A DNA stretch of 64,000 bases from NCBI RefSeq assembly GCF_000312045.1, contig NZ_HE978634.1, forward strand, positions 2,406,380-2,470,379. The letters are read 5' to 3'. The stretch is from Noviherbaspirillum massiliense JC206. GTDB taxonomy: Bacteria; Pseudomonadota; Gammaproteobacteria; Burkholderiales; Burkholderiaceae_D. The notes below the pieces were generated by a model, which worked only from the letters and a program-made list of their open reading frames with translations, did no database searches and was not told the DNA's origin. This document shows, piece by piece, positions 1-64,000 of the stretch. The number at the start of each line of letters is the position of its first letter. Within the stretch, counting starts at the first letter, position 1. The translations under genes and the position numbers were made by a program.

Positions 1-1592
1 GCCTTGATCGACAACTGGATGCTGCGCGACTTGCGGTCGATGTTGATGATCATTGCCTCAACCTTGTCGCCAACCTTCAGGTGAGTGCCGGCATCTTCCA
101 CGCGGTCGCGGGAGATTTCGGACGCACGCAGATAGCCTTCGACTTCGTCGGTCAACTGGATCACTGCGCCCTTCGGCTCGACCGACTTGACGGTGCCGGA
201 AACGACCGCACCCTTGTCATTCATTGCAGTGAAGTTGTTGAACGGATCGCCTTCGAGCTGCTTGACGCCCAGCGAAACGCGCTCGCGCTCCACGTCGATG
301 GCCAGCACGACAGCTTCCAGTTCGTCGCCCTTCTTGAACTTGCGCACGGCTTCTTCGCCAGCTTCCGTCCAGGACAGGTCGGACAGATGCACCAGGCCGT
401 CGATATTGCCCGGCAGGCCGATGAACACGCCGAAGTCGGTGATCGACTTGATCGCGCCCTTGACCTTGTCGCCCTTCTTGTGGGTGGCGGCGAAGTCTTC
501 CCACGGATTCGGCTTGCACTGCTTCATGCCGAGGGAGATACGGCGACGCTCTTCGTCGATTTCCAGAACCATGACTTCGACTTCGTCGCCCAGCTGGACA
601 ACCTTGCTCGGAGCCACGTTCTTGTTGGTCCAATCCATTTCGGATACGTGCACCAGGCCTTCGATGCCCTGCTCGACTTCAACGAATGCGCCGTAGTCGG
701 TCAGGTTGGTCACCTTGCCGAACAGACGGGTGCCCGGCGGATAGCGACGGGACAGGCCGGTCCAGGGATCGTCACCCAATTGCTTGACGCCCAGCGAAAC
801 GCGGTTCTTTTCCTGATCGTACTTGAGGACCTTGGCAGTGATTTCCTGGCCGACGGACAGCACTTCGGACGGGTGACGGACACGGCGCCACGCGAGGTCG
901 GTGATGTGCAGCAGGCCGTCGATGCCACCGAGGTCGACGAACGCGCCGTAGTCGGTAATGTTCTTGACGACGCCGGTCACCACGGTGCCTTCCTTCAGGG
1001 TTTCCATCAGCTTGGCGCGCTCTTCGCCCATTGATGCTTCGATAACGGCGCGACGCGACAGCACAACGTTGTTGCGCTTGCGGTCAAGCTTGATGACCTT
1101 GAATTCCAGGGTCTTGCCTTCGTACGGCGTGGTGTCCTTGACCGGACGGGTATCGACCAGCGAACCCGGCAGGAAGGCGCGGATGCCGTTGGTCAGGACG
1201 GTCAGGCCGCCCTTGACTTTGCCATTCACTGTACCGGTGACCAGCTCGCCGGACTCCATCGCCTTTTCCAGCGAGAGCCACGATGCGAGGCGCTTGGCCT
1301 TGTCGCGCGACAGGATGGTGTCGCCGAAGCCGTTTTCGAGTGATTCGATGGCAACGGTGACGAAATCCCCTACGTTGACTTCGAGTTCGCCGTTATCATT
1401 CTTGAATTCGTCGATTGGAATGAACGCTTCGGATTTCAGGCCGGCGTTGACGACGACGAAGTTGTAGTCGACGCGAACGACCTCAGCCGAAATCACTTCG
1501 CCGGAACGCATATCCTGGCGCGACAGCGATTCCTCGAAGAGAGCGGCAAAACTTTCGTTACCAGAGGTAGAGGAAGCAGGAACTGTAGACAT
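1..1592 (-). CDS. rpsA: 30S ribosomal protein S1 (3' end outside window)
   Basis: Ribosomal protein S1 binds mRNA on the 30S subunit and helps unwind and dock leaders for initiation. About 530 codons are visible from an ATG at 1592; the family is about 560 residues, so only the C-terminal tail is missing. Repeated S1 (OB-fold) domains are evident from the recurring pattern [17 protein letters not shown] / [18 protein letters not shown] / [20 protein letters not shown], separated by linkers of the type VSLGVKQL. The N-terminus ([19 protein letters not shown]) is typical of the family. It follows cmk on the same strand after a 140-bp gap that probably holds its own promoter. No anomaly seen in the visible part. 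Confidence 0.97.
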
Positions 1593-1732
1593 AAAAGTAA
1601 AAGGGTTAGCCAATTTGCCAGCGGGATGTGGCAAACATTGGGTTAGGTTAATCAACACCCGGCGGGATGCTGCGCGCATCTACCGGGCACCAACGGCACA
1701 ACTGACAACAAATCGAATGACACTCTTGCGCA

Positions 1733-2410
1733 TCAACGCGCGCCATGCCTCGCAGCGGTGAACCAACTGAGCACTTGTTCGACTGCCTCGTCGGCAGTCA
1801 TCGCGGAAGTATCCAGCACGAGCGCCCCTTCTGCGGGCTTGAGCGGGGCAACAGCACGATTGGCGTCGCGCGCGTCACGCTCCTTCAAATCTTTTAGAAG
1901 GTCGTCCATATTAGCAGGAAAACCCTTGTCAATCAATTGCTTATAGCGCCTGTCGGCACGTGCTTCGACGCTTGCTGTAAGAAAAACCTTGAGCAGTGCG
2001 TTCGGGAAAATCACAGTGCCCATATCCCGCCCGTCCGCGACCAGTCCCGGCGCCTTGCGAAAGCCGAGTTGCAAGCCATACAAGGCTTGGCGCACGGCGG
2101 GCAGGGCTGCAATCCTGCTCGCGGCATTCCCGACGTCTTCCGCCCGGATGGCATTCGTCACGTTTTCATGAGCAAGCCAGACCTCATCGCCTATGAACTG
2201 GCATGGCAGGCTGGCTGCCAGCTTTGCGAGACCATGTTCGTCATTCAGCAGGACGTTCTTCCGCAATGCCGACAGGGCCGTGAGCCGGTACAGCGCTCCG
2301 GAATCCAGGTAGTGAAAGCCGAGACGCAGCGCGACGCGCTGCGCAACCGTACCCTTGCCGGAAGCGGTCGGACCATCAATGGCGATTACGGCAATATTGG
2401 AAGTATTCAT
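1733..2410 (-). CDS. cmk: Cytidylate kinase
   Basis: Phosphorylates CMP/dCMP to the diphosphate with ATP. From the ATG at 2410 the protein is 225 residues, the usual length; the P-loop GPTASGKGT lies at residues 13-21 and the LDSGALYR and [11 protein letters not shown] motifs of bacterial Cmk follow. An in-frame ATG at 2464 would add 18 residues before the family N-terminus; neither start has a clean ribosome binding site, so I chose 2410 by family alignment. It lies between aroA and rpsA, the standard position in proteobacteria, and is probably co-transcribed with aroA. Confidence 0.95.
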
Positions 2411-2504
2411 TTCTTTAATATCAATGGTTGGCCTGCTGCCGGCTGCGTGCCAGTCGGCACACATCCCGGCAATCGTTCCGGTCCATCACCCGCTTGCCGA
2501 AATG

Positions 2505-3824
2505 TCAGCCCTTGCCGGCGATTTTTGTGAAAACCTCGAAATACTCCGGGAAAGTCTTGGCAACGCATTTCGGATCGTTGATGCGGACCGCCGTCCCCTT
2601 GCGCGCTGCACCATTAAGCGCGGCAAGCGAAAAGCACATCGCCATGCGGTGGTCGTCATAGGTATCGATGGCGGCCGGACGCAACTGTGCGGGTGGGGTG
2701 ATGCGCAAATAATCCTCGCCCTCTTCCACGTGCGCGCCCAGCTTGCGCAATTCGATAGCCATGGCTGCAATCCGGTCGGTTTCCTTGACCCGCCAGCTTC
2801 CGATGTTGCGCAAGGTGCTGGTGCCTTCCGCGTACAGCGCAGCAACCGCGATCGTCATCGCCGCATCCGGAATATGGTTGAAATCAGCGTCGATGGCTTT
2901 CAGGGCGCCACTGGACGACGCCTCGATCCAGGTGTCTCCCATGCTGATGTTTGCGCCCATCTGCTCCAGTGCCTCGACGAAGCGCACATCGCCCTGGATG
3001 CTGTCGCGCCCGACGCCTTCCACCCGCACCGGTCCGCCGGCAATGGCGCCCGCCGCGAGGAAATAGGAAGCGGAGGAGGCATCGCCTTCGACATGAATGG
3101 TGCCCGGGCTCGCATATTGCTGGCCGGCTCGTACGGTAAAGGATTGCCAGCCATTGCGCTCGACCTGGACGCCGAAGCGCTGAATCAGGTTGAGCGTGAT
3201 TTCAATATAGGGCTTCGAGATCAGCTCGCCGATCACATCGATGACAACAGCTTGCTCCCTTGCCATCAGGGGTGCAGCCATCAGCAAGGCAGTGAGGAAC
3301 TGGCTGGAGACATTGCCGCGCACCTGCATGCGTTCGGCATGGATCTGTCCGCGTTGTATGTGCAGGGGCGGATAACCGGGCTCGCCGGTGTACGCAATCC
3401 GGGTGCCTACTGCATTCAATGCATCGACCAAGTCGCCGATCGGGCGTTCATGCATGCGCGCCACGCCGTGCAGCGTGTAGTCGCCGCCGGTGACCGCAAG
3501 CGCCGCCGTCAGGGGCCGGATGGCGGTGCCGGCATTTCCCATGAACAGGTCCGCATGATGTACCGGAAAAGCGCCACCCGCACCATGCACGATATATTCC
3601 TGGCTCGCGTCCACCTGTTCCCATTGCACGCCCAGCTTTTGCAATGCCATCAGCATCACGTGCGTATCGTCGGAAGCCAGCAATTCCATAATCCGCGTCG
3701 TGCCTTGCGCCAGCGCGGCGAGCAGCAGAGTGCGATTGGAAATGCTCTTCGATCCCGGAAGGCGCACCGTGCCCTGCACATGGCTGACCGGCTTCAGGTC
3801 GAGATGATGGGGATAGTGTTTCAT
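2505..3824 (-). CDS. aroA: 3-phosphoshikimate 1-carboxyvinyltransferase (EPSP synthase)
   Basis: Sixth step of the shikimate pathway: joins phosphoenolpyruvate to shikimate 3-phosphate. 439 residues, normal for class I enzymes. The substrate-binding [10 protein letters not shown] motif spans residues 22-31, followed by the PEP-site motif [10 protein letters not shown] and the C-terminal DDHRMAM motif. The GT of GNAGT is intact, so nothing suggests a glyphosate-tolerant class II enzyme. The start codon overlaps the tyrA stop by one base (TGATG), which implies translational coupling within the aromatic supra-operon. Confidence 0.97.
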
Positions 3825-4723
3825 CAGTCGCCGCCTAGCTTGTTAGGTTTTTCCGCTGTCTCGATGGTTCGGATCCAGCTCTGCCGCGCCCGCTGCGCAT
3901 TGGCATACACGCCTTCCAGCGCGCCGCCGTCTCCAGCTGCCAGCATGCCGCGCAAACGTGTCAGCTGAGCGAGGTAGGCATCGAGTTCGGCCAGCAATGC
4001 CGCCTGATTGGCCAGGGAGATATCACGCCACATTTCCGGGGACGAGCCGGCAATTCGGGTGAAGTCGCGAAACCCACTGGCGGCATACTGGAACAGCAGG
4101 TCGGCATGCGGCTTGTTCGCAATGTCATCGACCAGGGCGTAGGCAAGCAGGTGAGGCAGATGGCTGACCGCCGCGAACACCCGGTCGTGCTCCTCGGCAG
4201 TGAGGGTGTGAATGACGGCGCCGCAATCCCGCCAGGCCTGCGCCACCCGTGCCACATACGCTTCCGGATTTTCCGGCAGAGGCGCCAGCACGACCTTCTT
4301 GCCGATATACAAATCGGGAATCGCCGCATCCGGCCCGTTCCTCTCACGCCCCGCAATCGGATGGCCGGGTACGAACTGTGCGATCTTGTCACCAAGCGCC
4401 TTGCGCGCGGCCCGCACCACATCCGACTTCGTGCTGCCGGCATCGGTCACCACAGTACCCGGCTGCAAATGGGGCTTGATCGATGTGAGTATCGCTTCCG
4501 TTTGTGCCACGGGGGCGGCGATCAGAACCAGGTCCGCATCGCTCACCGCGTCAGCCGGCGTCGCATTGATCTGGTCGATGATGCCAAGTTCCTTGGCACG
4601 CACCAGGGAAGCGGCGCTGCGCCCGAAACCCGCGATCTGCTCTACCGCTTCCGCATTGCGCAGGGCCAGGGCGAACGACCCGCCGATCAGGCCGACACCG
4701 AATATGCTGACTTTCTTCAACAC
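3824..4723 (-). CDS. tyrA: Prephenate dehydrogenase
   Basis: Oxidative decarboxylation of prephenate (or arogenate) in tyrosine synthesis. 299 residues with an N-terminal NAD(P)-binding motif GVGLIGGS at residues 9-16 and a helical C-terminal domain containing the [11 protein letters not shown] and [16 protein letters not shown] motifs typical of TyrA. There is no fused chorismate mutase or ACT domain; chorismate mutase is supplied by pheA in the same operon. It starts 7 bp after hisC and overlaps aroA by one base. Whether it prefers prephenate or arogenate cannot be read from sequence by eye. Confidence 0.95.
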
Positions 4724-4730
4724 GGAAATC

Positions 4731-5837
4731 TCAGGCCAAGGCTTTTTTCAAGGCGTCGATGAACGCGGCATTTTCCTCGGGCAAGCCGATGGAAATGCGC
4801 AGCCATTGCGGCAAGCCATAATTGCCAACCGGCCGCACGATCACGCCCTGCTTCAGCAAGGCCAGGTTCACCCGTGCACCAGCGCCGTCATCGTTCCCGA
4901 CGCGAACCAGCACGAAATTGCCGAACGAAGGCACATATTCCAGATCCATCGCCTCGAAAGCCTGAGTCAGCTGGCGATAGCCCTCGGCGTTCACGCGTGC
5001 GCTTTTCTTCAGGAATTCCTCGTCGTTCAATGCGGCGATCGCTGCGGCCTGCGCCAGCGAATTGACATTGAATGGCTGGCGAATGCGGTTGAGCAGATCG
5101 GTGACGTGCGGCTGAGCGATCCCGAAGCCGACGCGCAGACCGGCCAGCCCGTAAGCTTTCGACAGCGTGCGCGACACCAGCAGGTTCGGATATTTCCGGA
5201 CCCAGGCAATCGAATCGTATTGCAATTCCGGCGCCAGATATTCGTTGTACGCCTCGTCCAGCACCACGACCACGTTCTGCGGCACGGTTTGCAGGAAGGC
5301 TTCGATTTCCTTCGCCGGCAGGAAGGTGCCGGTCGGGTTGTTCGGATTGGCGATGAACACCAGCCGGGTATCTTCCGCGATCGCCTTCGACATCGCTGCC
5401 AGGTCATGGCCGAAATTCTTCGCGGGCACCACGATGGCGCGGGCGCCGACCGCCTGGGTAGCGAGCGGATATACCGCGAATGAATACTGGGCGAAAACCA
5501 CCGACTGTGCCGGCTGCACGAATGCGTGGGCCGCGAGTTCCAGGATATCGTTGCTGCCGTTGCCGAGCGTGATCCAGTCCTGCGGCACGGCGTACTTTGC
5601 GGTGATCGCTGCCTTCAGTTCAAAACCGTTGGAATCCGGGTAACGCCCGATATCGCTCATCGCCTTGAGCATCGCCTGCTTGGCCGAGTCCGGCATGCCA
5701 AGCGGATTTTCATTCGAGGCAAGCTTGGTAATTTTCGCCTCGTCGAGGCCGAATTCACGAGCGACTTCCGCGATCGGCTTGCCGCCCTGGTAAGGGGCAA
5801 TGGCGCGCACGTAATCGGGTCCGAATTGATTAGACAT
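4731..5837 (-). CDS. hisC: Histidinol-phosphate/aromatic aminotransferase
   Basis: PLP-dependent class II aminotransferase, 368 residues. The PLP-binding lysine is K227 in SRTLSKAYG; the substrate/PLP motifs LASNENPLG (39-47), NPNNPTG (164-170) and DEAYNEY (194-200) are present. By sequence it is HisC family, but its place between pheA and tyrA rather than in a his operon matches the HisC paralogue of other proteobacteria (HisHb in Pseudomonas) that transaminates aromatic keto acids as well as imidazole-acetol phosphate. Substrate breadth here is inferred from that context. Confidence 0.93.
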   Translation of the reverse strand: MSNQFGPDYVRAIAPYQGGKPIAEVAREFGLDEAKITKLASNENPLGMPDSAKQAMLKAMSDIGRYPDSNGFELKAAITAKYAVPQDWITLGNGSNDILELAAHAFVQPAQSVVFAQYSFAVYPLATQAVGARAIVVPAKNFGHDLAAMSKAIAEDTRLVFIANPNNPTGTFLPAKEIEAFLQTVPQNVVVVLDEAYNEYLAPELQYDSIAWVRKYPNLLVSRTLSKAYGLAGLRVGFGIAQPHVTDLLNRIRQPFNVNSLAQAAAIAALNDEEFLKKSARVNAEGYRQLTQAFEAMDLEYVPSFGNFVLVRVGNDDGAGARVNLALLKQGVIVRPVGNYGLPQWLRISIGLPEENAAFIDALKKALA

Positions 5838-5905
5838 AGTGGAGTTCCAAAGCTAGACCGCCATGCAGCAATAGGCGACAGACACCCGGCTGCAGACGTT
5901 GTTAA

Positions 5906-6979
5906 TCACAAACTGAACGGGTATGACCCCAGCAACTTGAAGAAGGCAGCGTTTTCCTTCAGCTCGGCCAGCGCCTTTGCCACCTTCTCATCCCTGGCAT
6001 GGCCTTCGATGTCGACGTAGAAGTAATACTCCCACGTGCCCATGCGCGCGGGGCGCGATTCGAAGCGGGTCATCGATACGCCGTGCCTGGCCAGGGGTGC
6101 AAGCATGCTGTAGACCGCGCCAGCCTTGTTGGGCACCGACAAGATCAATGACGTCTGGTCCTTGCCGCTCGGCGCCGTCTGCAGACGGCCGATGACGGCA
6201 AAACGCGTGCGGTTATGCGGATCGTCCTGCACATGCGCCTTGACGACCTGCAGGTTGTATTTCTCGCCTGCCACCTCGCCGGCGATCGCGGCCACGCCTG
6301 CATCCTCGCTCGCCATGCGGGCGGCTTCACCATTGGAAGCCACTGCCTGCCGCTCGATGTTCGGGTAATTCTGATTCAGCCAGGCCTGGCACTGGGCAAG
6401 CGCTTGCGAATGGGCGCAGATGCGATGCACGCCATCCATCGATCCGCTTTTCGTCATCAGGCTGTGGTGCACGGGAATGGACACTTCACCGCTGATGACA
6501 AGCGTGGTTTGCAGCAGCAGGTCGAGAGTGCGGTTGACCGCGCCTTCGGAGGAATTTTCGACCGGGACCACGCCGAATTCCGCGGTGCCGGCTTCGGCTG
6601 CGCGGAATACTTCATCGATCGAGCTGCAGGGCAAGACTTCGACCGCATGGCCGAACTGCTGGTATACCGCCTGCTCGCTGAAGGTACCGGCCGGCCCGAG
6701 ATAGGCAACCGTTACCCTCCTTTCCAGTGCACGGCAAGCGGACATGATTTCCCGGAAGATGGTTTGCACGTCGGTACCGTGCAAGGGGCCCGGATTCCTG
6801 TTGGCGACGCCAAGCAAGACCTGCGCCTCGCGCTCGGGGCGGAACACCGGCGCATTGGTTTCCGCTTTCACATGGCCGACCTGCTCGGCGATGAGGGCGC
6901 GGCGATTCAGCAAATCGAGGATTTGTGCATCGATTGCATCGATTTGCTCGCGCAGGGATTTAAGTTTGTCGTCCGTCAT
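5906..6979 (-). CDS. pheA: Bifunctional chorismate mutase/prephenate dehydratase (P-protein)
   Basis: Converts chorismate to prephenate and then phenylpyruvate for phenylalanine synthesis. 357 residues: AroQ-type chorismate mutase at about 1-85 (LREQIDAIDAQILDLLNRR), prephenate dehydratase at about 92-275 starting YLGPAGTFSEQA and containing the NRTRFAVIG motif, and a C-terminal ACT regulatory domain with the ESRP phenylalanine-binding motif (FESRPARMGTWEYYF). Presence of the ESRP motif suggests feedback inhibition by phenylalanine. A GAAGAA purine stretch precedes the ATG. The 195-bp gap to serC may contain a secondary promoter but no clear hairpin was seen. Confidence 0.96.
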   Translation of the reverse strand: MTDDKLKSLREQIDAIDAQILDLLNRRALIAEQVGHVKAETNAPVFRPEREAQVLLGVANRNPGPLHGTDVQTIFREIMSACRALERRVTVAYLGPAGTFSEQAVYQQFGHAVEVLPCSSIDEVFRAAEAGTAEFGVVPVENSSEGAVNRTLDLLLQTTLVISGEVSIPVHHSLMTKSGSMDGVHRICAHSQALAQCQAWLNQNYPNIERQAVASNGEAARMASEDAGVAAIAGEVAGEKYNLQVVKAHVQDDPHNRTRFAVIGRLQTAPSGKDQTSLILSVPNKAGAVYSMLAPLARHGVSMTRFESRPARMGTWEYYFYVDIEGHARDEKVAKALAELKENAAFFKLLGSYPFSL

Positions 6980-7174
6980 ATCTTCTTCACGCGCTCACTC
7001 TTTGATTCTCCCTCTTCGGGAGATGAGGCAAGGATTTCGCAAAGCACCGCTGCCTCGCGCTTGCCGTCGCGTTGCCCTGCAAGGCGCAACGCGGAAAATC
7101 CGGAATGGGGAATACGGCCGGTCTGGAAGCTGTCGCATTTCGAATGCAGCATCCCTGCCGGCCGAGAATCGCCT

Positions 7175-8281
7175 TCAACCGTACTTCTTCTCAAACTCTT
7201 TCAGGAAATCGATCAATGCTTGCACACCTTCCATCGGCATGGCGTTATAGATCGATGCCCGCATGCCGCCGACCGACTTGTGTCCCTTCAACTGCAGCAG
7301 GCCACGCGCCTTCGCCTCCGCCAGGAAAGTATCGTTGAGGCTTTCATCGCCCAGGAAGAAAGGTACGTTCATGCGCGAACGCGATTCCTTCGCGATGTTG
7401 TTGCTGTAGAAATCGGTGGAGTCCAGATAGTCGTACAGCAGCGTCGCCTTTTCGACATTGCGCCGTTCCATCGCAGCGACACCACCCTGCTTCTTCAGCC
7501 ACTGGAACACCAGTCCGGCAATGTAGATGCCATAGGTTGGCGGCGTGTTGTACATCGAGTTGTTGTCGGCGACCAGTTTCCAGTCGAAAGCCGACGGGCA
7601 GATCGGCAAGGCGTGACCGAGCAGGTCGTCGCGCACGAGCACCAGGGTCACTCCGGCGGGGCCGATGTTCTTCTGCGCACCCGCAAATATCACGCCATAT
7701 TTCGAGACATCGACCGGGCGCGAGAGGATATGCGAGGACATGTCGGCAACCAGCGGCGCATTGCCGGTGTCGACAGCCACGTCCGGCGTGTATTGGAATT
7801 CCACGCCGTCGATGGTTTCGTTGGTGCAGATGTGCACATATGCGGCGTCCTTCGACAGCTTCCAGCTGTCGCGCGGCGGGATCGCCTTGAATTTCACCTC
7901 TTCGGAAGACGCTGCGACATTGACCTTGCAATACTTTTTCGCTTCCTTGATCGATTTCCCCGACCAGGAACCGGTATGCACGAAGTCGACGACGGCCGGC
8001 TGCGGCTTCCTGCCGATCAGGTTCAGGGGAACGATGGCATTCTCGCCGATGCCGCCGCCCTGCATGAACAGGATTCTGTAATTGGATGGAACCGCCAATA
8101 GCTCGCGCAAGTCGCGCTCTGCTGCTTCATAGATGGAGATGAATTCCTTGCCGCGATGGCTCATTTCCATTACGGACATGCCGCTGCCATGCCAGTCGAG
8201 CATTTCGGCCGCGGCCTGCTGCAGCACCTCTTCCGGCAGCACCGCCGGGCCGGCGGAAAAATTGTAGACGCGTCGTGTCAC
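7175..8281 (-). CDS. serC: Phosphoserine aminotransferase
   Basis: Second step of serine synthesis (3-phosphohydroxypyruvate to phosphoserine) and a step of PLP synthesis. 368 residues beginning with the family signature [11 protein letters not shown]; the PLP lysine lies in [13 protein letters not shown], and HWGSGMSV-type substrate residues appear as [15 protein letters not shown]. Its start overlaps the gyrA stop by four bases (ATGA), so it is translationally coupled to gyrA, an arrangement also seen in Pseudomonas and other proteobacteria. Confidence 0.97.
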
Positions 8282-10890
8282 TCTTCCTCCGAGCCGTTGG
8301 TTTCCTCTTCGACGTCGGATTCGACGATGCGCTGCAAGCCCGAAAGGCGGGTTCCGTCTTCCACCGCGATCAATGTCACGCCCTGGGTGGCGCGGCCCAT
8401 TTCGCGGATCTCCGAAACACGGGTACGGATCAGCACGCCGCCGGTCGTAATCATCATGATTTCATCGGCCGGCTCGACCAGGGTTGCGGCGACCACCTTG
8501 CCATTGCGCTCGCTGGTCTGGATCGCGATCATGCCCTTGGTGCCACGGCCATGACGTGTGTATTCGGTGATCGGCGTGCGCTTGCCGTAACCGTTTTCGG
8601 TTGCGGTCAGCACCGACTGCTGTTCGTTCTCGGCCACCAGCAAGGCAATCACCTGCTGGCCTTCTTCCAGGTTCATGCCGCGCACGCCGCGCGCCGTGCG
8701 GCCCATCGGACGCACATCGTTTTCGTCGAAACGCACCGCCTTGCCGGCGTCGGAGAACAGCATCACGTCATGCTTGCCATCGGTCAGCGCCGCGCCGATC
8801 AGGAAGTCGCCCTCATCGAGGTCGACCGCGATGATGCCGGCCTTGCGCGGATTGCTGAATTCGGTCAGCGGCGTCTTCTTCACGGTACCAAGGGAAGTCG
8901 CCATGAAGACATAATGGTCTTCCGGGAAGCTGCTGTTTTCGCCGGACAGCGGCAGCACGACGGTAATCTTCTCGCCGTCCTGCAGCGGGAACATGTTGAC
9001 GATGGGCTTGCCGCGCGAATTGCGCGAACCTTGCGGCACTTCCCATACCTTCAGCCAGTACATGCGACCGCGGTTGGAGAAGCACAGGATGTAATCGTGC
9101 GTATTGGCGATGAACAGCTGGTCGATCCAATCGTCTTCCTTGGTCGCCATAGCCTGCTTGCCGCGGCCGCCACGCTTTTGCGCACGGTATTCGGATACCG
9201 GCTGCGATTTCATGTAGCCGGTATGCGAGAGCGTCACCACCATGTCCTGCGGCGTGATGAGATCTTCGGTGCCGAGATCGGTCGGATTCAGTTCAATCTG
9301 CGAACGACGCTCGTCCTTCGCACCCGTGCCGTACTCATTCTTTGCCGCGGTCAGTTCGTCATGGATGATGGCAGTGACGCGCTCCGGCTTGGCCAGGATA
9401 TCGAGCAAGTCCGCAATCTGCGCCATGACGTCCTTGTACTCGTTGACGATCTTGTCCTGTTCCAGACCGGTCAGGCGCTGCAGACGCATCTGCAGGATTT
9501 CCTGCGCCTGGTCGTCGGACAGCTTGTACAGGCCGTCGGTCTGCAGGCCGTAATGCTTGGGCAGATTCTCGGGGCGGAAGGCTTCGATGCCGCCGGCGCT
9601 TTCAGCGCCCGTGCGCGCCAGCATTTCCCGCACCACGGACGAATCCCAGGCGCGCGCCATCAATTCCGCCTTGGCGATCGGCGGCGTCGGCGCAGCCTTG
9701 ATGATCGCGATGAAATCGTCGATATTCGCCAGCGCAACTGCCAGGCCTTCGAGCACGTGGCCGCGCTCGCGCGCCTTGCGCAGCTCGAACACGGTGCGAC
9801 GCGTGACCACTTCCCGCCGGTGCGACAGGAAGCAGTCCAGCATCTCCTTCAGGTTCAGCAGCTTCGGCTGGCCGTCGACCAGGGCCACCATGTTCATGCC
9901 GAAGGTATCCTGCAGCTGGGTCTGCTTGTACAGGTTGTTGAGCACCACTTCCGGCACTTCGCCGCGCTTGAGCTCGATCACCACCCGCATGCCGGACTTG
10001 TCGGACTCGTCGCGAATGTCGGAAATGCCTTCCAGCTTCTTGTCGCGCACCAGCTCGGCGATCCGCTCCAGCAGCGACTTCTTGTTAACCTGATACGGAA
10101 GTTCATCGATGATGATAGCCGTGCGGCCTTCCTTGCCGAATTCCTCGAAATGCGTCTTGGCGCGCATCACGACGCGGCCGCGGCCGGTGCGATAGCCGTC
10201 GCGCACGCCGGAGACGCCGTAAATGATGCCGCCGGTCGGGAAATCCGGAGCCGGAATGATTTCGATAAGCTCGTCGACCGAGCATGCCGGGCTGCGCAGC
10301 ACATGCAGCGCGCCGTCGATCACTTCACTGATGTTGTGCGGCGGGATATTGGTCGCCATGCCGACCGCGATGCCGGACGAGCCGTTGATCAGCAGGTTGG
10401 GGATCCTGGTCGGCAGGACGGACGGCTCCTTTTCCTTGCCGTCGTAGTTCGGAACGAAATCGACCGTTTCCTTGTCAATGTCGGCCAGGATTTCGCCCGC
10501 GATCTTGTCCATGCGGCACTCGGTGTAACGCATCGCGGCAGCATTGTCGCCGTCGATCGATCCGAAGTTGCCCTGCCCGTCCACCAGTGTATAGCGCAGC
10601 GAAAAATCCTGCGCCATGCGCACCAGGGTGTCGTAGATAGCCTGGTCGCCGTGCGGGTGGTACTTACCCATGACCTCGCCGACTACGCGTGCGCACTTGA
10701 CGTATGGGCGGTTCCATACGTTGTTCATCTCGTGCATGGCATAGAGAACCCGGCGATGCACCGGCTTCAAGCCATCGCGCACGTCCGGCAGCGCACGCCC
10801 CACGATCACGCTCATCGCGTAATCGAGATAGCTCTTGCGCATCTCTTCTTCGAGTGAAATCGGGATGGTTTCTTTTGCGAATTGATCCAT
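8278..10890 (-). CDS. gyrA: DNA gyrase subunit A
   Basis: Breakage-reunion subunit of the GyrA2GyrB2 topoisomerase that supercoils DNA. 870 residues, typical. Catalytic tyrosine Y122 in the RYTE motif sits at exactly the E. coli position. The quinolone-resistance region reads [19 protein letters not shown], so position 83 is Gln (codon CAG, 10,649-10,651) instead of Ser/Thr, while D87 is conserved. The GyrA box QKRGGRG, needed for DNA wrapping, begins the C-terminal beta-pinwheel, and the protein ends in an acidic tail. First gene of the supra-operon, divergent from the OmpA-like genes. Confidence 0.98.
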
Positions 10891-11126
10891 GGGCGAGCGG
10901 CCTGTTCAGACTGGAGTTGGCTGATTAGCGATGAACGACACAGCAGCTCTGCATCATTCACCAAACCCTGTATTTTACCATGCCACCCCCTACCCTTCCC
11001 GGGCTTCTCAAGGCTTCCTCAGGTTATGCAACTTGTAAAACTGGTGCTGAAAGCACTTGAAAGTATGATTAAATCCTTCCCCTTGCCCACTGCAATTCCG
11101 TTTTACAAACCCAATCAAGTGTCAAG

Positions 11127-11804
11127 ATGTCAAACAAACTGGCCCTGGGCCTTATTCTGGGCCTGACCGCCGCCGGCGCAGTTGCCCAAACCTTCCCGAG
11201 CATTCAAGCCGATCCCGTTTCCAGCGCTTACCTGCAAGACTCACGCGGTGTCATTCTGCGCAGCGAGACCGGCCTGTGCTGGCGCACTGGGAGCTGGGCA
11301 TCAGCTGATGCAGCGCCCGGTTGCGACGGCGAACTGATTCCGCCGGTTGCAAAACCGACAGCCCCCGCAATCGTTGCGCCGCCACTGGCACAAATACCCG
11401 CTGCGCCCGCAGCTCCGAAGCGCTGCGACTTCACCGTGACTTTAAGCGGCGACCAGGCTTTCGCCTCCGGCAAGGCGGTCTTGAATCGTGCAGCGAAAAA
11501 GCGGCTTGACGAAGATGTCATCCCGGGCATTGCCGGCTGCAGGAAAGTGGAGGCCGTTCTCGTGACCGGCCATACCGACCATCTCGGCTCAAGGCAGCAG
11601 AATCAGCGCCTGTCGGAACAGCGTGCCAATGCGGTAGCCGCTTATCTGAAAGACAAAGGAATCACCGCGCCGGTCACCACCACCGGAGCAGGGCCTGCGC
11701 AGGCACTTTCTCAATGCAGCGGCAAGCGACCACGCTCAAAGCTGGTGGATTGCTTGGCACCGAATCGCCGGGTAGTCATCGAAATCCGCGGGATTTCCGG
11801 ATGA
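11127..11804 (+). CDS. OmpA-domain envelope protein, first of a tandem pair
   Basis: 225 residues: signal peptide (about 1-20, cleavage near AVA/QT), a short Cys-containing domain (SAYLQDSRGVILRS ... GLCWRTGSW ... GCDGE), a Pro/Ala linker and a C-terminal OmpA-like peptidoglycan-binding domain with VTGHTDHLGSRQQNQ, LSEQRANAVAAYL and a final APNRRVVIEI. There is no eight-stranded beta barrel, so it is a periplasmic or membrane-tethered peptidoglycan binder rather than a porin. It shares the same architecture with the gene at 12,098, consistent with tandem duplication, but is the more diverged copy. No gene symbol is assigned because barrel-less OmpA proteins are not orthologous to E. coli OmpA. 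Confidence 0.85.
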   Translation: MSNKLALGLILGLTAAGAVAQTFPSIQADPVSSAYLQDSRGVILRSETGLCWRTGSWASADAAPGCDGELIPPVAKPTAPAIVAPPLAQIPAAPAAPKRCDFTVTLSGDQAFASGKAVLNRAAKKRLDEDVIPGIAGCRKVEAVLVTGHTDHLGSRQQNQRLSEQRANAVAAYLKDKGITAPVTTTGAGPAQALSQCSGKRPRSKLVDCLAPNRRVVIEIRGISG

Positions 11805-11843
11805 ATTCGCTCAAGCAATAAAATTCCATTTCCGCAAGATTTT

Positions 11844-11880
11844 TCTGCAAAAACGCGGATTTTTCTGATTTTTTTGCAGA
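11844..11880. terminator. Inverted repeat after the first OmpA-like gene
   Basis: A perfect 10-bp inverted repeat (TCTGCAAAAA / TTTTTGCAGA, loop 17) lies 40 bp after the stop codon. It is AT-rich and lacks a following T run, so it is a weak terminator candidate or a protein-binding site rather than a classic terminator. Confidence 0.35.
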
Positions 11881-12097
11881 CTAATTACAACAAAACGGGC
11901 TAAAAGGACGCAGCAGCATTTGGCGACATTCGCGCTAAATCAAGCATATGGCAAAATATAGTTAACAAATGAGCATTGCAAAGGAACAACCTCGTAAAAT
12001 GGCCATCTAACGGCGTGTAGTGATGTCTACATGAAATTTAGACAACCATTTTTTGTTGCGCAGTTCATCTGCGGATCTATCAACCAAGAGGAAAAAT

Positions 12098-12766
12098 ATG
12101 AATAACTTAGCAAAACTCATCTTTGCTGCGTCCGCAGTCGCTTCATTTTCTGCATCAGCACAGCAAGCCGTCCAGGCACCACCGAGCACCGCATACTTGA
12201 CGGACAGCCGCGGCGTTGTCGTGATGAGCGGATCCGGCAACTGCGTGCATAGTGGTTACTGGACTCCGGCCGATGCCACCGTTGTCGGCTGTGATGGCGT
12301 GGTAGCAAAAGCTCCGGCCCCGGTAGCAGCTCCGGCGCCTGCCGAACCGCCGCCTCCGCCCCCCGCTCCGGCCCCGGCTCCGACTTCCGAGAAGGTCTCG
12401 CTCTCCACGGATACCCTGTTCGATTTCGACAAGGCTGTCCTGAAGCCTGAGGGCAGGGAAAAGCTGGATGACCTCGTTTCCAGACTGCAAGGCATGAATC
12501 TGGAAGTGATCATTGCTGTCGGCCACACCGACTCCATCGGCTCGACGGCATACAACCAGAAACTGTCGATGCGCCGCGCAGAAGCGGTGAAGGCATACCT
12601 GGTATCCAAGGGTATCGAAGCCAACCGTGTCTACACCGAAGGCAAGGGTGAAAGCCAGCCGGTGAAAACCGATTGCAATCCGAAGCAGGCGCGCAAGCAA
12701 CTGATCGAGTGCCTGGCACCGAACCGTCGTGTCGAAGTTGAAGTCGTCGGCACCCGTACCCGGTAA
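12098..12766 (+). CDS. OmpA-domain envelope protein, second of a tandem pair
   Basis: 222 residues from the ATG at 12,098, which is preceded by AAGAGGAAAA; an upstream in-frame ATG at 12,053 lacks a signal-peptide context. Signal peptide (cleavage after ASA), the same Cys-containing N-terminal module as its neighbour (TAYLTDSRGVVVMS ... VGCDG), a Pro/Ala linker of about 25 residues, then an OmpA C-terminal domain with TLFDFDKAVLKPEGREKL, GHTDSIGSTAYNQ and LSMRRAEAVKAYL, which carries the Asp and Arg that bind diaminopimelate. A Cys pair near the C-terminus probably forms a disulfide. Followed by a strong terminator; upstream is a 293-bp AT-rich region that likely holds its promoter. Confidence 0.92.
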   Translation: MNNLAKLIFAASAVASFSASAQQAVQAPPSTAYLTDSRGVVVMSGSGNCVHSGYWTPADATVVGCDGVVAKAPAPVAAPAPAEPPPPPPAPAPAPTSEKVSLSTDTLFDFDKAVLKPEGREKLDDLVSRLQGMNLEVIIAVGHTDSIGSTAYNQKLSMRRAEAVKAYLVSKGIEANRVYTEGKGESQPVKTDCNPKQARKQLIECLAPNRRVEVEVVGTRTR

Positions 12767-12786
12767 TCGGTGTCAATCAAGGCCAA

Positions 12787-12809
12787 CCCCGCTTCGGCGG
12801 GGTTTTTTT
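12787..12809 (+). terminator. Intrinsic terminator of the second OmpA-like gene
   Basis: Six-bp GC stem CCCCGC / GCGGGG with a TTCG tetraloop, followed directly by seven T residues, 21 bp after the stop codon. Confidence 0.95.
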
Positions 12810-12878
12810 ATGGAGCCTTACATCACGATTGGAGATTAGTCGCAGCGCGGCGCCTCCTTTACCGTTATCATTCGACCT

Positions 12879-13574
12879 ATGAATGCCGACCCATTAGAAC
12901 TTCAGAAATTCAGTGATCTTGCCCACCGCTGGTGGGACCCGACCTCCGAATTCCGCCCGCTTCATGAAATCAATCCATTGCGTCTGGAATGGATCAATTC
13001 GCGTGCTCCGCTGGAAGGAAAGACCGTAGCCGATATCGGTTGCGGCGGCGGCATACTTGCCGAATCGATGGCGAAAAAGGGAGCCGAGGTTACCGGGATC
13101 GACCTCTCGGAAAAGGCGCTGAAGGTTGCCGATCTTCATAGCCTGGAATCCGGAGTCCAGGTTCGATACGAGCTGATCTCGGCTGAGGAGCTGGCGGCAC
13201 GCGAGCCTGCCCGCTACGACGTCGTCACCTGCATGGAAATGCTGGAGCACGTGCCCGACCCCGCAGCGGTTGTAAAGGCTTGCGCAACCCTGGTGAAACC
13301 CGGTGGCCACGTCTTCTTTTCGACCATCAATCGCAATCCGAAGTCCTACCTGTTCGCCGTCATCGGTGCCGAATACCTGCTGCGCCTGCTGCCGAAGGGC
13401 ACGCATGACTATGCCAAGTTCATCACGCCCGCCGAACTTGCCCAATTCATCCGCAACGCCGGATTGACGCTCGATGCCCTCAAAGGCATGGGCTACAACC
13501 CGCTGACGAAAATGTATTCCCTGAACCGGGATACCGACGTCAATTACCTGGCCGCCTGCACCCGCCCGGCCTGA
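12879..13574 (+). CDS. ubiG: Ubiquinone biosynthesis O-methyltransferase
   Basis: SAM-dependent enzyme performing both O-methylations of ubiquinone synthesis. 231 residues; the N-terminus [11 protein letters not shown] and the SAM-binding motif DIGCGGGIL (52-60) are diagnostic, followed by [11 protein letters not shown] and [13 protein letters not shown]. Same strand as gph, the usual Burkholderiales order (ompA-ubiG-gph). A 16-bp hairpin separates it from gph. Confidence 0.96.
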
Positions 13575-13580
13575 TTTCTG

Positions 13581-13622
13581 CCTCTGCACGGCCTGCACAC
13601 GCAGGCCGTGCAGAGGCCTTTT
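13581..13622 (+). terminator. Strong hairpin between ubiG and gph
   Basis: Perfect 16-bp stem (13,581-13,596 with 13,601-13,616), loop ACAC, followed by CCTTTT. The short T run suggests a partial terminator, and the stem ends only 28 bp before the gph start, so it may set the ratio of gph to ubiG transcript. Confidence 0.7.
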
Positions 13623-13644
13623 GCAAGAACAACGACTGGATTTC

Positions 13645-14313
13645 ATGAAGCTGACTGCTCCCCGCGCCATACTCTTCGACCTTGACGGCACGCTGGCCGA
13701 TACTGCACCCGACCTGGCTGCAGCCGTCAACCAGTTGCGCGTTGCGCGCGGCCTCCCGGAAGCGCCTTACGAGTCCCTGCGGCCGGTCGCCTCTGCCGGC
13801 GCGCGCGGCCTGATCGGCGCCGCCTTCGGCCTCAAGCCGGGGGACGAGGAATATGAAACCCTGCGCGTCGCCTTCCTCAACAATTACGAAGCGGCGCTGG
13901 CTGTGAAAAGCCGGCTGTTCGACGGCATTCCCGAGCTTCTGCACAAACTGGAGGAAGCCGGCATGCAATGGGGGATCGTGACCAACAAGGCTGCGCGATT
14001 TACCGAACCGCTGGTGCCGCAAATCGGTCTGCTGCATGCGCGGTGCGTCATTTCCGGAGACACCACGCCGCATCCCAAGCCGCACCCGACGCCGCTGCTG
14101 GAAGCGGCGCGCCGCCTTGGCCTGCCGCCGGCCGACTGCTGGTATGTCGGCGACGATGTGCGCGACATCCAGGCAGGAAGCGCCGCCGGCATGCCGACGA
14201 TAGGCGCGGCGTGGGGCTATTGCGGCCATGCCGAACCGGTCACCTGGGGTGCCGACGCATTGGCCGAAACGCCGCGCCATCTGCTCGAACTGATCGCACA
14301 CGCCAGATCCTGA
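13645..14313 (+). CDS. gph: Phosphoglycolate phosphatase
   Basis: HAD-superfamily hydrolase that dephosphorylates 2-phosphoglycolate. From the ATG at 13,645 it has 222 residues with the nucleophile motif FDLDGTLADT (D12 and D14), motif II/III around WGIVTNKAARF and GDDVRDIQAGSAAGM. A TTG eight codons upstream overlaps the end of the upstream hairpin and is unlikely as a start. It lies directly after ubiG as in many betaproteobacteria. Confidence 0.93.
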   Translation: MKLTAPRAILFDLDGTLADTAPDLAAAVNQLRVARGLPEAPYESLRPVASAGARGLIGAAFGLKPGDEEYETLRVAFLNNYEAALAVKSRLFDGIPELLHKLEEAGMQWGIVTNKAARFTEPLVPQIGLLHARCVISGDTTPHPKPHPTPLLEAARRLGLPPADCWYVGDDVRDIQAGSAAGMPTIGAAWGYCGHAEPVTWGADALAETPRHLLELIAHARS

Positions 14314-14489
14314 GCCGTCATCTGGTCTGCATGCAGGGACTGGTCGCCAAGACTGCGGGCAGCGCGGACATGACGGTATAGCAAGAGAAGGAAACGTCGC
14401 CACATGACTAGCGCTGTGCCTGCCCGACAAGCTCGACGAAACAGCGGTTCCGGCAACGCGTCGTCGATTACGATGCGTTGCGCATTTTC

Positions 14490-15548
14490 TCAGGCAGTCA
14501 CTTCCACCCGGGCCGGGCCGTTCACCATTTCGCCGATGACCGCAGCATGCACGAAGCCTTCGCGCTTGAACAAGGCCAGCACTTCATCCACGGCGCTCGC
14601 CGCGCAAGAAACCAGCAGGCCGCCCGAGGTCTGGGGATCCGTCAGCAAGGCCTGCTGCACCGGGGTGATGCCATCGGCCAGCACAACCTCATGGCCGTAG
14701 CCCGCCCAGTTGCGGCCCGAGGCACCGGTGACGAAGCCACGCTCGGCGAACTGCTGCACATTCGGCAACAGCGGAATGCGCGGCATCTCCAGCCTCGCAG
14801 TCAGGCCGGCACCGCGGGCCAGTTCGAGCAGATGCCCAAGGAGTCCGAAGCCCGTCACATCCGTCAGCGCGTGAACGCCCGGCAGATCCGACAGTGACTT
14901 GCCGGGCTTGTTGAGTTTGGTGGTGTTTTCGATCATCGCCGCATAGCCGCTGGCATCGAGCGCATCCTTTTTCAATGCGGCGGACAGGATGCCGACGCCC
15001 AGCGGTTTTCCGAGGATGAACTTGTCGCCGGCGCGTGCATCCGCATTGCGCTTGACTTTCGACGGATGCACCAGGCCCATCACCACCAGGCCGTAGATCG
15101 GCTCGACCGAATCAATCGTATGGCCGCCGGCAATCGGGATGCCGGCTTCGGCGCAGACCGATTCGCCGCCCTGCAGGATCTTGCCGATCACGTCCAGCGG
15201 CAATTTGTTGATCGGCATGCCGACCAGCGCCAGCGCCATGATGGGCGTGCCACCCATCGCATACACATCCGAGATCGCATTGGTCGCGGCGATGCGGCCG
15301 AAATCGTAGGGATCGTCGACGATGGGCATGAAGAAATCGGTAGTCGCGATCAGCGCCTGTTCATCGTTCAGCTTGTAGACCGCCGCATCGTCGGCAGTCT
15401 CGATACCGACCATCAATTCCTTCGGCACCGGGAAGCCGCTCGATTTTTTCAGGATCTCGGCCAGCACGCCGGGCGCGATCTTGCAGCCACAGCCGCCGCC
15501 ATGGGAAAACGAAGTCAGCTTGATATTCAGGTCGGTTGGTGCATTCAT
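14490..15548 (-). CDS. selD: Selenide, water dikinase (selenophosphate synthetase; SenC role)
   Basis: Makes selenophosphate from selenide and ATP. 352 residues from the ATG at 15,548 (an ORF extension to 15,614 has no family counterpart). The catalytic motif reads SHGGGCGCK, with Cys20 and Lys23 in the positions of E. coli Cys17/Lys20; the Cys is encoded by a sense codon, so this is not a selenocysteine form. ADDAAVY, TDFFMPIVDDP, AGGHTIDS and LTDPQTSGGLL are all present. It lies 62 bp after senB on the same strand, so it probably supplies selenophosphate both to SenB (the SenC role of selenoneine clusters) and to SelU encoded at 17,981. Confidence 0.96.
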   Translation of the reverse strand: MNAPTDLNIKLTSFSHGGGCGCKIAPGVLAEILKKSSGFPVPKELMVGIETADDAAVYKLNDEQALIATTDFFMPIVDDPYDFGRIAATNAISDVYAMGGTPIMALALVGMPINKLPLDVIGKILQGGESVCAEAGIPIAGGHTIDSVEPIYGLVVMGLVHPSKVKRNADARAGDKFILGKPLGVGILSAALKKDALDASGYAAMIENTTKLNKPGKSLSDLPGVHALTDVTGFGLLGHLLELARGAGLTARLEMPRIPLLPNVQQFAERGFVTGASGRNWAGYGHEVVLADGITPVQQALLTDPQTSGGLLVSCAASAVDEVLALFKREGFVHAAVIGEMVNGPARVEVTA

Positions 15549-15610
15549 GTTGGCTTGTCGGTGTAAGACGAGGATGGGTGCGGGACCGTCGGCACGGATG
15601 CTGCTTGGGC

Positions 15611-16594
15611 TCAACGTGTTTTAGGGGCTAAATTATCCAACAATTGCAGCACTGCCGCTTGCTCGCGCTCGGGAGCAAACAGCGCCGCCCTCGCCTTGCA
15701 CTGGTCCTGGAGGAGCGCATGAAACGCCGAATCCGCCAGCGCCTTGTCGATCAGGGCAGCCAGTGCCTTGCTGTCGCCCACTGGGAAGTAGCCTGCGTAA
15801 TCCGCGCCCAGCATGCCACGGTTGCCCGGTATGTCGCTGGCCAGCACCGGCACGACGCTGGTGACGGCTTCGATGATGACATTCGCGCCTCCTTCGATTT
15901 TCGAGGCGATCACCATCAGCCGGCTGCGTCGCAGACGCTCCCGCGTGGCGTCATGCGGCAGGCTGCCAAGCCAGCGGTAATGCGGCACCGCCTGCTGTGT
16001 CGCCATGGCCTGTTCGCCCAGCGCCGGATCGAGCGCGCCGCCGATATGGGTCATGCGCAAACCGGGAGCTTTCACCATAGCAGCCGCATGCATGAAGACG
16101 AGCGGATCCTTTTCATCACGCAGATGGCCGATCATCACCACCTCGGCATCGCCGGGCTCGTGGCAGACGACGGGCGCGAGCGCTGGAGCGGACTGGTAAA
16201 TGACGCGAGCCTTGGCACGTCCCTCTTCAGGCAATTCCTGCAGGCCGGCTTCCTGCAGGACAACCAGGCGTGTCGCAAATTGCAGGGAACGCTGCGCTTC
16301 GGCATCGGCATGGATGTCGCGATACAGGTCGGTGCCGGTCAGGACCAGGATGCAGGGACGTTCGGGAAAGGCAGCGGCGAATGAAGCGATCGAGGAAGCC
16401 GAGCGCCGGGCGTGCAAGGCTATCACGGCGTCGCAGGCGATGCCGTTCCAGCGTTCAAGAAGCGTAACCCGGTAGCGTTCGCCGAGGAACCGCGCCCAGC
16501 GCCGGGCAGTCTGCCAGTTGCCATTGTTGGCTTTTGCCATGGCCGGGCTGATAATGACGACATGCCTTTTGGCCAACACTGCTTCTCCACGCAT
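15611..16594 (-). CDS. senB: Selenosugar synthase SenB (glycosyltransferase fold)
   Basis: GT4-like glycosyltransferase. In the described selenoneine pathway SenB joins selenophosphate-derived selenium to a UDP-sugar, giving a selenosugar for SenA. The N-terminal motif SPAMAKANNGNWQTARRW and the donor-site motif KIEGGANVIIEAV (EX7E type) fit the family. The assignment rests on these plus its place between selD and a divergent senA. The start is uncertain: ATG at 16,594 is used here; ATG 16,630 is possible, and GTG 16,579 or TTG 16,576 are better placed behind a GGAG. About 327 residues. No signal peptide or membrane segment, so cytoplasmic. Confidence 0.88.
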   Translation of the reverse strand: MRGEAVLAKRHVVIISPAMAKANNGNWQTARRWARFLGERYRVTLLERWNGIACDAVIALHARRSASSIASFAAAFPERPCILVLTGTDLYRDIHADAEAQRSLQFATRLVVLQEAGLQELPEEGRAKARVIYQSAPALAPVVCHEPGDAEVVMIGHLRDEKDPLVFMHAAAMVKAPGLRMTHIGGALDPALGEQAMATQQAVPHYRWLGSLPHDATRERLRRSRLMVIASKIEGGANVIIEAVTSVVPVLASDIPGNRGMLGADYAGYFPVGDSKALAALIDKALADSAFHALLQDQCKARAALFAPEREQAAVLQLLDNLAPKTR

Positions 16595-16664
16595 CTTTAG
16601 AGCGACTATCAAAATGCCGCTGGCGACCATGCGTCTTCTTGCCTTACCTCATGGACTGTCGACA

Positions 16665-16717
16665 CGCCTTGCCAGCGACCGCAAACCTGTCAGTTTGCCC
16701 ATTTTGCCAGACGCTCT
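16665..16717. repeat. Dispersed hairpin repeat, copy 1 (senB/senA intergenic)
   Basis: A 53-bp sequence matches 30,160-30,212 at 48 of 53 positions. It contains a hairpin (GCAAAC / GTTTGC). Weaker similarity extends upstream to about 16,636. It ends 25 bp before the senA start, so it lies in the senA leader or promoter. A looser relative sits at 37,059-37,108. Confidence 0.75.
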
Positions 16718-16741
16718 TGACACCATAGCCGGACAAAGCCG

Positions 16742-17929
16742 ATGAATTTTTCCTTTCGAAATGCCAACCGGCATGAACTTGCCGGCGCCCTGCAGGATGC
16801 GCGGGATTATACGCTTGCCCTGTTCAACTGCTTTGCCGAAGCCGGCCTGGACGATCCCGCCAAAGTGCCCAGGCTTTCCATCCTGAATCCGCCCTTGTGG
16901 GAGCTTGGCCATATCGCCTGGTTTGCGGAGTGGTACATCCTGCGGGAGGCGCGATCGAGCACACCGGATGCTGCGCAGCAGCCTTCCATGCTGACGAAAG
17001 GTGACGACTGGTTCGATTCGAACACGGTGGCGCATCGCGCGCGCTGGACCCTCGGTTTGCCATCCGCCGGCGCACTCAAGACTTATTGCCATGAAGTGCT
17101 CGACCGCGTGCTGGACAAATTGAACAGGACGGAACAAAGCGACGCAGCGCTGTATCCCTATCGCCTCGCGCTCGCACATGAAGACATGCATGGCGAAGCA
17201 TTCGCTTACACCTTGCAGACCCTCGGGCTGCCCCTGCCCCAGCGATTCCACGGTCGCGCGATCCGGCCCTGGGCCCAGGGCGAAATCCGCTTCGCCGGCG
17301 GCACCATCGAAATGGGCAGCCGGCCTGGGGAAGGATTCGTGTTCGACAATGAAAAATGGGCGCATGCAGTGTACGTCCCGCCTTTCGTGATGGATTCAAC
17401 CCTGGTGTCGAATGCGCAATACCGGGAATTCATCGCCGATGGCGGTTATCAGCGTCCCGAATTCTGGAGCACGGCCGGGCGCATCTGGCTGATGCGGCAG
17501 GAACGCTCTGCGCCCGAGGGCTGGCAGCGCGAAGACCATGCCTGGCGCGCCTGGCGCTTCGGCAGACCGGTGGTGCTGACTCCACTGGAACCGGTGCGGC
17601 ACGTCAGCTTGTATGAAGCGCAAGCCTATTGCCAGTGGGCCGGTCGCCGGCTGCCGACCGAAGCCGAATGGGAGTATGCGGCCCTGTCCGGCCATCCCGC
17701 CTTGCGCTGGGGCGATTTGTGGGAATGGACCTGCACCCCGTTCGAGCCCTATCCCGGCTTCGCGCCCGATGCTTACCGGGAATACTCCAAGCCGTATTTC
17801 CAGACCCATCAGGCGGTGCGGGGCGCCTCGTTTGCCACTCGGCTGCGCCTGCAGTCACCGAAATTCCGCAACTTTTATCTGCCCGAACGGGATGACCTGT
17901 TCATCGGTTTCCGCACCTGCGCGCTGTGA
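16742..17929 (+). CDS. senA: Selenoneine synthase SenA (EgtB-like nonheme iron enzyme)
   Basis: 395 residues with the EgtB layout: an N-terminal DinB-like helical domain (about 1-165) and a C-terminal formylglycine-enzyme/sulfatase-modifying-factor fold (about 185-395). The putative iron ligands are H57 (ELGHIAWF) and H146/H150 (AHEDMHGE, HXXXH). In the C-terminal domain PTEAEWEYA and DLWEWTC are typical. The known reaction attaches selenium from a selenosugar to hercynine, then C-Se cleavage yields selenoneine. EgtB of ergothioneine synthesis is the alternative, but the neighbours senB and selD favour SenA. No hercynine-forming EgtD is in the window, so hercynine must come from elsewhere in the genome or from uptake. 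Confidence 0.88.
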   Translation: MNFSFRNANRHELAGALQDARDYTLALFNCFAEAGLDDPAKVPRLSILNPPLWELGHIAWFAEWYILREARSSTPDAAQQPSMLTKGDDWFDSNTVAHRARWTLGLPSAGALKTYCHEVLDRVLDKLNRTEQSDAALYPYRLALAHEDMHGEAFAYTLQTLGLPLPQRFHGRAIRPWAQGEIRFAGGTIEMGSRPGEGFVFDNEKWAHAVYVPPFVMDSTLVSNAQYREFIADGGYQRPEFWSTAGRIWLMRQERSAPEGWQREDHAWRAWRFGRPVVLTPLEPVRHVSLYEAQAYCQWAGRRLPTEAEWEYAALSGHPALRWGDLWEWTCTPFEPYPGFAPDAYREYSKPYFQTHQAVRGASFATRLRLQSPKFRNFYLPERDDLFIGFRTCAL

Positions 17930-17980
17930 CTGCGCGGCCTTTTGCGGTGCCGCCGGCTGGAAAGAACGTACAATGTGCGC

Positions 17981-19090
17981 ATGTACGATTTCCATTCTTA
18001 TGACTTGATCATCGATGCGCGCAGCCCGCGCGAATTCGAAGAAGATCATATTCCCGGCGCGGTCAATCTGCCGGTCGTCGACAATGAAGAATATGCCGAG
18101 GTCGGGACGCTGCACCGTACCGACCCGATGGGCGCCTACCTCATTGGCGTGCAGTATTCATTGAAGAACATCGCACGCCACCTCGACGAATATGTTTCGC
18201 AATATGGCCGGAAAAGCAAAATCCTGGTGTACTGCTTCCGCGGCGGCAAGCGCAGCCGGCTCTGGTTCGATGCGCTCGATACCATCGGCTACCGCGTCGA
18301 AAAACTGAAAGGCGGCTGGAAAGGCTATCGCCGCTGGGTCAATGATCAATTGCAGACTGCTCCCGGTGATTACCGCTATCTCGTGCTCTCCGGCCCCACC
18401 GGCTGCGGCAAGACGCGCGTGCTGACCGCATTGGAAAAAGCAGGCGCGCAGGTGCTGGACCTCGAAGGCATTGCAGTGCACCGCGGTTCGGTAATCGGCG
18501 CGGTTCCGGGCAGGGAGCAGCCGACCCAGAAACTGTTCGACAGCCAGTTGCTGCAGCGGCTGAGGGAATTCGATCCGGCCAAACCCGTCTGGATCGAAGC
18601 CGAGAGCAAGAAGATCGGCAATGTCCAGTTGCCGGATGCGCTCTTGGCCGGCATGCGCAAGGGCGTGACGATTGCCGTCGATGCACCGATGCCGCAACGG
18701 GTGCTGTTGTGGCGCGAGGATTATCGCCATTTCGAGGAAGACCCGGAAGCGCTGATCGGGCGACTGTCCCACCTGCGCTCGCTGGTCGGCGGCGAAGAGT
18801 TTGCCGAGTGGGAGAAGCTGGCGCAAGCCCGGCAAGTGGTGGAACTGTTCGAACGCCTGATGCGCAAGCATTACGACCCTGCATACCGGCGCTCGATCCT
18901 GCGCAACTATCCGGCGATTGATTCTTCGCCGAAGGTCGTTCTGGAAGACCTCTCCGCAGACGCCTTGTTGCCGGTGGCGCAACGCATGCGCTCGGAGTTC
19001 GAGACGGCTATGCCCCCCGCATGTACCGATGCACCTGGCGAGTCCGGCGCACTCGTCATCGAGGGACAGTCAAGCGCCCGACCGGCTTGA
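17981..19090 (+). CDS. selU: tRNA 2-selenouridine synthase
   Basis: Also called MnmH/YbbB. Replaces sulfur by selenium in 2-thiouridine at the wobble position of Lys, Glu and Gln tRNAs, via geranylation. From the ATG at 17,981 it has 369 residues: N-terminal rhodanese domain with catalytic C85 (LVYCFRGGK), then a P-loop domain with GPTGCGKT (138-145). A TTG start 13 codons upstream is less likely. It starts 51 bp after senA, so senA-selU are probably one transcript using selenophosphate from SelD. The last 35 bp overlap the convergent gene at 19,056. Confidence 0.95.
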   Translation: MYDFHSYDLIIDARSPREFEEDHIPGAVNLPVVDNEEYAEVGTLHRTDPMGAYLIGVQYSLKNIARHLDEYVSQYGRKSKILVYCFRGGKRSRLWFDALDTIGYRVEKLKGGWKGYRRWVNDQLQTAPGDYRYLVLSGPTGCGKTRVLTALEKAGAQVLDLEGIAVHRGSVIGAVPGREQPTQKLFDSQLLQRLREFDPAKPVWIEAESKKIGNVQLPDALLAGMRKGVTIAVDAPMPQRVLLWREDYRHFEEDPEALIGRLSHLRSLVGGEEFAEWEKLAQARQVVELFERLMRKHYDPAYRRSILRNYPAIDSSPKVVLEDLSADALLPVAQRMRSEFETAMPPACTDAPGESGALVIEGQSSARPA

Positions 19091-19655
19091 GCGTGCCGTC
19101 CTTCTGAGCCGACACGATCACCATTTCACCGGCACCGGGTGAAATGCCGGTCAGCGTGCGGATGTTCACATTGTGGGTCACCCAGATTCGATTGCCCGCA
19201 GCCGGCCTCTCTCGTGCGGCGGCGGATACGGCGCGGACCTTTGCCTGGATGCGATCGTCGTCATCATCGAACATGGAATCGAGCATGGCAGCCGGCCTGG
19301 CCGTACCGAAAGCGAGCCGGGCCGTGTCGATGCACCGGCACCAGCGGCTCGACAGCACGTCGGCAACCGGAATCCGCTGCTTGCGGAAGGCTTCGCCGAG
19401 GCGTTGCGCATGGCTGCGTCCCTCGGCCGAGAGATTGCGCTGCGTGCTGCAGTTGTCCAGAACGAATCCAGGCGGATCGCCGGTTCCGGGTTCCGTCTCG
19501 GCATGCCGAATCAGCACGATATAGCCGCCGGACTGCAAGGCGGACCACAGCGATTCGTTGGAAGCCGTGTCGGCAGCATGCACGGCTTGCGATACCAGCA
19601 GCATGGCAAGCGCAAAGAGCCGCACCGCATGCCGAATCAGATGGTCAGGTTTCAT
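19056..19655 (-). CDS. Periplasmic histidine phosphatase family protein
   Basis: 199 residues with a signal peptide (about 1-27, ending VHA/AD) and the phosphohistidine motif LIRHAETEPG of the phosphoglycerate-mutase-like superfamily; a second His occurs in WVTHNVNI. The enclosed CSTQRNLS and SSRWCRC segments match exported members of this family. The substrate is not known. It ends inside the 3' end of selU (35-bp tail-to-tail overlap). Confidence 0.85.
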   Translation of the reverse strand: MKPDHLIRHAVRLFALAMLLVSQAVHAADTASNESLWSALQSGGYIVLIRHAETEPGTGDPPGFVLDNCSTQRNLSAEGRSHAQRLGEAFRKQRIPVADVLSSRWCRCIDTARLAFGTARPAAMLDSMFDDDDDRIQAKVRAVSAAARERPAAGNRIWVTHNVNIRTLTGISPGAGEMVIVSAQKDGTLKPVGRLTVPR

Positions 19656-19687
19656 GCTCTCGAGCCCGGACTAAAGCATTTGCAGGA

Positions 19688-20692
19688 TCAGCGCTTGTCC
19701 CAGAACGCCGCCATTCGCTTTCGCATGGCTTCATCCGGCAGCACGCCCAGGCCGGCGCGGCAATTCTCCTGCATGTGCTGCGGGCGGCTGGTGCCGGGAA
19801 TGGCGCAGGTGACGGCCGGATGGCTGACTACATACTTCAGCAGGATTTGCGCCCAGCTTTCGCAACCGATGTCGCCCGCCCATGGCGGCAGCGGCGCCTG
19901 GGCCAACCGGCGCAGCAAGCCGCCGCCGCCGAAAGGCTGGTTCACCAGCACCGCAATGCCGCGGTCGGCGGCAAGCGGCAGCAGGCTGCGCTCGGCCTCG
20001 CGCTCATCGAGTGAATAATTCAGCTGGACGAAATCCAGCTGCTCGTTGCGCATGATGGCTTCGAGCTCATCGTAGGCGCTGGCCGTGTAATGGGTAATGC
20101 CGAGATAGCGGATGCGCCCTTCTTCCTTCCACGCGCGCAGCGTCTGCAAGTGAGTGCGCCAGTCGATGAGGTTATGGATCTGCATCAGTTCGATGCGAGG
20201 ATCCTGCAGCAGGCGCATCGATTCCTGCATCTGCCGGATCCCTTCCTGCCGGCCGCGGGTCCATACCTTGGTGGCGACGAAGGCCTTGTCATGCGCCTTC
20301 AGCTCCGTCAGCAAATCGCCCACCACCGCTTCCGAACGGCCGTACATCGGTGAACTGTCGATCACCGACCCGCCGGAAGCAAACAGGATGCGCAACACGT
20401 CCAGCAAGGGTGCGCGCTCTTCCTGACCCGGCCCCACGTCGAAAGTCTGCCAGGTGCCGCAGCCGATGACGGCCAGGAGTTCACCGCTCGACGGAATGGC
20501 GCGTGTGTGCATGCGTTCGCTCCTGCCGGGCTCAGGGTTTGGCCCCGAAACCGCTTGCGTCGTGCCGCCAAAGCTCAGCGTGACGGCGGTGGCCATTGCA
20601 AGCCGCAGGAATTCGGCGCGGCTCATTGCATTGCCTGCCGCATGGAGGCGACGTGCGCCCCCGTCCTGATGCTGATGGGTACCCTGTCTCAT
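19688..20692 (-). CDS. Aldo/keto reductase with N-terminal export-like segment
   Basis: 334 residues. The first 50 include SRAEFLRLAMATAVTLSFGG, which resembles a twin-arginine signal but lacks the second Arg; the rest is a TIM-barrel aldo/keto reductase (GCGTW, VIDSSPMYGRSE, catalytic-type Asp/Tyr, then FVATKVWTRGR with Lys, and IPGTSRPQHMQEN in the cofactor region). The start at 20,692 is firm: ATG follows directly the stop of the upstream transporter and has AGGAGG eight bases before it. The enzyme may be exported folded with NADPH, but whether the imperfect motif works is uncertain. Substrate unknown. Confidence 0.85.
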   Translation of the reverse strand: MRQGTHQHQDGGARRLHAAGNAMSRAEFLRLAMATAVTLSFGGTTQAVSGPNPEPGRSERMHTRAIPSSGELLAVIGCGTWQTFDVGPGQEERAPLLDVLRILFASGGSVIDSSPMYGRSEAVVGDLLTELKAHDKAFVATKVWTRGRQEGIRQMQESMRLLQDPRIELMQIHNLIDWRTHLQTLRAWKEEGRIRYLGITHYTASAYDELEAIMRNEQLDFVQLNYSLDEREAERSLLPLAADRGIAVLVNQPFGGGGLLRRLAQAPLPPWAGDIGCESWAQILLKYVVSHPAVTCAIPGTSRPQHMQENCRAGLGVLPDEAMRKRMAAFWDKR

Positions 20693-22108
20693 TCAACATT
20701 CCTCCTGTCTCGTTCCCGATTGTCCGTTGCGCTGCGCGAGCTCATGCGTGATGACGCCTGCATTGCCACCGGCTCGCGCTCCGGCTTTCTTCGCCCGGCC
20801 TTCCTGTTGCCGGGCAAGCCAGGCTGACAACCAGATCCAGCATGCCGTCAACGGCAGGGAAAGCGCGGCCACGCCCGCAAAGCCGATGCCGGCTGCGGCC
20901 AGTCCCGTAAAGACCCAAGCGCTCACCGCGTCGCCGCCACGATACACCACGGTTTCGATCACGCTTTTCGCCTTGTATTTTGCTTCCCGGCTAATCACGG
21001 TAAACAGCACTTCGCGCCCGGGCCGGGAAACCGCAAAGTCGACAGCGCGCCTCATGCTCTGCGCCGCCACCAGCATGAAAAGCGTCGGCCACGCGGCGAT
21101 GCCGACAAAGGCGAACATGCCGGCAACAGGCAGCAAGGCGAGTGCTGTGCTCACGCCAAACCGGCGAATCAGCCGCCCGGTGACGAACAGCTGCAAGGCG
21201 ATCGTGAGGCAGGATGTGGCGAAATCGGCGATCGCGAACAGCCGGGTGCGCGAAGCGGTATCGGCAAGCGTCGACGCAACGATGCGGCCCTGCTCGAAAT
21301 ACAGGAAGGTCGAAGCGAAGGTGTGCAGCAGCAGGTACAACACGATGCCCAGCAGATAGCGTTCCTTCAGGATCAGCATGATCCCACCGAGGACACTGCC
21401 GCCTATTGCATCGTCCCGCGCCACAGGCTTTCTCGCAAGCGGCAGCGCCTGCTGCCCGGCATTGCCTGCATCAGCTGCAAGCGCAATTCCGCGGAAGCAT
21501 CGCACGGCGAGTTCGAGCAAGCCGGCCGCCAGCACCGTCAGCGTCGCCACACCGAGCTGCACCGACAGCACCGCAGCCAGTGCGGGGCCGGCAAGCGCGC
21601 CTGCCGTGCCGCCAGCGGCAATGAAGCCGAACAGGCGCCGCCCCTGCTCGCTGCTGAAATGGTCGGCAAGCACGCTCCAGAAAATGCTGACGACGAACAG
21701 GTTGAACACGCTGATCCAGACGAAGAAGATGCGCGACACCCAGAGTTCCTGCACCCCGGTCGCAAACAGCGCACCGAAGCCCAGGATGTTCAAGGCGAAG
21801 AAGCGATAGATGAGAGGAACGAAGCGGTGCGGTGGCCAGCGTGCAGCGAGCATGCCGAAGACCGGGACCAGTGCCAGCATCGTGATGAAAGTGGCGGTGA
21901 ACAGCCATTGCAGCCGGTTCGCGCCGCCCACGAGGCCAAGCGCATCGCGCAATGGACGCATCAGATAATAGCTGCACAGCAGGCAGAAGAAATAGGCAAA
22001 GCCGCATGCCACCGCAAGCGTTTCTTCGGAACGCAGGTCGACCACCCGCGCCAGCACGCGGTGCAGCCCGGAAAGTGCATCGGACCGTATTTTTGCGGGA
22101 ACAGGCAT
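20693..22108 (-). CDS. MFS/TLC-like (ATP:ADP carrier-type) transporter
   Basis: 471 residues, about 12 predicted membrane segments, hydrophilic C-terminal tail. The first part (FAYFFCLLCSYYLMRPLRDALG) and IFWSVLADHFSSEQGRRLFGFIAAGG resemble the NTP/NDP exchange transporter group found in free-living proteobacteria, distantly related to rickettsial and chlamydial nucleotide carriers. The substrate is not known. It is divergent from pncB with a 99-bp gap, and overlaps functionally with the following reductase gene through a shared ribosome binding site and abutting stop/start. Confidence 0.75.
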   Translation of the reverse strand: MPVPAKIRSDALSGLHRVLARVVDLRSEETLAVACGFAYFFCLLCSYYLMRPLRDALGLVGGANRLQWLFTATFITMLALVPVFGMLAARWPPHRFVPLIYRFFALNILGFGALFATGVQELWVSRIFFVWISVFNLFVVSIFWSVLADHFSSEQGRRLFGFIAAGGTAGALAGPALAAVLSVQLGVATLTVLAAGLLELAVRCFRGIALAADAGNAGQQALPLARKPVARDDAIGGSVLGGIMLILKERYLLGIVLYLLLHTFASTFLYFEQGRIVASTLADTASRTRLFAIADFATSCLTIALQLFVTGRLIRRFGVSTALALLPVAGMFAFVGIAAWPTLFMLVAAQSMRRAVDFAVSRPGREVLFTVISREAKYKAKSVIETVVYRGGDAVSAWVFTGLAAAGIGFAGVAALSLPLTACWIWLSAWLARQQEGRAKKAGARAGGNAGVITHELAQRNGQSGTRQEEC

Positions 22109-22207
22109 GGTCGGCGTGAATTAGTGCAGAGAGTTATCATCTGTTCGACTGATGGCGTCGCAATGCGTTTCGATGTCAGCATGTCGCCCGCCTTTTGAGG
22201 AGACTGG

Positions 22208-23395
22208 ATGGAACCGATCGTGCGCAGCCTGCTGGAAACCGACCTGTACAAATTCACCATGTGGCAGGCGCTGCTGCACAGCCATCCGGGCGCACAGACG
22301 GAATATGTCTTTACCTGCCGCAATACTCCGGCCTATCCGCTCGCGGAACTCGCCAGCGAGGTGGAGCGGGAACTGGATCATCTCTGCTCGCTGTCCTTTC
22401 GCGACGAAGAACTGGCTTACCTGCGCAGCCTGCGCTACATCAAGAGCGACTTCGTCGATTTCCTGACCATCTTCCGCTTCCAGCGCAAATTCATTACGGT
22501 CAGCACCGAGGGCCTGGAGCTGCGCATCCGTGCATGCGGGCCGCAGGTGCACGTGATGGGCTTTGAAATTTTTGTGCTGTACATCGTCAATGAACTGTAT
22601 TTCCGGCGGTTCGACCGGGAAGCCGCACTGAGCGAAGCGCGCAAGCGGCTGGCCGGCAAGATCGCCATGCTGCGCGAATTCGCGAACGAACCGCCGAAAC
22701 GCAATCCCTTTGAGTTCTCCGACTTCGGCACGCGCCGCCGCTTTTCCGGCGACTGGCAGGATGAAGTGGTTTCCACGCTCGCGCGCGAAGTGCCGCAATG
22801 GTTCAAGGGGACGTCGAATGTCTACCTGGCATGGAAGCATGGCTTGGTGCCGATGGGAACCATGGCGCATGAATACCTGCAGTCCTACCAGGCCTTCGGC
22901 GTGCGCCTGCGCGACTTCCAGAAGGCGGCGCTGGAGGACTGGGTGCAGGAGTACCGCGGCGATCTTGGGACAGCCCTGACCGACGTGGTGGGCATGGATG
23001 CCTTCCTGGCGGATTTCGACTTGTATTTCGCCAAGCTCTTTGATGGCTTGCGGCATGACTCGGGCGATCCGGTGGCATGGGGTGAAAAGGCCCTCGCCCA
23101 TTACGCGAAGCTGCGCATCGATGCCAACACCAAGCGCCTGGTGTTTTCCGATGCGCTCGATTTTCCGCGCGCCTTTTCCCTGTACCGCCATTTCGCCGAC
23201 CGCGCCACGACGGTGTTCGGCATCGGTACCAATCTGACCAACGACACCGGCATACCGGCCCTGAACATCGTGATGAAACTGGTTGCTTGCAACGGCCAGC
23301 CGGTGGCCAAGCTGTCCGACACACCGGGCAAGACCCAGAGCACCGATCCCACTTTCATTGCCTACCTGCGCCAGGTCTTCCACCACAGCAGCTGA
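22208..23395 (+). CDS. pncB: Nicotinate phosphoribosyltransferase
   Basis: First step of the Preiss-Handler NAD salvage route: nicotinate plus PRPP (with ATP) to nicotinate mononucleotide. 395 residues starting with the family signature [38 protein letters not shown] and [14 protein letters not shown] are conserved, and [10 protein letters not shown] binds phosphate. GAGGAG stands seven bases before the ATG. It is divergent from a nucleotide-carrier-like transporter. Confidence 0.96.
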
Positions 23396-23428
23396 GCTTT
23401 CGGTTCGGAAAATACCTGCTGAACGCGC

Positions 23429-23863
23429 TCAGGCTCGCGTCTCTGCCCATGCAACGATGTGGGGCGCATCCATTGCGCCCGCCTGGCGCGCGACTTCGCT
23501 GCCGCCTCTGAACAACGCGAGCGTGGGAATGCTGCGGATGGCATAACGCGCCGCCACGTCCTGCGCCTCCTCGGTATTCACTTTGACCACGCGCACGGCA
23601 GGCTCCAGATGTTGCGCCGCCTGTTCATAGGCAGGCGCCATCATGCGACAGGGGCCGCACCACGGCGCCCAGAAATCCACCAGTACGGGAATGCCGCTGC
23701 GCGCGATGTGTTTCATGAAGCGAGGGCCGTTCAATTCCACTGGATGGCCAGTGAACAAAGCGTGCTTGCACTTGCCGCAGGTCGGTTTGTCATTGAGTTT
23801 GCCGTCCGGAACACGATTGACCGCATCGCAATGCGGGCAGACAACATGCAGGGAGTCTTCCAT
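23429..23863 (-). CDS. trxC: Thioredoxin 2 (zinc-ribbon thioredoxin)
   Basis: 144 residues: N-terminal zinc ribbon with two CXXC pairs (C9PHC12 and C29GKC32), then a thioredoxin fold with the redox centre W68-C69-G-P-C72. This domain order defines TrxC, a cytoplasmic disulfide reductase often induced by peroxide through OxyR; no OxyR site was identified here. It is convergent with pncB. Confidence 0.96.
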   Translation of the reverse strand: MEDSLHVVCPHCDAVNRVPDGKLNDKPTCGKCKHALFTGHPVELNGPRFMKHIARSGIPVLVDFWAPWCGPCRMMAPAYEQAAQHLEPAVRVVKVNTEEAQDVAARYAIRSIPTLALFRGGSEVARQAGAMDAPHIVAWAETRA

Positions 23864-24194
23864 GGGATTCCTTCATGAAAATGCACAGCTGATTCCTTCG
23901 AATCGTTCGACAACCAGCAAGCGGGAATTTTCCTTTTGCTGCAAAACGAAGCCCGGCACGCCTCCGGCATCGACTGCTTGCCGAGGAATAGGAAAGGATC
24001 ACGCCGGGAAGTTGAACATCGTTGCCCGAAGGCCTTCTAAACCAGTCATGAATTAACGAAGCCCGTCCCGGGACTTCTCCCGATGCGAAAGCAAGCGCAT
24101 CAAGCTCCCGCGGACTTCTGCACCGGCACAGGGCAAGGAACCGCGACTTCCCCTTTCAGTCAACAGGATTTCCATCTTCGACAGGAGCACCATC
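23864..24194. other. Intergenic region trxC / alcohol dehydrogenase (331 bp)
   Basis: Divergent intergenic region. I see no gene with coding character. Promoters for both flanking genes are expected here. ACAGGAGCACCATC just before the downstream ATG provides its ribosome binding site. Confidence 0.6.
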
Positions 24195-25262
24195 ATGCTG
24201 CGTTCATTCGGTTACGGCGCCACTTCTGCAACATCGCCACTTGCCATGCTGCGCTTCGAGCGCCGCGAACCCGGGCCGCAGGATGTGCAGATCGAGATCC
24301 TGTACTGCGGCGTCTGCCATTCCGACCTGCACACCGCGCGCAATGAATGGGGCAACACGCTCTATCCCGTTGTTCCCGGCCATGAAATCATCGGGCGCGT
24401 GACCAAGGTCGGCAGTGAAGTCACGCGCTTCAAGGAAGGCGATATGGCGGGCGTGGGCTGCATCGTCGATTCCTGCCAGCACTGCAGCGCCTGTGCCGAA
24501 GGCCTGGAGCAATACTGCGAAAACGGTTTCGTCGGCACCTACAACGGTGAAGAAATGCATACCGGCGGCATGACTTACGGCGGCTATGCCAACAATATCG
24601 TGGTCAAGGAACACTTCGTGCTGAAGGTGTCCGACAAGCTGGACCCGGCCGCGGCGGCGCCGCTGCTGTGCGCCGGCATCACCACCTATTCCCCCCTGCG
24701 TCACTGGCAAGTCGGCAAGGGCAAGAAGGTCGGCATCGTCGGCCTTGGCGGACTTGGCCACATGGGTCTCAAGCTTGCGCATGCGATGGGCGCGCATGTC
24801 GTGTTGTTCACCACTTCGCCGGACAAGCGGGAAGATGCGCGGCGGCTCGGCGCAGACGAAGTCGTGGTATCGAAGAATGCGCAGGAAATGGCTGCACATG
24901 AAAACAGCTTCGATTTCATCCTGGATACGGTAGCGGCAGCGCACAGCCTGGATGCCTACCTGGTGCTGCTGAAGCGCGAAGGCACGCTGACCCTGGTCGG
25001 CGCGCCCGAACATCCGCATCCCTCGCCGCAAGTATTCAACCTGATCATGAAGCGGCGCAGCCTTGCCGGCTCGCTGATCGGCGGTATCCGGGAAACCCAG
25101 GAAATGCTCGACTTCTGCGCGGAGCGCGGCATCGTCTCCGACATCGAATTGATCCCGATCCAGAAAATCAACGAAGCCTACGAGCGCATGCTCAAGAGCG
25201 ACGTGAAATATCGCTTCGTGATCGACATGGCCTCCCTGAACAACGAAGCCAAGGCAGCCTAG
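24195..25262 (+). CDS. Zinc-dependent NAD(P) alcohol dehydrogenase (YahK/Ahr-like)
   Basis: 355-residue medium-chain dehydrogenase that reduces aldehydes. The catalytic zinc motif is YCGVCHSDLH with GHEIIG, the structural zinc site is CQHCSACAEGLEQYC, and the cofactor motif GLGGLGHMG precedes TTSPDKREDARRLGADE, where the Ser/Lys pattern suggests NADP(H). This subgroup (YahK, Ahr, cinnamyl-alcohol-dehydrogenase-like) handles broad aldehyde substrates. AGGAG lies eight bases before the ATG. Monocistronic by layout. Confidence 0.93.
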   Translation: MLRSFGYGATSATSPLAMLRFERREPGPQDVQIEILYCGVCHSDLHTARNEWGNTLYPVVPGHEIIGRVTKVGSEVTRFKEGDMAGVGCIVDSCQHCSACAEGLEQYCENGFVGTYNGEEMHTGGMTYGGYANNIVVKEHFVLKVSDKLDPAAAAPLLCAGITTYSPLRHWQVGKGKKVGIVGLGGLGHMGLKLAHAMGAHVVLFTTSPDKREDARRLGADEVVVSKNAQEMAAHENSFDFILDTVAAAHSLDAYLVLLKREGTLTLVGAPEHPHPSPQVFNLIMKRRSLAGSLIGGIRETQEMLDFCAERGIVSDIELIPIQKINEAYERMLKSDVKYRFVIDMASLNNEAKAA

Positions 25263-25323
25263 CGCCTGCTCGTACCATCTCCGCATGCCTGTTCCGCTTA
25301 CCCACATTTATTGTGGCCAATTC

Positions 25324-25332
25324 TGTGGATAA
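25324..25332 (-). promoter_or_regulatory. Single consensus DnaA box
   Basis: TGTGGATAA is the exact complement of the DnaA box TTATCCACA. It is isolated, with no cluster of further boxes or AT-rich unwinding region, so it is not an origin; it could be chance or a DnaA-regulated site. Confidence 0.3.
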
Positions 25333-25408
25333 CCGAGAACAAGCTTGCTTATCTACATGATCCGAAAGGAAATTTCACCCTTGATGAAAATCAAGGCATT
25401 GTTCTCGC

Positions 25409-25657
25409 TCATGGCCAGGGCATGGGGTTGGTAGGGATGAATGGCTCCGATTCGTTGGGGGCTGGCGGCGCTTCGGCTTCGCCGTCACCCAGTTTCGGTC
25501 CCAGGATTTCGCCCAGTTCGCGCCGGGATTGGCGGAAATCGGAATCGAGCAAGGGGAATTCCGGTTTCGGCCAGTTTTCGATTGCCCATCTGACCATGTC
25601 GTCGAAACGTTGCGTCAGTTCGGCTGCATATTTATCGCATTCCTCTTTTGTTGCCAT
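25409..25657 (-). CDS. Small conserved-looking acidic protein, function unknown
   Basis: 82 residues from the ATG at 25,657; CAGG lies about nine bases upstream, a better fit than the ATG at 25,666, which would abut that sequence. The N-terminal half is charged and helical (EECDKYAAELTQRFDDMVRWAIENWP), the C-terminal half is Pro/Glu-rich. No transmembrane or metal-binding motif. Codon use looks like real coding sequence. Not recognised. A 7-bp hairpin (CCTTGAT-GAAA-ATCAAGG, 25,379-25,396) follows the stop. Confidence 0.6.
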   Translation of the reverse strand: MATKEECDKYAAELTQRFDDMVRWAIENWPKPEFPLLDSDFRQSRRELGEILGPKLGDGEAEAPPAPNESEPFIPTNPMPWP

Positions 25658-25837
25658 TGCATTCATCCTGTTTCAAAACGGATAAGTAGGACTGCGTTTT
25701 GCGTGCCACGTTCGCGTGAAATTTGCACATCAGCGGTGTCGGTCGGTCGCCACGCCGTACCGGCTCTCCGACATGGAAAGTCTTAATGCGTGTAAACTCC
25801 TGCATCTTTTATTTCGGCGATCCCGTCGAATTTCAGC

Positions 25838-27031
25838 ATGCAAGTATTTCGCACAAAACCGCTTGCCCATTGGCTGCAAGGATTCCTGCCCCATTCAATC
25901 TCAGTTGGCATCACTGAAAGAATCCGCGCCGGCTGCGGCGCATTAATTGGCATTTTCTTGACAGGACTGCTCAGCGCACTGGTTTTCGGTCCTTCGACAG
26001 CCCTGCCCTTGCTGATTGCCCCGATCGGCGCGTCCGCCGTCCTCCTGTTTGCCGTGCCGACAAGCCCATTGGCCCAGCCTTGGTCCATCATCGGCGGCAA
26101 CATGGTTTCGGCCGCGGTCGGCGTGACTTGTGCCAGCCTGATCCATGACCCGAGTTTTGCCGCAGCGGCGGCGGTTGCATGCGCCATTGCGGCGATGTTT
26201 GCCCTGCGCTGCCTGCACCCGCCGGGCGGTGCCATCGCACTGAGTGCCGTCCTGGGGGGACCGGCAATCCACTCCATGGGTTACCGCTTCATTATTTCTC
26301 CGGTAGGAATCAATTCCCTGCTGCTGCTGACTGTGGCGATCCTGTTCAACAATGGCACCCGTCGGCGTTATCCCCATGCACCGCATCTCGACCACAAGAA
26401 TACGCACGGCACTGCCGATGCCAAGTCCGCTGACCGCATCGGCTTTACGCCTGCCGACCTGGAAGACGTGCTCAAGCAATACAACCAGGTCCTGGATGTA
26501 AGCCGCGACGAACTCGAATCATTGTTCATGCAGACGGAAATGCATGCCTACCGCCGCCGCTTCGGCGAAATCACCTGCGGCGACATCATGTCGCGCGACC
26601 TGGTTGCGGTCGAATTCGGCACCCCGCTCGCGGAAACCTGGTCGCTGATGCGCAAGCATCATCTCAAGGTGCTGCCAGTGATCGATCAGGCGCGCAGGGT
26701 CATAGGCATGATTGGCATCGACAATTTCCTGAGCCATGCCAGTCTGGACATGTACGACGGCTTCGAAGCGAAGCTGCGCCGCTTCATCCGAGGCAGCAGG
26801 CGCTTGAAGGCGGTCAAGCCGCAAGTGGCGGGCCAGATCATGACGAAGCCGGTCATCACCGCCGGCATCAACATGCATGTCGTGGAGCTGGTGCCGATAT
26901 TGACGGATACCGGCCTGCACCACATTCCCATCATTGACGAGGAAAGGCGGCTTGCAGGAATGGTGTCGCAATCGGATCTGATTTCCGCCCTCTACCGAGG
27001 TCCCCTGCTCGACTCCCGCAAGGCAGCCTGA
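25838..27031 (+). CDS. HPP family membrane protein with C-terminal CBS pair
   Basis: 397 residues. Residues about 30-190 contain four or five membrane segments with the diagnostic RCLHPPGGA motif of the HPP family; related proteins in cyanobacteria and plants are reported nitrite transporters. Residues about 240-390 form two CBS domains (ITCGDIMSRDLVAVEFGTPL ... HHLKVLPVID and AGQIMTKPVITAGINM ... LHHIPIID), which usually bind adenine nucleotides and gate a partner domain. The fusion suggests a transporter regulated by energy charge; substrate unknown. Confidence 0.88.
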   Translation: MQVFRTKPLAHWLQGFLPHSISVGITERIRAGCGALIGIFLTGLLSALVFGPSTALPLLIAPIGASAVLLFAVPTSPLAQPWSIIGGNMVSAAVGVTCASLIHDPSFAAAAAVACAIAAMFALRCLHPPGGAIALSAVLGGPAIHSMGYRFIISPVGINSLLLLTVAILFNNGTRRRYPHAPHLDHKNTHGTADAKSADRIGFTPADLEDVLKQYNQVLDVSRDELESLFMQTEMHAYRRRFGEITCGDIMSRDLVAVEFGTPLAETWSLMRKHHLKVLPVIDQARRVIGMIGIDNFLSHASLDMYDGFEAKLRRFIRGSRRLKAVKPQVAGQIMTKPVITAGINMHVVELVPILTDTGLHHIPIIDEERRLAGMVSQSDLISALYRGPLLDSRKAA

Positions 27032-27068
27032 GCGGAACTGGAAGGAACGGCAGACCGGCTGGTGCGGG

Positions 27069-27263
27069 TCAGGGCTTATTGCCTTGCGGCTTCTGTTCCA
27101 GCTTGCCCGGATCGGGCCTGATCTCGTTGAGCTGGCTCACTTCATTGGCTGGCATGCCGGAGGGCATGCCGATATCGTCGATGCCGATCGGATTGTCTTC
27201 AGTCCGGGCGGCTTGCTGGTCCGCCTTGCCCAGTTCCTCGATAGGCTTGTGGTGCTGATTCAT
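27069..27263 (-). CDS. Small hydrophilic protein, function unknown (64 aa)
   Basis: Starts at ATG 27,263 with GGAG six bases upstream; a longer reading to 27,338 has no such site. The protein is charged and Pro/Asn-rich (MNQHHKPIEELGKADQQ at the N-terminus), no membrane segment or Cys, and is probably disordered. It lies 75 bp after another small gene on the same strand, so the two may form a unit. Not recognised. Confidence 0.6.
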   Translation of the reverse strand: MNQHHKPIEELGKADQQAARTEDNPIGIDDIGMPSGMPANEVSQLNEIRPDPGKLEQKPQGNKP

Positions 27264-27338
27264 GCCCGTCTCCAAAAAATGTCGATGCATTGCCGCCACG
27301 ATGTTCCGGCCCTTTTTTCCGGCACTTGCACCGGACAA

Positions 27339-27512
27339 TCAGACTGGCTCTTCCGCAGGCATCCGGATCTGCTCGCAGATGACCGGATCGGGATGCGGCG
27401 GAGGTTCCTCGTCAGGCTCCTCGGGATCTTCTCCCGGCAGCGGCTCTTCTTCCGGAATGGGTGCCTTGTGTCCACGCAAGACATCTGCCGGCTTGATCCA
27501 TCCTGTGCTCAT
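27339..27512 (-). CDS. Small acidic proline-rich protein (57 aa)
   Basis: ATG at 27,512 preceded by AAGGAG with seven-base spacing, an excellent initiation site. The product is MSTGWIKPADVLRGHKAP followed by a Glu/Pro-rich stretch (EEEPLPGEDPEEPDEEPPP) and a single Cys near the end. Highly acidic and probably disordered. Larger readings of this frame extend upstream into non-coding sequence and should be discarded. Function unknown. Confidence 0.6.
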   Translation of the reverse strand: MSTGWIKPADVLRGHKAPIPEEEPLPGEDPEEPDEEPPPHPDPVICEQIRMPAEEPV

Positions 27513-27870
27513 TGGCTTGCTCCTTCCAGCTGTGCGGAAAACATGCGCAGACGTACCTATGTGAGTGCCGCGCCCGGGCGGGAGTTCAATCCGCCCTGAC
27601 CGACATCTGCTTGCACGACCCGCGCAGATTTCAGTTCCGACTTGCAAGTGCTGCCACCGCACATCTTGCGCAAGGGAACATGTCGGGCGGACTGATTGCT
27701 TTACGGGTTTTGAAACCTTGCCAGAACTATCGGAGGCACGGCCTATCATATTGATACATCCTTTTCCACAATGGACATCAGGCCCGACTGTCGATAAACG
27801 CACATCCCGGGAGACGGCCTTCTGCATGAAGAATGGCCGCATCGATATGCAACGCCGAAAGGAGATTGGC
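27513..27870. other. Divergent intergenic region (358 bp)
   Basis: Lies between divergent small genes and should hold promoters for both. It contains a hairpin GGGCGG / CCGCCC (27,576-27,596). No convincing -35/-10 pair or further gene was found; the ORF that crosses it in the plus direction is an upstream extension of the gene at 27,871. Confidence 0.5.
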
Positions 27871-28326
27871 ATGGCACAGGAACCAAGACACTTAATGGAA
27901 GAAGCCGATATCGGAAGCGGAGAAAAATCACCTGGACAACGAGATATCGAGCAAGCGGAACAATCCCTCAGCAAACCGCCCGAAGAGCCGCCGCTGGACG
28001 GCAGCCATCTTCACCAGGTGATCGAGGAACAGAAATATGCTGACCAGCGGCCGACGCAGGAAGAACAGCGGCCAAGGCGCGCAGGTGCAGGCGATGGGGA
28101 ATCGAATCTGCCGGGGCGCATCTTGCAGAGCGGGACGCATATCGCGCGCATTCTTGCCATGAAGCAGCCGGACGAAACGTATGAAGCCCAGGTATTCGTG
28201 CGCCTCACGCGCGAACCCGAGGTCGCGGAAACTTATATTCCTGCCGGCACCTTCGGTTCGGAATCCGATGCATGGGCAGCTGCCGAACAAAGGGCGAGAC
28301 GCGCCTTCGCCGAACATGAATTCTGA
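27871..28326 (+). CDS. Hydrophilic protein of unknown function (151 aa)
   Basis: Start at ATG 27,871, behind AAAGGAG with seven-base spacing. Residues 1-85 are charged, Glu/Gln/Pro-rich and low-complexity, probably disordered. Residues about 85-151 look folded: GRILQSGTHIARILAMKQ, then YEAQVFVRLTREP, YIPAGTF and a helix WAAAEQRARRAFAEHEF. No signal peptide or cysteine. It is divergent from the two small genes and upstream of a lipoprotein phosphatase. Not recognised. Confidence 0.7.
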   Translation: MAQEPRHLMEEADIGSGEKSPGQRDIEQAEQSLSKPPEEPPLDGSHLHQVIEEQKYADQRPTQEEQRPRRAGAGDGESNLPGRILQSGTHIARILAMKQPDETYEAQVFVRLTREPEVAETYIPAGTFGSESDAWAAAEQRARRAFAEHEF

Positions 28327-28438
28327 CGCGAAGCCAGGATCAGACACCCATTCCTATTGAAAAGATGCCGGTCATCAGCCGCCGCATTGCCAGAGGCCGC
28401 TGAAGCTTCTATCCTTTTGGCAAAAAAGGAGAACAAGC

Positions 28439-29392
28439 ATGACCGGCATCGACTGGCGCGGCTTCCCTCGCACTTCCTCGGTTTTTCTAACTGCTGCAGC
28501 CGCCCTGCTGACGCTGGGCCTTGCCGCCTGTGTCGGCGGCCGGCCCGGGCATACCGATTCGGCTTCCCTGCCGGGCCCGGGCATCACGATCTACGCCGCC
28601 GGCGATATCGCCGATTGCAAGAAGGTGCCGCCGGAACACAGCGGGGCGGCAAAGACTGCAAAACTGATCGAGGCCGGACTGGCGAAGGACAGGGACGCCG
28701 CAGTGCTGTCACTCGGCGACCATACCTATCCGGTGGGCCTGGCGGCGGAATTCGAGGATTGCTACGAACCCACCTGGGGCCGATTCAAGTCCCGCACCTA
28801 TCCGACGCCCGGCAACCACGAGTACTACACGCCGCAGGCGGTAGGCTATTACGACTATTTCGGCGACCGTGCCGGGCCGGACCGGCGCGGTTATTACAGC
28901 TTCAATCTTGGCTCCTGGCACATCGTCTCCCTCAACAGCAATCTCAAGCCGCAGGCAAATGCCGCGCAACTCGCGTGGCTGAAGGCCGACCTGGAACAGA
29001 ACAGGACGCAATGCACGCTCGCCTTCTGGCATCACCCGGTATTCAGCTCCGGCGGTCACGGCAGCAATCCGAACATGGCCGAGGCATGGAAGCTGCTGCA
29101 GGCAGCCGGTGTCGAGGTGGTGCTGGCGGCACATGACCATGACTATGAGCGGTTCGCGCTGCAGGATGGCGGCGGCAGGCGTGATGACGAACACGGCATG
29201 CGGCAGTTCGTGGTGGGCACCGGCGGCGCCCAGCTGACACCCTTCCGGTTTCCCAAGTCGAACAGCGAGGCCGCCCATAATTTCACCCATGGGGTGCTGA
29301 AAATGGTGCTGAAGGAAAAGGGTTACGAATGGGAATTCCTGCCCGTGAATGAGAATGCATTTGCCGACCGCGGCGCGACGCTTTGCCATTGA
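28439..29392 (+). CDS. Metallophosphoesterase lipoprotein
   Basis: 317 residues. A lipoprotein signal peptide ends in the lipobox LGLAAC with Cys31, so the enzyme should be anchored facing the periplasm. The calcineurin-like metal motifs are in order: AAGDIAD, LGDHTYPVG, TPGNHEYY, FWHHPVFSS and AAHDHDYER; all expected metal ligands are present. This set resembles purple-acid-phosphatase-like or alkaline-phosphatase-type exported enzymes. Substrate unknown; phosphate scavenging is possible. Confidence 0.9.
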   Translation: MTGIDWRGFPRTSSVFLTAAAALLTLGLAACVGGRPGHTDSASLPGPGITIYAAGDIADCKKVPPEHSGAAKTAKLIEAGLAKDRDAAVLSLGDHTYPVGLAAEFEDCYEPTWGRFKSRTYPTPGNHEYYTPQAVGYYDYFGDRAGPDRRGYYSFNLGSWHIVSLNSNLKPQANAAQLAWLKADLEQNRTQCTLAFWHHPVFSSGGHGSNPNMAEAWKLLQAAGVEVVLAAHDHDYERFALQDGGGRRDDEHGMRQFVVGTGGAQLTPFRFPKSNSEAAHNFTHGVLKMVLKEKGYEWEFLPVNENAFADRGATLCH

Positions 29393-29524
29393 CCTTGAGG
29401 AATCATTCCGCGGTTTCGCTGTCTGTCATTGGCGTCCGCTGGCCGCAGGAGCGCGAATATCGCTCTGGTATCCGGCGCATATGCTTGCCGGACAAGCCGC
29501 AGCAAACGGAGAGACGGGACATTC

Positions 29525-30088
29525 ATGGAAACCAAGCAGGCAGAACAGCTGCGCCTGTTTTACGCACTATGGCCGGACGATGCCGTGCGTTCGGCTGTGA
29601 TGAAAGTTCAGGCGCCCATGCGCGGCCGGCTCATCCCCTATGCCAACCTGCATGTGACGCTGGCTTTTCTGGGATCGCAGCCCGCCGATCTGCTGCCCGC
29701 CCTCGAATCGATACTGATGCATCTTCCGAAAGCGGACATTTCTCTGAGTCTCGACCGGGTCGGTTATTTCACCCGCAAGCGCATTGCATGGATCGGGACG
29801 CATCAGATGCCGGAGACCCTGGCCGTGCTGCACAAGCGGCTGAGCGAAGCGCTAGCGCAACAGGGCATCAGCTTCGACAACCAGCTCAGCTTCAAGCCTC
29901 ACATCACGCTTGCGCGAGATGCGCCGCCCCCGCCTGACACGCCCTTCACGCCGATTCCATGGCGGGCAAACCAGGTGGCACTGGTGCAATCCAAGACCGG
30001 ACCGGATGGCGCTGCGTACCAGGTGCTGGCAATGCGCAGCCTGGATGAGGATGTATGGCTGCCGGATGCATCCGGTATCGGGAATTAA
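29525..30088 (+). CDS. thpR: RNA 2',3'-cyclic phosphodiesterase
   Basis: 187-residue 2H phosphoesterase (LigT/ThpR) that hydrolyses 2',3'-cyclic phosphate to 2'-phosphate at RNA ends and ligates tRNA halves in vitro. The two catalytic HXT motifs are H43-V-T45 (HVTLAFLG) and H126-I-T128 (HITLARD). The start at ATG 29,525 gives the family N-terminus (RLFYALWPDD). Upstream readings lack homology-like character. Confidence 0.93.
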   Translation: METKQAEQLRLFYALWPDDAVRSAVMKVQAPMRGRLIPYANLHVTLAFLGSQPADLLPALESILMHLPKADISLSLDRVGYFTRKRIAWIGTHQMPETLAVLHKRLSEALAQQGISFDNQLSFKPHITLARDAPPPPDTPFTPIPWRANQVALVQSKTGPDGAAYQVLAMRSLDEDVWLPDASGIGN

Positions 30089-30159
30089 GAGCGCCTGGCA
30101 ATATGCCGCTGGCGGCGTTGCATCTCCTTGTCGCACGTCATGTACTGCCTGCGCCGATG

Positions 30160-30212
30160 CGCCTTGCCAGCGACCGCAAACCTGTCGGTTTGCTCAGTTT
30201 GTTAGACGCTCT
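30160..30212. repeat. Dispersed hairpin repeat, copy 2 (thpR/tcdA intergenic)
   Basis: Matches 16,665-16,717 at 48 of 53 positions; related sequence extends back to about 30,125. It contains a perfect hairpin GCAAACC-TGTC-GGTTTGC. Lies between the convergent ends of thpR and tcdA, a typical location for REP-type elements. Confidence 0.75.
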
Positions 30213-30217
30213 AAGGC

Positions 30218-31108
30218 TCAGGCAGCGACGGCAGCAGGCTCGTCTGCGCCAACCGGTTCCGGCTGTTTCACGTCGTCCTGTGCAAGCTTGCGCAACACCT
30301 GCGCTGCCGCCACCAGCCCGAAGGATGCCGTCACCGCCATCGACGATCCGAAACCGGCACAATTCAGGCCGCTTATGCCGGATGCATCCCCGCCATTCAC
30401 CGCACAGGATTCTGCCGTTTCCGGAAAGCGCAAGGGTTCGGTGGAAAACACCGCATCGATGCCGAACTTGTTTTTCGGACCGCGCGGAAAACCGTGATGG
30501 GCACGCAAGCGCTTGCGCACCTTGGCCAGCAGCGGCTCCTGCTCTGTGCGCGACAGGTCGCGGATCTCGATCCTGGTCGGATCGATCTGGCCGCCGGCTC
30601 CGCCTATGGTGATCAGCCTGATGCCCTTGTCGCGGCAATAGGCGATCAGGGCCGTCTTGGCGCGCACATCGTCGATGGCATCGACCACATAGTCAAAATT
30701 GCGCGCGCCGATCATTGCATCGAGATTGTCCGCCGTCAGGAAATCCTCGACTTCGGTCACGCGGCAAAAGGGATTGATCTGCGCGATGCGTTCCGCCAGC
30801 GCCGTCACCTTGGCCTTGCCCAGCGTGTCGCTCAAGGCATGGATCTGCCGATTGATGTTCGATTCCGCCACGTTGTCGAGATCAATCATGGTGATGTTGC
30901 CAATGGCGCTGCGCGCCAGGGCTTCCACGATCCAGGAACCGACGCCGCCCACGCCCACGACGCATACATCCGCAGAGCGAAAGCGCGCGAGCGCGGTACT
31001 GCCGTACAGGCGCGCGATACCGCCGAAACGCCGATCGAAATCGATCTCGTCTTCGGCACGAGACAGGGAGGAATTCAGGGAAGGATTCAGGGAAATAACC
31101 GTGCTCAT
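30218..31108 (-). CDS. tcdA: tRNA threonylcarbamoyladenosine dehydratase
   Basis: E1-like enzyme (CsdL/YgdL) that converts t6A37 of tRNA to its cyclic form using ATP. 296 residues; ATP-binding motif VGVGGVGSW (51-59), DLDNVAESNINRQ, and DAIDDVRAKTALIAYC. The N-terminus RRFGGIARLYG is diagnostic. The t6A pathway gene sua5 lies at 41,134. The first 20 residues are Ser/Asn-rich and variable. Confidence 0.95.
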   Translation of the reverse strand: MSTVISLNPSLNSSLSRAEDEIDFDRRFGGIARLYGSTALARFRSADVCVVGVGGVGSWIVEALARSAIGNITMIDLDNVAESNINRQIHALSDTLGKAKVTALAERIAQINPFCRVTEVEDFLTADNLDAMIGARNFDYVVDAIDDVRAKTALIAYCRDKGIRLITIGGAGGQIDPTRIEIRDLSRTEQEPLLAKVRKRLRAHHGFPRGPKNKFGIDAVFSTEPLRFPETAESCAVNGGDASGISGLNCAGFGSSMAVTASFGLVAAAQVLRKLAQDDVKQPEPVGADEPAAVAA

Positions 31109-31171
31109 CCCCTTATTTTAACGGAGAGCAATGGGGTATGTTTTCCTCTAGAATCTTTTTATCAGTCATGC

Positions 31172-32356
31172 ATGTTGCCGAACTGTTTCCCGGATGGCCT
31201 TCTTGTGTTTCCTTCATTTCTCCTGCTGCAACTCATCCTGCTGTCGGTATGTGCCCATATTGCATTGGCCGGCGCGCGCATCACGACTTCGCTTTATGCC
31301 CTGTCCCTGCATGCCCCCGAATCCACGATCGGCGTCCTGATCGCGCTGTTTTCCCTGTTTCCCATGCTGTTCGGCGTGACGGCCGGACGCCTGGTCGACC
31401 GGATCGGCATCGCCACACCAGTCACCTGCGCCTGTGTCGCCATCACTGCCGGCTGCGCCCTGCCCGTTTTTATCAGCGGCCTGCCTGTGCTTTATCTCGC
31501 CACCCTCTTCATCGGCACCGGCTTCATGGTGACCCAGGTCGCCTCCCAGCATACGGTGGGCGCAATGAGCACACTCGAAAACCGCTCGTCGAACTTCAGC
31601 TGGCTCGCGCTGGGTTACTCGGTCTCGGGATTCTGCGGACCGGTCATCGCCGGATTCGTCATCGATCATGCCCGGCACCGCATTTCCTACCTGGTGTTCT
31701 GCGGCTTTGCACTGGCCGCGCTGTCGGTGGCGGTATTCGGCCGCCTGCGCACCATCCAGCCTGCAGCTCACGCCCAACCCAGGCAAAAAGGAGGCATGCT
31801 GGAACTGCTGCGCGATGCGGAGCTGCGGCGCATCTATCTGATCGGCATCCTGCTCTCCGGCGCCTGGGACCTGTTTACCTTCGTCACCCCCATCCACGGC
31901 TCGCATCTTGGCCTGTCCGCTTCGGCCATCGGGCTGATCCTCGGCTGCTTTGCAGTCGCCACCTTCTCGGTCAGGCTGGCCATGCCGTGGATTTCGCGAC
32001 GCTGCACCGAATGGCAAGTGCTCTCCGGTGCGCTGATACTGGCGGTATGCTGTTATGCGATCTTTCCCTTCATGCGACAGCCGGCCGCGCTGATGGCGGT
32101 TGCCGCCGTGCTGGGCCTGGCGGTAGGCTCGAGCCAGCCAAACATGCTAGCCTTGCTCCATCATTGCGCGCCTCCCGGCCGGGCCGGCGAAGCAGTCGGT
32201 ATCCGCGTGACCATGGGCAATGCGGGCCAGGTGATATTGCCTCTGGTATTTGGCGCAGCCGGTGCAACGCTCGGCTTGCCGGTCGTGTTCCTCGCCATGA
32301 GCGCGATGATCGGTTCGGGCGTGCCCATCGCCTGGCGCAAGGCATCAACCAAGTGA
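31172..32356 (+). CDS. MFS transporter
   Basis: About 394 residues with 12 predicted membrane segments; the inter-helix motif GVTAGRLVDRIG between segments 2 and 3 and its symmetrical counterpart around the middle loop mark the major facilitator superfamily. Start uncertain: ATG 31,172 chosen, GTG 31,205 possible, and the reading frame stays open far upstream without coding character. Divergent from tcdA. Stops 7 bp before the hemerythrin gene, so probably one transcript. Substrate unknown. Confidence 0.85.
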   Translation: MLPNCFPDGLLVFPSFLLLQLILLSVCAHIALAGARITTSLYALSLHAPESTIGVLIALFSLFPMLFGVTAGRLVDRIGIATPVTCACVAITAGCALPVFISGLPVLYLATLFIGTGFMVTQVASQHTVGAMSTLENRSSNFSWLALGYSVSGFCGPVIAGFVIDHARHRISYLVFCGFALAALSVAVFGRLRTIQPAAHAQPRQKGGMLELLRDAELRRIYLIGILLSGAWDLFTFVTPIHGSHLGLSASAIGLILGCFAVATFSVRLAMPWISRRCTEWQVLSGALILAVCCYAIFPFMRQPAALMAVAAVLGLAVGSSQPNMLALLHHCAPPGRAGEAVGIRVTMGNAGQVILPLVFGAAGATLGLPVVFLAMSAMIGSGVPIAWRKASTK

Positions 32357-32363
32357 GACCATC

Positions 32364-32897
32364 ATGAAGAATCTCTTACCCGATCCGGTTCCCGGATTCG
32401 ACCAGCCCATTGCAGTGCTGAAGCATTGCCATGACCGGATACGCAAGCAGCTCAATACGCTGCACAAATTGCTCACCCATCTGCCGGTATCCGGTACGGA
32501 TCTTGATGCAAAACAAGCAGCAAATGCGGTGATGAAGTATTTTAATCAGGCTGCCGGCAATCACCACGCCGACGAAGAGCAGGACTTGCTGCCCATGCTG
32601 CAAGCCACGGCGCGCGGCGACGATGCGGCCCTGCTCCATGCGCTGCTTCCAGACATCCTGCGCGAGCACGGAGAGATGGAAGCGCTGTGGCAAGCCCTCG
32701 ACCGGCAATTGCATGAGATCGCTTCGGGCACGTCGGCGCAGCTCTCGGCAGATGACGTCGCACGGTTTTCGGCCCTGTACCTCGCACACATGAAAAAGGA
32801 AGAATCCCATATCGCGCCGATGGCAAAGCGTCTGTTCAGCGATGCCCAGATGGCACAATTGGGGGATGCCATGCGTGCACGACGCAATGTTCAATAA
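32364..32897 (+). CDS. Hemerythrin-domain protein
   Basis: 177 residues forming a four-helix bundle with the di-iron ligand pattern spread across the sequence: LKHCHDRIRKQL, NHHADEEQDLLP (HXXXE), DILREHGEMEALW and LAHMKKEESHIAPMA. Such proteins bind O2 or NO or act in iron homeostasis and nitrosative stress. No sensor or signalling domain is attached. Co-directional with the MFS gene before it and pdxH after it. Confidence 0.88.
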   Translation: MKNLLPDPVPGFDQPIAVLKHCHDRIRKQLNTLHKLLTHLPVSGTDLDAKQAANAVMKYFNQAAGNHHADEEQDLLPMLQATARGDDAALLHALLPDILREHGEMEALWQALDRQLHEIASGTSAQLSADDVARFSALYLAHMKKEESHIAPMAKRLFSDAQMAQLGDAMRARRNVQ

Positions 32898-32909
32898 GCA
32901 GGGAACGAC

Positions 32910-33545
32910 ATGCTGATAGCCGATCTGCGAAAAGAATACAGCCGCGCCAACCTGTCCGAAGAGGGCATCCAGCCCGATCCGATTGCCCAGTTCGGCAAAT
33001 GGTTCGACGAAGCGCTCAAGGCACAGGTGCCGGAAGCGAATGCAATGAGCCTCGCCACCGTGTCCGCCGACGGCAGGCCGTCCTGCCGCATTGTGCTGAT
33101 CAAGGATTTCGATCAGCGCGGCTTCACCTGGTTTACCAACTACGACAGTCGCAAGGGCCGCGAGCTGCAACACAATCCGCATGCAGCCCTGCTGTTCCAC
33201 TGGATCGAGCTGGAACGGCAGGTGCGCATCGAAGGCAGGGTGGAACGGATTTCCGCGGGAGAAAGCGAGCGCTATTTCCAGAGCCGCCCGCTGAAGAGCC
33301 GCATCGGCGCGATCGCCTCGGCACAGAGCCGGCCGATCGACAGCCGCATCAGCCTGGAAGCGCAATACATGCAGGCGGAACAACAGTACGGCGAGCATCC
33401 GCCGCGTCCCGACCACTGGGGCGGATACCGGCTCGTCCCGGATTACCTGGAATTCTGGCAAGGCCGCAATTCGCGGCTGCATGACCGCATCGCATACCTC
33501 TTGCAGGCGGACGGCAGCTGGCGGCGGCAGAGGCTGCAACCTTAA
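32910..33545 (+). CDS. pdxH: Pyridoxamine 5'-phosphate oxidase
   Basis: FMN enzyme oxidising PNP/PMP to pyridoxal phosphate. 211 residues: N-terminal [17 protein letters not shown]-binding [24 protein letters not shown], the substrate loop [10 protein letters not shown], and the C-terminal signature [20 protein letters not shown](L)HDR. AGGGAACGAC precedes the ATG. PLP produced here serves the many aminotransferases in this window (SerC, HisC, IlvE). Confidence 0.97.
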
Positions 33546-33615
33546 GCCTTGTTCGGCCCGCAGCCATCCGGAAGTTTCCAGAACTCGTTTATTCGCAGGC
33601 AATGGAGGATATATC

Positions 33616-34815
33616 GTGTTTTGGGAAAAGAAGCTTGGAGAGTGGGCCAACGAGGTTCGCGAACGCAGCGCCCTGCCGCTGCGACTGGAACTCTGGAACG
33701 GGCAGCAGCTGGATTTCGGCGCCTCTCCGGAGGTAACCGTCAAGGTGCCGCAAGCCTCCGCGCTGAGCTACCTGCTTTCGCCTTCGCTCGACAGCCTCGG
33801 CGAAGCCTATGTCGAAGGCAAGATCGAGGTCGAAGGCGGCGTCAAGGACATCATTTCGATCGGCACCACGCTTGCCGCCAACATGCCGAAGGCAGATGGC
33901 AAGCTGGAGCGCATTGCGCGCGTCTTCAACCACACCAAGGAGAAGGACGAGGAGGCGATACGCTACCACTACGACGTGTCGAACGCCTTCTACCAGGCGT
34001 GGCTGGACGAGAACATGGTGTATTCCTGCGCCTATTTCGAGAATGGCGATGAAGACCTCGGCACTGCGCAGCTCAAGAAGATCGACCACATCCTGAAGAA
34101 GATCCAGGTGCGTCCGGGCGATTCCCTGCTCGACATCGGTTGCGGCTGGGGCGCCCTGGTGATCCGTGCTGCGCAGAAATTCGGCGCCAGATGCGTGGGC
34201 ATCACGCTCTCGCAGAATCAGTACGAACTCGCGAAGGAGCGCGTGCAGCGCGCTGGCCTCGCGGACCGCGTGGAAATCCGCCTGGAAGACTATCGCGATG
34301 TCAGCGGAACGTTCGACCGCATCACCAGCGTCGGCATGTTCGAACACGTCGGCATGAAGAACCTGCCCATCTATTTCCGCAAGATCCATTCGCTGCTCGC
34401 GGACGACGGCATGGTGATGAATCATGGCATCACGACCACCGACATCAACAACGGCGAAAGCGCCTATGGTGGCGGCAAGTTCATCGACCGCTATGTCTTC
34501 CCGCACGGAGAACTGGAACACATCAGTCTCGTGCTGAGAACGATGGAAGAAGGCGGGCTGGAAGCGCTGGATGTGGAAAACCTGCGCCGCCATTATGCAA
34601 AGACTTGCGCGACCTGGGCCGAGAATTTCGAAGCGCGTGCTGACGAAATCAGGCAGTTGGTCGACCCCAGGCGCTTCCGCATCTGGCGCGTGTACCTGGC
34701 CGGCTGTTCCTATGCCTTCGAGCAGGACTGGGTATCGCTGCACCAGGTCTTGTGCACCAAGGCCAGACCCGGCGTGTCGCACCTGCCCTGGTCGCGCCGC
34801 TACATGTACGAATGA
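33616..34815 (+). CDS. cfa: Cyclopropane-fatty-acyl-phospholipid synthase
   Basis: SAM-dependent methylene transfer onto unsaturated membrane lipids, an envelope adaptation to acid and stationary phase. Start is GTG at 33,616 behind GGAGG with seven-base spacing, giving 399 residues; the longer ATG reading overlaps pdxH. HYDVSNAFYQAWLDENMVYSCAYF and the SAM motif LLDIGCGWGAL are diagnostic, followed by RITSVGMFEHVG. The N-terminal third is the lipid-binding SCP2-like part common in this family. Confidence 0.95.
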   Translation: MFWEKKLGEWANEVRERSALPLRLELWNGQQLDFGASPEVTVKVPQASALSYLLSPSLDSLGEAYVEGKIEVEGGVKDIISIGTTLAANMPKADGKLERIARVFNHTKEKDEEAIRYHYDVSNAFYQAWLDENMVYSCAYFENGDEDLGTAQLKKIDHILKKIQVRPGDSLLDIGCGWGALVIRAAQKFGARCVGITLSQNQYELAKERVQRAGLADRVEIRLEDYRDVSGTFDRITSVGMFEHVGMKNLPIYFRKIHSLLADDGMVMNHGITTTDINNGESAYGGGKFIDRYVFPHGELEHISLVLRTMEEGGLEALDVENLRRHYAKTCATWAENFEARADEIRQLVDPRRFRIWRVYLAGCSYAFEQDWVSLHQVLCTKARPGVSHLPWSRRYMYE

Positions 34816-34850
34816 TGCGGCGGACGGCCCCGTCTTATTGCGAGACTTCG

Positions 34851-34872
34851 GCGGCGCAACTCATTGCGCCGC
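34851..34872. terminator. Hairpin between convergent cfa and msrA
   Basis: Nine-bp perfect stem GCGGCGCAA / TTGCGCCGC with loop CTCA, overlapping the msrA stop codon. No T run follows on either strand, so it may be a weak bidirectional terminator or RNA 3'-end protector. Confidence 0.4.
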
Positions 34873-35397
34873 ATTCACCTTATCCGTAAACATCTTCCTG
34901 AACTTCGCGACCTTTGGCGCGACGATGAAGGCGCAGTAGCCCTGCAGCGGATGCTGACGGAAATAGTTCTGGTGATAATCTTCCGCCTTGTAATATTCCT
35001 GCAGCGGTTTCAATTCCGTCACGATGGGCGCATCCCAGACGTTCGCCATTTCGGCGATCACATGCTTGGCCGTCTCCTGCTGCTCCGGCGTCTGATAGAA
35101 GATTACCGAACGGTATTGGGTACCGACGTCATTGCCCTGACGGTTGAGCGTCGTGGGATCGTGGATGGTGAAAAAGATCTCCAGGATTTCACGGTAGCTG
35201 ACCACTTCCGGATCAAATGTCAGCTTCACCACTTCCGCATGACCGGTCGTGCCTTCGCACACCTGCTCATAGGTCGGGTTCGCTACATGTCCTCCGCTGT
35301 AGCCGGATTCAACCTGCTGCACGCCATTGAGTTCCTGATAGACGGCTTCCAGGCACCAGAAGCAACCGCCGCCCAGTGTCGCTGTTTCAGTCGCCAC
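34861..35397 (-). CDS. msrA: Peptide methionine sulfoxide reductase A
   Basis: Reduces the S-epimer of methionine sulfoxide. 178 residues; active site GGCFWC with Cys12, then YSGGHVANPTYEQVC and GHAEVV typical of MsrA, and GTQYRS. No MsrB domain fused. Convergent with cfa. Confidence 0.97.
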   Translation of the reverse strand: MATETATLGGGCFWCLEAVYQELNGVQQVESGYSGGHVANPTYEQVCEGTTGHAEVVKLTFDPEVVSYREILEIFFTIHDPTTLNRQGNDVGTQYRSVIFYQTPEQQETAKHVIAEMANVWDAPIVTELKPLQEYYKAEDYHQNYFRQHPLQGYCAFIVAPKVAKFRKMFTDKVNAAQ

Positions 35398-35651
35398 GAT
35401 TCATCTCCTGTGGATGTGATGCTATTACTTTAGCGGAAAGGGGCAAGGATGCCTATGCGGTTTGCATGACCCCCTGCCCGCCGTTGAGAGAAGTCAATGC
35501 AAATACTGTCCCGCGTTTCGGCAAATGCACACGCATATTGCACAGAAGCAGCCAGAATGCTTCGCGTTGCGCGACACATGCAGCAATACTTCATGACGAA
35601 GCAAGTGCAGCCTGGTGTATCATTTTTGACACTTTTTCCGTGACGACATTT

Positions 35652-36422
35652 ATGGCCGCGAGCACTCTTCTCATCGATTCCCTCAAGCGCGAACTCAAGG
35701 CGCGCGGCATTACCTATGCCGACCTCGCATTACGCATCAACATGTCCGAGGCCAGCGTCAAGCGGATGTTCTCCCAGAAGAATTTCACCTTGCAGCGCCT
35801 CGATGACATCCTGCAGGCAGCCGACATCGATTTCCGGGATATTGCGCTGGCCGGTCATGATGAATCGAAGCTTGTTTCGGAACTGACATTTGCGCAGGAA
35901 AAGGAAATCATCAGCGATGCCAAACTGCTGGTGGTCGCAGTATCCGCGCTGAACCTGCTCAGCGTCGAGCAGATCGTCGATATCTATGCACTCACCGACG
36001 CCGAAGTCGTGAAGTACCTGGTGCAGCTGGACAGGATCGGCTTCCTGGAACTGCTGCCGAACAATCGCATCAAGCTGCGGGTGTCACGCACCTTCCGCTG
36101 GATTCCGGATGGACCGATCCAGACTTATTTCCGGGAACTTGCCCTGCGCGATTACCTTGAATCGAAATTCGACGGCGAGCATGAACTGATGCAGGTGGTG
36201 AACGTAATGCTGTCGAAGCAATCGATCATCGTTCTGCTCAGCCGCCTCAAGCAGCTGGCAAGGGAGTTGTCGCAGCAGCACCAGGAAGATGCGAAGCTGC
36301 CCTATGCGGAAAAATTTTCCATCAGCTTCATGCTCGCCGCGCGTCCCTGGATGCCTAAGGCATTCGAAGCTTTGCTACGCCAAAAACCGCAAGCCGCGAT
36401 CCGTACCATACGAAGAAAATAA
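35652..36422 (+). CDS. XRE-family helix-turn-helix regulator
   Basis: 256 residues from the ATG at 35,652. Residues about 8-65 form an XRE-type HTH (LKRELKARGITYADLALRINMSEASVKRMFSQKN). The remaining 190 residues are helical and contain what looks like a second winged-helix (TDAEVVKYLVQLDRIGFLELLPNNRIKL) but no known ligand domain. The upstream part of the frame (from 35,376) overlaps msrA and lacks a start with a binding site. The 254-bp upstream region contains TTGACA-like sequence near 35,630. Target genes unknown. Confidence 0.82.
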   Translation: MAASTLLIDSLKRELKARGITYADLALRINMSEASVKRMFSQKNFTLQRLDDILQAADIDFRDIALAGHDESKLVSELTFAQEKEIISDAKLLVVAVSALNLLSVEQIVDIYALTDAEVVKYLVQLDRIGFLELLPNNRIKLRVSRTFRWIPDGPIQTYFRELALRDYLESKFDGEHELMQVVNVMLSKQSIIVLLSRLKQLARELSQQHQEDAKLPYAEKFSISFMLAARPWMPKAFEALLRQKPQAAIRTIRRK

Positions 36423-36530
36423 CAGGCTGCCGGTACTTGGAATAATGGCGGGCACGAGCTTGCCGCATACCAGCCAATCGCGCCTCTCTGCGGTTTTTTC
36501 GGCATAATTGTCAAAAATTCCGGATTTTCG

Positions 36531-37040
36531 ATGTCACTACCAATTTCGCGCGCGGAACCGCCCAGCTTCGATACGCGCCATTTCCGAGATGCCCTGTCGC
36601 AGTTTGCCACCGGGGTTACGGTCATCACCACCCGCCTGCCCAACGGCTCTTTCCTGGGCCTGACAGCCAGTTCCTTCAATTCGGTTTCGCTCGATCCGCC
36701 GCTGGTGCTGTGGAGCTTGTCACAAACCGCCAGCAGTCTACCGGTATTTACCGGAAACTCGCATTACGTGATCAATGTGCTGGCAGGCGATCAGGCGCCG
36801 CTTGCAGAGCGTTTTGCCATGCGCATCGAGAATCGATTCGAAGGCGTGGAGTTCGAGCTGTCGCGCACCGGACTGCCCATCATCAAGGGCGTGGCCGCCT
36901 GGTTCGAATGCCATAACCGCAGCCGCTATCCGGAAGGCGACCATGTGATTTTCGTTGGCGAAGTGGAGCGCTGCGAAGTGCTGCCGCGCCCGGCTCTGGT
37001 ATTCCACGCCGGGCAATTCGTCTCGACCCATCCGCGCTGA
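36531..37040 (+). CDS. Flavin reductase-like FMN-binding protein
   Basis: 169 residues of the HpaC/flavin-reductase domain family: FRDALSQFATGVTVITTR, GLTASSFNSVSLDPPLVLWSL and the C-terminal HVIFVGEVERCEV are typical. These small enzymes supply reduced flavin to two-component monooxygenases or act on their own; no oxygenase partner is adjacent. Cytoplasmic. Confidence 0.9.
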   Translation: MSLPISRAEPPSFDTRHFRDALSQFATGVTVITTRLPNGSFLGLTASSFNSVSLDPPLVLWSLSQTASSLPVFTGNSHYVINVLAGDQAPLAERFAMRIENRFEGVEFELSRTGLPIIKGVAAWFECHNRSRYPEGDHVIFVGEVERCEVLPRPALVFHAGQFVSTHPR

Positions 37041-37058
37041 AGCCTTGCATTGCCGTAC

Positions 37059-37108
37059 CTTGCTGCTGCTTGCAGCAATTCTTCCGGCTTGCCAATACTG
37101 CCAGACGC
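37059..37108. repeat. Possible diverged third member of the hairpin repeat
   Basis: Starts CCTTGC, contains a hairpin TTGCTGC-TGCTT-GCAGCAA and ends TTGCC.AT..TGCCAGACGC, the same terminal box as copy 1. The hairpin sequence differs, so the relationship is tentative. Confidence 0.4.
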
Positions 37109-37220
37109 AAGAAGGCCGCTTAGTTTTGTGCGGCTGAGCAAAACTTTTTCTGCAGCAAACTTGTCCTCAGACACTCCTTTCCGGGCATTCATTTTCACTC
37201 CCCTTCATGAGGAATGTTTA

Positions 37221-37493
37221 ATGGCTTCAAGCTTCCTGCAACACTTCGAGGCACTGATCGGCGCCATTGCTGCCATGCTGACCACCGCCGCCTGTATTCC
37301 GCAAGCCTGGCTTACCCGGAAAGCGCGCCGCGCCGACGAGGTGTCCCTTGGCATGTACACCATCTTCACTACCGCCGTCGGCCTTTGGCTGGCATACAGA
37401 CCGATGATCAGCGCATGGCCGGTCATCATTGCGAACGGACTCACGCTGGCGCTTGCGCTGTTCATCCTTTCAATGAAGCTGCGTTTCGGCTAA
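37221..37493 (+). CDS. SemiSWEET-type small sugar transporter
   Basis: 90 residues from the ATG at 37,221 (GAGGA nine bases upstream). Three predicted membrane helices; the first ends in the PQ motif (AACIPQAW), and VSLGMYTIFTTAVGLWLAYR fits the second helix. Bacterial SemiSWEETs work as dimers moving sugars down a gradient. Substrate unknown. Preceded by a 180-bp gap with a hairpin repeat. Confidence 0.88.
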   Translation: MASSFLQHFEALIGAIAAMLTTAACIPQAWLTRKARRADEVSLGMYTIFTTAVGLWLAYRPMISAWPVIIANGLTLALALFILSMKLRFG

Positions 37494-37899
37494 ATACGCC
37501 AGCGCCATCCACTCTTTGCCGCGGCAACTGGCCAATCCCTCCATTGGCCACATCGCCCGGCCGATGCATTCACGCTCCAACCGCACATCCTCAACTCAAG
37601 GCGGGACTGAACCATGACCTGGCTCAGTCCCCGCGTCAAACTTTTTCAAGCTGAAGTGCTCAATCTGAATTGAAGTGGAACTTCGGCTGGCGTCATGCCG
37701 CTGCTATTGTCGTGGAAAACTTTGTTGTTCTATTGCTCCTTATCATCGGAGCCGCAATTGTTGCCGGACTAATCATTGCGCGAATCATTCGCTGGATGAA
37801 CCTGGACGACTGGGACAGATAAGCTCCCACCAAGGCGGGCTCGAATTTCCTTGCTCTGGGACCTCTGGCAGGGTTTGCAACTGCTGAAGGGTTCCTTTC
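37494..37899. other. Intergenic region (406 bp) with a hairpin and a possible small membrane ORF
   Basis: Contains an inverted repeat GGGACTGA / TCAGTCCC (about 37,602-37,632) with TTTTTC shortly after, a plausible terminator for the SemiSWEET gene, and a short hydrophobic ORF ending at 37,822. Otherwise no feature found. Confidence 0.5.
37712..37822 (+). CDS. Possible very small membrane protein
   Basis: In the frame ending TAA at 37,822 the translation reads ENFVVLLLLIIGAAIVAGL then IIARIIRWMNLDDWDR: one clear membrane helix followed by a basic-amphipathic tail. Start candidates are GTG 37,712 (36 residues) or TTG 37,670 (50 residues); neither has a ribosome binding site and there is no ATG. 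It may be a real small protein or chance; the helix-plus-tail pattern is the only support. Confidence 0.3.
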   Translation: MENFVVLLLLIIGAAIVAGLIIARIIRWMNLDDWDR

Positions 37900-39603
37900 A
37901 TGGCCGATACCGCTTCCGCCGCACCCCGAACCGGTCATCCGAAGATCGCTTCCGCCGTACTGCCGCATGCCCTCGTCACAGTCTTCGTTGCCAATTTCTG
38001 CTTTCTCTATGGTCTGGGCGGACGTCCGCTATTCGATACCAACGAAGGCTTGTACGCGGAAGTCGCACGGGAAATGCTGGAAACCGGCAACTATCTCGTG
38101 CCGCATCTGCTCGGCGTGCCCTACCTCGAAAAGCCCCCGCTACTCTACTGGCTGATGGCGGCCTCGTTCCGGGTGCTTGGCCGCTCCGAGGCAAGCGCCC
38201 GGCTGGCCTGCGCTCTTCCCATGCTATGCCTGACGATGGGATTGCTCGTGTTCCTGGCAAGGCACGGCCGGCCTCGTGCAGGGTGGCTTGCAGCACTGAT
38301 CCTGTCGACAATGCTGCCTGTTGCATTGCTGTCCCATTCCATTCTGTTTGATCCCTTGCTGACCGCATTGCTAAGCGGGTCGCTTCTCGCCTTTCTGCAC
38401 GCCTGTCTGACAGGGAGCCGGAACTGGGTCAGGACCGGCATGGTATTGCTCGCATTCGCGACTCTCGGAAAGGGGTTGGTTGCCGTGATTCTGGCAACAG
38501 GCATCGGCGGATTGTTCATCCTGTTCATGCGCGAGCGGCGGTTCATCCGCATGCTGACGGACCCGGCAGGCCTGCTGCTGTTTGCGCTCGTTGCCGTGCC
38601 ATGGCATGTCGCCGCCAGCTTGCAGCAGCAAGGTTTTGCCTGGTTCTACCTGATCAATGAACATATCCTGCGCTTTCTTGGCTTGCGCGAACCGCATGAT
38701 TACCATTCTGGCCCCGCGTACTACTACATACTGCGCCTGCTTGTCATGCTGCTTCCCTGGGCTCCGCTGCTGGCCTTGTTCTTCCGGCGAAACGGTGCAG
38801 CCGAAAGCAGCGCCGATACGCTACGGAACTTTTGCAAAGCATGGATACTGTTCCCCTTGCTGTTCTTCTCTGCCTCCCAGGCAAAAGCCCATTATTACCT
38901 GATCGTGGTTGCGCCTGCGGTGGCGCTCTGGGCCGGCGTGGAAATCGATTCATGCATGCAAAGGCATGCACACCGGCTGCTGGCCCAATGCCTCGGTGCA
39001 TCGCTGGGCCTGGCCATGCTGGGAACAGGCCTGATCTGGCTGGTACCGCGTCTGGCCTGGTTGTCGCCATCCGAGTCATTGGCTGTCGGCCTGGCGACAT
39101 TGCTGGTCTCCAGCATCGGATGGCATCTGGCAGTGCGCGGGTGTCGCTCGCCCCGGTTCCGGCAGAACTGGCCGGAGCGGATTGTCATCATGGTCGGAAT
39201 ATTGTCAGTGCCGGCCTTGATGGGCGCGTTGACCACGATGCATGCGCGCTCGTCGCGCGACAGCAGCCAGGCCATCGCCCAACTTATCGTGGCCCTGAAC
39301 ATCGGGGATCGGCCCGTCTTTGCCTATCGGGATTTCGAAGACGTTTTTTCTTCACTGCCCTTCTACATGGGAAAACGCATCCGCATCATAGACAGCGCCA
39401 GCAGGGATTTACATTTTGGATGCGAGCACGCTGCTCAGGGAAAGAATGCCTGCCTTTCCATGAGCGAGTTCGCGACACAAAACCTGCAGGATAAGGTCGT
39501 CGTGGTAAGCACGCAGGCACGGCTGGAGCAGTTCCAGCAAAGTACGTCAGAGGTGCACTGGCATCTGCAACAGGCCGGCAGCAGATGGGTCCTGTTCAAT
39601 TAG
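37900..39603 (+). CDS. ArnT/PMT-type glycosyltransferase (family 39)
   Basis: 567-residue membrane protein with about 11-12 helices. The first periplasmic loop carries FDTNEGLYAEVAREMLETG and YLEKPPLLYW, the catalytic-loop signature of polyprenyl-phosphate-sugar transferases such as ArnT. It probably transfers a sugar from a lipid carrier to an envelope acceptor (lipid A, protein or glycan). No arnBCDEF genes are adjacent, so a lipid A aminoarabinose role is not indicated. Starts shortly after CTGAAGGGTTCCTTTC. Acceptor unknown. Confidence 0.85.
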   Translation: MADTASAAPRTGHPKIASAVLPHALVTVFVANFCFLYGLGGRPLFDTNEGLYAEVAREMLETGNYLVPHLLGVPYLEKPPLLYWLMAASFRVLGRSEASARLACALPMLCLTMGLLVFLARHGRPRAGWLAALILSTMLPVALLSHSILFDPLLTALLSGSLLAFLHACLTGSRNWVRTGMVLLAFATLGKGLVAVILATGIGGLFILFMRERRFIRMLTDPAGLLLFALVAVPWHVAASLQQQGFAWFYLINEHILRFLGLREPHDYHSGPAYYYILRLLVMLLPWAPLLALFFRRNGAAESSADTLRNFCKAWILFPLLFFSASQAKAHYYLIVVAPAVALWAGVEIDSCMQRHAHRLLAQCLGASLGLAMLGTGLIWLVPRLAWLSPSESLAVGLATLLVSSIGWHLAVRGCRSPRFRQNWPERIVIMVGILSVPALMGALTTMHARSSRDSSQAIAQLIVALNIGDRPVFAYRDFEDVFSSLPFYMGKRIRIIDSASRDLHFGCEHAAQGKNACLSMSEFATQNLQDKVVVVSTQARLEQFQQSTSEVHWHLQQAGSRWVLFN

Positions 39604-39649
39604 CCGGGGAGCTGTTACGCGACGGTCCGAGTGCTGCCGATCTCCGCCC

Positions 39650-40969
39650 TCACCTGAGTGGATTGAATAACTGATCGCGCAAGGCCGTCATGCACAGTGG
39701 CGGCACCAGCGTTCCGTGATAGGCGGCAAGGTCTACCGGTTTATTTGCGAGATCGGCGGCACTCTGGATGATCGGATCCACGTCGATCGCCTGCACCGTA
39801 ATGCTACGCGCCGCGAAATCGGCCTGGGCCTGCCTGGTGTTGATCGAATAATTGACGGTCGGATCTTGCGAGCCGCCGCACAGGGCCATCCTGGCCCTGG
39901 GATTCCAGCCGAGCAGATCGTTTCTCCTGGCATCGATCACTGTCGGGCTGTTGGGATTAGTCTGGATATCCTGCAGAAAGGCCGGCTGGAACAGCACCGG
40001 CAGGTAATTCGTATCAGCCGGCAGCTTGCCATTTTGAATCGCCGTGGTGAAGGTGAAAGGCCCGGGGAACAGGCTTTCGATGCCAGTGGCAAATGGCTCC
40101 CTGAACACCTGGGTCGGCGTGCTGTAGATATTGCCGTACACTTTTTGCCAGGCAGTGATGAAGAATGGCACGAAGAACTGGCCGTTAACGATTGGCAAGC
40201 TGGCTTCACTGACAATGGACTGTGAAAGATTGTAGGGGCCGGACATGTGGCCGCCGGCCACCAGGTTGAATTCCACCGGATTGTCGCGCTCGATGGCGCG
40301 CTGGGTTGCCATCGATGCATGGCCGCCCTCCGAATAGCCGGCGACCATCACCTTGCCGGATAAGACAACGCCCCTGCCGGTGGCGGCGGCACGGGCAGCG
40401 CGGATCGAATCGATGACCGTGCTTGCTTCGGAATCGGCATGCAGATAGGGATGGAAGGAATACTGCGAACCTGCAAAGCCGAGGTAATCGGTCGCCACGA
40501 CCGCATACCCCTGCGCCGCAAATATCGCAGCCAGCGACAGGGTTTCCGGGTCGACCGGGTTGGCGCTGGCCAGGCTGCGCGCCTTGAAGATATCGGTTCC
40601 CCGCGCATAGGCCAGCAAAGGAAGCGGGCCTGCCGGGCAGGTGGTGCCCGAGGGAAGCAAAAGGACGCCGGTCGCGTTCGTCACTTCATTCGCCCGCGCC
40701 CCGATGGTCTGGTAATCCACGCTGACCAGAGTCACATCGCATTTCGCTGGCCCGCTGAGGAGAAGCAGCCCCGATGACCGTGCCGCATCATCTATGGCGG
40801 CAGTGGAGAGCGTCCGTACCGTGCTCGCGCTCCTGAGGGCGCCGCGCTGCACGCTTGCATTGTTCTGGACGGTAGCGGTTCCGGCCGGAGTGGAATCTCC
40901 ACCACCGCCGCCACAGCTCGCCAGGCCGATTATCGCAAGCATGGCAGCTGCAAATTTGATCCGGTCCAT
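39650..40969 (-). CDS. Lipoprotein of the secretory lipase (LIP) family
   Basis: 439 residues. Lipoprotein signal with lipobox IGLASC (Cys19) followed by a Gly/Ser linker. Alpha/beta hydrolase with nucleophile motif VAGYSEGGHAS, probable acid in CGGSQDPTVNY and His in AAYHGTLVPP, matching the LIP family of extracellular lipases/esterases. Substrate unknown (lipid or polyester). Two palindromes lie 64-93 bp upstream of the start and are likely operator sites. Confidence 0.85.
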   Translation of the reverse strand: MDRIKFAAAMLAIIGLASCGGGGGDSTPAGTATVQNNASVQRGALRSASTVRTLSTAAIDDAARSSGLLLLSGPAKCDVTLVSVDYQTIGARANEVTNATGVLLLPSGTTCPAGPLPLLAYARGTDIFKARSLASANPVDPETLSLAAIFAAQGYAVVATDYLGFAGSQYSFHPYLHADSEASTVIDSIRAARAAATGRGVVLSGKVMVAGYSEGGHASMATQRAIERDNPVEFNLVAGGHMSGPYNLSQSIVSEASLPIVNGQFFVPFFITAWQKVYGNIYSTPTQVFREPFATGIESLFPGPFTFTTAIQNGKLPADTNYLPVLFQPAFLQDIQTNPNSPTVIDARRNDLLGWNPRARMALCGGSQDPTVNYSINTRQAQADFAARSITVQAIDVDPIIQSAADLANKPVDLAAYHGTLVPPLCMTALRDQLFNPLR

Positions 40970-41032
40970 GTCGTCTCCTCTTGAAATCCATTTTTTGAAA
41001 TTAAAAGAATGCCTTTTTATCGGCTTGACAAG

Positions 41033-41045
41033 TTAGGGAGCCTAA
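41033..41045. promoter_or_regulatory. Inverted repeat TTAGG-GAG-CCTAA upstream of the lipase
   Basis: Short palindrome of the size and spacing used by MarR/TetR-like dimers, 64 bp upstream of the lipase start. No regulator gene lies next to it, so the binder is unknown. Confidence 0.4.
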
Positions 41046-41046
41046 A

Positions 41047-41062
41047 CGGCAACTAGTTGCCG
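41047..41062. promoter_or_regulatory. Perfect 16-bp palindrome upstream of the lipase
   Basis: CGGCAACTAGTTGCCG is self-complementary over all 16 bases and sits one base beyond the TTAGG palindrome. Candidate operator; could also form an RNA hairpin of 7-8 bp at the 5' end of a long leader. Confidence 0.4.
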
Positions 41063-41133
41063 GATTTGCGCGGCATCAAAGCATGACGCGCATAGCCGCC
41101 GTGCAGGCAGCCATGGCGAAGAAAGAACTCGGG

Positions 41134-42171
41134 CTATTGGCCTCTCTTGAGCAGGCGCGAAAGTATGCCTGCGGAATCATGCGCCGCACGGCGCAGACGG
41201 TCATTGACGCCCTGCCAGGCGCCTTCGGCAGGAAGCGTTTCGACCAGGATGACGTCCGCCCCGGCTGCATCCATCGCGCGCAGTGCGGCATACAGGCCAT
41301 GCGCATAGCCGGCGGGCGATTGTGGCAGCGATAACTGCGCCGCCGCTTCGGCCTGGGCGGGAGCGAGGCGGCCGATGATGGCGGCACGCTGCCCGGCAGT
41401 GGCGAGCTGGCGCACCGTGGCAGGCAGTTGCTCGAGTGTGACCAGGGCCACCGGCGTGCGGGGAGCATAGTGTGCATCCAGCGTGCCGGATGCGCGCGGC
41501 GCCGCTGCATCCGGCAGCCTCGGCGCGGCACCGATCACATCGGCAATTTCCTTCACGCCGATGTGCCCGGGGCGCAGCAGCACCGGACCGTGCGTCGCGA
41601 TCCGCGACAGGTCGATGATGGTCGATTCGATGCCGACTTCGCTCTGTCCTCCATCGAGCACGCAGGCCAACGGGCTGCCGGGTCCGGTGCCGAATTCATC
41701 GCGCACGTGCTGGGCTGTCGTTGGACTGACGTGGCCGAACTTGTTGGCGGAAGGCGCGGCCACGCCACCCTTTCCATTCTTGAAGGCGCCGAGCAAGGCT
41801 CGGGCTACCGGATGCGAAGGACAGCGCAGGCCGATCGAATCCTGTCCGCCCGACACGGAGTCAGGAATATGCTGCGCGCGCTTGAGGATCAGCGTCAGTG
41901 GGCCGGGCCAGAAGGCCTCGATCAGTTGTCGTGCTTCCTGCGGAATCGATTGCGCCCAATAGGCGATGTCGGCGCCGGGCGCGAGATGCACGATCACGGG
42001 GTGGTTGGAAGGACGTCCCTTGGCCGCATAGATCCTGGCGACCGCCGCCGGATTTTCCGCGTCCGCGCCCAATCCGTACACCGTCTCGGTCGGGAATGCG
42101 ACCAGCTCGCCCTGCTCCAGCAGGCGTGCCGCCGCCTGGATGGCGGGCAAGTCGAGGTTCAGTTCCGGCAT
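41134..42171 (-). CDS. L-threonylcarbamoyladenylate synthase (Sua5 type)
   Basis: First step of t6A37 tRNA synthesis: makes threonylcarbamoyl-AMP from threonine, bicarbonate and ATP. From the ATG at 42,171 it has 345 residues: YrdC domain (LVAFPTETVYGLGADA, AKGRPSNHPVIVH, PSANKFGHVSPTTAQHV) plus the C-terminal Sua5 domain (LDAHYAPRTPVAL linker onward). The extra domain separates it from short TsaC. The ORF extends upstream into purK without homology-like sequence. Last gene of the pur cluster. Confidence 0.93.
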   Translation of the reverse strand: MPELNLDLPAIQAAARLLEQGELVAFPTETVYGLGADAENPAAVARIYAAKGRPSNHPVIVHLAPGADIAYWAQSIPQEARQLIEAFWPGPLTLILKRAQHIPDSVSGGQDSIGLRCPSHPVARALLGAFKNGKGGVAAPSANKFGHVSPTTAQHVRDEFGTGPGSPLACVLDGGQSEVGIESTIIDLSRIATHGPVLLRPGHIGVKEIADVIGAAPRLPDAAAPRASGTLDAHYAPRTPVALVTLEQLPATVRQLATAGQRAAIIGRLAPAQAEAAAQLSLPQSPAGYAHGLYAALRAMDAAGADVILVETLPAEGAWQGVNDRLRRAAHDSAGILSRLLKRGQ

Positions 42172-42187
42172 GGCAGGTTCGATGGCC

Positions 42188-43381
42188 TCACAAGGCAATG
42201 CCGAGGATGGCACAGGCCGCATGCAGGCTGGCTTGCGCCTGTTCCAGGGTGGGCGCGACGAAGGTGACATGGCCCATCTTGCGGCCGCGCCGCGGGTCGT
42301 CCTTGCCGTACAGGTGCAGGTTTGCGCCGGGCAGCGCCAGCACCTTGTTCCAGGCCGGCTCACGCGCCTTGTCGGAATCGCCGTCGAACCAGATGTCGCC
42401 GAGGATATTGAGCATGACCGCCGGCGAATGCTGGCGCACGTCGCCCAAAGGCAGCCGCGCCATGGCCCGCACCTGCTGGGCGAACTGGCTGGTCACGCAG
42501 GCGTCGATGGTGTAATGCCCGCTGTTGTGCGGACGCGGCGCCATTTCGTTGACCACGAGAGAGCCGTCCTGCAGGACGAAGAATTCGATGCAGAGCACGC
42601 CGACGTATTCCATCCGGGCGATGACGGCCAGCGCCGCATCCTGGGCCTTGTGTGCGCATTCTGCGGAAACGTTTGGCCCGGGCACGGTCGTGGTGAACAG
42701 GATGCCGTCGCGGTGGACGTTTTCGGCAATCGGATACACCACCGACTGTCCGTCGGCGCCACGTGCAGCCAGCACCGAGATTTCATAGGCCAGCGGCAGC
42801 ATCTTTTCCAGTACGCAGGCGACACCTTTCATGGCAGCAAACGCAGCACGCGCCTCTTCCCGCGTGCGCACCCGCACTTGTCCCTTGCCGTCATAGCCAA
42901 GGCGCGCCGTTTTCAGAATGCCCGGCAACAAGTCGTCCGGAATGGCTTCGATATCCGCTTCCGAGGCGATCACCTTGTGCGGCGCCGGCAGCACGCCGGA
43001 GGTCGCCGCGCATTCGGTGAAGAACCGCTTTTCCAGCATGCGGTCCTGTGCGATCGACACGCAATTGGCCGAGGGCGCAACGAAACTGCGCTCGGCCAGG
43101 AAGGCAAGGCTTTGCGCCGGAACGTTTTCGAATTCGGTGGTGACTGCCGCGCATTGCAAGGCAAGCTCGTCGAGCGCCGCTTCATCGGTATAAGCGGCGC
43201 TCAGCAAATGGTCAGCCGCATGGCCCGCCGGGCAATCGCGCGCCGGCTCCAGCACGGCGACCTTGTAACCCATGGCCTGTGCGGCATGGGCAAACATGCG
43301 GCCGAGCTGGCCGCCGCCCATCACGCCGAGCCAGGTCGGCGGCACTGCGGAGGGTATGGAGGAAGACCGCTTCTCGCTCAT
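42188..43381 (-). CDS. purK: N5-carboxyaminoimidazole ribonucleotide synthase
   Basis: ATP-grasp enzyme that carboxylates AIR in purine synthesis. 397 residues; [16 protein letters not shown] at the N-terminus, ATP-grasp segments [14 protein letters not shown] and [33 protein letters not shown] are diagnostic. Starts inside the purE stop (4-bp overlap), so the product goes straight to PurE. Confidence 0.97.
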
Positions 43382-43884
43382 GCCGGCAAACTCATTGCGA
43401 GGGCCGCCTCGGTCTGGCGGGCTCGGAAATCCTGCAGGCGCGCCGCCAACACGTCGTCGGTGGCGGCCAGCATGGCAATCGCGGTCAATGCCGCATTCGC
43501 CGCACCCGCTTCGCCGATCGCAAAGGTGGAGACCGGTATGCCCTTGGGCATCTGCACGATCGACAGCAGCGAGTCTTCGCCGCGCAGGTATTTCGACGGC
43601 ACCGGCACGCCCAGCACCGGGACGATGGTTTTCGCCGCCAGCATGCCCGGCAGGTGAGCCGCGCCGCCGGCGCCGGCGATAATGGCACGCAAGCCGCGCT
43701 GGCGCGCCGATTCCGCATAGGCGAACATCTGGTCCGGCATGCGGTGCGCCGAAATCACCTTGGCCTCGTACGGGACGCCGAAATCCTTCAGCATCGCGAC
43801 TGCATGCTGCATCACTTCCCAGTCAGACGAGGAACCCATCACCACGCCTACCAGGGGCGTGCCTGCAAGCGCTTGCTCTGCCAT
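43378..43884 (-). CDS. purE: N5-carboxyaminoimidazole ribonucleotide mutase
   Basis: Class I PurE that rearranges N5-CAIR to CAIR. 168 residues; phosphate-binding motif [23 protein letters not shown] with the catalytic His, and [16 protein letters not shown] are conserved. Starts one base after purC and overlaps purK by four bases. Confidence 0.97.
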
Positions 43885-43885
43885 G

Positions 43886-44782
43886 TCAGTCCTTCAGGTC
43901 CTTGCCCGTCAGGCGCGTCAGCGCTTCGCGGTATTTCGCGCCGGTCTTTTCAATCACGTCGGGCGGCAAGGCCGGAGCCGGGGCGGTCTTGTTCCAGCCG
44001 GTCACGGTTTCGAGATAATCGCGCACGAACTGCTTGTCGAACGACGGTGGCGACATGCCGGGCGCATAGGAATCGGCCGGCCAGAAGCGCGAGGAATCGG
44101 CGGTCAGCACCTCATCCATCAGATGCAGGGTGCCCTGCTCGTCCAGTCCGAATTCGAACTTGGTGTCGGCGATGATGATGCCGCGCGTAGCCGCATAATC
44201 AGCCGCGGTCTGGTACAGCTTGATGCTGACGTCGCGGATCTTGGCTGCCAGTTCCTTGCCGATGCGTTTTTCCATCTCGGCGAAGCTGATGTTTTCATCA
44301 TGTTCGCCAAGATCAGCCTTCGCTGCCGGCGTGAAGATCGGCTGTTCCAGCTTGTCGGCCTGGCGCAGGCCCGGCGGCAGGGCAATGCCGCAAATCGTGC
44401 CGGTCGCCTGATAATCCTTCCAGCCGGAGCCGCTGATATAGCCGCGTACCACTGCTTCCACCAGGATAGGCTTGAGCCGCTTGGCCACAACTGCCCGCTC
44501 CCTCACCTGCTCCACTTCGTCCGGCTGCACCACCGATTCCGGCGCGATGCCGGTCAAGTGGTTGGGCACGATGCCGGCGAGCTTCTCGAACCAGAAATCC
44601 GACATCTGGTTCAGGACCTTGCCCTTGCCGGGGATCGGCTCATTCATGACGACATCGAAGGCGGACAGGCGGTCGGTCGTCACGATCAGGATCTTGTCGT
44701 CGCCGACGGCATAGTTGTCGCGCACCTTGCCGCGTCCAAGCAGCGGGAGGGAACGGATGGTGGATTGGTAGAGGCTGTTCAT
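43886..44782 (-). CDS. purC: Phosphoribosylaminoimidazole-succinocarboxamide synthase
   Basis: SAICAR synthase. 298 residues: [30 protein letters not shown] is the longer-form PurC start (SAICAR synthase of eukaryote/betaproteobacterial type), with [14 protein letters not shown] and [10 protein letters not shown]. First gene of purC-purE-purK. A terminator-like hairpin with a T run lies between its ribosome binding site and the upstream fba gene. Confidence 0.96.
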
Positions 44783-44791
44783 GAAGTTTCC

Positions 44792-44831
44792 AAAAAAGCC
44801 AAACCGGCGGGTGTCTCGACACGCCGCCGGT
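44792..44831 (-). terminator. Terminator/attenuator in the purC leader
   Basis: On the minus strand a 12-bp stem with one bulged base (8 bp ACCGGCGG/CCGCCGGT plus GTGT/ACAC, loop of 4) is followed by GGCTTTTTT. It lies 10 bp upstream of the purC start, so transcripts from fba or a purC promoter would be cut before purC unless antitermination occurs. Confidence 0.7.
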
Positions 44832-44879
44832 CAGTTTAGTGCCGGCCGATATTTCTGCCGGACTTATCTGGGATGGTGA

Positions 44880-44899
44880 ATTCCCGCTTGCACGGGAAT
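44880..44899. repeat. Palindrome in the fba-purC gap
   Basis: ATTCCCG-CTTGCA-CGGGAAT followed by GACA; this 'TCCCGC...GGGAATGAC' pattern recurs in intergenic DNA of many betaproteobacteria and acts as a REP-like element or terminator. Only one copy was noticed here. Confidence 0.5.
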
Positions 44900-44938
44900 G
44901 ACAGGCCTGAATGCGATCAAGTTTCCTAGCCCGTGATT

Positions 44939-46003
44939 TTACTGCACGATCTGCGCAAGCTCACCTTTTTTGTACTTTTCCGCCATTTTTTCCAGCGGAA
45001 TCGCCTTGATCTTGCCGGCCTGGCCTTCGCAGCCGAAGGCGAGGTAGCGCGACTTGCAGACCTGCTTCGCGGCTTCACGCGCCGGTTTCAGGTATTCGCG
45101 CGGGTCGAACTTCGACGGGTTCTCGGCGAAGAAGCGGCGAATCGCAGCCGTCATCGCGAGGCGGATGTCGGTGTCGATATTGATCTTGCGCACGCCATGC
45201 TTGATGCCTTCCTGGATCTCTTCCACCGGCACGCCATAGGTTTCCTTCATGTCGCCGCCGAATTGGCGGATCTCGGCCAGCAATTCCTGCGGCACCGACG
45301 ACGAACCATGCATCACCAGATGGGTGTTCGGGATGCGCGCGTGGATTTCCTTGATGCGCTCGATGGCGAGGATGTCACCGGTCGGCTTGCGCGAGAACTT
45401 GTAGGCGCCGTGCGAGGTGCCGATGGCGATCGCCAGCGCGTCGCACTGCGTCTGCTTGACGAAGTCGGCGGCCTGGTTGACGTCGGTCAGCAGCTGTTCG
45501 CGGGTCATGGTGCCTTCCGCGCCGTGGCCGTCTTCCTTGTCGCCCTTCATGGTTTCGAGCGAACCGAGCACGCCGAGTTCGGCTTCAACCGTCACGCCGA
45601 TCGCATGCGAGAACTCGACCACCTTGCGCGAAACTTCGACGTTGTATTCATAGCTCGCCACCGACTTGCCGTCTTCCTGCAGCGAGCCGTCCATCATCAC
45701 CGAGGTGAAGCCGGACTTGATCGCGGCCATGCAGACGGCTGGCGACTGGCCATGGTCCTGGTGCATCACCACCGGAATGTGCGGGTAAGCCTCGACTGCC
45801 GCCTCGATCAGATGGCGCAGGAACGCTTCGCCGGCGTATTTGCGGGCGCCTGCCGACGCCTGCATGATGACCGGAGCCCCGACCTCGTCGGCCGCCTGCA
45901 TGATGGCTGTCACCTGCTCCAGGTTGTTGACGTTGAATGCCGGCAAGCCGTAGCCGTTTTCGGCGGCATGATCCAGCAGTTGGCGCATAGATACGAGAGG
46001 CAT
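44939..46003 (-). CDS. fba: Fructose-bisphosphate aldolase, class II (CBB type)
   Basis: Zinc-dependent aldolase. Start at ATG 46,003 with GGAG seven bases upstream; 354 residues. [20 protein letters not shown] contains zinc ligands, [11 protein letters not shown] follows, and [27 protein letters not shown] and [11 protein letters not shown] are the substrate-binding motifs. The length and motifs fit the Calvin-cycle-type class IIA subgroup used for glycolysis/gluconeogenesis in this lineage. Confidence 0.97.
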
Positions 46004-46079
46004 GATGATTCTCCAAAACAATAAAAATAACGGTGCGGCAGTATGAAATGAAGCATAACGGATACCTGCCGCTGCATAT

Positions 46080-47513
46080 TCAATGGTCGCCGACCTTCAT
46101 GATCTTGAGGGCATTCGTTCCACCAACCTGCCCCATCGGTTCGCCCCAGGTGAGCACAATCATGTCACCTTTTTGCACGACACCTTTAGCCAAGAGCAAA
46201 TCCTCTGCTGCTTTCAGCACCGCCTCCCGGTCGGTGGAATGCGGCAGTTCGAAAGTGGTTACGTTGCGATAAAGGGCGGCCTTGCGCTGCGTGCCCAGCA
46301 TTGGCGTCATCGCATAAATCGGAATGTCGATGTTGTGGCGGCTCATCCAGAGCGCGGTCGAACCGGATTCGGTCAGCGCAACGATTGCCTTGACCCGCAG
46401 GTGGTAGGCGGTGAACAGCGCGCCGTAGGCGATCGACTGGTCGATGCGGGTGAACATGACATTGAGGAAATCGGCGTCGAGCTTGTACGCGTCCGACTTT
46501 TCCGCCTCGATGCAGATCGCCGCCATCGCTTCCACGGTTTCGACCGGATATTTGCCGGAGGCGGTCTCGGCCGAGGTCATCACCGCATCGGTGCCGTCGA
46601 GCACCGCATTCGCGACGTCCGACACTTCCGCGCGGGTCGGCACCGGGTTGACGATCATCGATTCCATCATCTGGGTAGCCGTGATCGCCAGCTTGTTGGA
46701 GGCGCGTGCCATCCTGATCATGCGCTTCTGCAGCGCGGGCACCGCCGCGTTGCCGACTTCCACTGCGAGGTCGCCACGCGCCACCATGATGCCGTCGGAT
46801 GCGTCCAGGATTTCCTGCAGCACCGGAATGGCTTCGGCGCGTTCGACCTTGGCGATCATCTGCGGCTTGTGCTTGTGCGCCTCGCCGGCGATGTTCGCAA
46901 GCTGGCGCGCCATGATCATGTCGGTGGCGCTCTTCGGGAAGGACACCGCGACGTAATCCGCCTGGAAGCTCATCGCCGTCCGGATGTCTTCCATGTCCTT
47001 GGCCGTCAGCGCCGGCGCCGAGAGGCCGCCACCCAGCCGGTTGATGCCCTTGTTGTTGGACAGTTCGCCACCGATCTTCACCGTGGTATGGATGGCGCTG
47101 CCGACCACCTTGTCCACTGCGAGGACGATCAGGCCGTCGTTCAAAAGAAGAATATCGCCTGCCTTCAGGTCGCGCGGCAGCTCCTTGTAATCCAGTCCGA
47201 CCTGCGCCTGGTTGCCGAGCTCGCAGGCGGCATCGAGAATGAACTTGCTGCCGTTCTGGAGATTGATCTTGCCGTTTTCAAATTTGCCGATGCGGATCTT
47301 CGGCCCCTGCAGGTCAGCCATGATCGCCACTTCCCGTCCGCACTCGGCGGCGACTTCGCGCACCAGTGCAGCGCGATCGATATGGTCTTGCGCCTTGCCG
47401 TGCGAAAAGTTGAGCCGGACCACGTTGACGCCTGCCTGAATCATTCTGGTCAGCGTCTCGCGGTCACTGGAAGCGGGACCGATGGTTGCGACTATCTTGG
47501 TAGCCCTGGGCAT
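46080..47513 (-). CDS. pyk: Pyruvate kinase
   Basis: Converts PEP and ADP to pyruvate and ATP. Start at ATG 47,513 behind AAGGA; the ATG six codons upstream has no binding site. 477 residues: [34 protein letters not shown], the catalytic [12 protein letters not shown] and TATQMMESM (Lys/Thr substrate site), and a C-terminal allosteric domain starting [12 protein letters not shown]. Between pgk and fba. Confidence 0.96.
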
Positions 47514-47591
47514 AGATGAAAGATCCTTCATTTACAAGCGGGATAGGCGGAAGCGCTCATGCTCCCGCCGCAGGAAAAGCCCGGCATATTG

Positions 47592-48782
<1,191 letters not shown>

Positions 48783-48868
48783 GGGTGACAGACAATATTG
48801 GAAGGATGGAAAGTGCGTTATTTTACCCCAGCGACCCAGGCGGAAACACGGTTTTGCATGCCAAAGTA

Positions 48869-49192
48869 CTACCAGATCAAACGCAGCACGGTAAACAGCG
48901 CCATGCCCGTCACGATCGTGCCAAGCAAATGCCGCGTCAGCAGGAAAAATGCCGCCGCGCCGATGCCTGCCACAAGCTTCGGATTCGTCCAGGACAGGCT
49001 GAGCGCGCTGCCATCCAGGACCAGATCGGGCACCACGATCGCGGCCATTGCCGCGGCCGGCGCATAGCGCAATGCATGCTGGAGCCTGGGCGGCAATTTG
49101 ACCGCATTACCGGTAAAGAAGAAGGAACTGCGCGTCAGGATGGTCGCGACCGTCATCAGGGCAATGGTGAGCCAGGTATCGAAGGCATTCAT
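48869..49192 (-). CDS. azlD: AzlD-like branched-chain amino acid exporter subunit
   Basis: 107 residues, four hydrophobic stretches; [14 protein letters not shown]-like N-terminus ([20 protein letters not shown]), [17 protein letters not shown] and the C-terminal [11 protein letters not shown] fit AzlD. AzlC/AzlD pairs export branched-chain amino acids. Starts inside azlC with a 4-bp overlap. Confidence 0.93.
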
Positions 49193-49938
49193 TGTTTTTT
49201 TGTGTCTATAAAAACATCAACCAGCATGGCCGCCGCCATCCCGAGAATGACTGCCGCCAGCAAGCCGAGGCGGTAAGGCATGCCGGCTGCCGCAATCGCG
49301 ACAATGCCGGCAACGATAACACCGGCCAGGGCTGCGACATTGATGATGAGCGGGATCATGACCGCCAGCAGGGCGAGCGTGCCGGCGTAGCCTATTCCCC
49401 AGCTCGGCGGGATACGGCTGGCCAGCAGGATGCCGGCCACCGAACCGGCTTGCCAGGCGCACCAGTTGGGATAGCCGATGCCGAGGAAGAAGCCGTTTTT
49501 TTCTTCGTTGCGGTGTGCCCTACTGCTTGGAAAACGCTGCGGGAAAAAGCCCATGGTGATGTCGGCGTTGAAATAGCCGTACCAGATACGCCGGTACCAC
49601 GGCAGATGAGCGAAGTGCGAGCCAATGCTTGCTGCAAAAATGACAAAGCGCAGATTCACCACCAGCGCGGTGAGAAAAACCACCCAGATCGGCGCATTCG
49701 CCGCAATCAGCGGCAGCGACGCGAGCTGCGCCGAGCCCGCAAAGACGATGAAGGTCATGCCGAGCGATTGCCACACCGTCAGTCCTGACTGCGTCATCGC
49801 GATGCCGGTCACCATACCCCAGGCAAAAATGCCGGGCATGGTTGCGATGCAGGCCTTCAGGCCTTCCCGAAAGGCCTGCCTTTCGGTGAGGGTGGTATCG
49901 AAAGAGGATGCGCCGGCAGTTTGGTCGGAATTGTGCAT
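49189..49938 (-). CDS. azlC: AzlC-like branched-chain amino acid exporter subunit
   Basis: 249 residues from the ATG at 49,938; the longer reading upstream overlaps the ilvE leader and is not credible. REGLKACIATMPGIFAWGMVTGIAM, VFAGSAQLASLPLIA and NLRFVIFAASIGSHF are AzlC signatures, and it has the usual five or six helices. Divergent from ilvE, which makes branched-chain amino acids, so export and synthesis are linked by position. Confidence 0.94.
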   Translation of the reverse strand: MHNSDQTAGASSFDTTLTERQAFREGLKACIATMPGIFAWGMVTGIAMTQSGLTVWQSLGMTFIVFAGSAQLASLPLIAANAPIWVVFLTALVVNLRFVIFAASIGSHFAHLPWYRRIWYGYFNADITMGFFPQRFPSSRAHRNEEKNGFFLGIGYPNWCAWQAGSVAGILLASRIPPSWGIGYAGTLALLAVMIPLIINVAALAGVIVAGIVAIAAAGMPYRLGLLAAVILGMAAAMLVDVFIDTKKQ

Positions 49939-50134
49939 GACTGAAGGTTCAAGTTGCTTCGGTTGCGATGCCAGAACTGCAAGTTGAACTGCATGCGGCG
50001 GGATATTGGACCATGCGGCGCAATCGGACGGAAGAAAGTGGAAGAATTCGGTCGGCCGGTATTCTACCGATGAATGTTCTCGTCCGGCTGAATCCGTTAA
50101 AATCGTGGTTTTGGAACAAATTGGAGAAATTGAC

Positions 50135-51055
50135 ATGTCGATGGCGGACCGCGACGGCAAAATTTGGAAAGATGGCGAACTGATCGAGTGGCGCGACGCC
50201 AAGGTGCACGTGCTGACGCACACCCTGCATTACGGAATGGGCGTATTCGAAGGGGTGCGCGCCTACAAGACGCAGGAAGGCACCGCGATCTTCCGTCTGA
50301 AAGAACATACCCAGCGCCTGTTCAATTCGGCCAAGATCTTCCAGATGAAGGTCCCGTTTGACATGGAAACCATCATGCAGGCGCAGCGCCAGGTGGTACG
50401 CGAGAACAATCTCGAATCCTGCTACCTGCGCCCGCTGGTCTGGATCGGCTCCGAAAAGCTCGGCGTATCCGCCAAGGGCAACACTATCCACGTCGCAATC
50501 GCGGCCTGGCCCTGGGGCGCCTATCTCGGCGAAGACGGCATGACCAAGGGCATCCGCGTGAAGACGTCCTCCTTCAGCCGCCACCATGTCAATGTCTCGC
50601 TGGTGCGGGCCAAGGCTTGCGGTTATTACATCAACTCCATCCTCGCCAATCAGGAAGCCCTGGCTGACGGCTACGACGAGGCGCTGCTGCTCGACACCGA
50701 AGGCTATGTCTCGGAAGGTTCCGGCGAAAACGTCTTCGTCGTCAAGAATGGCAAGATCTATACGCCCGACCTGGCCTCCTGCCTGGACGGCATCACCCGC
50801 GACGCCGTGCTGACGATGGCGCGCGACCTCGGCATCGAAGTGATTGAAAAGCGCATCACCCGCGACGAAGTGTACTGCTGCGACGAAGCCTTCTTCACCG
50901 GCACTGCCGCTGAAATCACGCCCATCCGCGAACTGGACAACCGCCAGATCGGCGAAGGCAAGCGCGGCCCGATCACCGAGAAGCTGCAGACCCTGTTCTT
51001 CGACGTGGTGGCAGGCAAGGCGCCCCAGTACAAGCACTGGCTGACCCTGGTCTAA
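50135..51055 (+). CDS. ilvE: Branched-chain amino acid aminotransferase
   Basis: Class IV PLP aminotransferase for Leu/Ile/Val. Start at ATG 50,135 behind GGAG with eight-base spacing; 306 residues. HYGMGVFEGVRAYKT, SLVRAKACGYYINSILA with the PLP lysine, and EGYVSEGSGENVFVV are diagnostic. Next to azlCD on the opposite strand; followed by a zinc-ribbon gene 17 bp later. Confidence 0.96.
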   Translation: MSMADRDGKIWKDGELIEWRDAKVHVLTHTLHYGMGVFEGVRAYKTQEGTAIFRLKEHTQRLFNSAKIFQMKVPFDMETIMQAQRQVVRENNLESCYLRPLVWIGSEKLGVSAKGNTIHVAIAAWPWGAYLGEDGMTKGIRVKTSSFSRHHVNVSLVRAKACGYYINSILANQEALADGYDEALLLDTEGYVSEGSGENVFVVKNGKIYTPDLASCLDGITRDAVLTMARDLGIEVIEKRITRDEVYCCDEAFFTGTAAEITPIRELDNRQIGEGKRGPITEKLQTLFFDVVAGKAPQYKHWLTLV

Positions 51056-51072
51056 TCCCTTCGGAGCATGCA

Positions 51073-51279
51073 ATGAGTGAAGTGACGAAAAAACCGCCGA
51101 TGAGCTTCGTCGAGATCGATGGCAAGGATTTGCCCGCGTTTTGCCCCAACCCGGCTATGCCCGTCTGGTCTTCCCATCCAAGGGTCTTTCTCGACCTGGC
51201 GCACAAGGGTGAAGGCAAGTGCCCGTATTGCGGAACGGTGTACCGGCTCAAGCCGGGGAGCGTGGTTGCCGGCCATTGA
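51073..51279 (+). CDS. Zinc-ribbon (CHCC) domain protein
   Basis: 68 residues. Zinc ligands FCPN..., HPRVFLDL and CPYCGTVYRL match the zf-CHCC family, related to NDUFS6 of complex I. CGGAG lies six bases before the ATG. Co-directional with ilvE. Role unknown in bacteria. Confidence 0.9.
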   Translation: MSEVTKKPPMSFVEIDGKDLPAFCPNPAMPVWSSHPRVFLDLAHKGEGKCPYCGTVYRLKPGSVVAGH

Positions 51280-51331
51280 TGCCAGCTTGAGGCAAGAAGC
51301 CTCTTCCATAACTCGGCAGCGAAAGTAATGC

Positions 51332-51394
51332 AGCCCGGATGGAACGCAGTGGAATCGACCGGCACTTCCGGGTTTCACGGCGCTCTTCCGGGCT
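51332..51394. repeat. Inverted repeat of a REP-like type
   Basis: AGCCCGGA / TCCGGGCT arms flank 47 bases that contain further CCGG-rich segments. This kind of palindrome after a small gene resembles REP/terminator elements. No T run. Confidence 0.45.
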
Positions 51395-51516
51395 GTGTTC
51401 ATTGCAGCAATACAAGCGCTATATCCCGCCGCCTCCGCAGGCAGGCTTGCCCTATACTGTCCTATCCGCGAGTGGTTCCATGACCATTCTGCACGGAAAA
51501 GGAGATGCCTCACACC

Positions 51517-51948
51517 ATGTCTATTTCCAGCAAGATTTTCAACACCGCAGAAGAAACGGAATCCGCCTTCTATGACGCCATCCGGCGCGCTGATCTCGAC
51601 GCCGTCATGGCACTCTGGGCGGATGAGGAAGACATCGTGTGCATTCATCCGGGTGCGCGGCGCCTGATCGGCCATGCGGCCATTCGCGCTTCCTGGGAAT
51701 CCATGTTCGAGCAAGGCGGGATCGATATCCGTCCGATTCAGCTGCACGTGACGCAGAACATGCTGACCTCGGTGCACAGCATCATCGAAGATGTGCAGCG
51801 GGCGGTCGCGCCGCAGTCCGACATTCATATCCTCGCGACCAATGTCTATGCCAAGACGGCGGCCGGCTGGCGCCTCGTCGCGCATCATTCCTCGGTCGTG
51901 CCCGGCGAAGCCCCTTCCGACCGGGCCGTTGCGGCATTGCTGCATTGA
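51517..51948 (+). CDS. SnoaL/NTF2-like protein
   Basis: 143 residues from ATG 51,517 (GGAG 12 bases upstream; the ATG at 51,505 abuts it). ETESAFYDAIRRADLDAVMALWADEEDIVCIHPGARRLIGHAAIRASWESMF is the standard cone-shaped NTF2 fold; a W and H cluster may bind a small ligand. Often annotated as ketosteroid-isomerase-like. Substrate unknown. Ends 11 bp before the YheT-like gene. Confidence 0.85.
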   Translation: MSISSKIFNTAEETESAFYDAIRRADLDAVMALWADEEDIVCIHPGARRLIGHAAIRASWESMFEQGGIDIRPIQLHVTQNMLTSVHSIIEDVQRAVAPQSDIHILATNVYAKTAAGWRLVAHHSSVVPGEAPSDRAVAALLH

Positions 51949-51959
51949 AGGGCGCTGCG

Positions 51960-52934
51960 ATGACTTACTCCGCTCCTCGCTGGCTTCCCGGCGGTCACCT
52001 GCAAACGATTTATCCTGCCACCTGCATCGCCAAGCCGCGGGTGGCGTACCGGCGCGAGCGCTGGGACACGCCGGATGGCGATTTCATCGATATCGACTTT
52101 GTCGACGGCAAGCCGGGGCAGCCTTTCATCGTGCTGTTCCACGGTCTCGAAGGCTCGTCCGACAGCCACTATGCGCGCTCGCTGATGGCGCACATCGCCG
52201 CACTTGGTTGGTCGGGTGCCGTGCCGCATTTCCGCGGCTGCTCAGGAGAACTGAATCTCGCGCCCCGCTTTTACCACTCGGGCGATGCGGCAGAAGTGGA
52301 CTGGATCGTGCGGCGCCTGGCTGGACAACGCAAGGCCGGTCCGGACGCGAAAATCTATGCAGTGGGGGTCTCGCTGGGCGGAAATGCCTTGCTGCGCTGG
52401 CTGGGCGAATCGCAGCATCAGGCGGAGATCGTCGATGCTGCCTGCGCGATTTCGGCGCCGCTCGATCTCGCGGGTGGCGGAGCAGCCCTGTCGCGCGGCG
52501 TGAACATGATCTACACCCGCGTATTCCTGCAGACGCTGAAACCGAAATGCCTGCAAAAGCTCACGCAATTCCCGGACTTGTTCGACGCCGAGCGCATGCT
52601 GCGTGCCCGTAACCTTTACGAGTTCGACAATGTGGTGACAGCGCCGCTGCATGGATTCCGCGACACGGATGACTACTGGCATCGCGCCAGTTCCAAGCAT
52701 GTGCTGTCGGATATCACGGTCCCGACGCTGGTACTCAATGCGCAGAACGATCCCTTCCTGCCGGCACAGCATCTGCCGCGCAGCGCCTCGCCCTTCGTGA
52801 CGCTTGATTATCCGCGTGAAGGCGGCCACGTCGGCTTTGCCATAGGCGGCCCGCCCGGGCGCATCGACTGGCTGCCGCGGCGCATACTTCGTTTCCTTGG
52901 AGGTGAGCATAGCGGGGAGCTGGCCCATGGATGA
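51960..52934 (+). CDS. YheT-like alpha/beta hydrolase
   Basis: 324 residues from ATG 51,960. Family signature PRWLPGGHLQTIYPA at the N-terminus, oxyanion/catalytic segment LFHGLEGSSDSHYARSL, HFRGCSGELN and the nucleophile elbow VGVSLGGNALLRWLGE (Ser). Later NAQNDPFLP (Asp) and HVGF (His) complete the triad. Substrate of this family is not known (esterase activity reported). Overlaps the next gene by 8 bp. Confidence 0.92.
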   Translation: MTYSAPRWLPGGHLQTIYPATCIAKPRVAYRRERWDTPDGDFIDIDFVDGKPGQPFIVLFHGLEGSSDSHYARSLMAHIAALGWSGAVPHFRGCSGELNLAPRFYHSGDAAEVDWIVRRLAGQRKAGPDAKIYAVGVSLGGNALLRWLGESQHQAEIVDAACAISAPLDLAGGGAALSRGVNMIYTRVFLQTLKPKCLQKLTQFPDLFDAERMLRARNLYEFDNVVTAPLHGFRDTDDYWHRASSKHVLSDITVPTLVLNAQNDPFLPAQHLPRSASPFVTLDYPREGGHVGFAIGGPPGRIDWLPRRILRFLGGEHSGELAHG

Positions 52935-53529
52935 CATCGTCAGGCAGGCCATGGCGAAATGGCCGAACGTGCCACATTGCTACGACTGGCTTGCACTGGA
53001 TGCACGCGGCGGATGGCGCATGCGCGACGAGCGCGCTCAGGCTCTGAAACTGCCCGGCGACAGGATCAACAACGCGGCCCTGCTTGGATTCATCAATCGC
53101 AATTACCTGCATGACGAGCGCGGCTGCTGGTATTTCCAGAACGGCCCCCAGCGTGTGTATGTCAACCTGGAAGCGACACCTTATATCGCGCGCACCGATC
53201 CTGAACAGGGTTTCGTACTGCATACCGGTGAGGCCGTGCCGCAGCTCGACGGCGCCTGGTTCACCGAAGACGGCCAGCTCCTGATCCAGTCCGGGCAAAA
53301 GATCGCACTGGTGGACGACCGCGACATGGCGCAATGCCTCGAGGCCTTGCACATGGATGGGAGCGCGATCAATGACGACCAGTTGCTGGAATGGCTCGAT
53401 GATGCGGCAGGAAGCAAGCGCCTCACGTTTTCCTATCGCGGCCGCGAAGTGCCGGTCGGGCGCATGCAAAGGCAGGAGATTGCGGACCATTTCGGCTTCG
53501 TGCAGAAACCTCAGCAGGATCGTGCATAG
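52927..53529 (+). CDS. DUF2946-unlike conserved protein, function unknown
   Basis: 200 residues from ATG 52,927, with GGGGAG seven bases upstream inside the previous gene. MDDIVRQAMAKWPNVPHCYDWLALDARGGWRM begins a protein with many aromatic and charged residues, YFQNGPQRVYVNLEATPYIAR and a C-terminal helix. No signal, membrane segment or recognised motif. Overlap of 8 bp with the YheT-like gene indicates translational coupling. I do not recognise the family. Confidence 0.75.
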   Translation: MDDIVRQAMAKWPNVPHCYDWLALDARGGWRMRDERAQALKLPGDRINNAALLGFINRNYLHDERGCWYFQNGPQRVYVNLEATPYIARTDPEQGFVLHTGEAVPQLDGAWFTEDGQLLIQSGQKIALVDDRDMAQCLEALHMDGSAINDDQLLEWLDDAAGSKRLTFSYRGREVPVGRMQRQEIADHFGFVQKPQQDRA

Positions 53530-53540
53530 ACTGCCAAGCA

Positions 53541-55085
53541 CTACCGCCTCGCCTGGCTATCCTTCATTTCCTCTTTCCAGCTCGCCTGCAGCTCCCGCTC
53601 GCGCGCATCGATCACTGTCTGATCGTAGAAGGTAGCATCGGGTGCGCGGCGCGCGATGCCGAGCTGATCGATTGCCGCCGGCAGGCTGCCTGAAATCGCG
53701 TAGTACTCGGCCAGTGCGATATGCTGCAGCGCCTGCTTGCCTTGCGCGGCATAGGCTTTCGCCAGGCGCTCCTGCAATTCCGGTTCGTGCCGGTACAACT
53801 GGGCCTGGTCACGCAGATAGCGCACTGCCTCGTCATAGCGCCCCGTCGCGACCAGCGCATCAGCATACTGATGGGCGATTCCGCGCGACAGGGGGAACTT
53901 TGCACGGGCTGCATCGGCTTCCTTCAATGCCTCAACCGGGCGATTGGCGGCAAGCTTGATGTCGATCGACAAGCCGGTCAGCACCGGATTCTGCAGCTTT
54001 TCCGAAGACCCCGGGGCCGCGGCGCTGGATTCCTGCAGCAAGGTCTGCGCTTTGTCTGTCGCGCCCTGACGCAGTGCGATAAACGCCAGACCGTACTTGG
54101 CCGCTGCAATTTGCGTCCTGCCTTTTTGCTGCAACTGGTTTTCAAACACCGCCGCGGCATCGCGCATTCCCTGCGCGGTAGGATTTTGCAGCACTCGCAA
54201 GCGGGCGCGGATCAGATGGAAATCGAGGCTGTCGACATGCTGCTTGTAGCGCTGATCGCGGATGCGTGCCTCGATATCGGCCATCCGCTCCGTGGTCAAC
54301 GGGTGCGAGCGCAGGTAAGCAGGCGCCATATCGGAATAGGACCGGGTTGCATTCTGCATGCGGCCGAAGAATGCGATCATTCCCGACGTATCGAAGCCGG
54401 CATCGTCGAGAATCTGCAAGCCCACCCGGTCCGCCTCGCGTTCGGCATCGCGGCTGAAGTTGAGCTGCCTCTGGACCGCCATGCCCTGCCCGCCCAACAG
54501 CAGCGCTGAAGTCGCATCCGGGCTGGAGCGCGACGCCAGTGCCGCCAACACTACTGCGGCCAATGGGATCAGGGAATCCTGGCGCTGCCTGCCCAGCATG
54601 CGTGCGATATGGCGCTGCGCCACGTGGCCGATTTCATGGGCCAGAACCGATGCCAGTTCCGACTCATTCTGCGCCGCAAGGACCAGCGCCGAATGCACGC
54701 CGATGAATCCCCCGGGCAGCGCAAACGCATTGAGGGTCGGATCGCGCACTGCGAAAAAGAAGAAGTCGTATCCCGCCTCGCCACGCGCTTCCGGACGCGC
54801 CGCCACCAGACTGGCACCGAAATTGTTCAGGTATTCAAGCACCACCGGATCATCGAGATAATCGCGGTCGCGCCGGATATCGCGCATCACCTGCTCGCCA
54901 AGCTTGCGCTCCATCAATGGCGAAAGCTCCTCGCGTTCACTATCACCGAGGCTGGGCAAATTCTGTTCCGCATAGGCCATGGAAGGCGCGACTGCCGCCT
55001 GCAACATGCAAAGAATGGCAAGCGCCGTAGCGCCGAGCGCTCTTCGGAATGGACGATGGGAAAGAGAAGAGTTTATCGATTTCAC
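53541..55085 (-). CDS. Periplasmic M48 metalloprotease with TPRs (BepA-like)
   Basis: 514 residues from GTG 55,085 (the only start before the signal peptide; no strong binding site). Signal peptide about 1-39 (ending AYA/EQ), M48 peptidase with HEIGH (H150-H154) and a downstream metal ligand motif ERE-A-D (SRDAEREADRVG), then TPR repeats to the C-terminus. BepA (YfgC) degrades misassembled LptD/BAM substrates in the periplasm of E. coli. Divergent from moaC. Confidence 0.9.
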   Translation of the reverse strand: MKSINSSLSHRPFRRALGATALAILCMLQAAVAPSMAYAEQNLPSLGDSEREELSPLMERKLGEQVMRDIRRDRDYLDDPVVLEYLNNFGASLVAARPEARGEAGYDFFFFAVRDPTLNAFALPGGFIGVHSALVLAAQNESELASVLAHEIGHVAQRHIARMLGRQRQDSLIPLAAVVLAALASRSSPDATSALLLGGQGMAVQRQLNFSRDAEREADRVGLQILDDAGFDTSGMIAFFGRMQNATRSYSDMAPAYLRSHPLTTERMADIEARIRDQRYKQHVDSLDFHLIRARLRVLQNPTAQGMRDAAAVFENQLQQKGRTQIAAAKYGLAFIALRQGATDKAQTLLQESSAAAPGSSEKLQNPVLTGLSIDIKLAANRPVEALKEADAARAKFPLSRGIAHQYADALVATGRYDEAVRYLRDQAQLYRHEPELQERLAKAYAAQGKQALQHIALAEYYAISGSLPAAIDQLGIARRAPDATFYDQTVIDARERELQASWKEEMKDSQARR

Positions 55086-55140
55086 GGTGCTATGATACCT
55101 GCACACGACAATCATTGAAGCCCTTCTGAAATCCTTGCCC

Positions 55141-55647
55141 ATGAACACGAAGAACACGACCGGCGCATCCGAGCCCGGCGAACTGACGCATTTCGACCAG
55201 TCCGGCCAAGCCCATATGGTGGATGTCGGCACGAAGAATGAAACCCATCGGAGCGCTATTGCCACCGGTACCATCCGCATGAAGCCCGAGACACTTGCCA
55301 TCATCCAATCGGGCACCGCTAAAAAAGGCGACGTGCTGGGAATTGCGCGCATCGCCGCCATCATGGGCGCGAAGAAGACTAGCGACTTGATTCCGCTTTG
55401 TCATCCGCTGGCGCTGACGAGAGTTGCAGTCGATTTTGATATCGACACTGAACAGTCAAGCGTGATTTGTAGGGCCCGGGTTGAAACCTATGGCAAGACC
55501 GGCGTGGAGATGGAAGCGCTGACGGCGGTGCAGGTGGGGTTGCTTACTATTTATGACATGTGCAAGGCGGTTGATCGGGGGATGGTGATCTCAGATATAC
55601 ATTTGCTGGAAAAACATGGGGGAAAGTCTGGAAGTTGGGCAACCTAG
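55141..55647 (+). CDS. moaC: Cyclic pyranopterin monophosphate synthase accessory protein
   Basis: Molybdenum-cofactor enzyme forming cyclic pyranopterin monophosphate. Start ATG 55,141, 168 residues. [30 protein letters not shown] and [11 protein letters not shown] are the MoaC active-site motifs. Monocistronic here; convergent with the pilin-ligase gene. No other moa genes in the window. Confidence 0.95.
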
Positions 55648-55651
55648 CTTT

Positions 55652-57379
55652 TTATTTCAAACTATTTGGCGAATTAGGTTTGGGAAGTCTCTCAAAAAGA
55701 GCCATGTATCTTGCTGGAGATGCGACAGCCATGCTTTGCCACACTCGGTAGGCTGCAAGATAATCGTTTGGATGCAATCGATTGATCGTAAGCATGGACC
55801 TTATTGCCTCCTCCTGACGATCATTCGATCCATACACTAATGACATACGCATCATAACTGGCGCATAACCAAAGCGTTTTGCGACATGCTCCATAAAACT
55901 AATATCCTCTGGAGACATACCTTCACGAGGCTTCATTTTCGCAAACCGGAAATAATCATAAAAATACGGAAACAAAGTAAAGTTTGGTTTATCAGTCGTA
56001 CCTTCGTCCGCTTTAAGGCCTAACCTTTCCCATCCCATTGCGCGGAAATCCACGACGACACGTCGATAGTCCATGGCGACAGTAATCAAGCCCATCGACA
56101 TAACGCAATAGAGAGCAACAATATAGGTACGGGGCACTTGTATCATTTTCGACCCAAACTGCTCTTGATGAACCATGCCCATGAGTAGAGCCATTGGTAA
56201 TAGCACATACGCATACCAGAGCGGGAACTCCACCATGCTATGTACGAGCACCGCCATAAAAAAGAGCGTTGCAAAGCCCACTTCTTTAGATGAAGCACGC
56301 CGTAGGCATCCAAAATAAAACCAATAGGCCAGCGCACCGAATATCAGAATGGTGACCGGCCATCCCAATTCCGCAGCAAAATTCAGCACGATGTTGTGGG
56401 CATGCTGTACATAGATGCTTGGTTCGAAGTCTGCGCCAATCATTATCTGTTGCGGCCCGAATTCATACCATCCAGCGCCGAACCAGGGATGCGAGAAACT
56501 GACTTCAAGCGCCTGCTGAATCAAAGCAATGCGTTCGGAATGCGTACCGACACGTTCTGCTGCGGAAGCTGCCGACACACCTAACGCTGCGGCAATCGTG
56601 GGCAGCACAATGATCAACACAACATAGCAGGCGACTAATGCAGTCAGCACTTTGGCGGGTATGTTTTTGTATCCTTCCCTGTTCCGCCAGGACCAGGTAA
56701 ACCATGCAAAAATTGGCATGATTAGCCAGCCAATTCTTGATTGAGTGAGAACCAATCCGACCATTAAGAGCAGCACGATTCCAAATGCGACGCTCTTGGA
56801 CAATTTTCCAGCTTGATATAGCCACCAAGCAGATGCAATGGAAATGCAAAAAAGGAGGGCAAGCTGATTGGGTTGCCCGACATTTGCATAAGGACGAGTC
56901 CCTAGCCTGCGTGGCATTCCCATCATAAACGGCAGGTATTCCACGCCCAGGAACTGGCAGCATGCAATTACCAACGACACGGCACCCGCTAACAGATGAG
57001 CGAATGCCAGTATCTTGCAGAGATGGATGGAACCTAATTGCTTGTTTGCCGTAATACCAGCGCCCAGAACGATGGCTATCGTAGCAATCAGAAGGTAAGC
57101 CACTGGCAGAATCGCGTCGCTACTGAATTGCATCATTCCGCCCAAGACCTGCAATATGATCGGCACTGTCAGGCCAGCAGGAACAAGGGCAATCCAGGGA
57201 AGTTGGATTCTTGGTTTTATCTCGGTAGCGACACCGAGTAGTGCAATGGATATTCCGAATATGACTAGCCAGTCGTTATAAAACGCATTGAATGGATACA
57301 CATGGTAGGGCAACAAATACGCGAATACGATTGAGAGCCACAAAAGCACCAAAGATCGTTTCGTTTGTGCGGCGTCCAT
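55652..57379 (-). CDS. O-oligosaccharyltransferase / O-antigen ligase-like (pilin glycosylation)
   Basis: 575-residue membrane protein from ATG 57,379 (the longer reading from 57,475 includes a terminator). N-terminal multi-helix region, central periplasmic loop with AHNIVLNFAAELGWP and SSKEVGFATLFFMAVLVH typical of Wzy/PglL, and a soluble C-terminal domain (YDYFRFAKMKPREG) like Wzy_C_2. It lies directly after the pilin gene, as pilO/tfpO or pglL do, so it probably glycosylates pilin. GC content is visibly lower than in neighbours. Confidence 0.88.
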   Translation of the reverse strand: MDAAQTKRSLVLLWLSIVFAYLLPYHVYPFNAFYNDWLVIFGISIALLGVATEIKPRIQLPWIALVPAGLTVPIILQVLGGMMQFSSDAILPVAYLLIATIAIVLGAGITANKQLGSIHLCKILAFAHLLAGAVSLVIACCQFLGVEYLPFMMGMPRRLGTRPYANVGQPNQLALLFCISIASAWWLYQAGKLSKSVAFGIVLLLMVGLVLTQSRIGWLIMPIFAWFTWSWRNREGYKNIPAKVLTALVACYVVLIIVLPTIAAALGVSAASAAERVGTHSERIALIQQALEVSFSHPWFGAGWYEFGPQQIMIGADFEPSIYVQHAHNIVLNFAAELGWPVTILIFGALAYWFYFGCLRRASSKEVGFATLFFMAVLVHSMVEFPLWYAYVLLPMALLMGMVHQEQFGSKMIQVPRTYIVALYCVMSMGLITVAMDYRRVVVDFRAMGWERLGLKADEGTTDKPNFTLFPYFYDYFRFAKMKPREGMSPEDISFMEHVAKRFGYAPVMMRMSLVYGSNDRQEEAIRSMLTINRLHPNDYLAAYRVWQSMAVASPARYMALFERLPKPNSPNSLK

Positions 57380-57410
57380 TGCATTCCAGGTATCGTTCAA
57401 AAGGCACATC

Positions 57411-57443
57411 AAAAAAAGCGCGGCCATATGGCCGCGCTTTTTT
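57411..57443 (-). terminator. Bidirectional terminator between pilin and ligase
   Basis: Eight-bp palindromic stem GCGCGGCC-ATAT-GGCCGCGC with A7 before and T6 after, so it reads as an intrinsic terminator on both strands; it lies 16 bp after the pilin stop. Confidence 0.92.
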
Positions 57444-57459
57444 AATTTTCTAGATCTTA

Positions 57460-57972
57460 TTACTGGCCGCGGCAAGAACCGGGCAAGTATTTCGCCTCAA
57501 TAGTGGTGCCAGCGCCGCCGCAAATCCACTTGCCAATCGTCTGATCGCCAGTCGGGGGGTTGGTCAGCGCGGTACCATCAGGTTTCATCGGAACGATTGT
57601 AAGGACGTTTTTACCGGCCAATTGCGGAATAGCGGTAGCGTCCGCTGTGATTGTAATAGTACCTGTGCTGCTAACTCTCACAGTTTCAACAAACTTGGAG
57701 GCGTGGGCGCCGCCCGAGCTGCCTGCTTCGCAACCCCAGAAATTAGTGGTGCCATCCGGCAGCGAGCCAGAGGAGGACTGCACGACTTCCGTGACGCTCG
57801 TACGGCAAGCAGAGCCGGCCAGCATCACTTCGGAGATCTTGGCGCGAACAGTGTAGTCCTGATAAGCGGGCAAGGCGACTGCCGCCAAAATACCAATGAT
57901 CGCCACAACGATCATCAATTCGATCAAGGTAAAGCCGCGCTGAGCACGTTGAATCATTTTCATGGATTTCAT
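57460..57972 (-). CDS. Type IV major pilin (PilA/PilE-like)
   Basis: 170 residues. Prepilin leader of 13 residues (ending RG) followed by the mature N-terminus [24 protein letters not shown], with Glu at +5 and the methylated Phe at +1. A pilin globular domain with a C-terminal Cys pair (D-region disulfide) follows. GGGAG lies six bases before the start. Promoter and ligase context identify it as the structural pilin with PglL-type glycosylation. Ser-rich stretch (SSSGSLP) is a possible glycosylation site. Confidence 0.95.
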
Positions 57973-58022
57973 TTATTTCTCCCTTTTGGAAACAGACAGA
58001 AAATCTGCCTTGCTCTTCATTG

Positions 58023-58038
58023 AGCAAAGTGCATGCCA
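58023..58038 (-). promoter_or_regulatory. Sigma-54 promoter of the pilin gene
   Basis: On the minus strand TGGCATGCACTTTGCT matches the -24/-12 consensus TGGCAY-N5-TTGCW with the GG and GC separated by 10 bases. The expected start lies about 40 nt before the pilin ATG. Upstream are TGGCA/TGCCA repeats that could bind PilR. Confidence 0.85.
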
Positions 58039-58267
58039 GAAGGAAATACCATAATTAATTAGCTCTTAGATAACTTTGAATGACCAGTTTTGGCAATTTG
58101 GCAGGAACTGAGTGCCAGTTTTTGTCACTTTGGTTAAGGGTGTGACGCGAATGGTCTAGAAATAAAGAAAGGCTTTTTATCCACGAGCCGTTTAGTTACG
58201 TCAACGAAGCACGATTATCAATATTGCCGCGTGGAGTGGCCTTTTTAGAATCCTGTTAAGTACCAAA

Positions 58268-59110
58268 TCAAGAATTCCAACTTAAAAACCTTCCTAATAA
58301 TCCGGCAGGCTTAGGATTGGCGGACTTAACGTCACTTGCGCCGACTCTGGTCAATACAACGGAAATGTTGTCACGTCCACCATTCTCATTCGCCATCCTG
58401 ACCAACGTTGCGCATATCGTTTTCAACGATGGTCCGAATCCTACAATGGTGTCATGGATCCCCTGATCCGAGATCATGTCCGACAATCCATCTGAACATA
58501 GCAAATAAATATCCCCCTCCTCGACCTCATGGTCGTGGACTTCGACATCGAGCTTGGGATTGACACCGACGGCGCGGGTGACGAGATTTCGGTGCGAGGA
58601 AAAGCGCGCCATTTCCGGGCTGATCTGGCCGGCGTCTATCTGCTCCTGAACCAAGGAATGGTCGCGGGTGATCTGGGTCAGTTCTCCCTTACGGAACCGG
58701 TAGGCACGGGAATCGCCGACATGGGCGATGGTGACTTTGTTCTGGTGGAATAGCGCGGCGACCAGGGTGGTACCCATCCCGCGATAGCGGGGCTGCGCGT
58801 GGGCGGCTTCGACGATTGCCAGATTGGCTTGCTGGATGGCGTCGACGATCAGTTGCTGGTGCAGCCGGCTTCGGGAACGAAGAAGGTCGGTATTCTTGTT
58901 TGGCCGTTTACTGAGGCCCGCTTCCATCGATTCCTTGAAGACGGTAGTCGCGATATTGCTGGCGACTTCCCCTGCGTTGTATCCGCCCATGCCGTCAGCA
59001 AGGATGGCGAATCCATACTCCGGACTGAGCGCGATCGCGTCTTCGTTCTGCGAACGGACCAGCCCGGTATCGGTTTTTTCGGCGAATTCAAGCGCAGCGT
59101 TGGCAAGCAT
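58268..59110 (-). CDS. PP2C-family Ser/Thr protein phosphatase
   Basis: 280 residues from ATG 59,110. Metal-binding motifs: EKTDTGLVRSQNEDA, LADGMGGYNAGEVAS, AHVGDSRAYRF, LLCSDGLSDM and GGRDNISVVL; all metal-ligand Asp residues are present. No membrane anchor. A kinase partner (PknB-like or T6SS PppA type) is not in the window. The promoter TATAAT ends close to the ATG. Confidence 0.92.
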   Translation of the reverse strand: MLANAALEFAEKTDTGLVRSQNEDAIALSPEYGFAILADGMGGYNAGEVASNIATTVFKESMEAGLSKRPNKNTDLLRSRSRLHQQLIVDAIQQANLAIVEAAHAQPRYRGMGTTLVAALFHQNKVTIAHVGDSRAYRFRKGELTQITRDHSLVQEQIDAGQISPEMARFSSHRNLVTRAVGVNPKLDVEVHDHEVEEGDIYLLCSDGLSDMISDQGIHDTIVGFGPSLKTICATLVRMANENGGRDNISVVLTRVGASDVKSANPKPAGLLGRFLSWNS

Positions 59111-59118
59111 GCACAAAT

Positions 59119-59147
59119 TATACGTGCGAGCAAATCCGCCGTGAAAA
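59119..59147 (-). promoter_or_regulatory. Probable promoter of the PP2C gene
   Basis: On the minus strand TATAAT with a TTCACG -35-like box 17 bases upstream. The predicted start is within a few bases of the ATG, so the mRNA would be leaderless or the coding start lies further downstream. Confidence 0.5.
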
Positions 59148-59276
59148 ATTTGCTTACATTCTCTTAAGAGAAACAACGACTGCGGTTTTGCAGCATTTCG
59201 TCAGCGCCAGAAGAAGTACTGACCGACGATGACATAAAAACCTGCTCCTTATGGCGCAAGAAGAGCAAGCCAGCAC

Positions 59277-60014
59277 TCAAATGTGCTCCTCCTTGGACGA
59301 ACTTTGCTTCCTCATCAGCCAATGGCCGATCAGAACGACGAGCACTGCGCCTACCATGCCCGGCAGGTTGACGGCAGCGCCGGTTCCCGGGATGGCAAGA
59401 TCGAGAGCGGGCAGATTGGCCTTGATCCAGGGAGCGAAACCGACATCCGACGTGATCATGCCCCCTGCGAGATAGCCTAATAGCGCCGCGCCGAAGGTGA
59501 TGATGATGGGCAGGCGCTCCATCAGTTTCAGTACCAGCGTACTGCCCCAGACGATAATGGGGATGCTGACCAGGATGCCGAAGATGACCAGCGCCATCTG
59601 GTGTTCGCCGCCTGCCTGCTCCGCCGCGCTCGCTACCGCAATCACATTGTCGATGCTCATCACAAGGTCGGCGACCACGATAGTCTTGACGGCAGCGAGA
59701 AGACGATCGCTCGCCTGGATGTCGCCATGACCTTCATCATCGTCAGCCAGTAGCTTGATGCCTATCCAGAGAAGCAGCAGGCCGCCGAGGAACTTGAGAT
59801 ATGGAACTTGCAGCAGGGTGACGGCAAAGGCGATCAGGATGATGCGAATGCCGATCGCGCCGAAGGTGCCCCACAGGATGCCTTTGAATCGCAATTTTGG
59901 AGGCAGGTTGCGACAGGCTAGTGCGATCACGATCGCATTGTCGCCGCCTAAAAGAATGTCAATGAGAATGATCTGGCCGACTGCGATCCAGTTTAGGTTG
60001 AGCAAAAAATCCAT
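59277..60014 (-). CDS. TerC family membrane protein
   Basis: 245 residues, about seven or eight membrane helices; the signatures LIDILLGGDNAIVIALAC and VVADLVMSIDNVIAVA, each with Asp/Asn pairs in membrane, are the metal-binding centres of TerC/YjbE proteins, implicated in Mn(II) export or metalation of secreted proteins. Located directly after sucD with a terminator between. Confidence 0.92.
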   Translation of the reverse strand: MDFLLNLNWIAVGQIILIDILLGGDNAIVIALACRNLPPKLRFKGILWGTFGAIGIRIILIAFAVTLLQVPYLKFLGGLLLLWIGIKLLADDDEGHGDIQASDRLLAAVKTIVVADLVMSIDNVIAVASAAEQAGGEHQMALVIFGILVSIPIIVWGSTLVLKLMERLPIIITFGAALLGYLAGGMITSDVGFAPWIKANLPALDLAIPGTGAAVNLPGMVGAVLVVLIGHWLMRKQSSSKEEHI

Positions 60015-60040
60015 GGAAGTCCGAAAAAGTTATCCGGAAA

Positions 60041-60067
60041 ATAATACGGGGGGCATTAAGCCCCCCG
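60041..60067 (-). terminator. Intrinsic terminator of sucCD
   Basis: Eight-bp stem CGGGGGGC / GCCCCCCG, loop TTAAT, followed by TATTATTTT on the minus strand, about 45 bp after the sucD stop. Confidence 0.88.
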
Positions 60068-60110
60068 CAAGACAACTTTTTAGGAACGTTTGTTCGGAAT
60101 TTGCGAGTGA

Positions 60111-60992
60111 TTACAGCACAGACTTCAGCAAACGACCCATTTCCGACGGGTTCTTCGTGACCTTGATGCCGCATGCCGCCATGATGTCCAGCTTGGCCTG
60201 AGCGGTATCTTCACCGCCGGAAATCAAGGCGCCTGCGTGACCCATGCGCTTGCCCGGAGGCGCGGTGACGCCCGCGATGAAACCGACGACCGGCTTTTTC
60301 ATGTTGTCCTTGATCCAGCGTGCGGCATTGGCTTCGTCCGGTCCGCCGATTTCACCGATCATGATGACGGCGTCGGTATCCGGATCGTCATTGAACATCT
60401 TCATGACATCAATGTGCTTCAAGCCGTTGATCGGATCGCCACCGATACCGACAGCGCTGGATTGACCAAGTCCGAGCGCGGTCAATTGCGCCACGGCTTC
60501 ATAGGTCAGAGTGCCGGAACGGGAAACGACACCGATGCGGCCCTTCTTGTGGATATGGCCGGGCATGATGCCAATCTTGATTTCGTCCGGAGTGATCAGG
60601 CCCGGGCAGTTCGGCCCCAGCAGGAGCGTCTTGCTACCGGCCTTTTTCATCTTGTCCTTGACGGCCAGCATGTCGCGTACAGGAATGCCTTCGGTAATGC
60701 AGATGACCAGATCGAGGTCGGCGTCGACCGCTTCCCAGATCGCGTCGGCTGCGCCTGCGGGTGGAACGTAGATCACGGAAACGGTGGCGCCAGTTTTATC
60801 CTTGGCATCCTTGACGTTGGCGAAGATCGGAATGCCTTCGAAATCCTCGCCGGCCTTTTTCGGGTTGACGCCGGCGACGAAGCAGTTCTTGCCATTGGCG
60901 TATTCGCGGCACATGCGAGTGTGGAACTGGCCGGTCTTGCCGGTGATGCCTTGGGTGATGACTTTGGTGTCTTTGTTGATCAGGATCGACAT
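60111..60992 (-). CDS. sucD: Succinate-CoA ligase, alpha subunit
   Basis: TCA cycle enzyme making succinate and ATP/GTP. 293 residues: CoA-binding domain TQGITGKTGQFHT, LGPNCPGLI, GRIGVVSRSGTLTYEA, and the phosphorylated-His motif MGHAGALISGG. 15 bp after sucC, standard operon. Confidence 0.97.
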   Translation of the reverse strand: MSILINKDTKVITQGITGKTGQFHTRMCREYANGKNCFVAGVNPKKAGEDFEGIPIFANVKDAKDKTGATVSVIYVPPAGAADAIWEAVDADLDLVICITEGIPVRDMLAVKDKMKKAGSKTLLLGPNCPGLITPDEIKIGIMPGHIHKKGRIGVVSRSGTLTYEAVAQLTALGLGQSSAVGIGGDPINGLKHIDVMKMFNDDPDTDAVIMIGEIGGPDEANAARWIKDNMKKPVVGFIAGVTAPPGKRMGHAGALISGGEDTAQAKLDIMAACGIKVTKNPSEMGRLLKSVL

Positions 60993-61007
60993 GTTTCTTC
61001 CTTGCGA

Positions 61008-62174
61008 TTATTTTCCGTTGGCCGCTGCGACGACTTTCTGCGCGGCTTCTTCCATCGTGTCAGCCGAGATGATCGGCAAGCCGGAGTCGGCAAGCATCTT
61101 CTTGCCGAGCTCTTCATTGGTGCCCTTCATGCGCACGACCAGCGGCACGCTCAGCGACACCGCCTTAGAGGCAGCGATCACGCCTTCGGCGATCACATCG
61201 CAGCGCATGATGCCGCCGAAGATGTTGACGAGAATCGCTTTCAGGTTAGGGTTCTTCAGCATGAGCTTGAAGGCTTCGGTCACTTTCTCCGTGGTGGCAC
61301 CGCCGCCGACGTCGAGGAAGTTAGCCGGTTCGCCGCCGAACAGCTTGATGGTATCCATGGTCGCCATCGCGAGGCCGGCGCCATTGACGAGGCAGCCGAT
61401 GTTGCCGTCGAGAGAAATGTAGGCGAGGTCGAACTTCGATGCTTCAATTTCCGCCGGATCCTCTTCAGCGAGGTCGCGATAGGCGACGATTTCCGGATGG
61501 CGGAACAATGCATTTGAATCGAAATTGAACTTGGCGTCGAGCGCGATCACCTTGCCCGAGCCGGTCAGGATCAGCGGATTGATTTCCGCCAGCGACGCGT
61601 CGGTTTCCCAGTATGCCTTGTACAAACCCTGCAGCTGCTTGCGCGCATCGGGGATCGAAGCTGGAGGAATGCCGATCTTGGCTGCGATCGCATCCGCATC
61701 CGCGTCGGTCAATCCCGTTGCCGGATCGATTTCGACCTTGTGGATCAGTTCGGGATGCTTCTCTGCGACTTCTTCGATATCCATGCCCCCTTCGCTGGAT
61801 GCCATCAGCACGACGCGCTGGCTGAGACGGTCGGTCACCATGCTGACATACAGTTCTTTCTTGATGTCGGCGCCTTCCTCGATCAGCAGGCGGCCCACTT
61901 TCTGTCCTTCCGGACCGGTCTGATGGGTCACGAGCTGCATGCCGAGAATGGCCGTGGCATAGTCCTTGACTTGGTCCAAGGATTTAGCCACTTTCACGCC
62001 GCCGCCCTTGCCGCGGCCGCCAGCATGGATCTGCGCCTTGACGACCCAGACCGGGCCTCCAAGAGTTTCGGCCGCCTTGACCGCTTCCTCGACGGAAAAG
62101 CACGGGATGCCCCGTGGAACCGTCACTCCGAACTTGCGGAGGATTTCTTTGCCCTGATACTCATGGATTTTCAT
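61008..62174 (-). CDS. sucC: Succinate-CoA ligase, beta subunit
   Basis: 388 residues, ATP-grasp fold: [38 protein letters not shown], and the C-terminal [14 protein letters not shown]. Upstream of sucD, downstream of the DUF2889 gene. Nucleotide preference (ATP or GTP) cannot be read by eye. Confidence 0.97.
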
Positions 62175-62218
62175 GCGAGCTTCCCTTCAGACACTTTTAA
62201 AAGACAAACTGGGTTGGA

Positions 62219-62803
62219 TTAAGTTGTTTCTGTTTCCGCTGGCTTGACCGCCCAGCGCGGATAGAATTTCGCCACCGCCTCGCCATCGATGCGCAAGGCA
62301 TGGCAACGATCGAGTTGAAAAGGCCGCTCTCGTTGCTTGTCGTCACCGGCACCATCCCGGGTATCGAAGACGTCGCCAGCAAATGCCTGGATCGCCGCAG
62401 TTGGCAGGACCTGGGCAAGTTCCGTCAAATGAGTGCACCCCTGGATGCCGGACAGCCGTTCCTTGAGCGCGTTACGAAAACCCTTCATCAGGTTCAATCC
62501 AACCAGCTTTTGGTAAGCGGGCGCGATCGTGTCACAGTAGCCGGGATAAGGAACGGAATCAGACACAGCCTCCACTGCCCGTATGGTAAGCAGGGTGTCG
62601 ACAGTCAATCGCAGCCAGAGGTCATGCAAGGGTGAACCGGATGGCTTGGTGCCAGACGCAAGTGTTACGTCCCGGGTTTTGGTGTCGGTGATGTGGGCCT
62701 CGATATCCCAGAAACCATCGTGGCGTGCGAATGCTTGAACCTGGATGGTACGCGTGTGCTTGAGCACGCGGGATGTCGGCGGTGATAAGGGCATAATGAC
62801 CAA
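62219..62803 (-). CDS. DUF2889 family protein
   Basis: 194 residues (ATG 62,803, alternative ATG 62,794). HTRTIQVQAFARHDGFWDIEAHITDTK and SGSPLHDLWLRLTVD match the DUF2889 family seen between recX and sucC in betaproteobacteria. GCTHLTELAQVLPTAAIQAFAG and a C-terminal Cys/His cluster suggest a possible metal or ligand site. Function unknown. Confidence 0.85.
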   Translation of the reverse strand: MVIMPLSPPTSRVLKHTRTIQVQAFARHDGFWDIEAHITDTKTRDVTLASGTKPSGSPLHDLWLRLTVDTLLTIRAVEAVSDSVPYPGYCDTIAPAYQKLVGLNLMKGFRNALKERLSGIQGCTHLTELAQVLPTAAIQAFAGDVFDTRDGAGDDKQRERPFQLDRCHALRIDGEAVAKFYPRWAVKPAETETT

Positions 62804-63132
62804 TGCCAGCGGGCGGCGGCGAAAAAAAGCCGCATTTGCGAGTCGTTACCGCAGCTTCTACGATAACAGCCGCTCATGCGGCGTTGCAAAAACCGGGAAA
62901 GTGTAGCACAGGTCAAAGGGCTTAGCGATCTTGATCCCCGACTATCTTCATTCAACGCATCATAGTGATGATCTCGCCGATCCTGCCGGCGTCGAAAATC
63001 GGCACTGAAATAGCGGGATAAGGAAATAAAGAATGAGAGAAAGATTTTTTTGGAAATACGGCAACGCCACCTGCGGTTTTAGGTGAGAACTGCTCTTCGG
63101 GGGAATCGGCGCCGCCTTTCCGGTCGTCGAAT
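62804..63132. other. Intergenic region recX / DUF2889 (329 bp)
   Basis: No convincing gene. A 65-codon ORF (62,952-63,149, minus) overlaps the end of recX but has no binding site; it is more likely chance. Promoter for DUF2889-sucCD is expected here. Confidence 0.5.
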
Positions 63133-63588
63133 TCATTCTCCGTCATCAATGTCGTAATTGAGGACGGCCTTTATCGTAGCCGGTGAAAATCCGCGTTGCA
63201 AAAGGAAACGTGCCTGCCTTGCGCGCTCCTTCGCATCTTCGGGAAGCGAGCCAAATTTTTTTCGCCAGATTTCGCGAGCACGCACGGTTTCATCCTGTTT
63301 CAGGCCGGCCTCGATCGCATCAAGTGCTTCGCCACCGATCCCGTGACTTTGCAATTCCGACAGGATGCGATGATTCCCATACCGTGCCGCGCGGCGATGC
63401 ACGAGAGACTCGGCAAAACGGGGCTCGGACAAAAGCTTTGCCGCTTCGAGAGAATCCAGCAAGGCGTCGATATCGTCATCTTCCCGTGCATGGCGCGCCA
63501 GCTTGCGTGCCAATTCTTGGCGGCTATGTTCTCTTTGCGCCAAATAATTGAGGGCCCGGGCCTTCAGACTCAGCGGTAACTTTGTCAT
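63133..63588 (-). CDS. recX: Regulatory protein RecX
   Basis: Inhibitor of RecA filament growth. 151 residues: [23 protein letters not shown] and [17 protein letters not shown] are typical, three-helix repeats throughout. Lies 65 bp after recA; a hairpin lies in that gap. Ends ...NYDIDDGE. Confidence 0.94.
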
Positions 63589-63630
63589 CTGGCGCGGGCC
63601 CTGCTCACGTGAAGCCGATCAGGCAATGTA

Positions 63631-63654
63631 ATCGTTCGGAAGGCTCCGATCGAT
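63631..63654 (-). terminator. Stem-loop between recA and recX
   Basis: Inverted repeat ATCGTTCGGA / TCCGATCGAT (9 of 10 pairs, loop AGGC) at the recA stop. No T run. In E. coli a similar element limits recX to read-through; here it is a weaker candidate. Confidence 0.45.
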
Positions 63655-64000
63655 CACTCTTCCACTTCCTTGATGGGGGCGAGTTCGGGAACGCCGAGCG
63701 ATGCCCGCACCTTGTTCTCGATTTCGCGGGCCAGTTCCGGATGTTCTTTCAGGTAATTGCGCGCATTATCCTTGCCTTGGCCAATCCGTTCGCCGTTATA
63801 GCTATACCAGGCGCCAGATTTTTCCACGATCTTCGCTTCCGAGCCGAGGTCGAGGATTTCGCCTTCGCGCGAAGTGCCTTCCCCGTAGAGAATGTCGAAA
63901 TGCGCCTCCCGGAACGGAGGAGCAACCTTGTTCTTCACGACCTTGACCTTGGTTTCGTTACCGATCACCTCGTCACCGGACTTGATGGAGCCGGTACGGC
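63654..64000 (-). CDS. recA: RecA recombinase, C-terminal part
   Basis: C-terminal 115 residues; the 5' part lies beyond the right edge. [38 protein letters not shown] and [22 protein letters not shown] are typical of betaproteobacterial RecA. Acidic C-terminus (IKEVEE) is the regulatory tail. Confidence 0.96.

Follow-up and report, generated by a model that had tools for sequence, protein, structure and literature searches.

A four-gene selenium block

The window, i.e. the whole analysed stretch of 64,000 nucleotides from Noviherbaspirillum massiliense JC206, carries selD (in the role of senC), senB, senA and selU (mnmH) at positions 14490-19090. The minus strand carries senB-selD and the plus strand senA-selU, so that the genes run apart in two pairs. 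An initial annotation had proposed these four selenium genes; all were there, each above the cut-off of its NCBIfam model, as were the motifs it had pointed out (NNGNWQTARRW in SenB, H57 and HXXXH in SenA, Cys in SelD). Its term 'complete' island stands for selD, senB, senA and selU, not for egtD, which lies outside the block elsewhere in the genome.

The selD gene (14490-15548, minus strand, ATG start) codes for a Cys-type selenophosphate synthetase of 352 amino acids which scored 436.7 bits with TIGR00476 (cut-off 125). Its loop GGGCGCK contains Cys and Lys, and GCGCK is kept in an alignment with the SelD chain of PDB 3u0o. A longer reading frame reaching 15614 begins with TTG. The senB gene (15611-16594, minus strand) is located 62 bp upstream of selD and encodes a selenosugar synthase of 327 amino acids. 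A profile search, suggested earlier as a check on this product, yielded 436.8 bits with the SenB model TIGR04348 (cut-off 300). Over the part of the PDB 8k5u chain that was compared, identity is 55%. According to PMC10891094, mutation of SenB N20, T23, K158 or E231 lowers or abolishes activity; the equivalents of these residues, with positions counted along the 8k5u chain, are kept in the window protein. The SenB motif EGGAHV reads EGGANV here.

The senB and senA genes diverge from a region of 147 bp (16595-16741) that likely holds the promoters. The senA gene (16742-17929, plus strand) encodes a selenoneine synthase of 395 amino acids. It is followed after 51 bp by selU (17981-19090, plus strand) for a tRNA 2-selenouridine synthase of 369 amino acids; a reading frame listed from 17942 begins with TTG. 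The SelU product scored 321.4 bits with TIGR03167 (cut-off 219.75). Its rhodanese Cys85 aligns with E. coli SelU, to which it is 28% identical overall, and the Walker A motif GPTGCGKT is present (SelU domains are described in PMC9105526).

A promoter and terminator scan around the block gave no signal above chance. The single promoter-like match was inside senB (16527-16555; 1 found, 1.1 expected), and five terminator-like sites were found in 14200-19400 against 4.4 by chance. Among the latter is a weak inverted repeat with a 12-pair stem (14453-14481, plus strand) between the convergent gph and selD genes; no terminator-like site was listed in the gap between senA and selU. A search for RNA families in 13000-20000 returned one match only, far under the family threshold. 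Base composition showed no sign of recent transfer (GC3 0.72-0.79 in the four genes, 0.70-0.81 in seven neighbours). When 14 window neighbours were used as markers in 49 compared loci, none was found except a small phosphatase and, once, an aldo/keto-reductase relative.

The senA product belongs with selenoneine synthases

With the SenA model NF041186 the senA product scored 526.8 bits, 107 bits above the cut-off of 420. Residues 14-394 align with 8ryz and 8k5i, two solved SenA chains. The triad H57, H146 and H150 is present (H146 and H150 form the HXXXH motif), and by analogy with the EgtB and SenA families these histidines are predicted iron ligands. Best-segment identity to SenA from 48 loci drawn from the order was 35-68%, and in a plasmid search for SenA each of 36 records was below 60% identity.

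SenA and EgtB belong to the same superfamily, and the EgtB model TIGR03440 still yielded 277.1 bits with the window protein. The reading as an EgtB-type sulfoxide synthase that makes ergothioneine, with the nearby selenium genes being incidental, was weighed against two trees. In a FastTree of 172 proteins one branch (support 100) split 140 SenA rows, including the solved 8ryz, from 32 EgtB rows. In an IQ-TREE of 54 rows, hand-picked from the same set plus three added rows, 13 EgtB rows were separated from 40 SenA rows and one OvsA with support of 100/99. On the EgtB side were 4x8b, a solved chain, and the EgtB of this genome; the window protein and 8ryz were on the SenA side. Because the SenA and EgtB labels came from whichever of two tblastn queries matched better, part of the split is built into the data set; this does not apply to where the solved chains fall. 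A long-branch warning of IQ-TREE included 4x8b and OvsA, the places of which are unsure. Grouping of the window protein with thiol-pathway EgtB, named beforehand as the outcome that would speak against selenoneine, was seen in neither tree. In addition, the 277 bits are under the EgtB cut-off of 360, senA adjoins senB, and another protein of the genome, encoded next to egtD, exceeds the EgtB model. An EgtB-type function is thus extremely improbable, and the assignment as EgtB was rejected on the missed cut-off and the position in both trees.

The solved OvsA of the ovoselenol pathway was placed among the SenA rows of the IQ-TREE, on a long branch. Consequently, the tree alone cannot separate selenoneine from ovoselenol as a product, and the cluster might yield another selenosugar-derived compound such as ovoselenol. 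Ovoselenol needs a methyltransferase. The best match in the genome to the OvoA-type methyltransferase TIGR04345 had 28.2 bits at a cut-off of 170, although an unrelated methyltransferase could serve. The wide margin over the SenA cut-off and the presence of EgtD in the genome also speak against ovoselenol, which we consider very improbable. We retain the assignment as SenA.

Supply of hercynine and selenophosphate

The source of hercynine had been left open in the initial annotation, as egtD was missing from the window. A genome search located egtD on the contig that carries senA, at a distance of about 1.26 Mb (C1:1163572). The EgtD protein scored 377.3 bits with TIGR03438 (cut-off 290.9). 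It was also recognised by Pfam PF10017, but 2 of the 14 control genomes have matches over the cut-off of that model too; therefore, the name rests on TIGR03438. The gene following egtD encodes the separate EgtB (TIGR03440, 575.8 bits, cut-off 360). Ergothioneine is thus probably another product of this genome, and hercynine would be shared.

Only one SelD was found in the genome, and SelA had no match (both searched at E up to 1e-40). Lacking a SelA match at this threshold, the genome gives no indication that selenocysteine is used, and selenocysteine as a third user of selenophosphate was rejected. SenB and SelU remain as the known outlets. The earlier proposal that one selenophosphate supply feeds an antioxidant and tRNA modification gains support from the single SelD and the lacking SelA match: one selenium-activating enzyme probably serves both uses of selenium.

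Linkage of senA and selU is rare

How common is this gene set, and how common is its linkage? The family scan covered 145 genomes, 70-71 of them SenA-positive, with 73 SenA matches among those listed. It missed a SenA beside senB that was found by tblastn (locus L283, genome G288) and is not among the listed matches over the cut-off, and one in genome G141 that at 408.5 bits was just under the cut-off of 420. Among the matches listed, 55 of the 145 genomes have all four genes (18 of these 55 also SelA), and the gene set as such was rejected as an unusual feature.

The linkage is a different matter. Among the matches listed, a distance of at most 6 kb, measured from start to start, separates senA and selU in 2 of the 67 family genomes that have both, this genome and G219; they share one contig in 18 of the 67, with different contigs scored as unlinked. 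Of 15 genomes searched in the genus, 13 have senA and selU, close together in the same two. By tblastn no selU was found in the 48 SenA loci of the order draw, with flanks of up to 8 kb on each side, several of which ended at contig ends. Among the best 80 of at least 593 named SenA loci, some with short flanks, selU was present in one, L249 of Noviherbaspirillum humi. The match values suggest that L249 and G219 are one case, and they were counted as such. In the titles and abstract openings that the literature searches listed, neither a selU in a sen cluster nor an iron-less SenA was named, which does not prove absence from print. The enzymes and the pathway are already known; the four-gene linkage is the rare arrangement.

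Among the matches listed in the family scan, selD and senB are within 6 kb in 56 of 60 genomes with both. For selD and selU this distance was observed in 4 of 55 genomes with senA and senB, in 24 of 52 with neither gene and in 9 of 11 with senA and without senB (again among the matches listed); it was seen in none of three genomes with senB and no listed senA. According to PMC2432076, selD shares an operon with either ybbB or selB and rarely with the two together. In three further loci of the genus (L266, L269, L271) SelU and SelD are encoded divergently, 0.2 to 4.7 kb apart. The order in the window can be read as senA and senB placed in such a gap between SelU and SelD, or as their loss from that gap elsewhere.

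Closeness within 6 kb is lacking in 65 of the 67 family genomes that have senA and selU (matches listed), so that a shared supply does not depend on linkage. Possibly a chance rearrangement placed selU beside senA, where it is transcribed from a promoter of its own, without coordination between the two pathways. The rarity of closeness in the family and in the genus (2 of 13) favours this, as do the roughly 2 kb separating senA and selU in the second linked case and a promoter signal not above chance. On the other hand, senA and selU are on the same strand with a gap of only 51 bp, the scan lists no terminator-like site between them, and SelU is near SelD in the three further genus loci. We give a chance origin without coordination somewhat less than an even probability. 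On the main reading, senA and selU may be co-regulated.

SelU is of a plasmid-associated lineage

A SelU tree was calculated with 50 of 76 proteins (73 plus three from plasmids; the very divergent L288 and L289 were among those omitted). The window SelU is in a clade of 13 rows with support of 100/100, together with six other rows of the genus, three other family members and the three plasmid SelU proteins, from Polaromonas (L292), Massilia (L293) and Paraburkholderia (L294). The other side of the tree has 37 rows, including one genus member (L260). Judged by these sequences, the window SelU differs from the type which most of the family has and is of a lineage shared with Burkholderiales plasmids. 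A plasmid search for SelU returned 21 records, five of them at 60-80% identity. On plasmids L292-L295 selU is near genes for a fatty acid desaturase and an autoinducer-binding protein, and conjugation or type IV secretion genes are close by. Neither the desaturase nor the autoinducer-binding protein was among nine window proteins scanned. The SelU lineage would have moved between plasmid and chromosome, in either direction.

Iron-less SenA proteins in relatives

The window SenA is of the intact kind, with the triad kept. Next, we consider the 73 SenA matches listed over the cut-off in the family. All 54 which are adjacent to senB keep the three histidines. At least one triad position is substituted in all 13 SenA from genomes without a senB match; one of these 13 is a shorter reading frame of 329 amino acids with a gap at the first triad place. 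Of six SenA with senB elsewhere in the genome, two are intact, three have losses and one is a short reading frame, with a gap at the first triad place and the other two histidines kept. Altogether, at least one triad histidine is substituted in 16 of the 73 matches listed, and 16 of the 19 located away from senB have lost iron-binding histidines.

In the 140-row set 96 senB-adjacent rows have the triad, and two more are gapped at the first place. Among 41 non-adjacent rows, 28 have lost at least one histidine and 13 keep all. These 13, whose genomes may have senB elsewhere, count against a strict rule that couples senB absence to triad loss; 11 belong to other families. Triad loss requires four changes on the tree. 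When senB absence and triad loss were compared in an independent-pairs test, three pairs agreed and none opposed (p 0.25), too few to show an association that goes beyond shared ancestry.

Are the iron-less genes decaying? Their median dN/dS was 0.137 (47 pairs, 0.053-0.269), compared with 0.281 for senB-adjacent genes (597 pairs, 0.028-0.964); the pairs overlap and are not independent. These low values argue against decaying pseudogenes: the iron-less SenA are under purifying selection. Four iron-less SenA were scanned, and all exceeded the SenA model with 467-503 bits. Passing this model alone does not prove function, since iron-less relatives pass too. The current SenA profile counts them as selenoneine synthases. 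With 16 of the 73 listed matches altered in the triad, surveys of selenoneine producers should check for senB and for the triad.

Tentatively, and with slightly worse than even prospects of being right as a whole, the window may show, in intact form, a system whose decay recurs in relatives. Where senB is lacking, or egtD-egtB has a second senA copy close by, the iron ligands would be lost while purifying selection is kept. The iron-free SenA may have a new, non-oxygenase role, e.g. as an EgtB partner or regulator, or as a binder of hercynine, selenoneine or ergothioneine. To this the window would add a SelU of plasmid lineage and a junction that ties the allocation of selenium between antioxidant and tRNA to one locus.

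Proposed pathway and comparison with known systems

We conclude that the block very probably constitutes a functional selenoneine (sen) cluster to which a gene for tRNA selenouridine is linked, with reactions, products and shared transcription taken over from characterised homologues. The steps of the selenoneine pathway are described in PMC9814287 and in PMC10702425. SelD would generate selenophosphate. SenB would transfer the selenium to a UDP-sugar, forming a selenosugar, and SenA as an iron enzyme would join the selenosugar with hercynine to give selenoneine. Hercynine would be provided by the distant EgtD, which would also feed the separate EgtB. SelU would use the same selenophosphate to swap the sulfur of 2-thiouridine at the tRNA wobble position. 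Joint expression of senB-selD and senA-selU is plausible because both pairs diverge from a single short intergenic region. The locus would provide a natural example of two outlets, encoded together, that compete for the product of a single selenophosphate synthetase, and selenocysteine synthase has no match in this genome. It makes the partition of selenium between a small-molecule antioxidant and tRNA testable by single-gene deletions.

The sen cluster of Variovorax paradoxus (senA, senB and senC/selD) was described in PMC9814287 and also in PMC10891094. The same three enzyme families are encoded in the window, yet here selU follows senA on the same strand and egtD is distant. Like known SelD-SelU loci, the window encodes both proteins in a single locus; it differs from them in that senB and senA are in between and that SelU is of the plasmid-associated lineage. 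A close counterpart is locus L249 of Noviherbaspirillum humi, where SelD, SenB, SenA and SelU are encoded within about 6.3 kb in like order and orientation, but with about 2 kb of other sequence separating senA from selU.

SenA relatives with replaced iron-binding histidines

Full-length relatives of the selenoneine synthase SenA had at least one of the three iron-binding histidines substituted, and fell into three sets of loci. Members of one were found near the hercynine/ergothioneine genes egtD-egtB (L181, L182, L183, L193, L206, L257, L262, L265 and L270). Those of another were beside selD, with senB absent from the stretch covered (L220, L222, L225, L229, L231, L238, L239, L241-L243 and L250), and the third consisted of L274-L276. 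All four relatives scanned (L182, L222, L265 and L274) still matched the SenA profile (NF041186, cut-off 420 bits). The dN/dS ratios suggest that the histidine-replaced proteins are under purifying selection.

In two loci, L282 (genome G292) and L284 (G250), senB-selD occurred without senA alongside; egtB-egtD was nearby instead. The family profile scan gave no SenA above the cut-off among the matches listed for G292, and one in G250, on a different contig from senB-selD.

Genomic surroundings of the sen genes and selU

In two genomes of the window's genus, G322 and G340, about 31 kb separated senA from selU, on a single contig in each. Perhaps this spacing is what remains of a block that is older or has become dispersed. 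A small histidine-phosphatase-family protein adjoined selU in the window (19056-19655) and selD in three relatives (L178, 5331-5918; L264, 6589-7140; L269, 10013-10570); the best segments of the window protein and its relatives were 50-52% identical. Elsewhere in the window, between gyrA and ubiG, were two adjacent proteins (11127-11804 and 12053-12766) which share similar C-terminal sequence and, judged by eye, appear OmpA-like.

A selU lineage was also carried by Burkholderiales plasmids (L292, L293, L294 and L295). There, one gene near selU encoded a fatty acid desaturase and another an autoinducer-binding protein, and conjugation or type IV secretion genes were in the neighbourhood.
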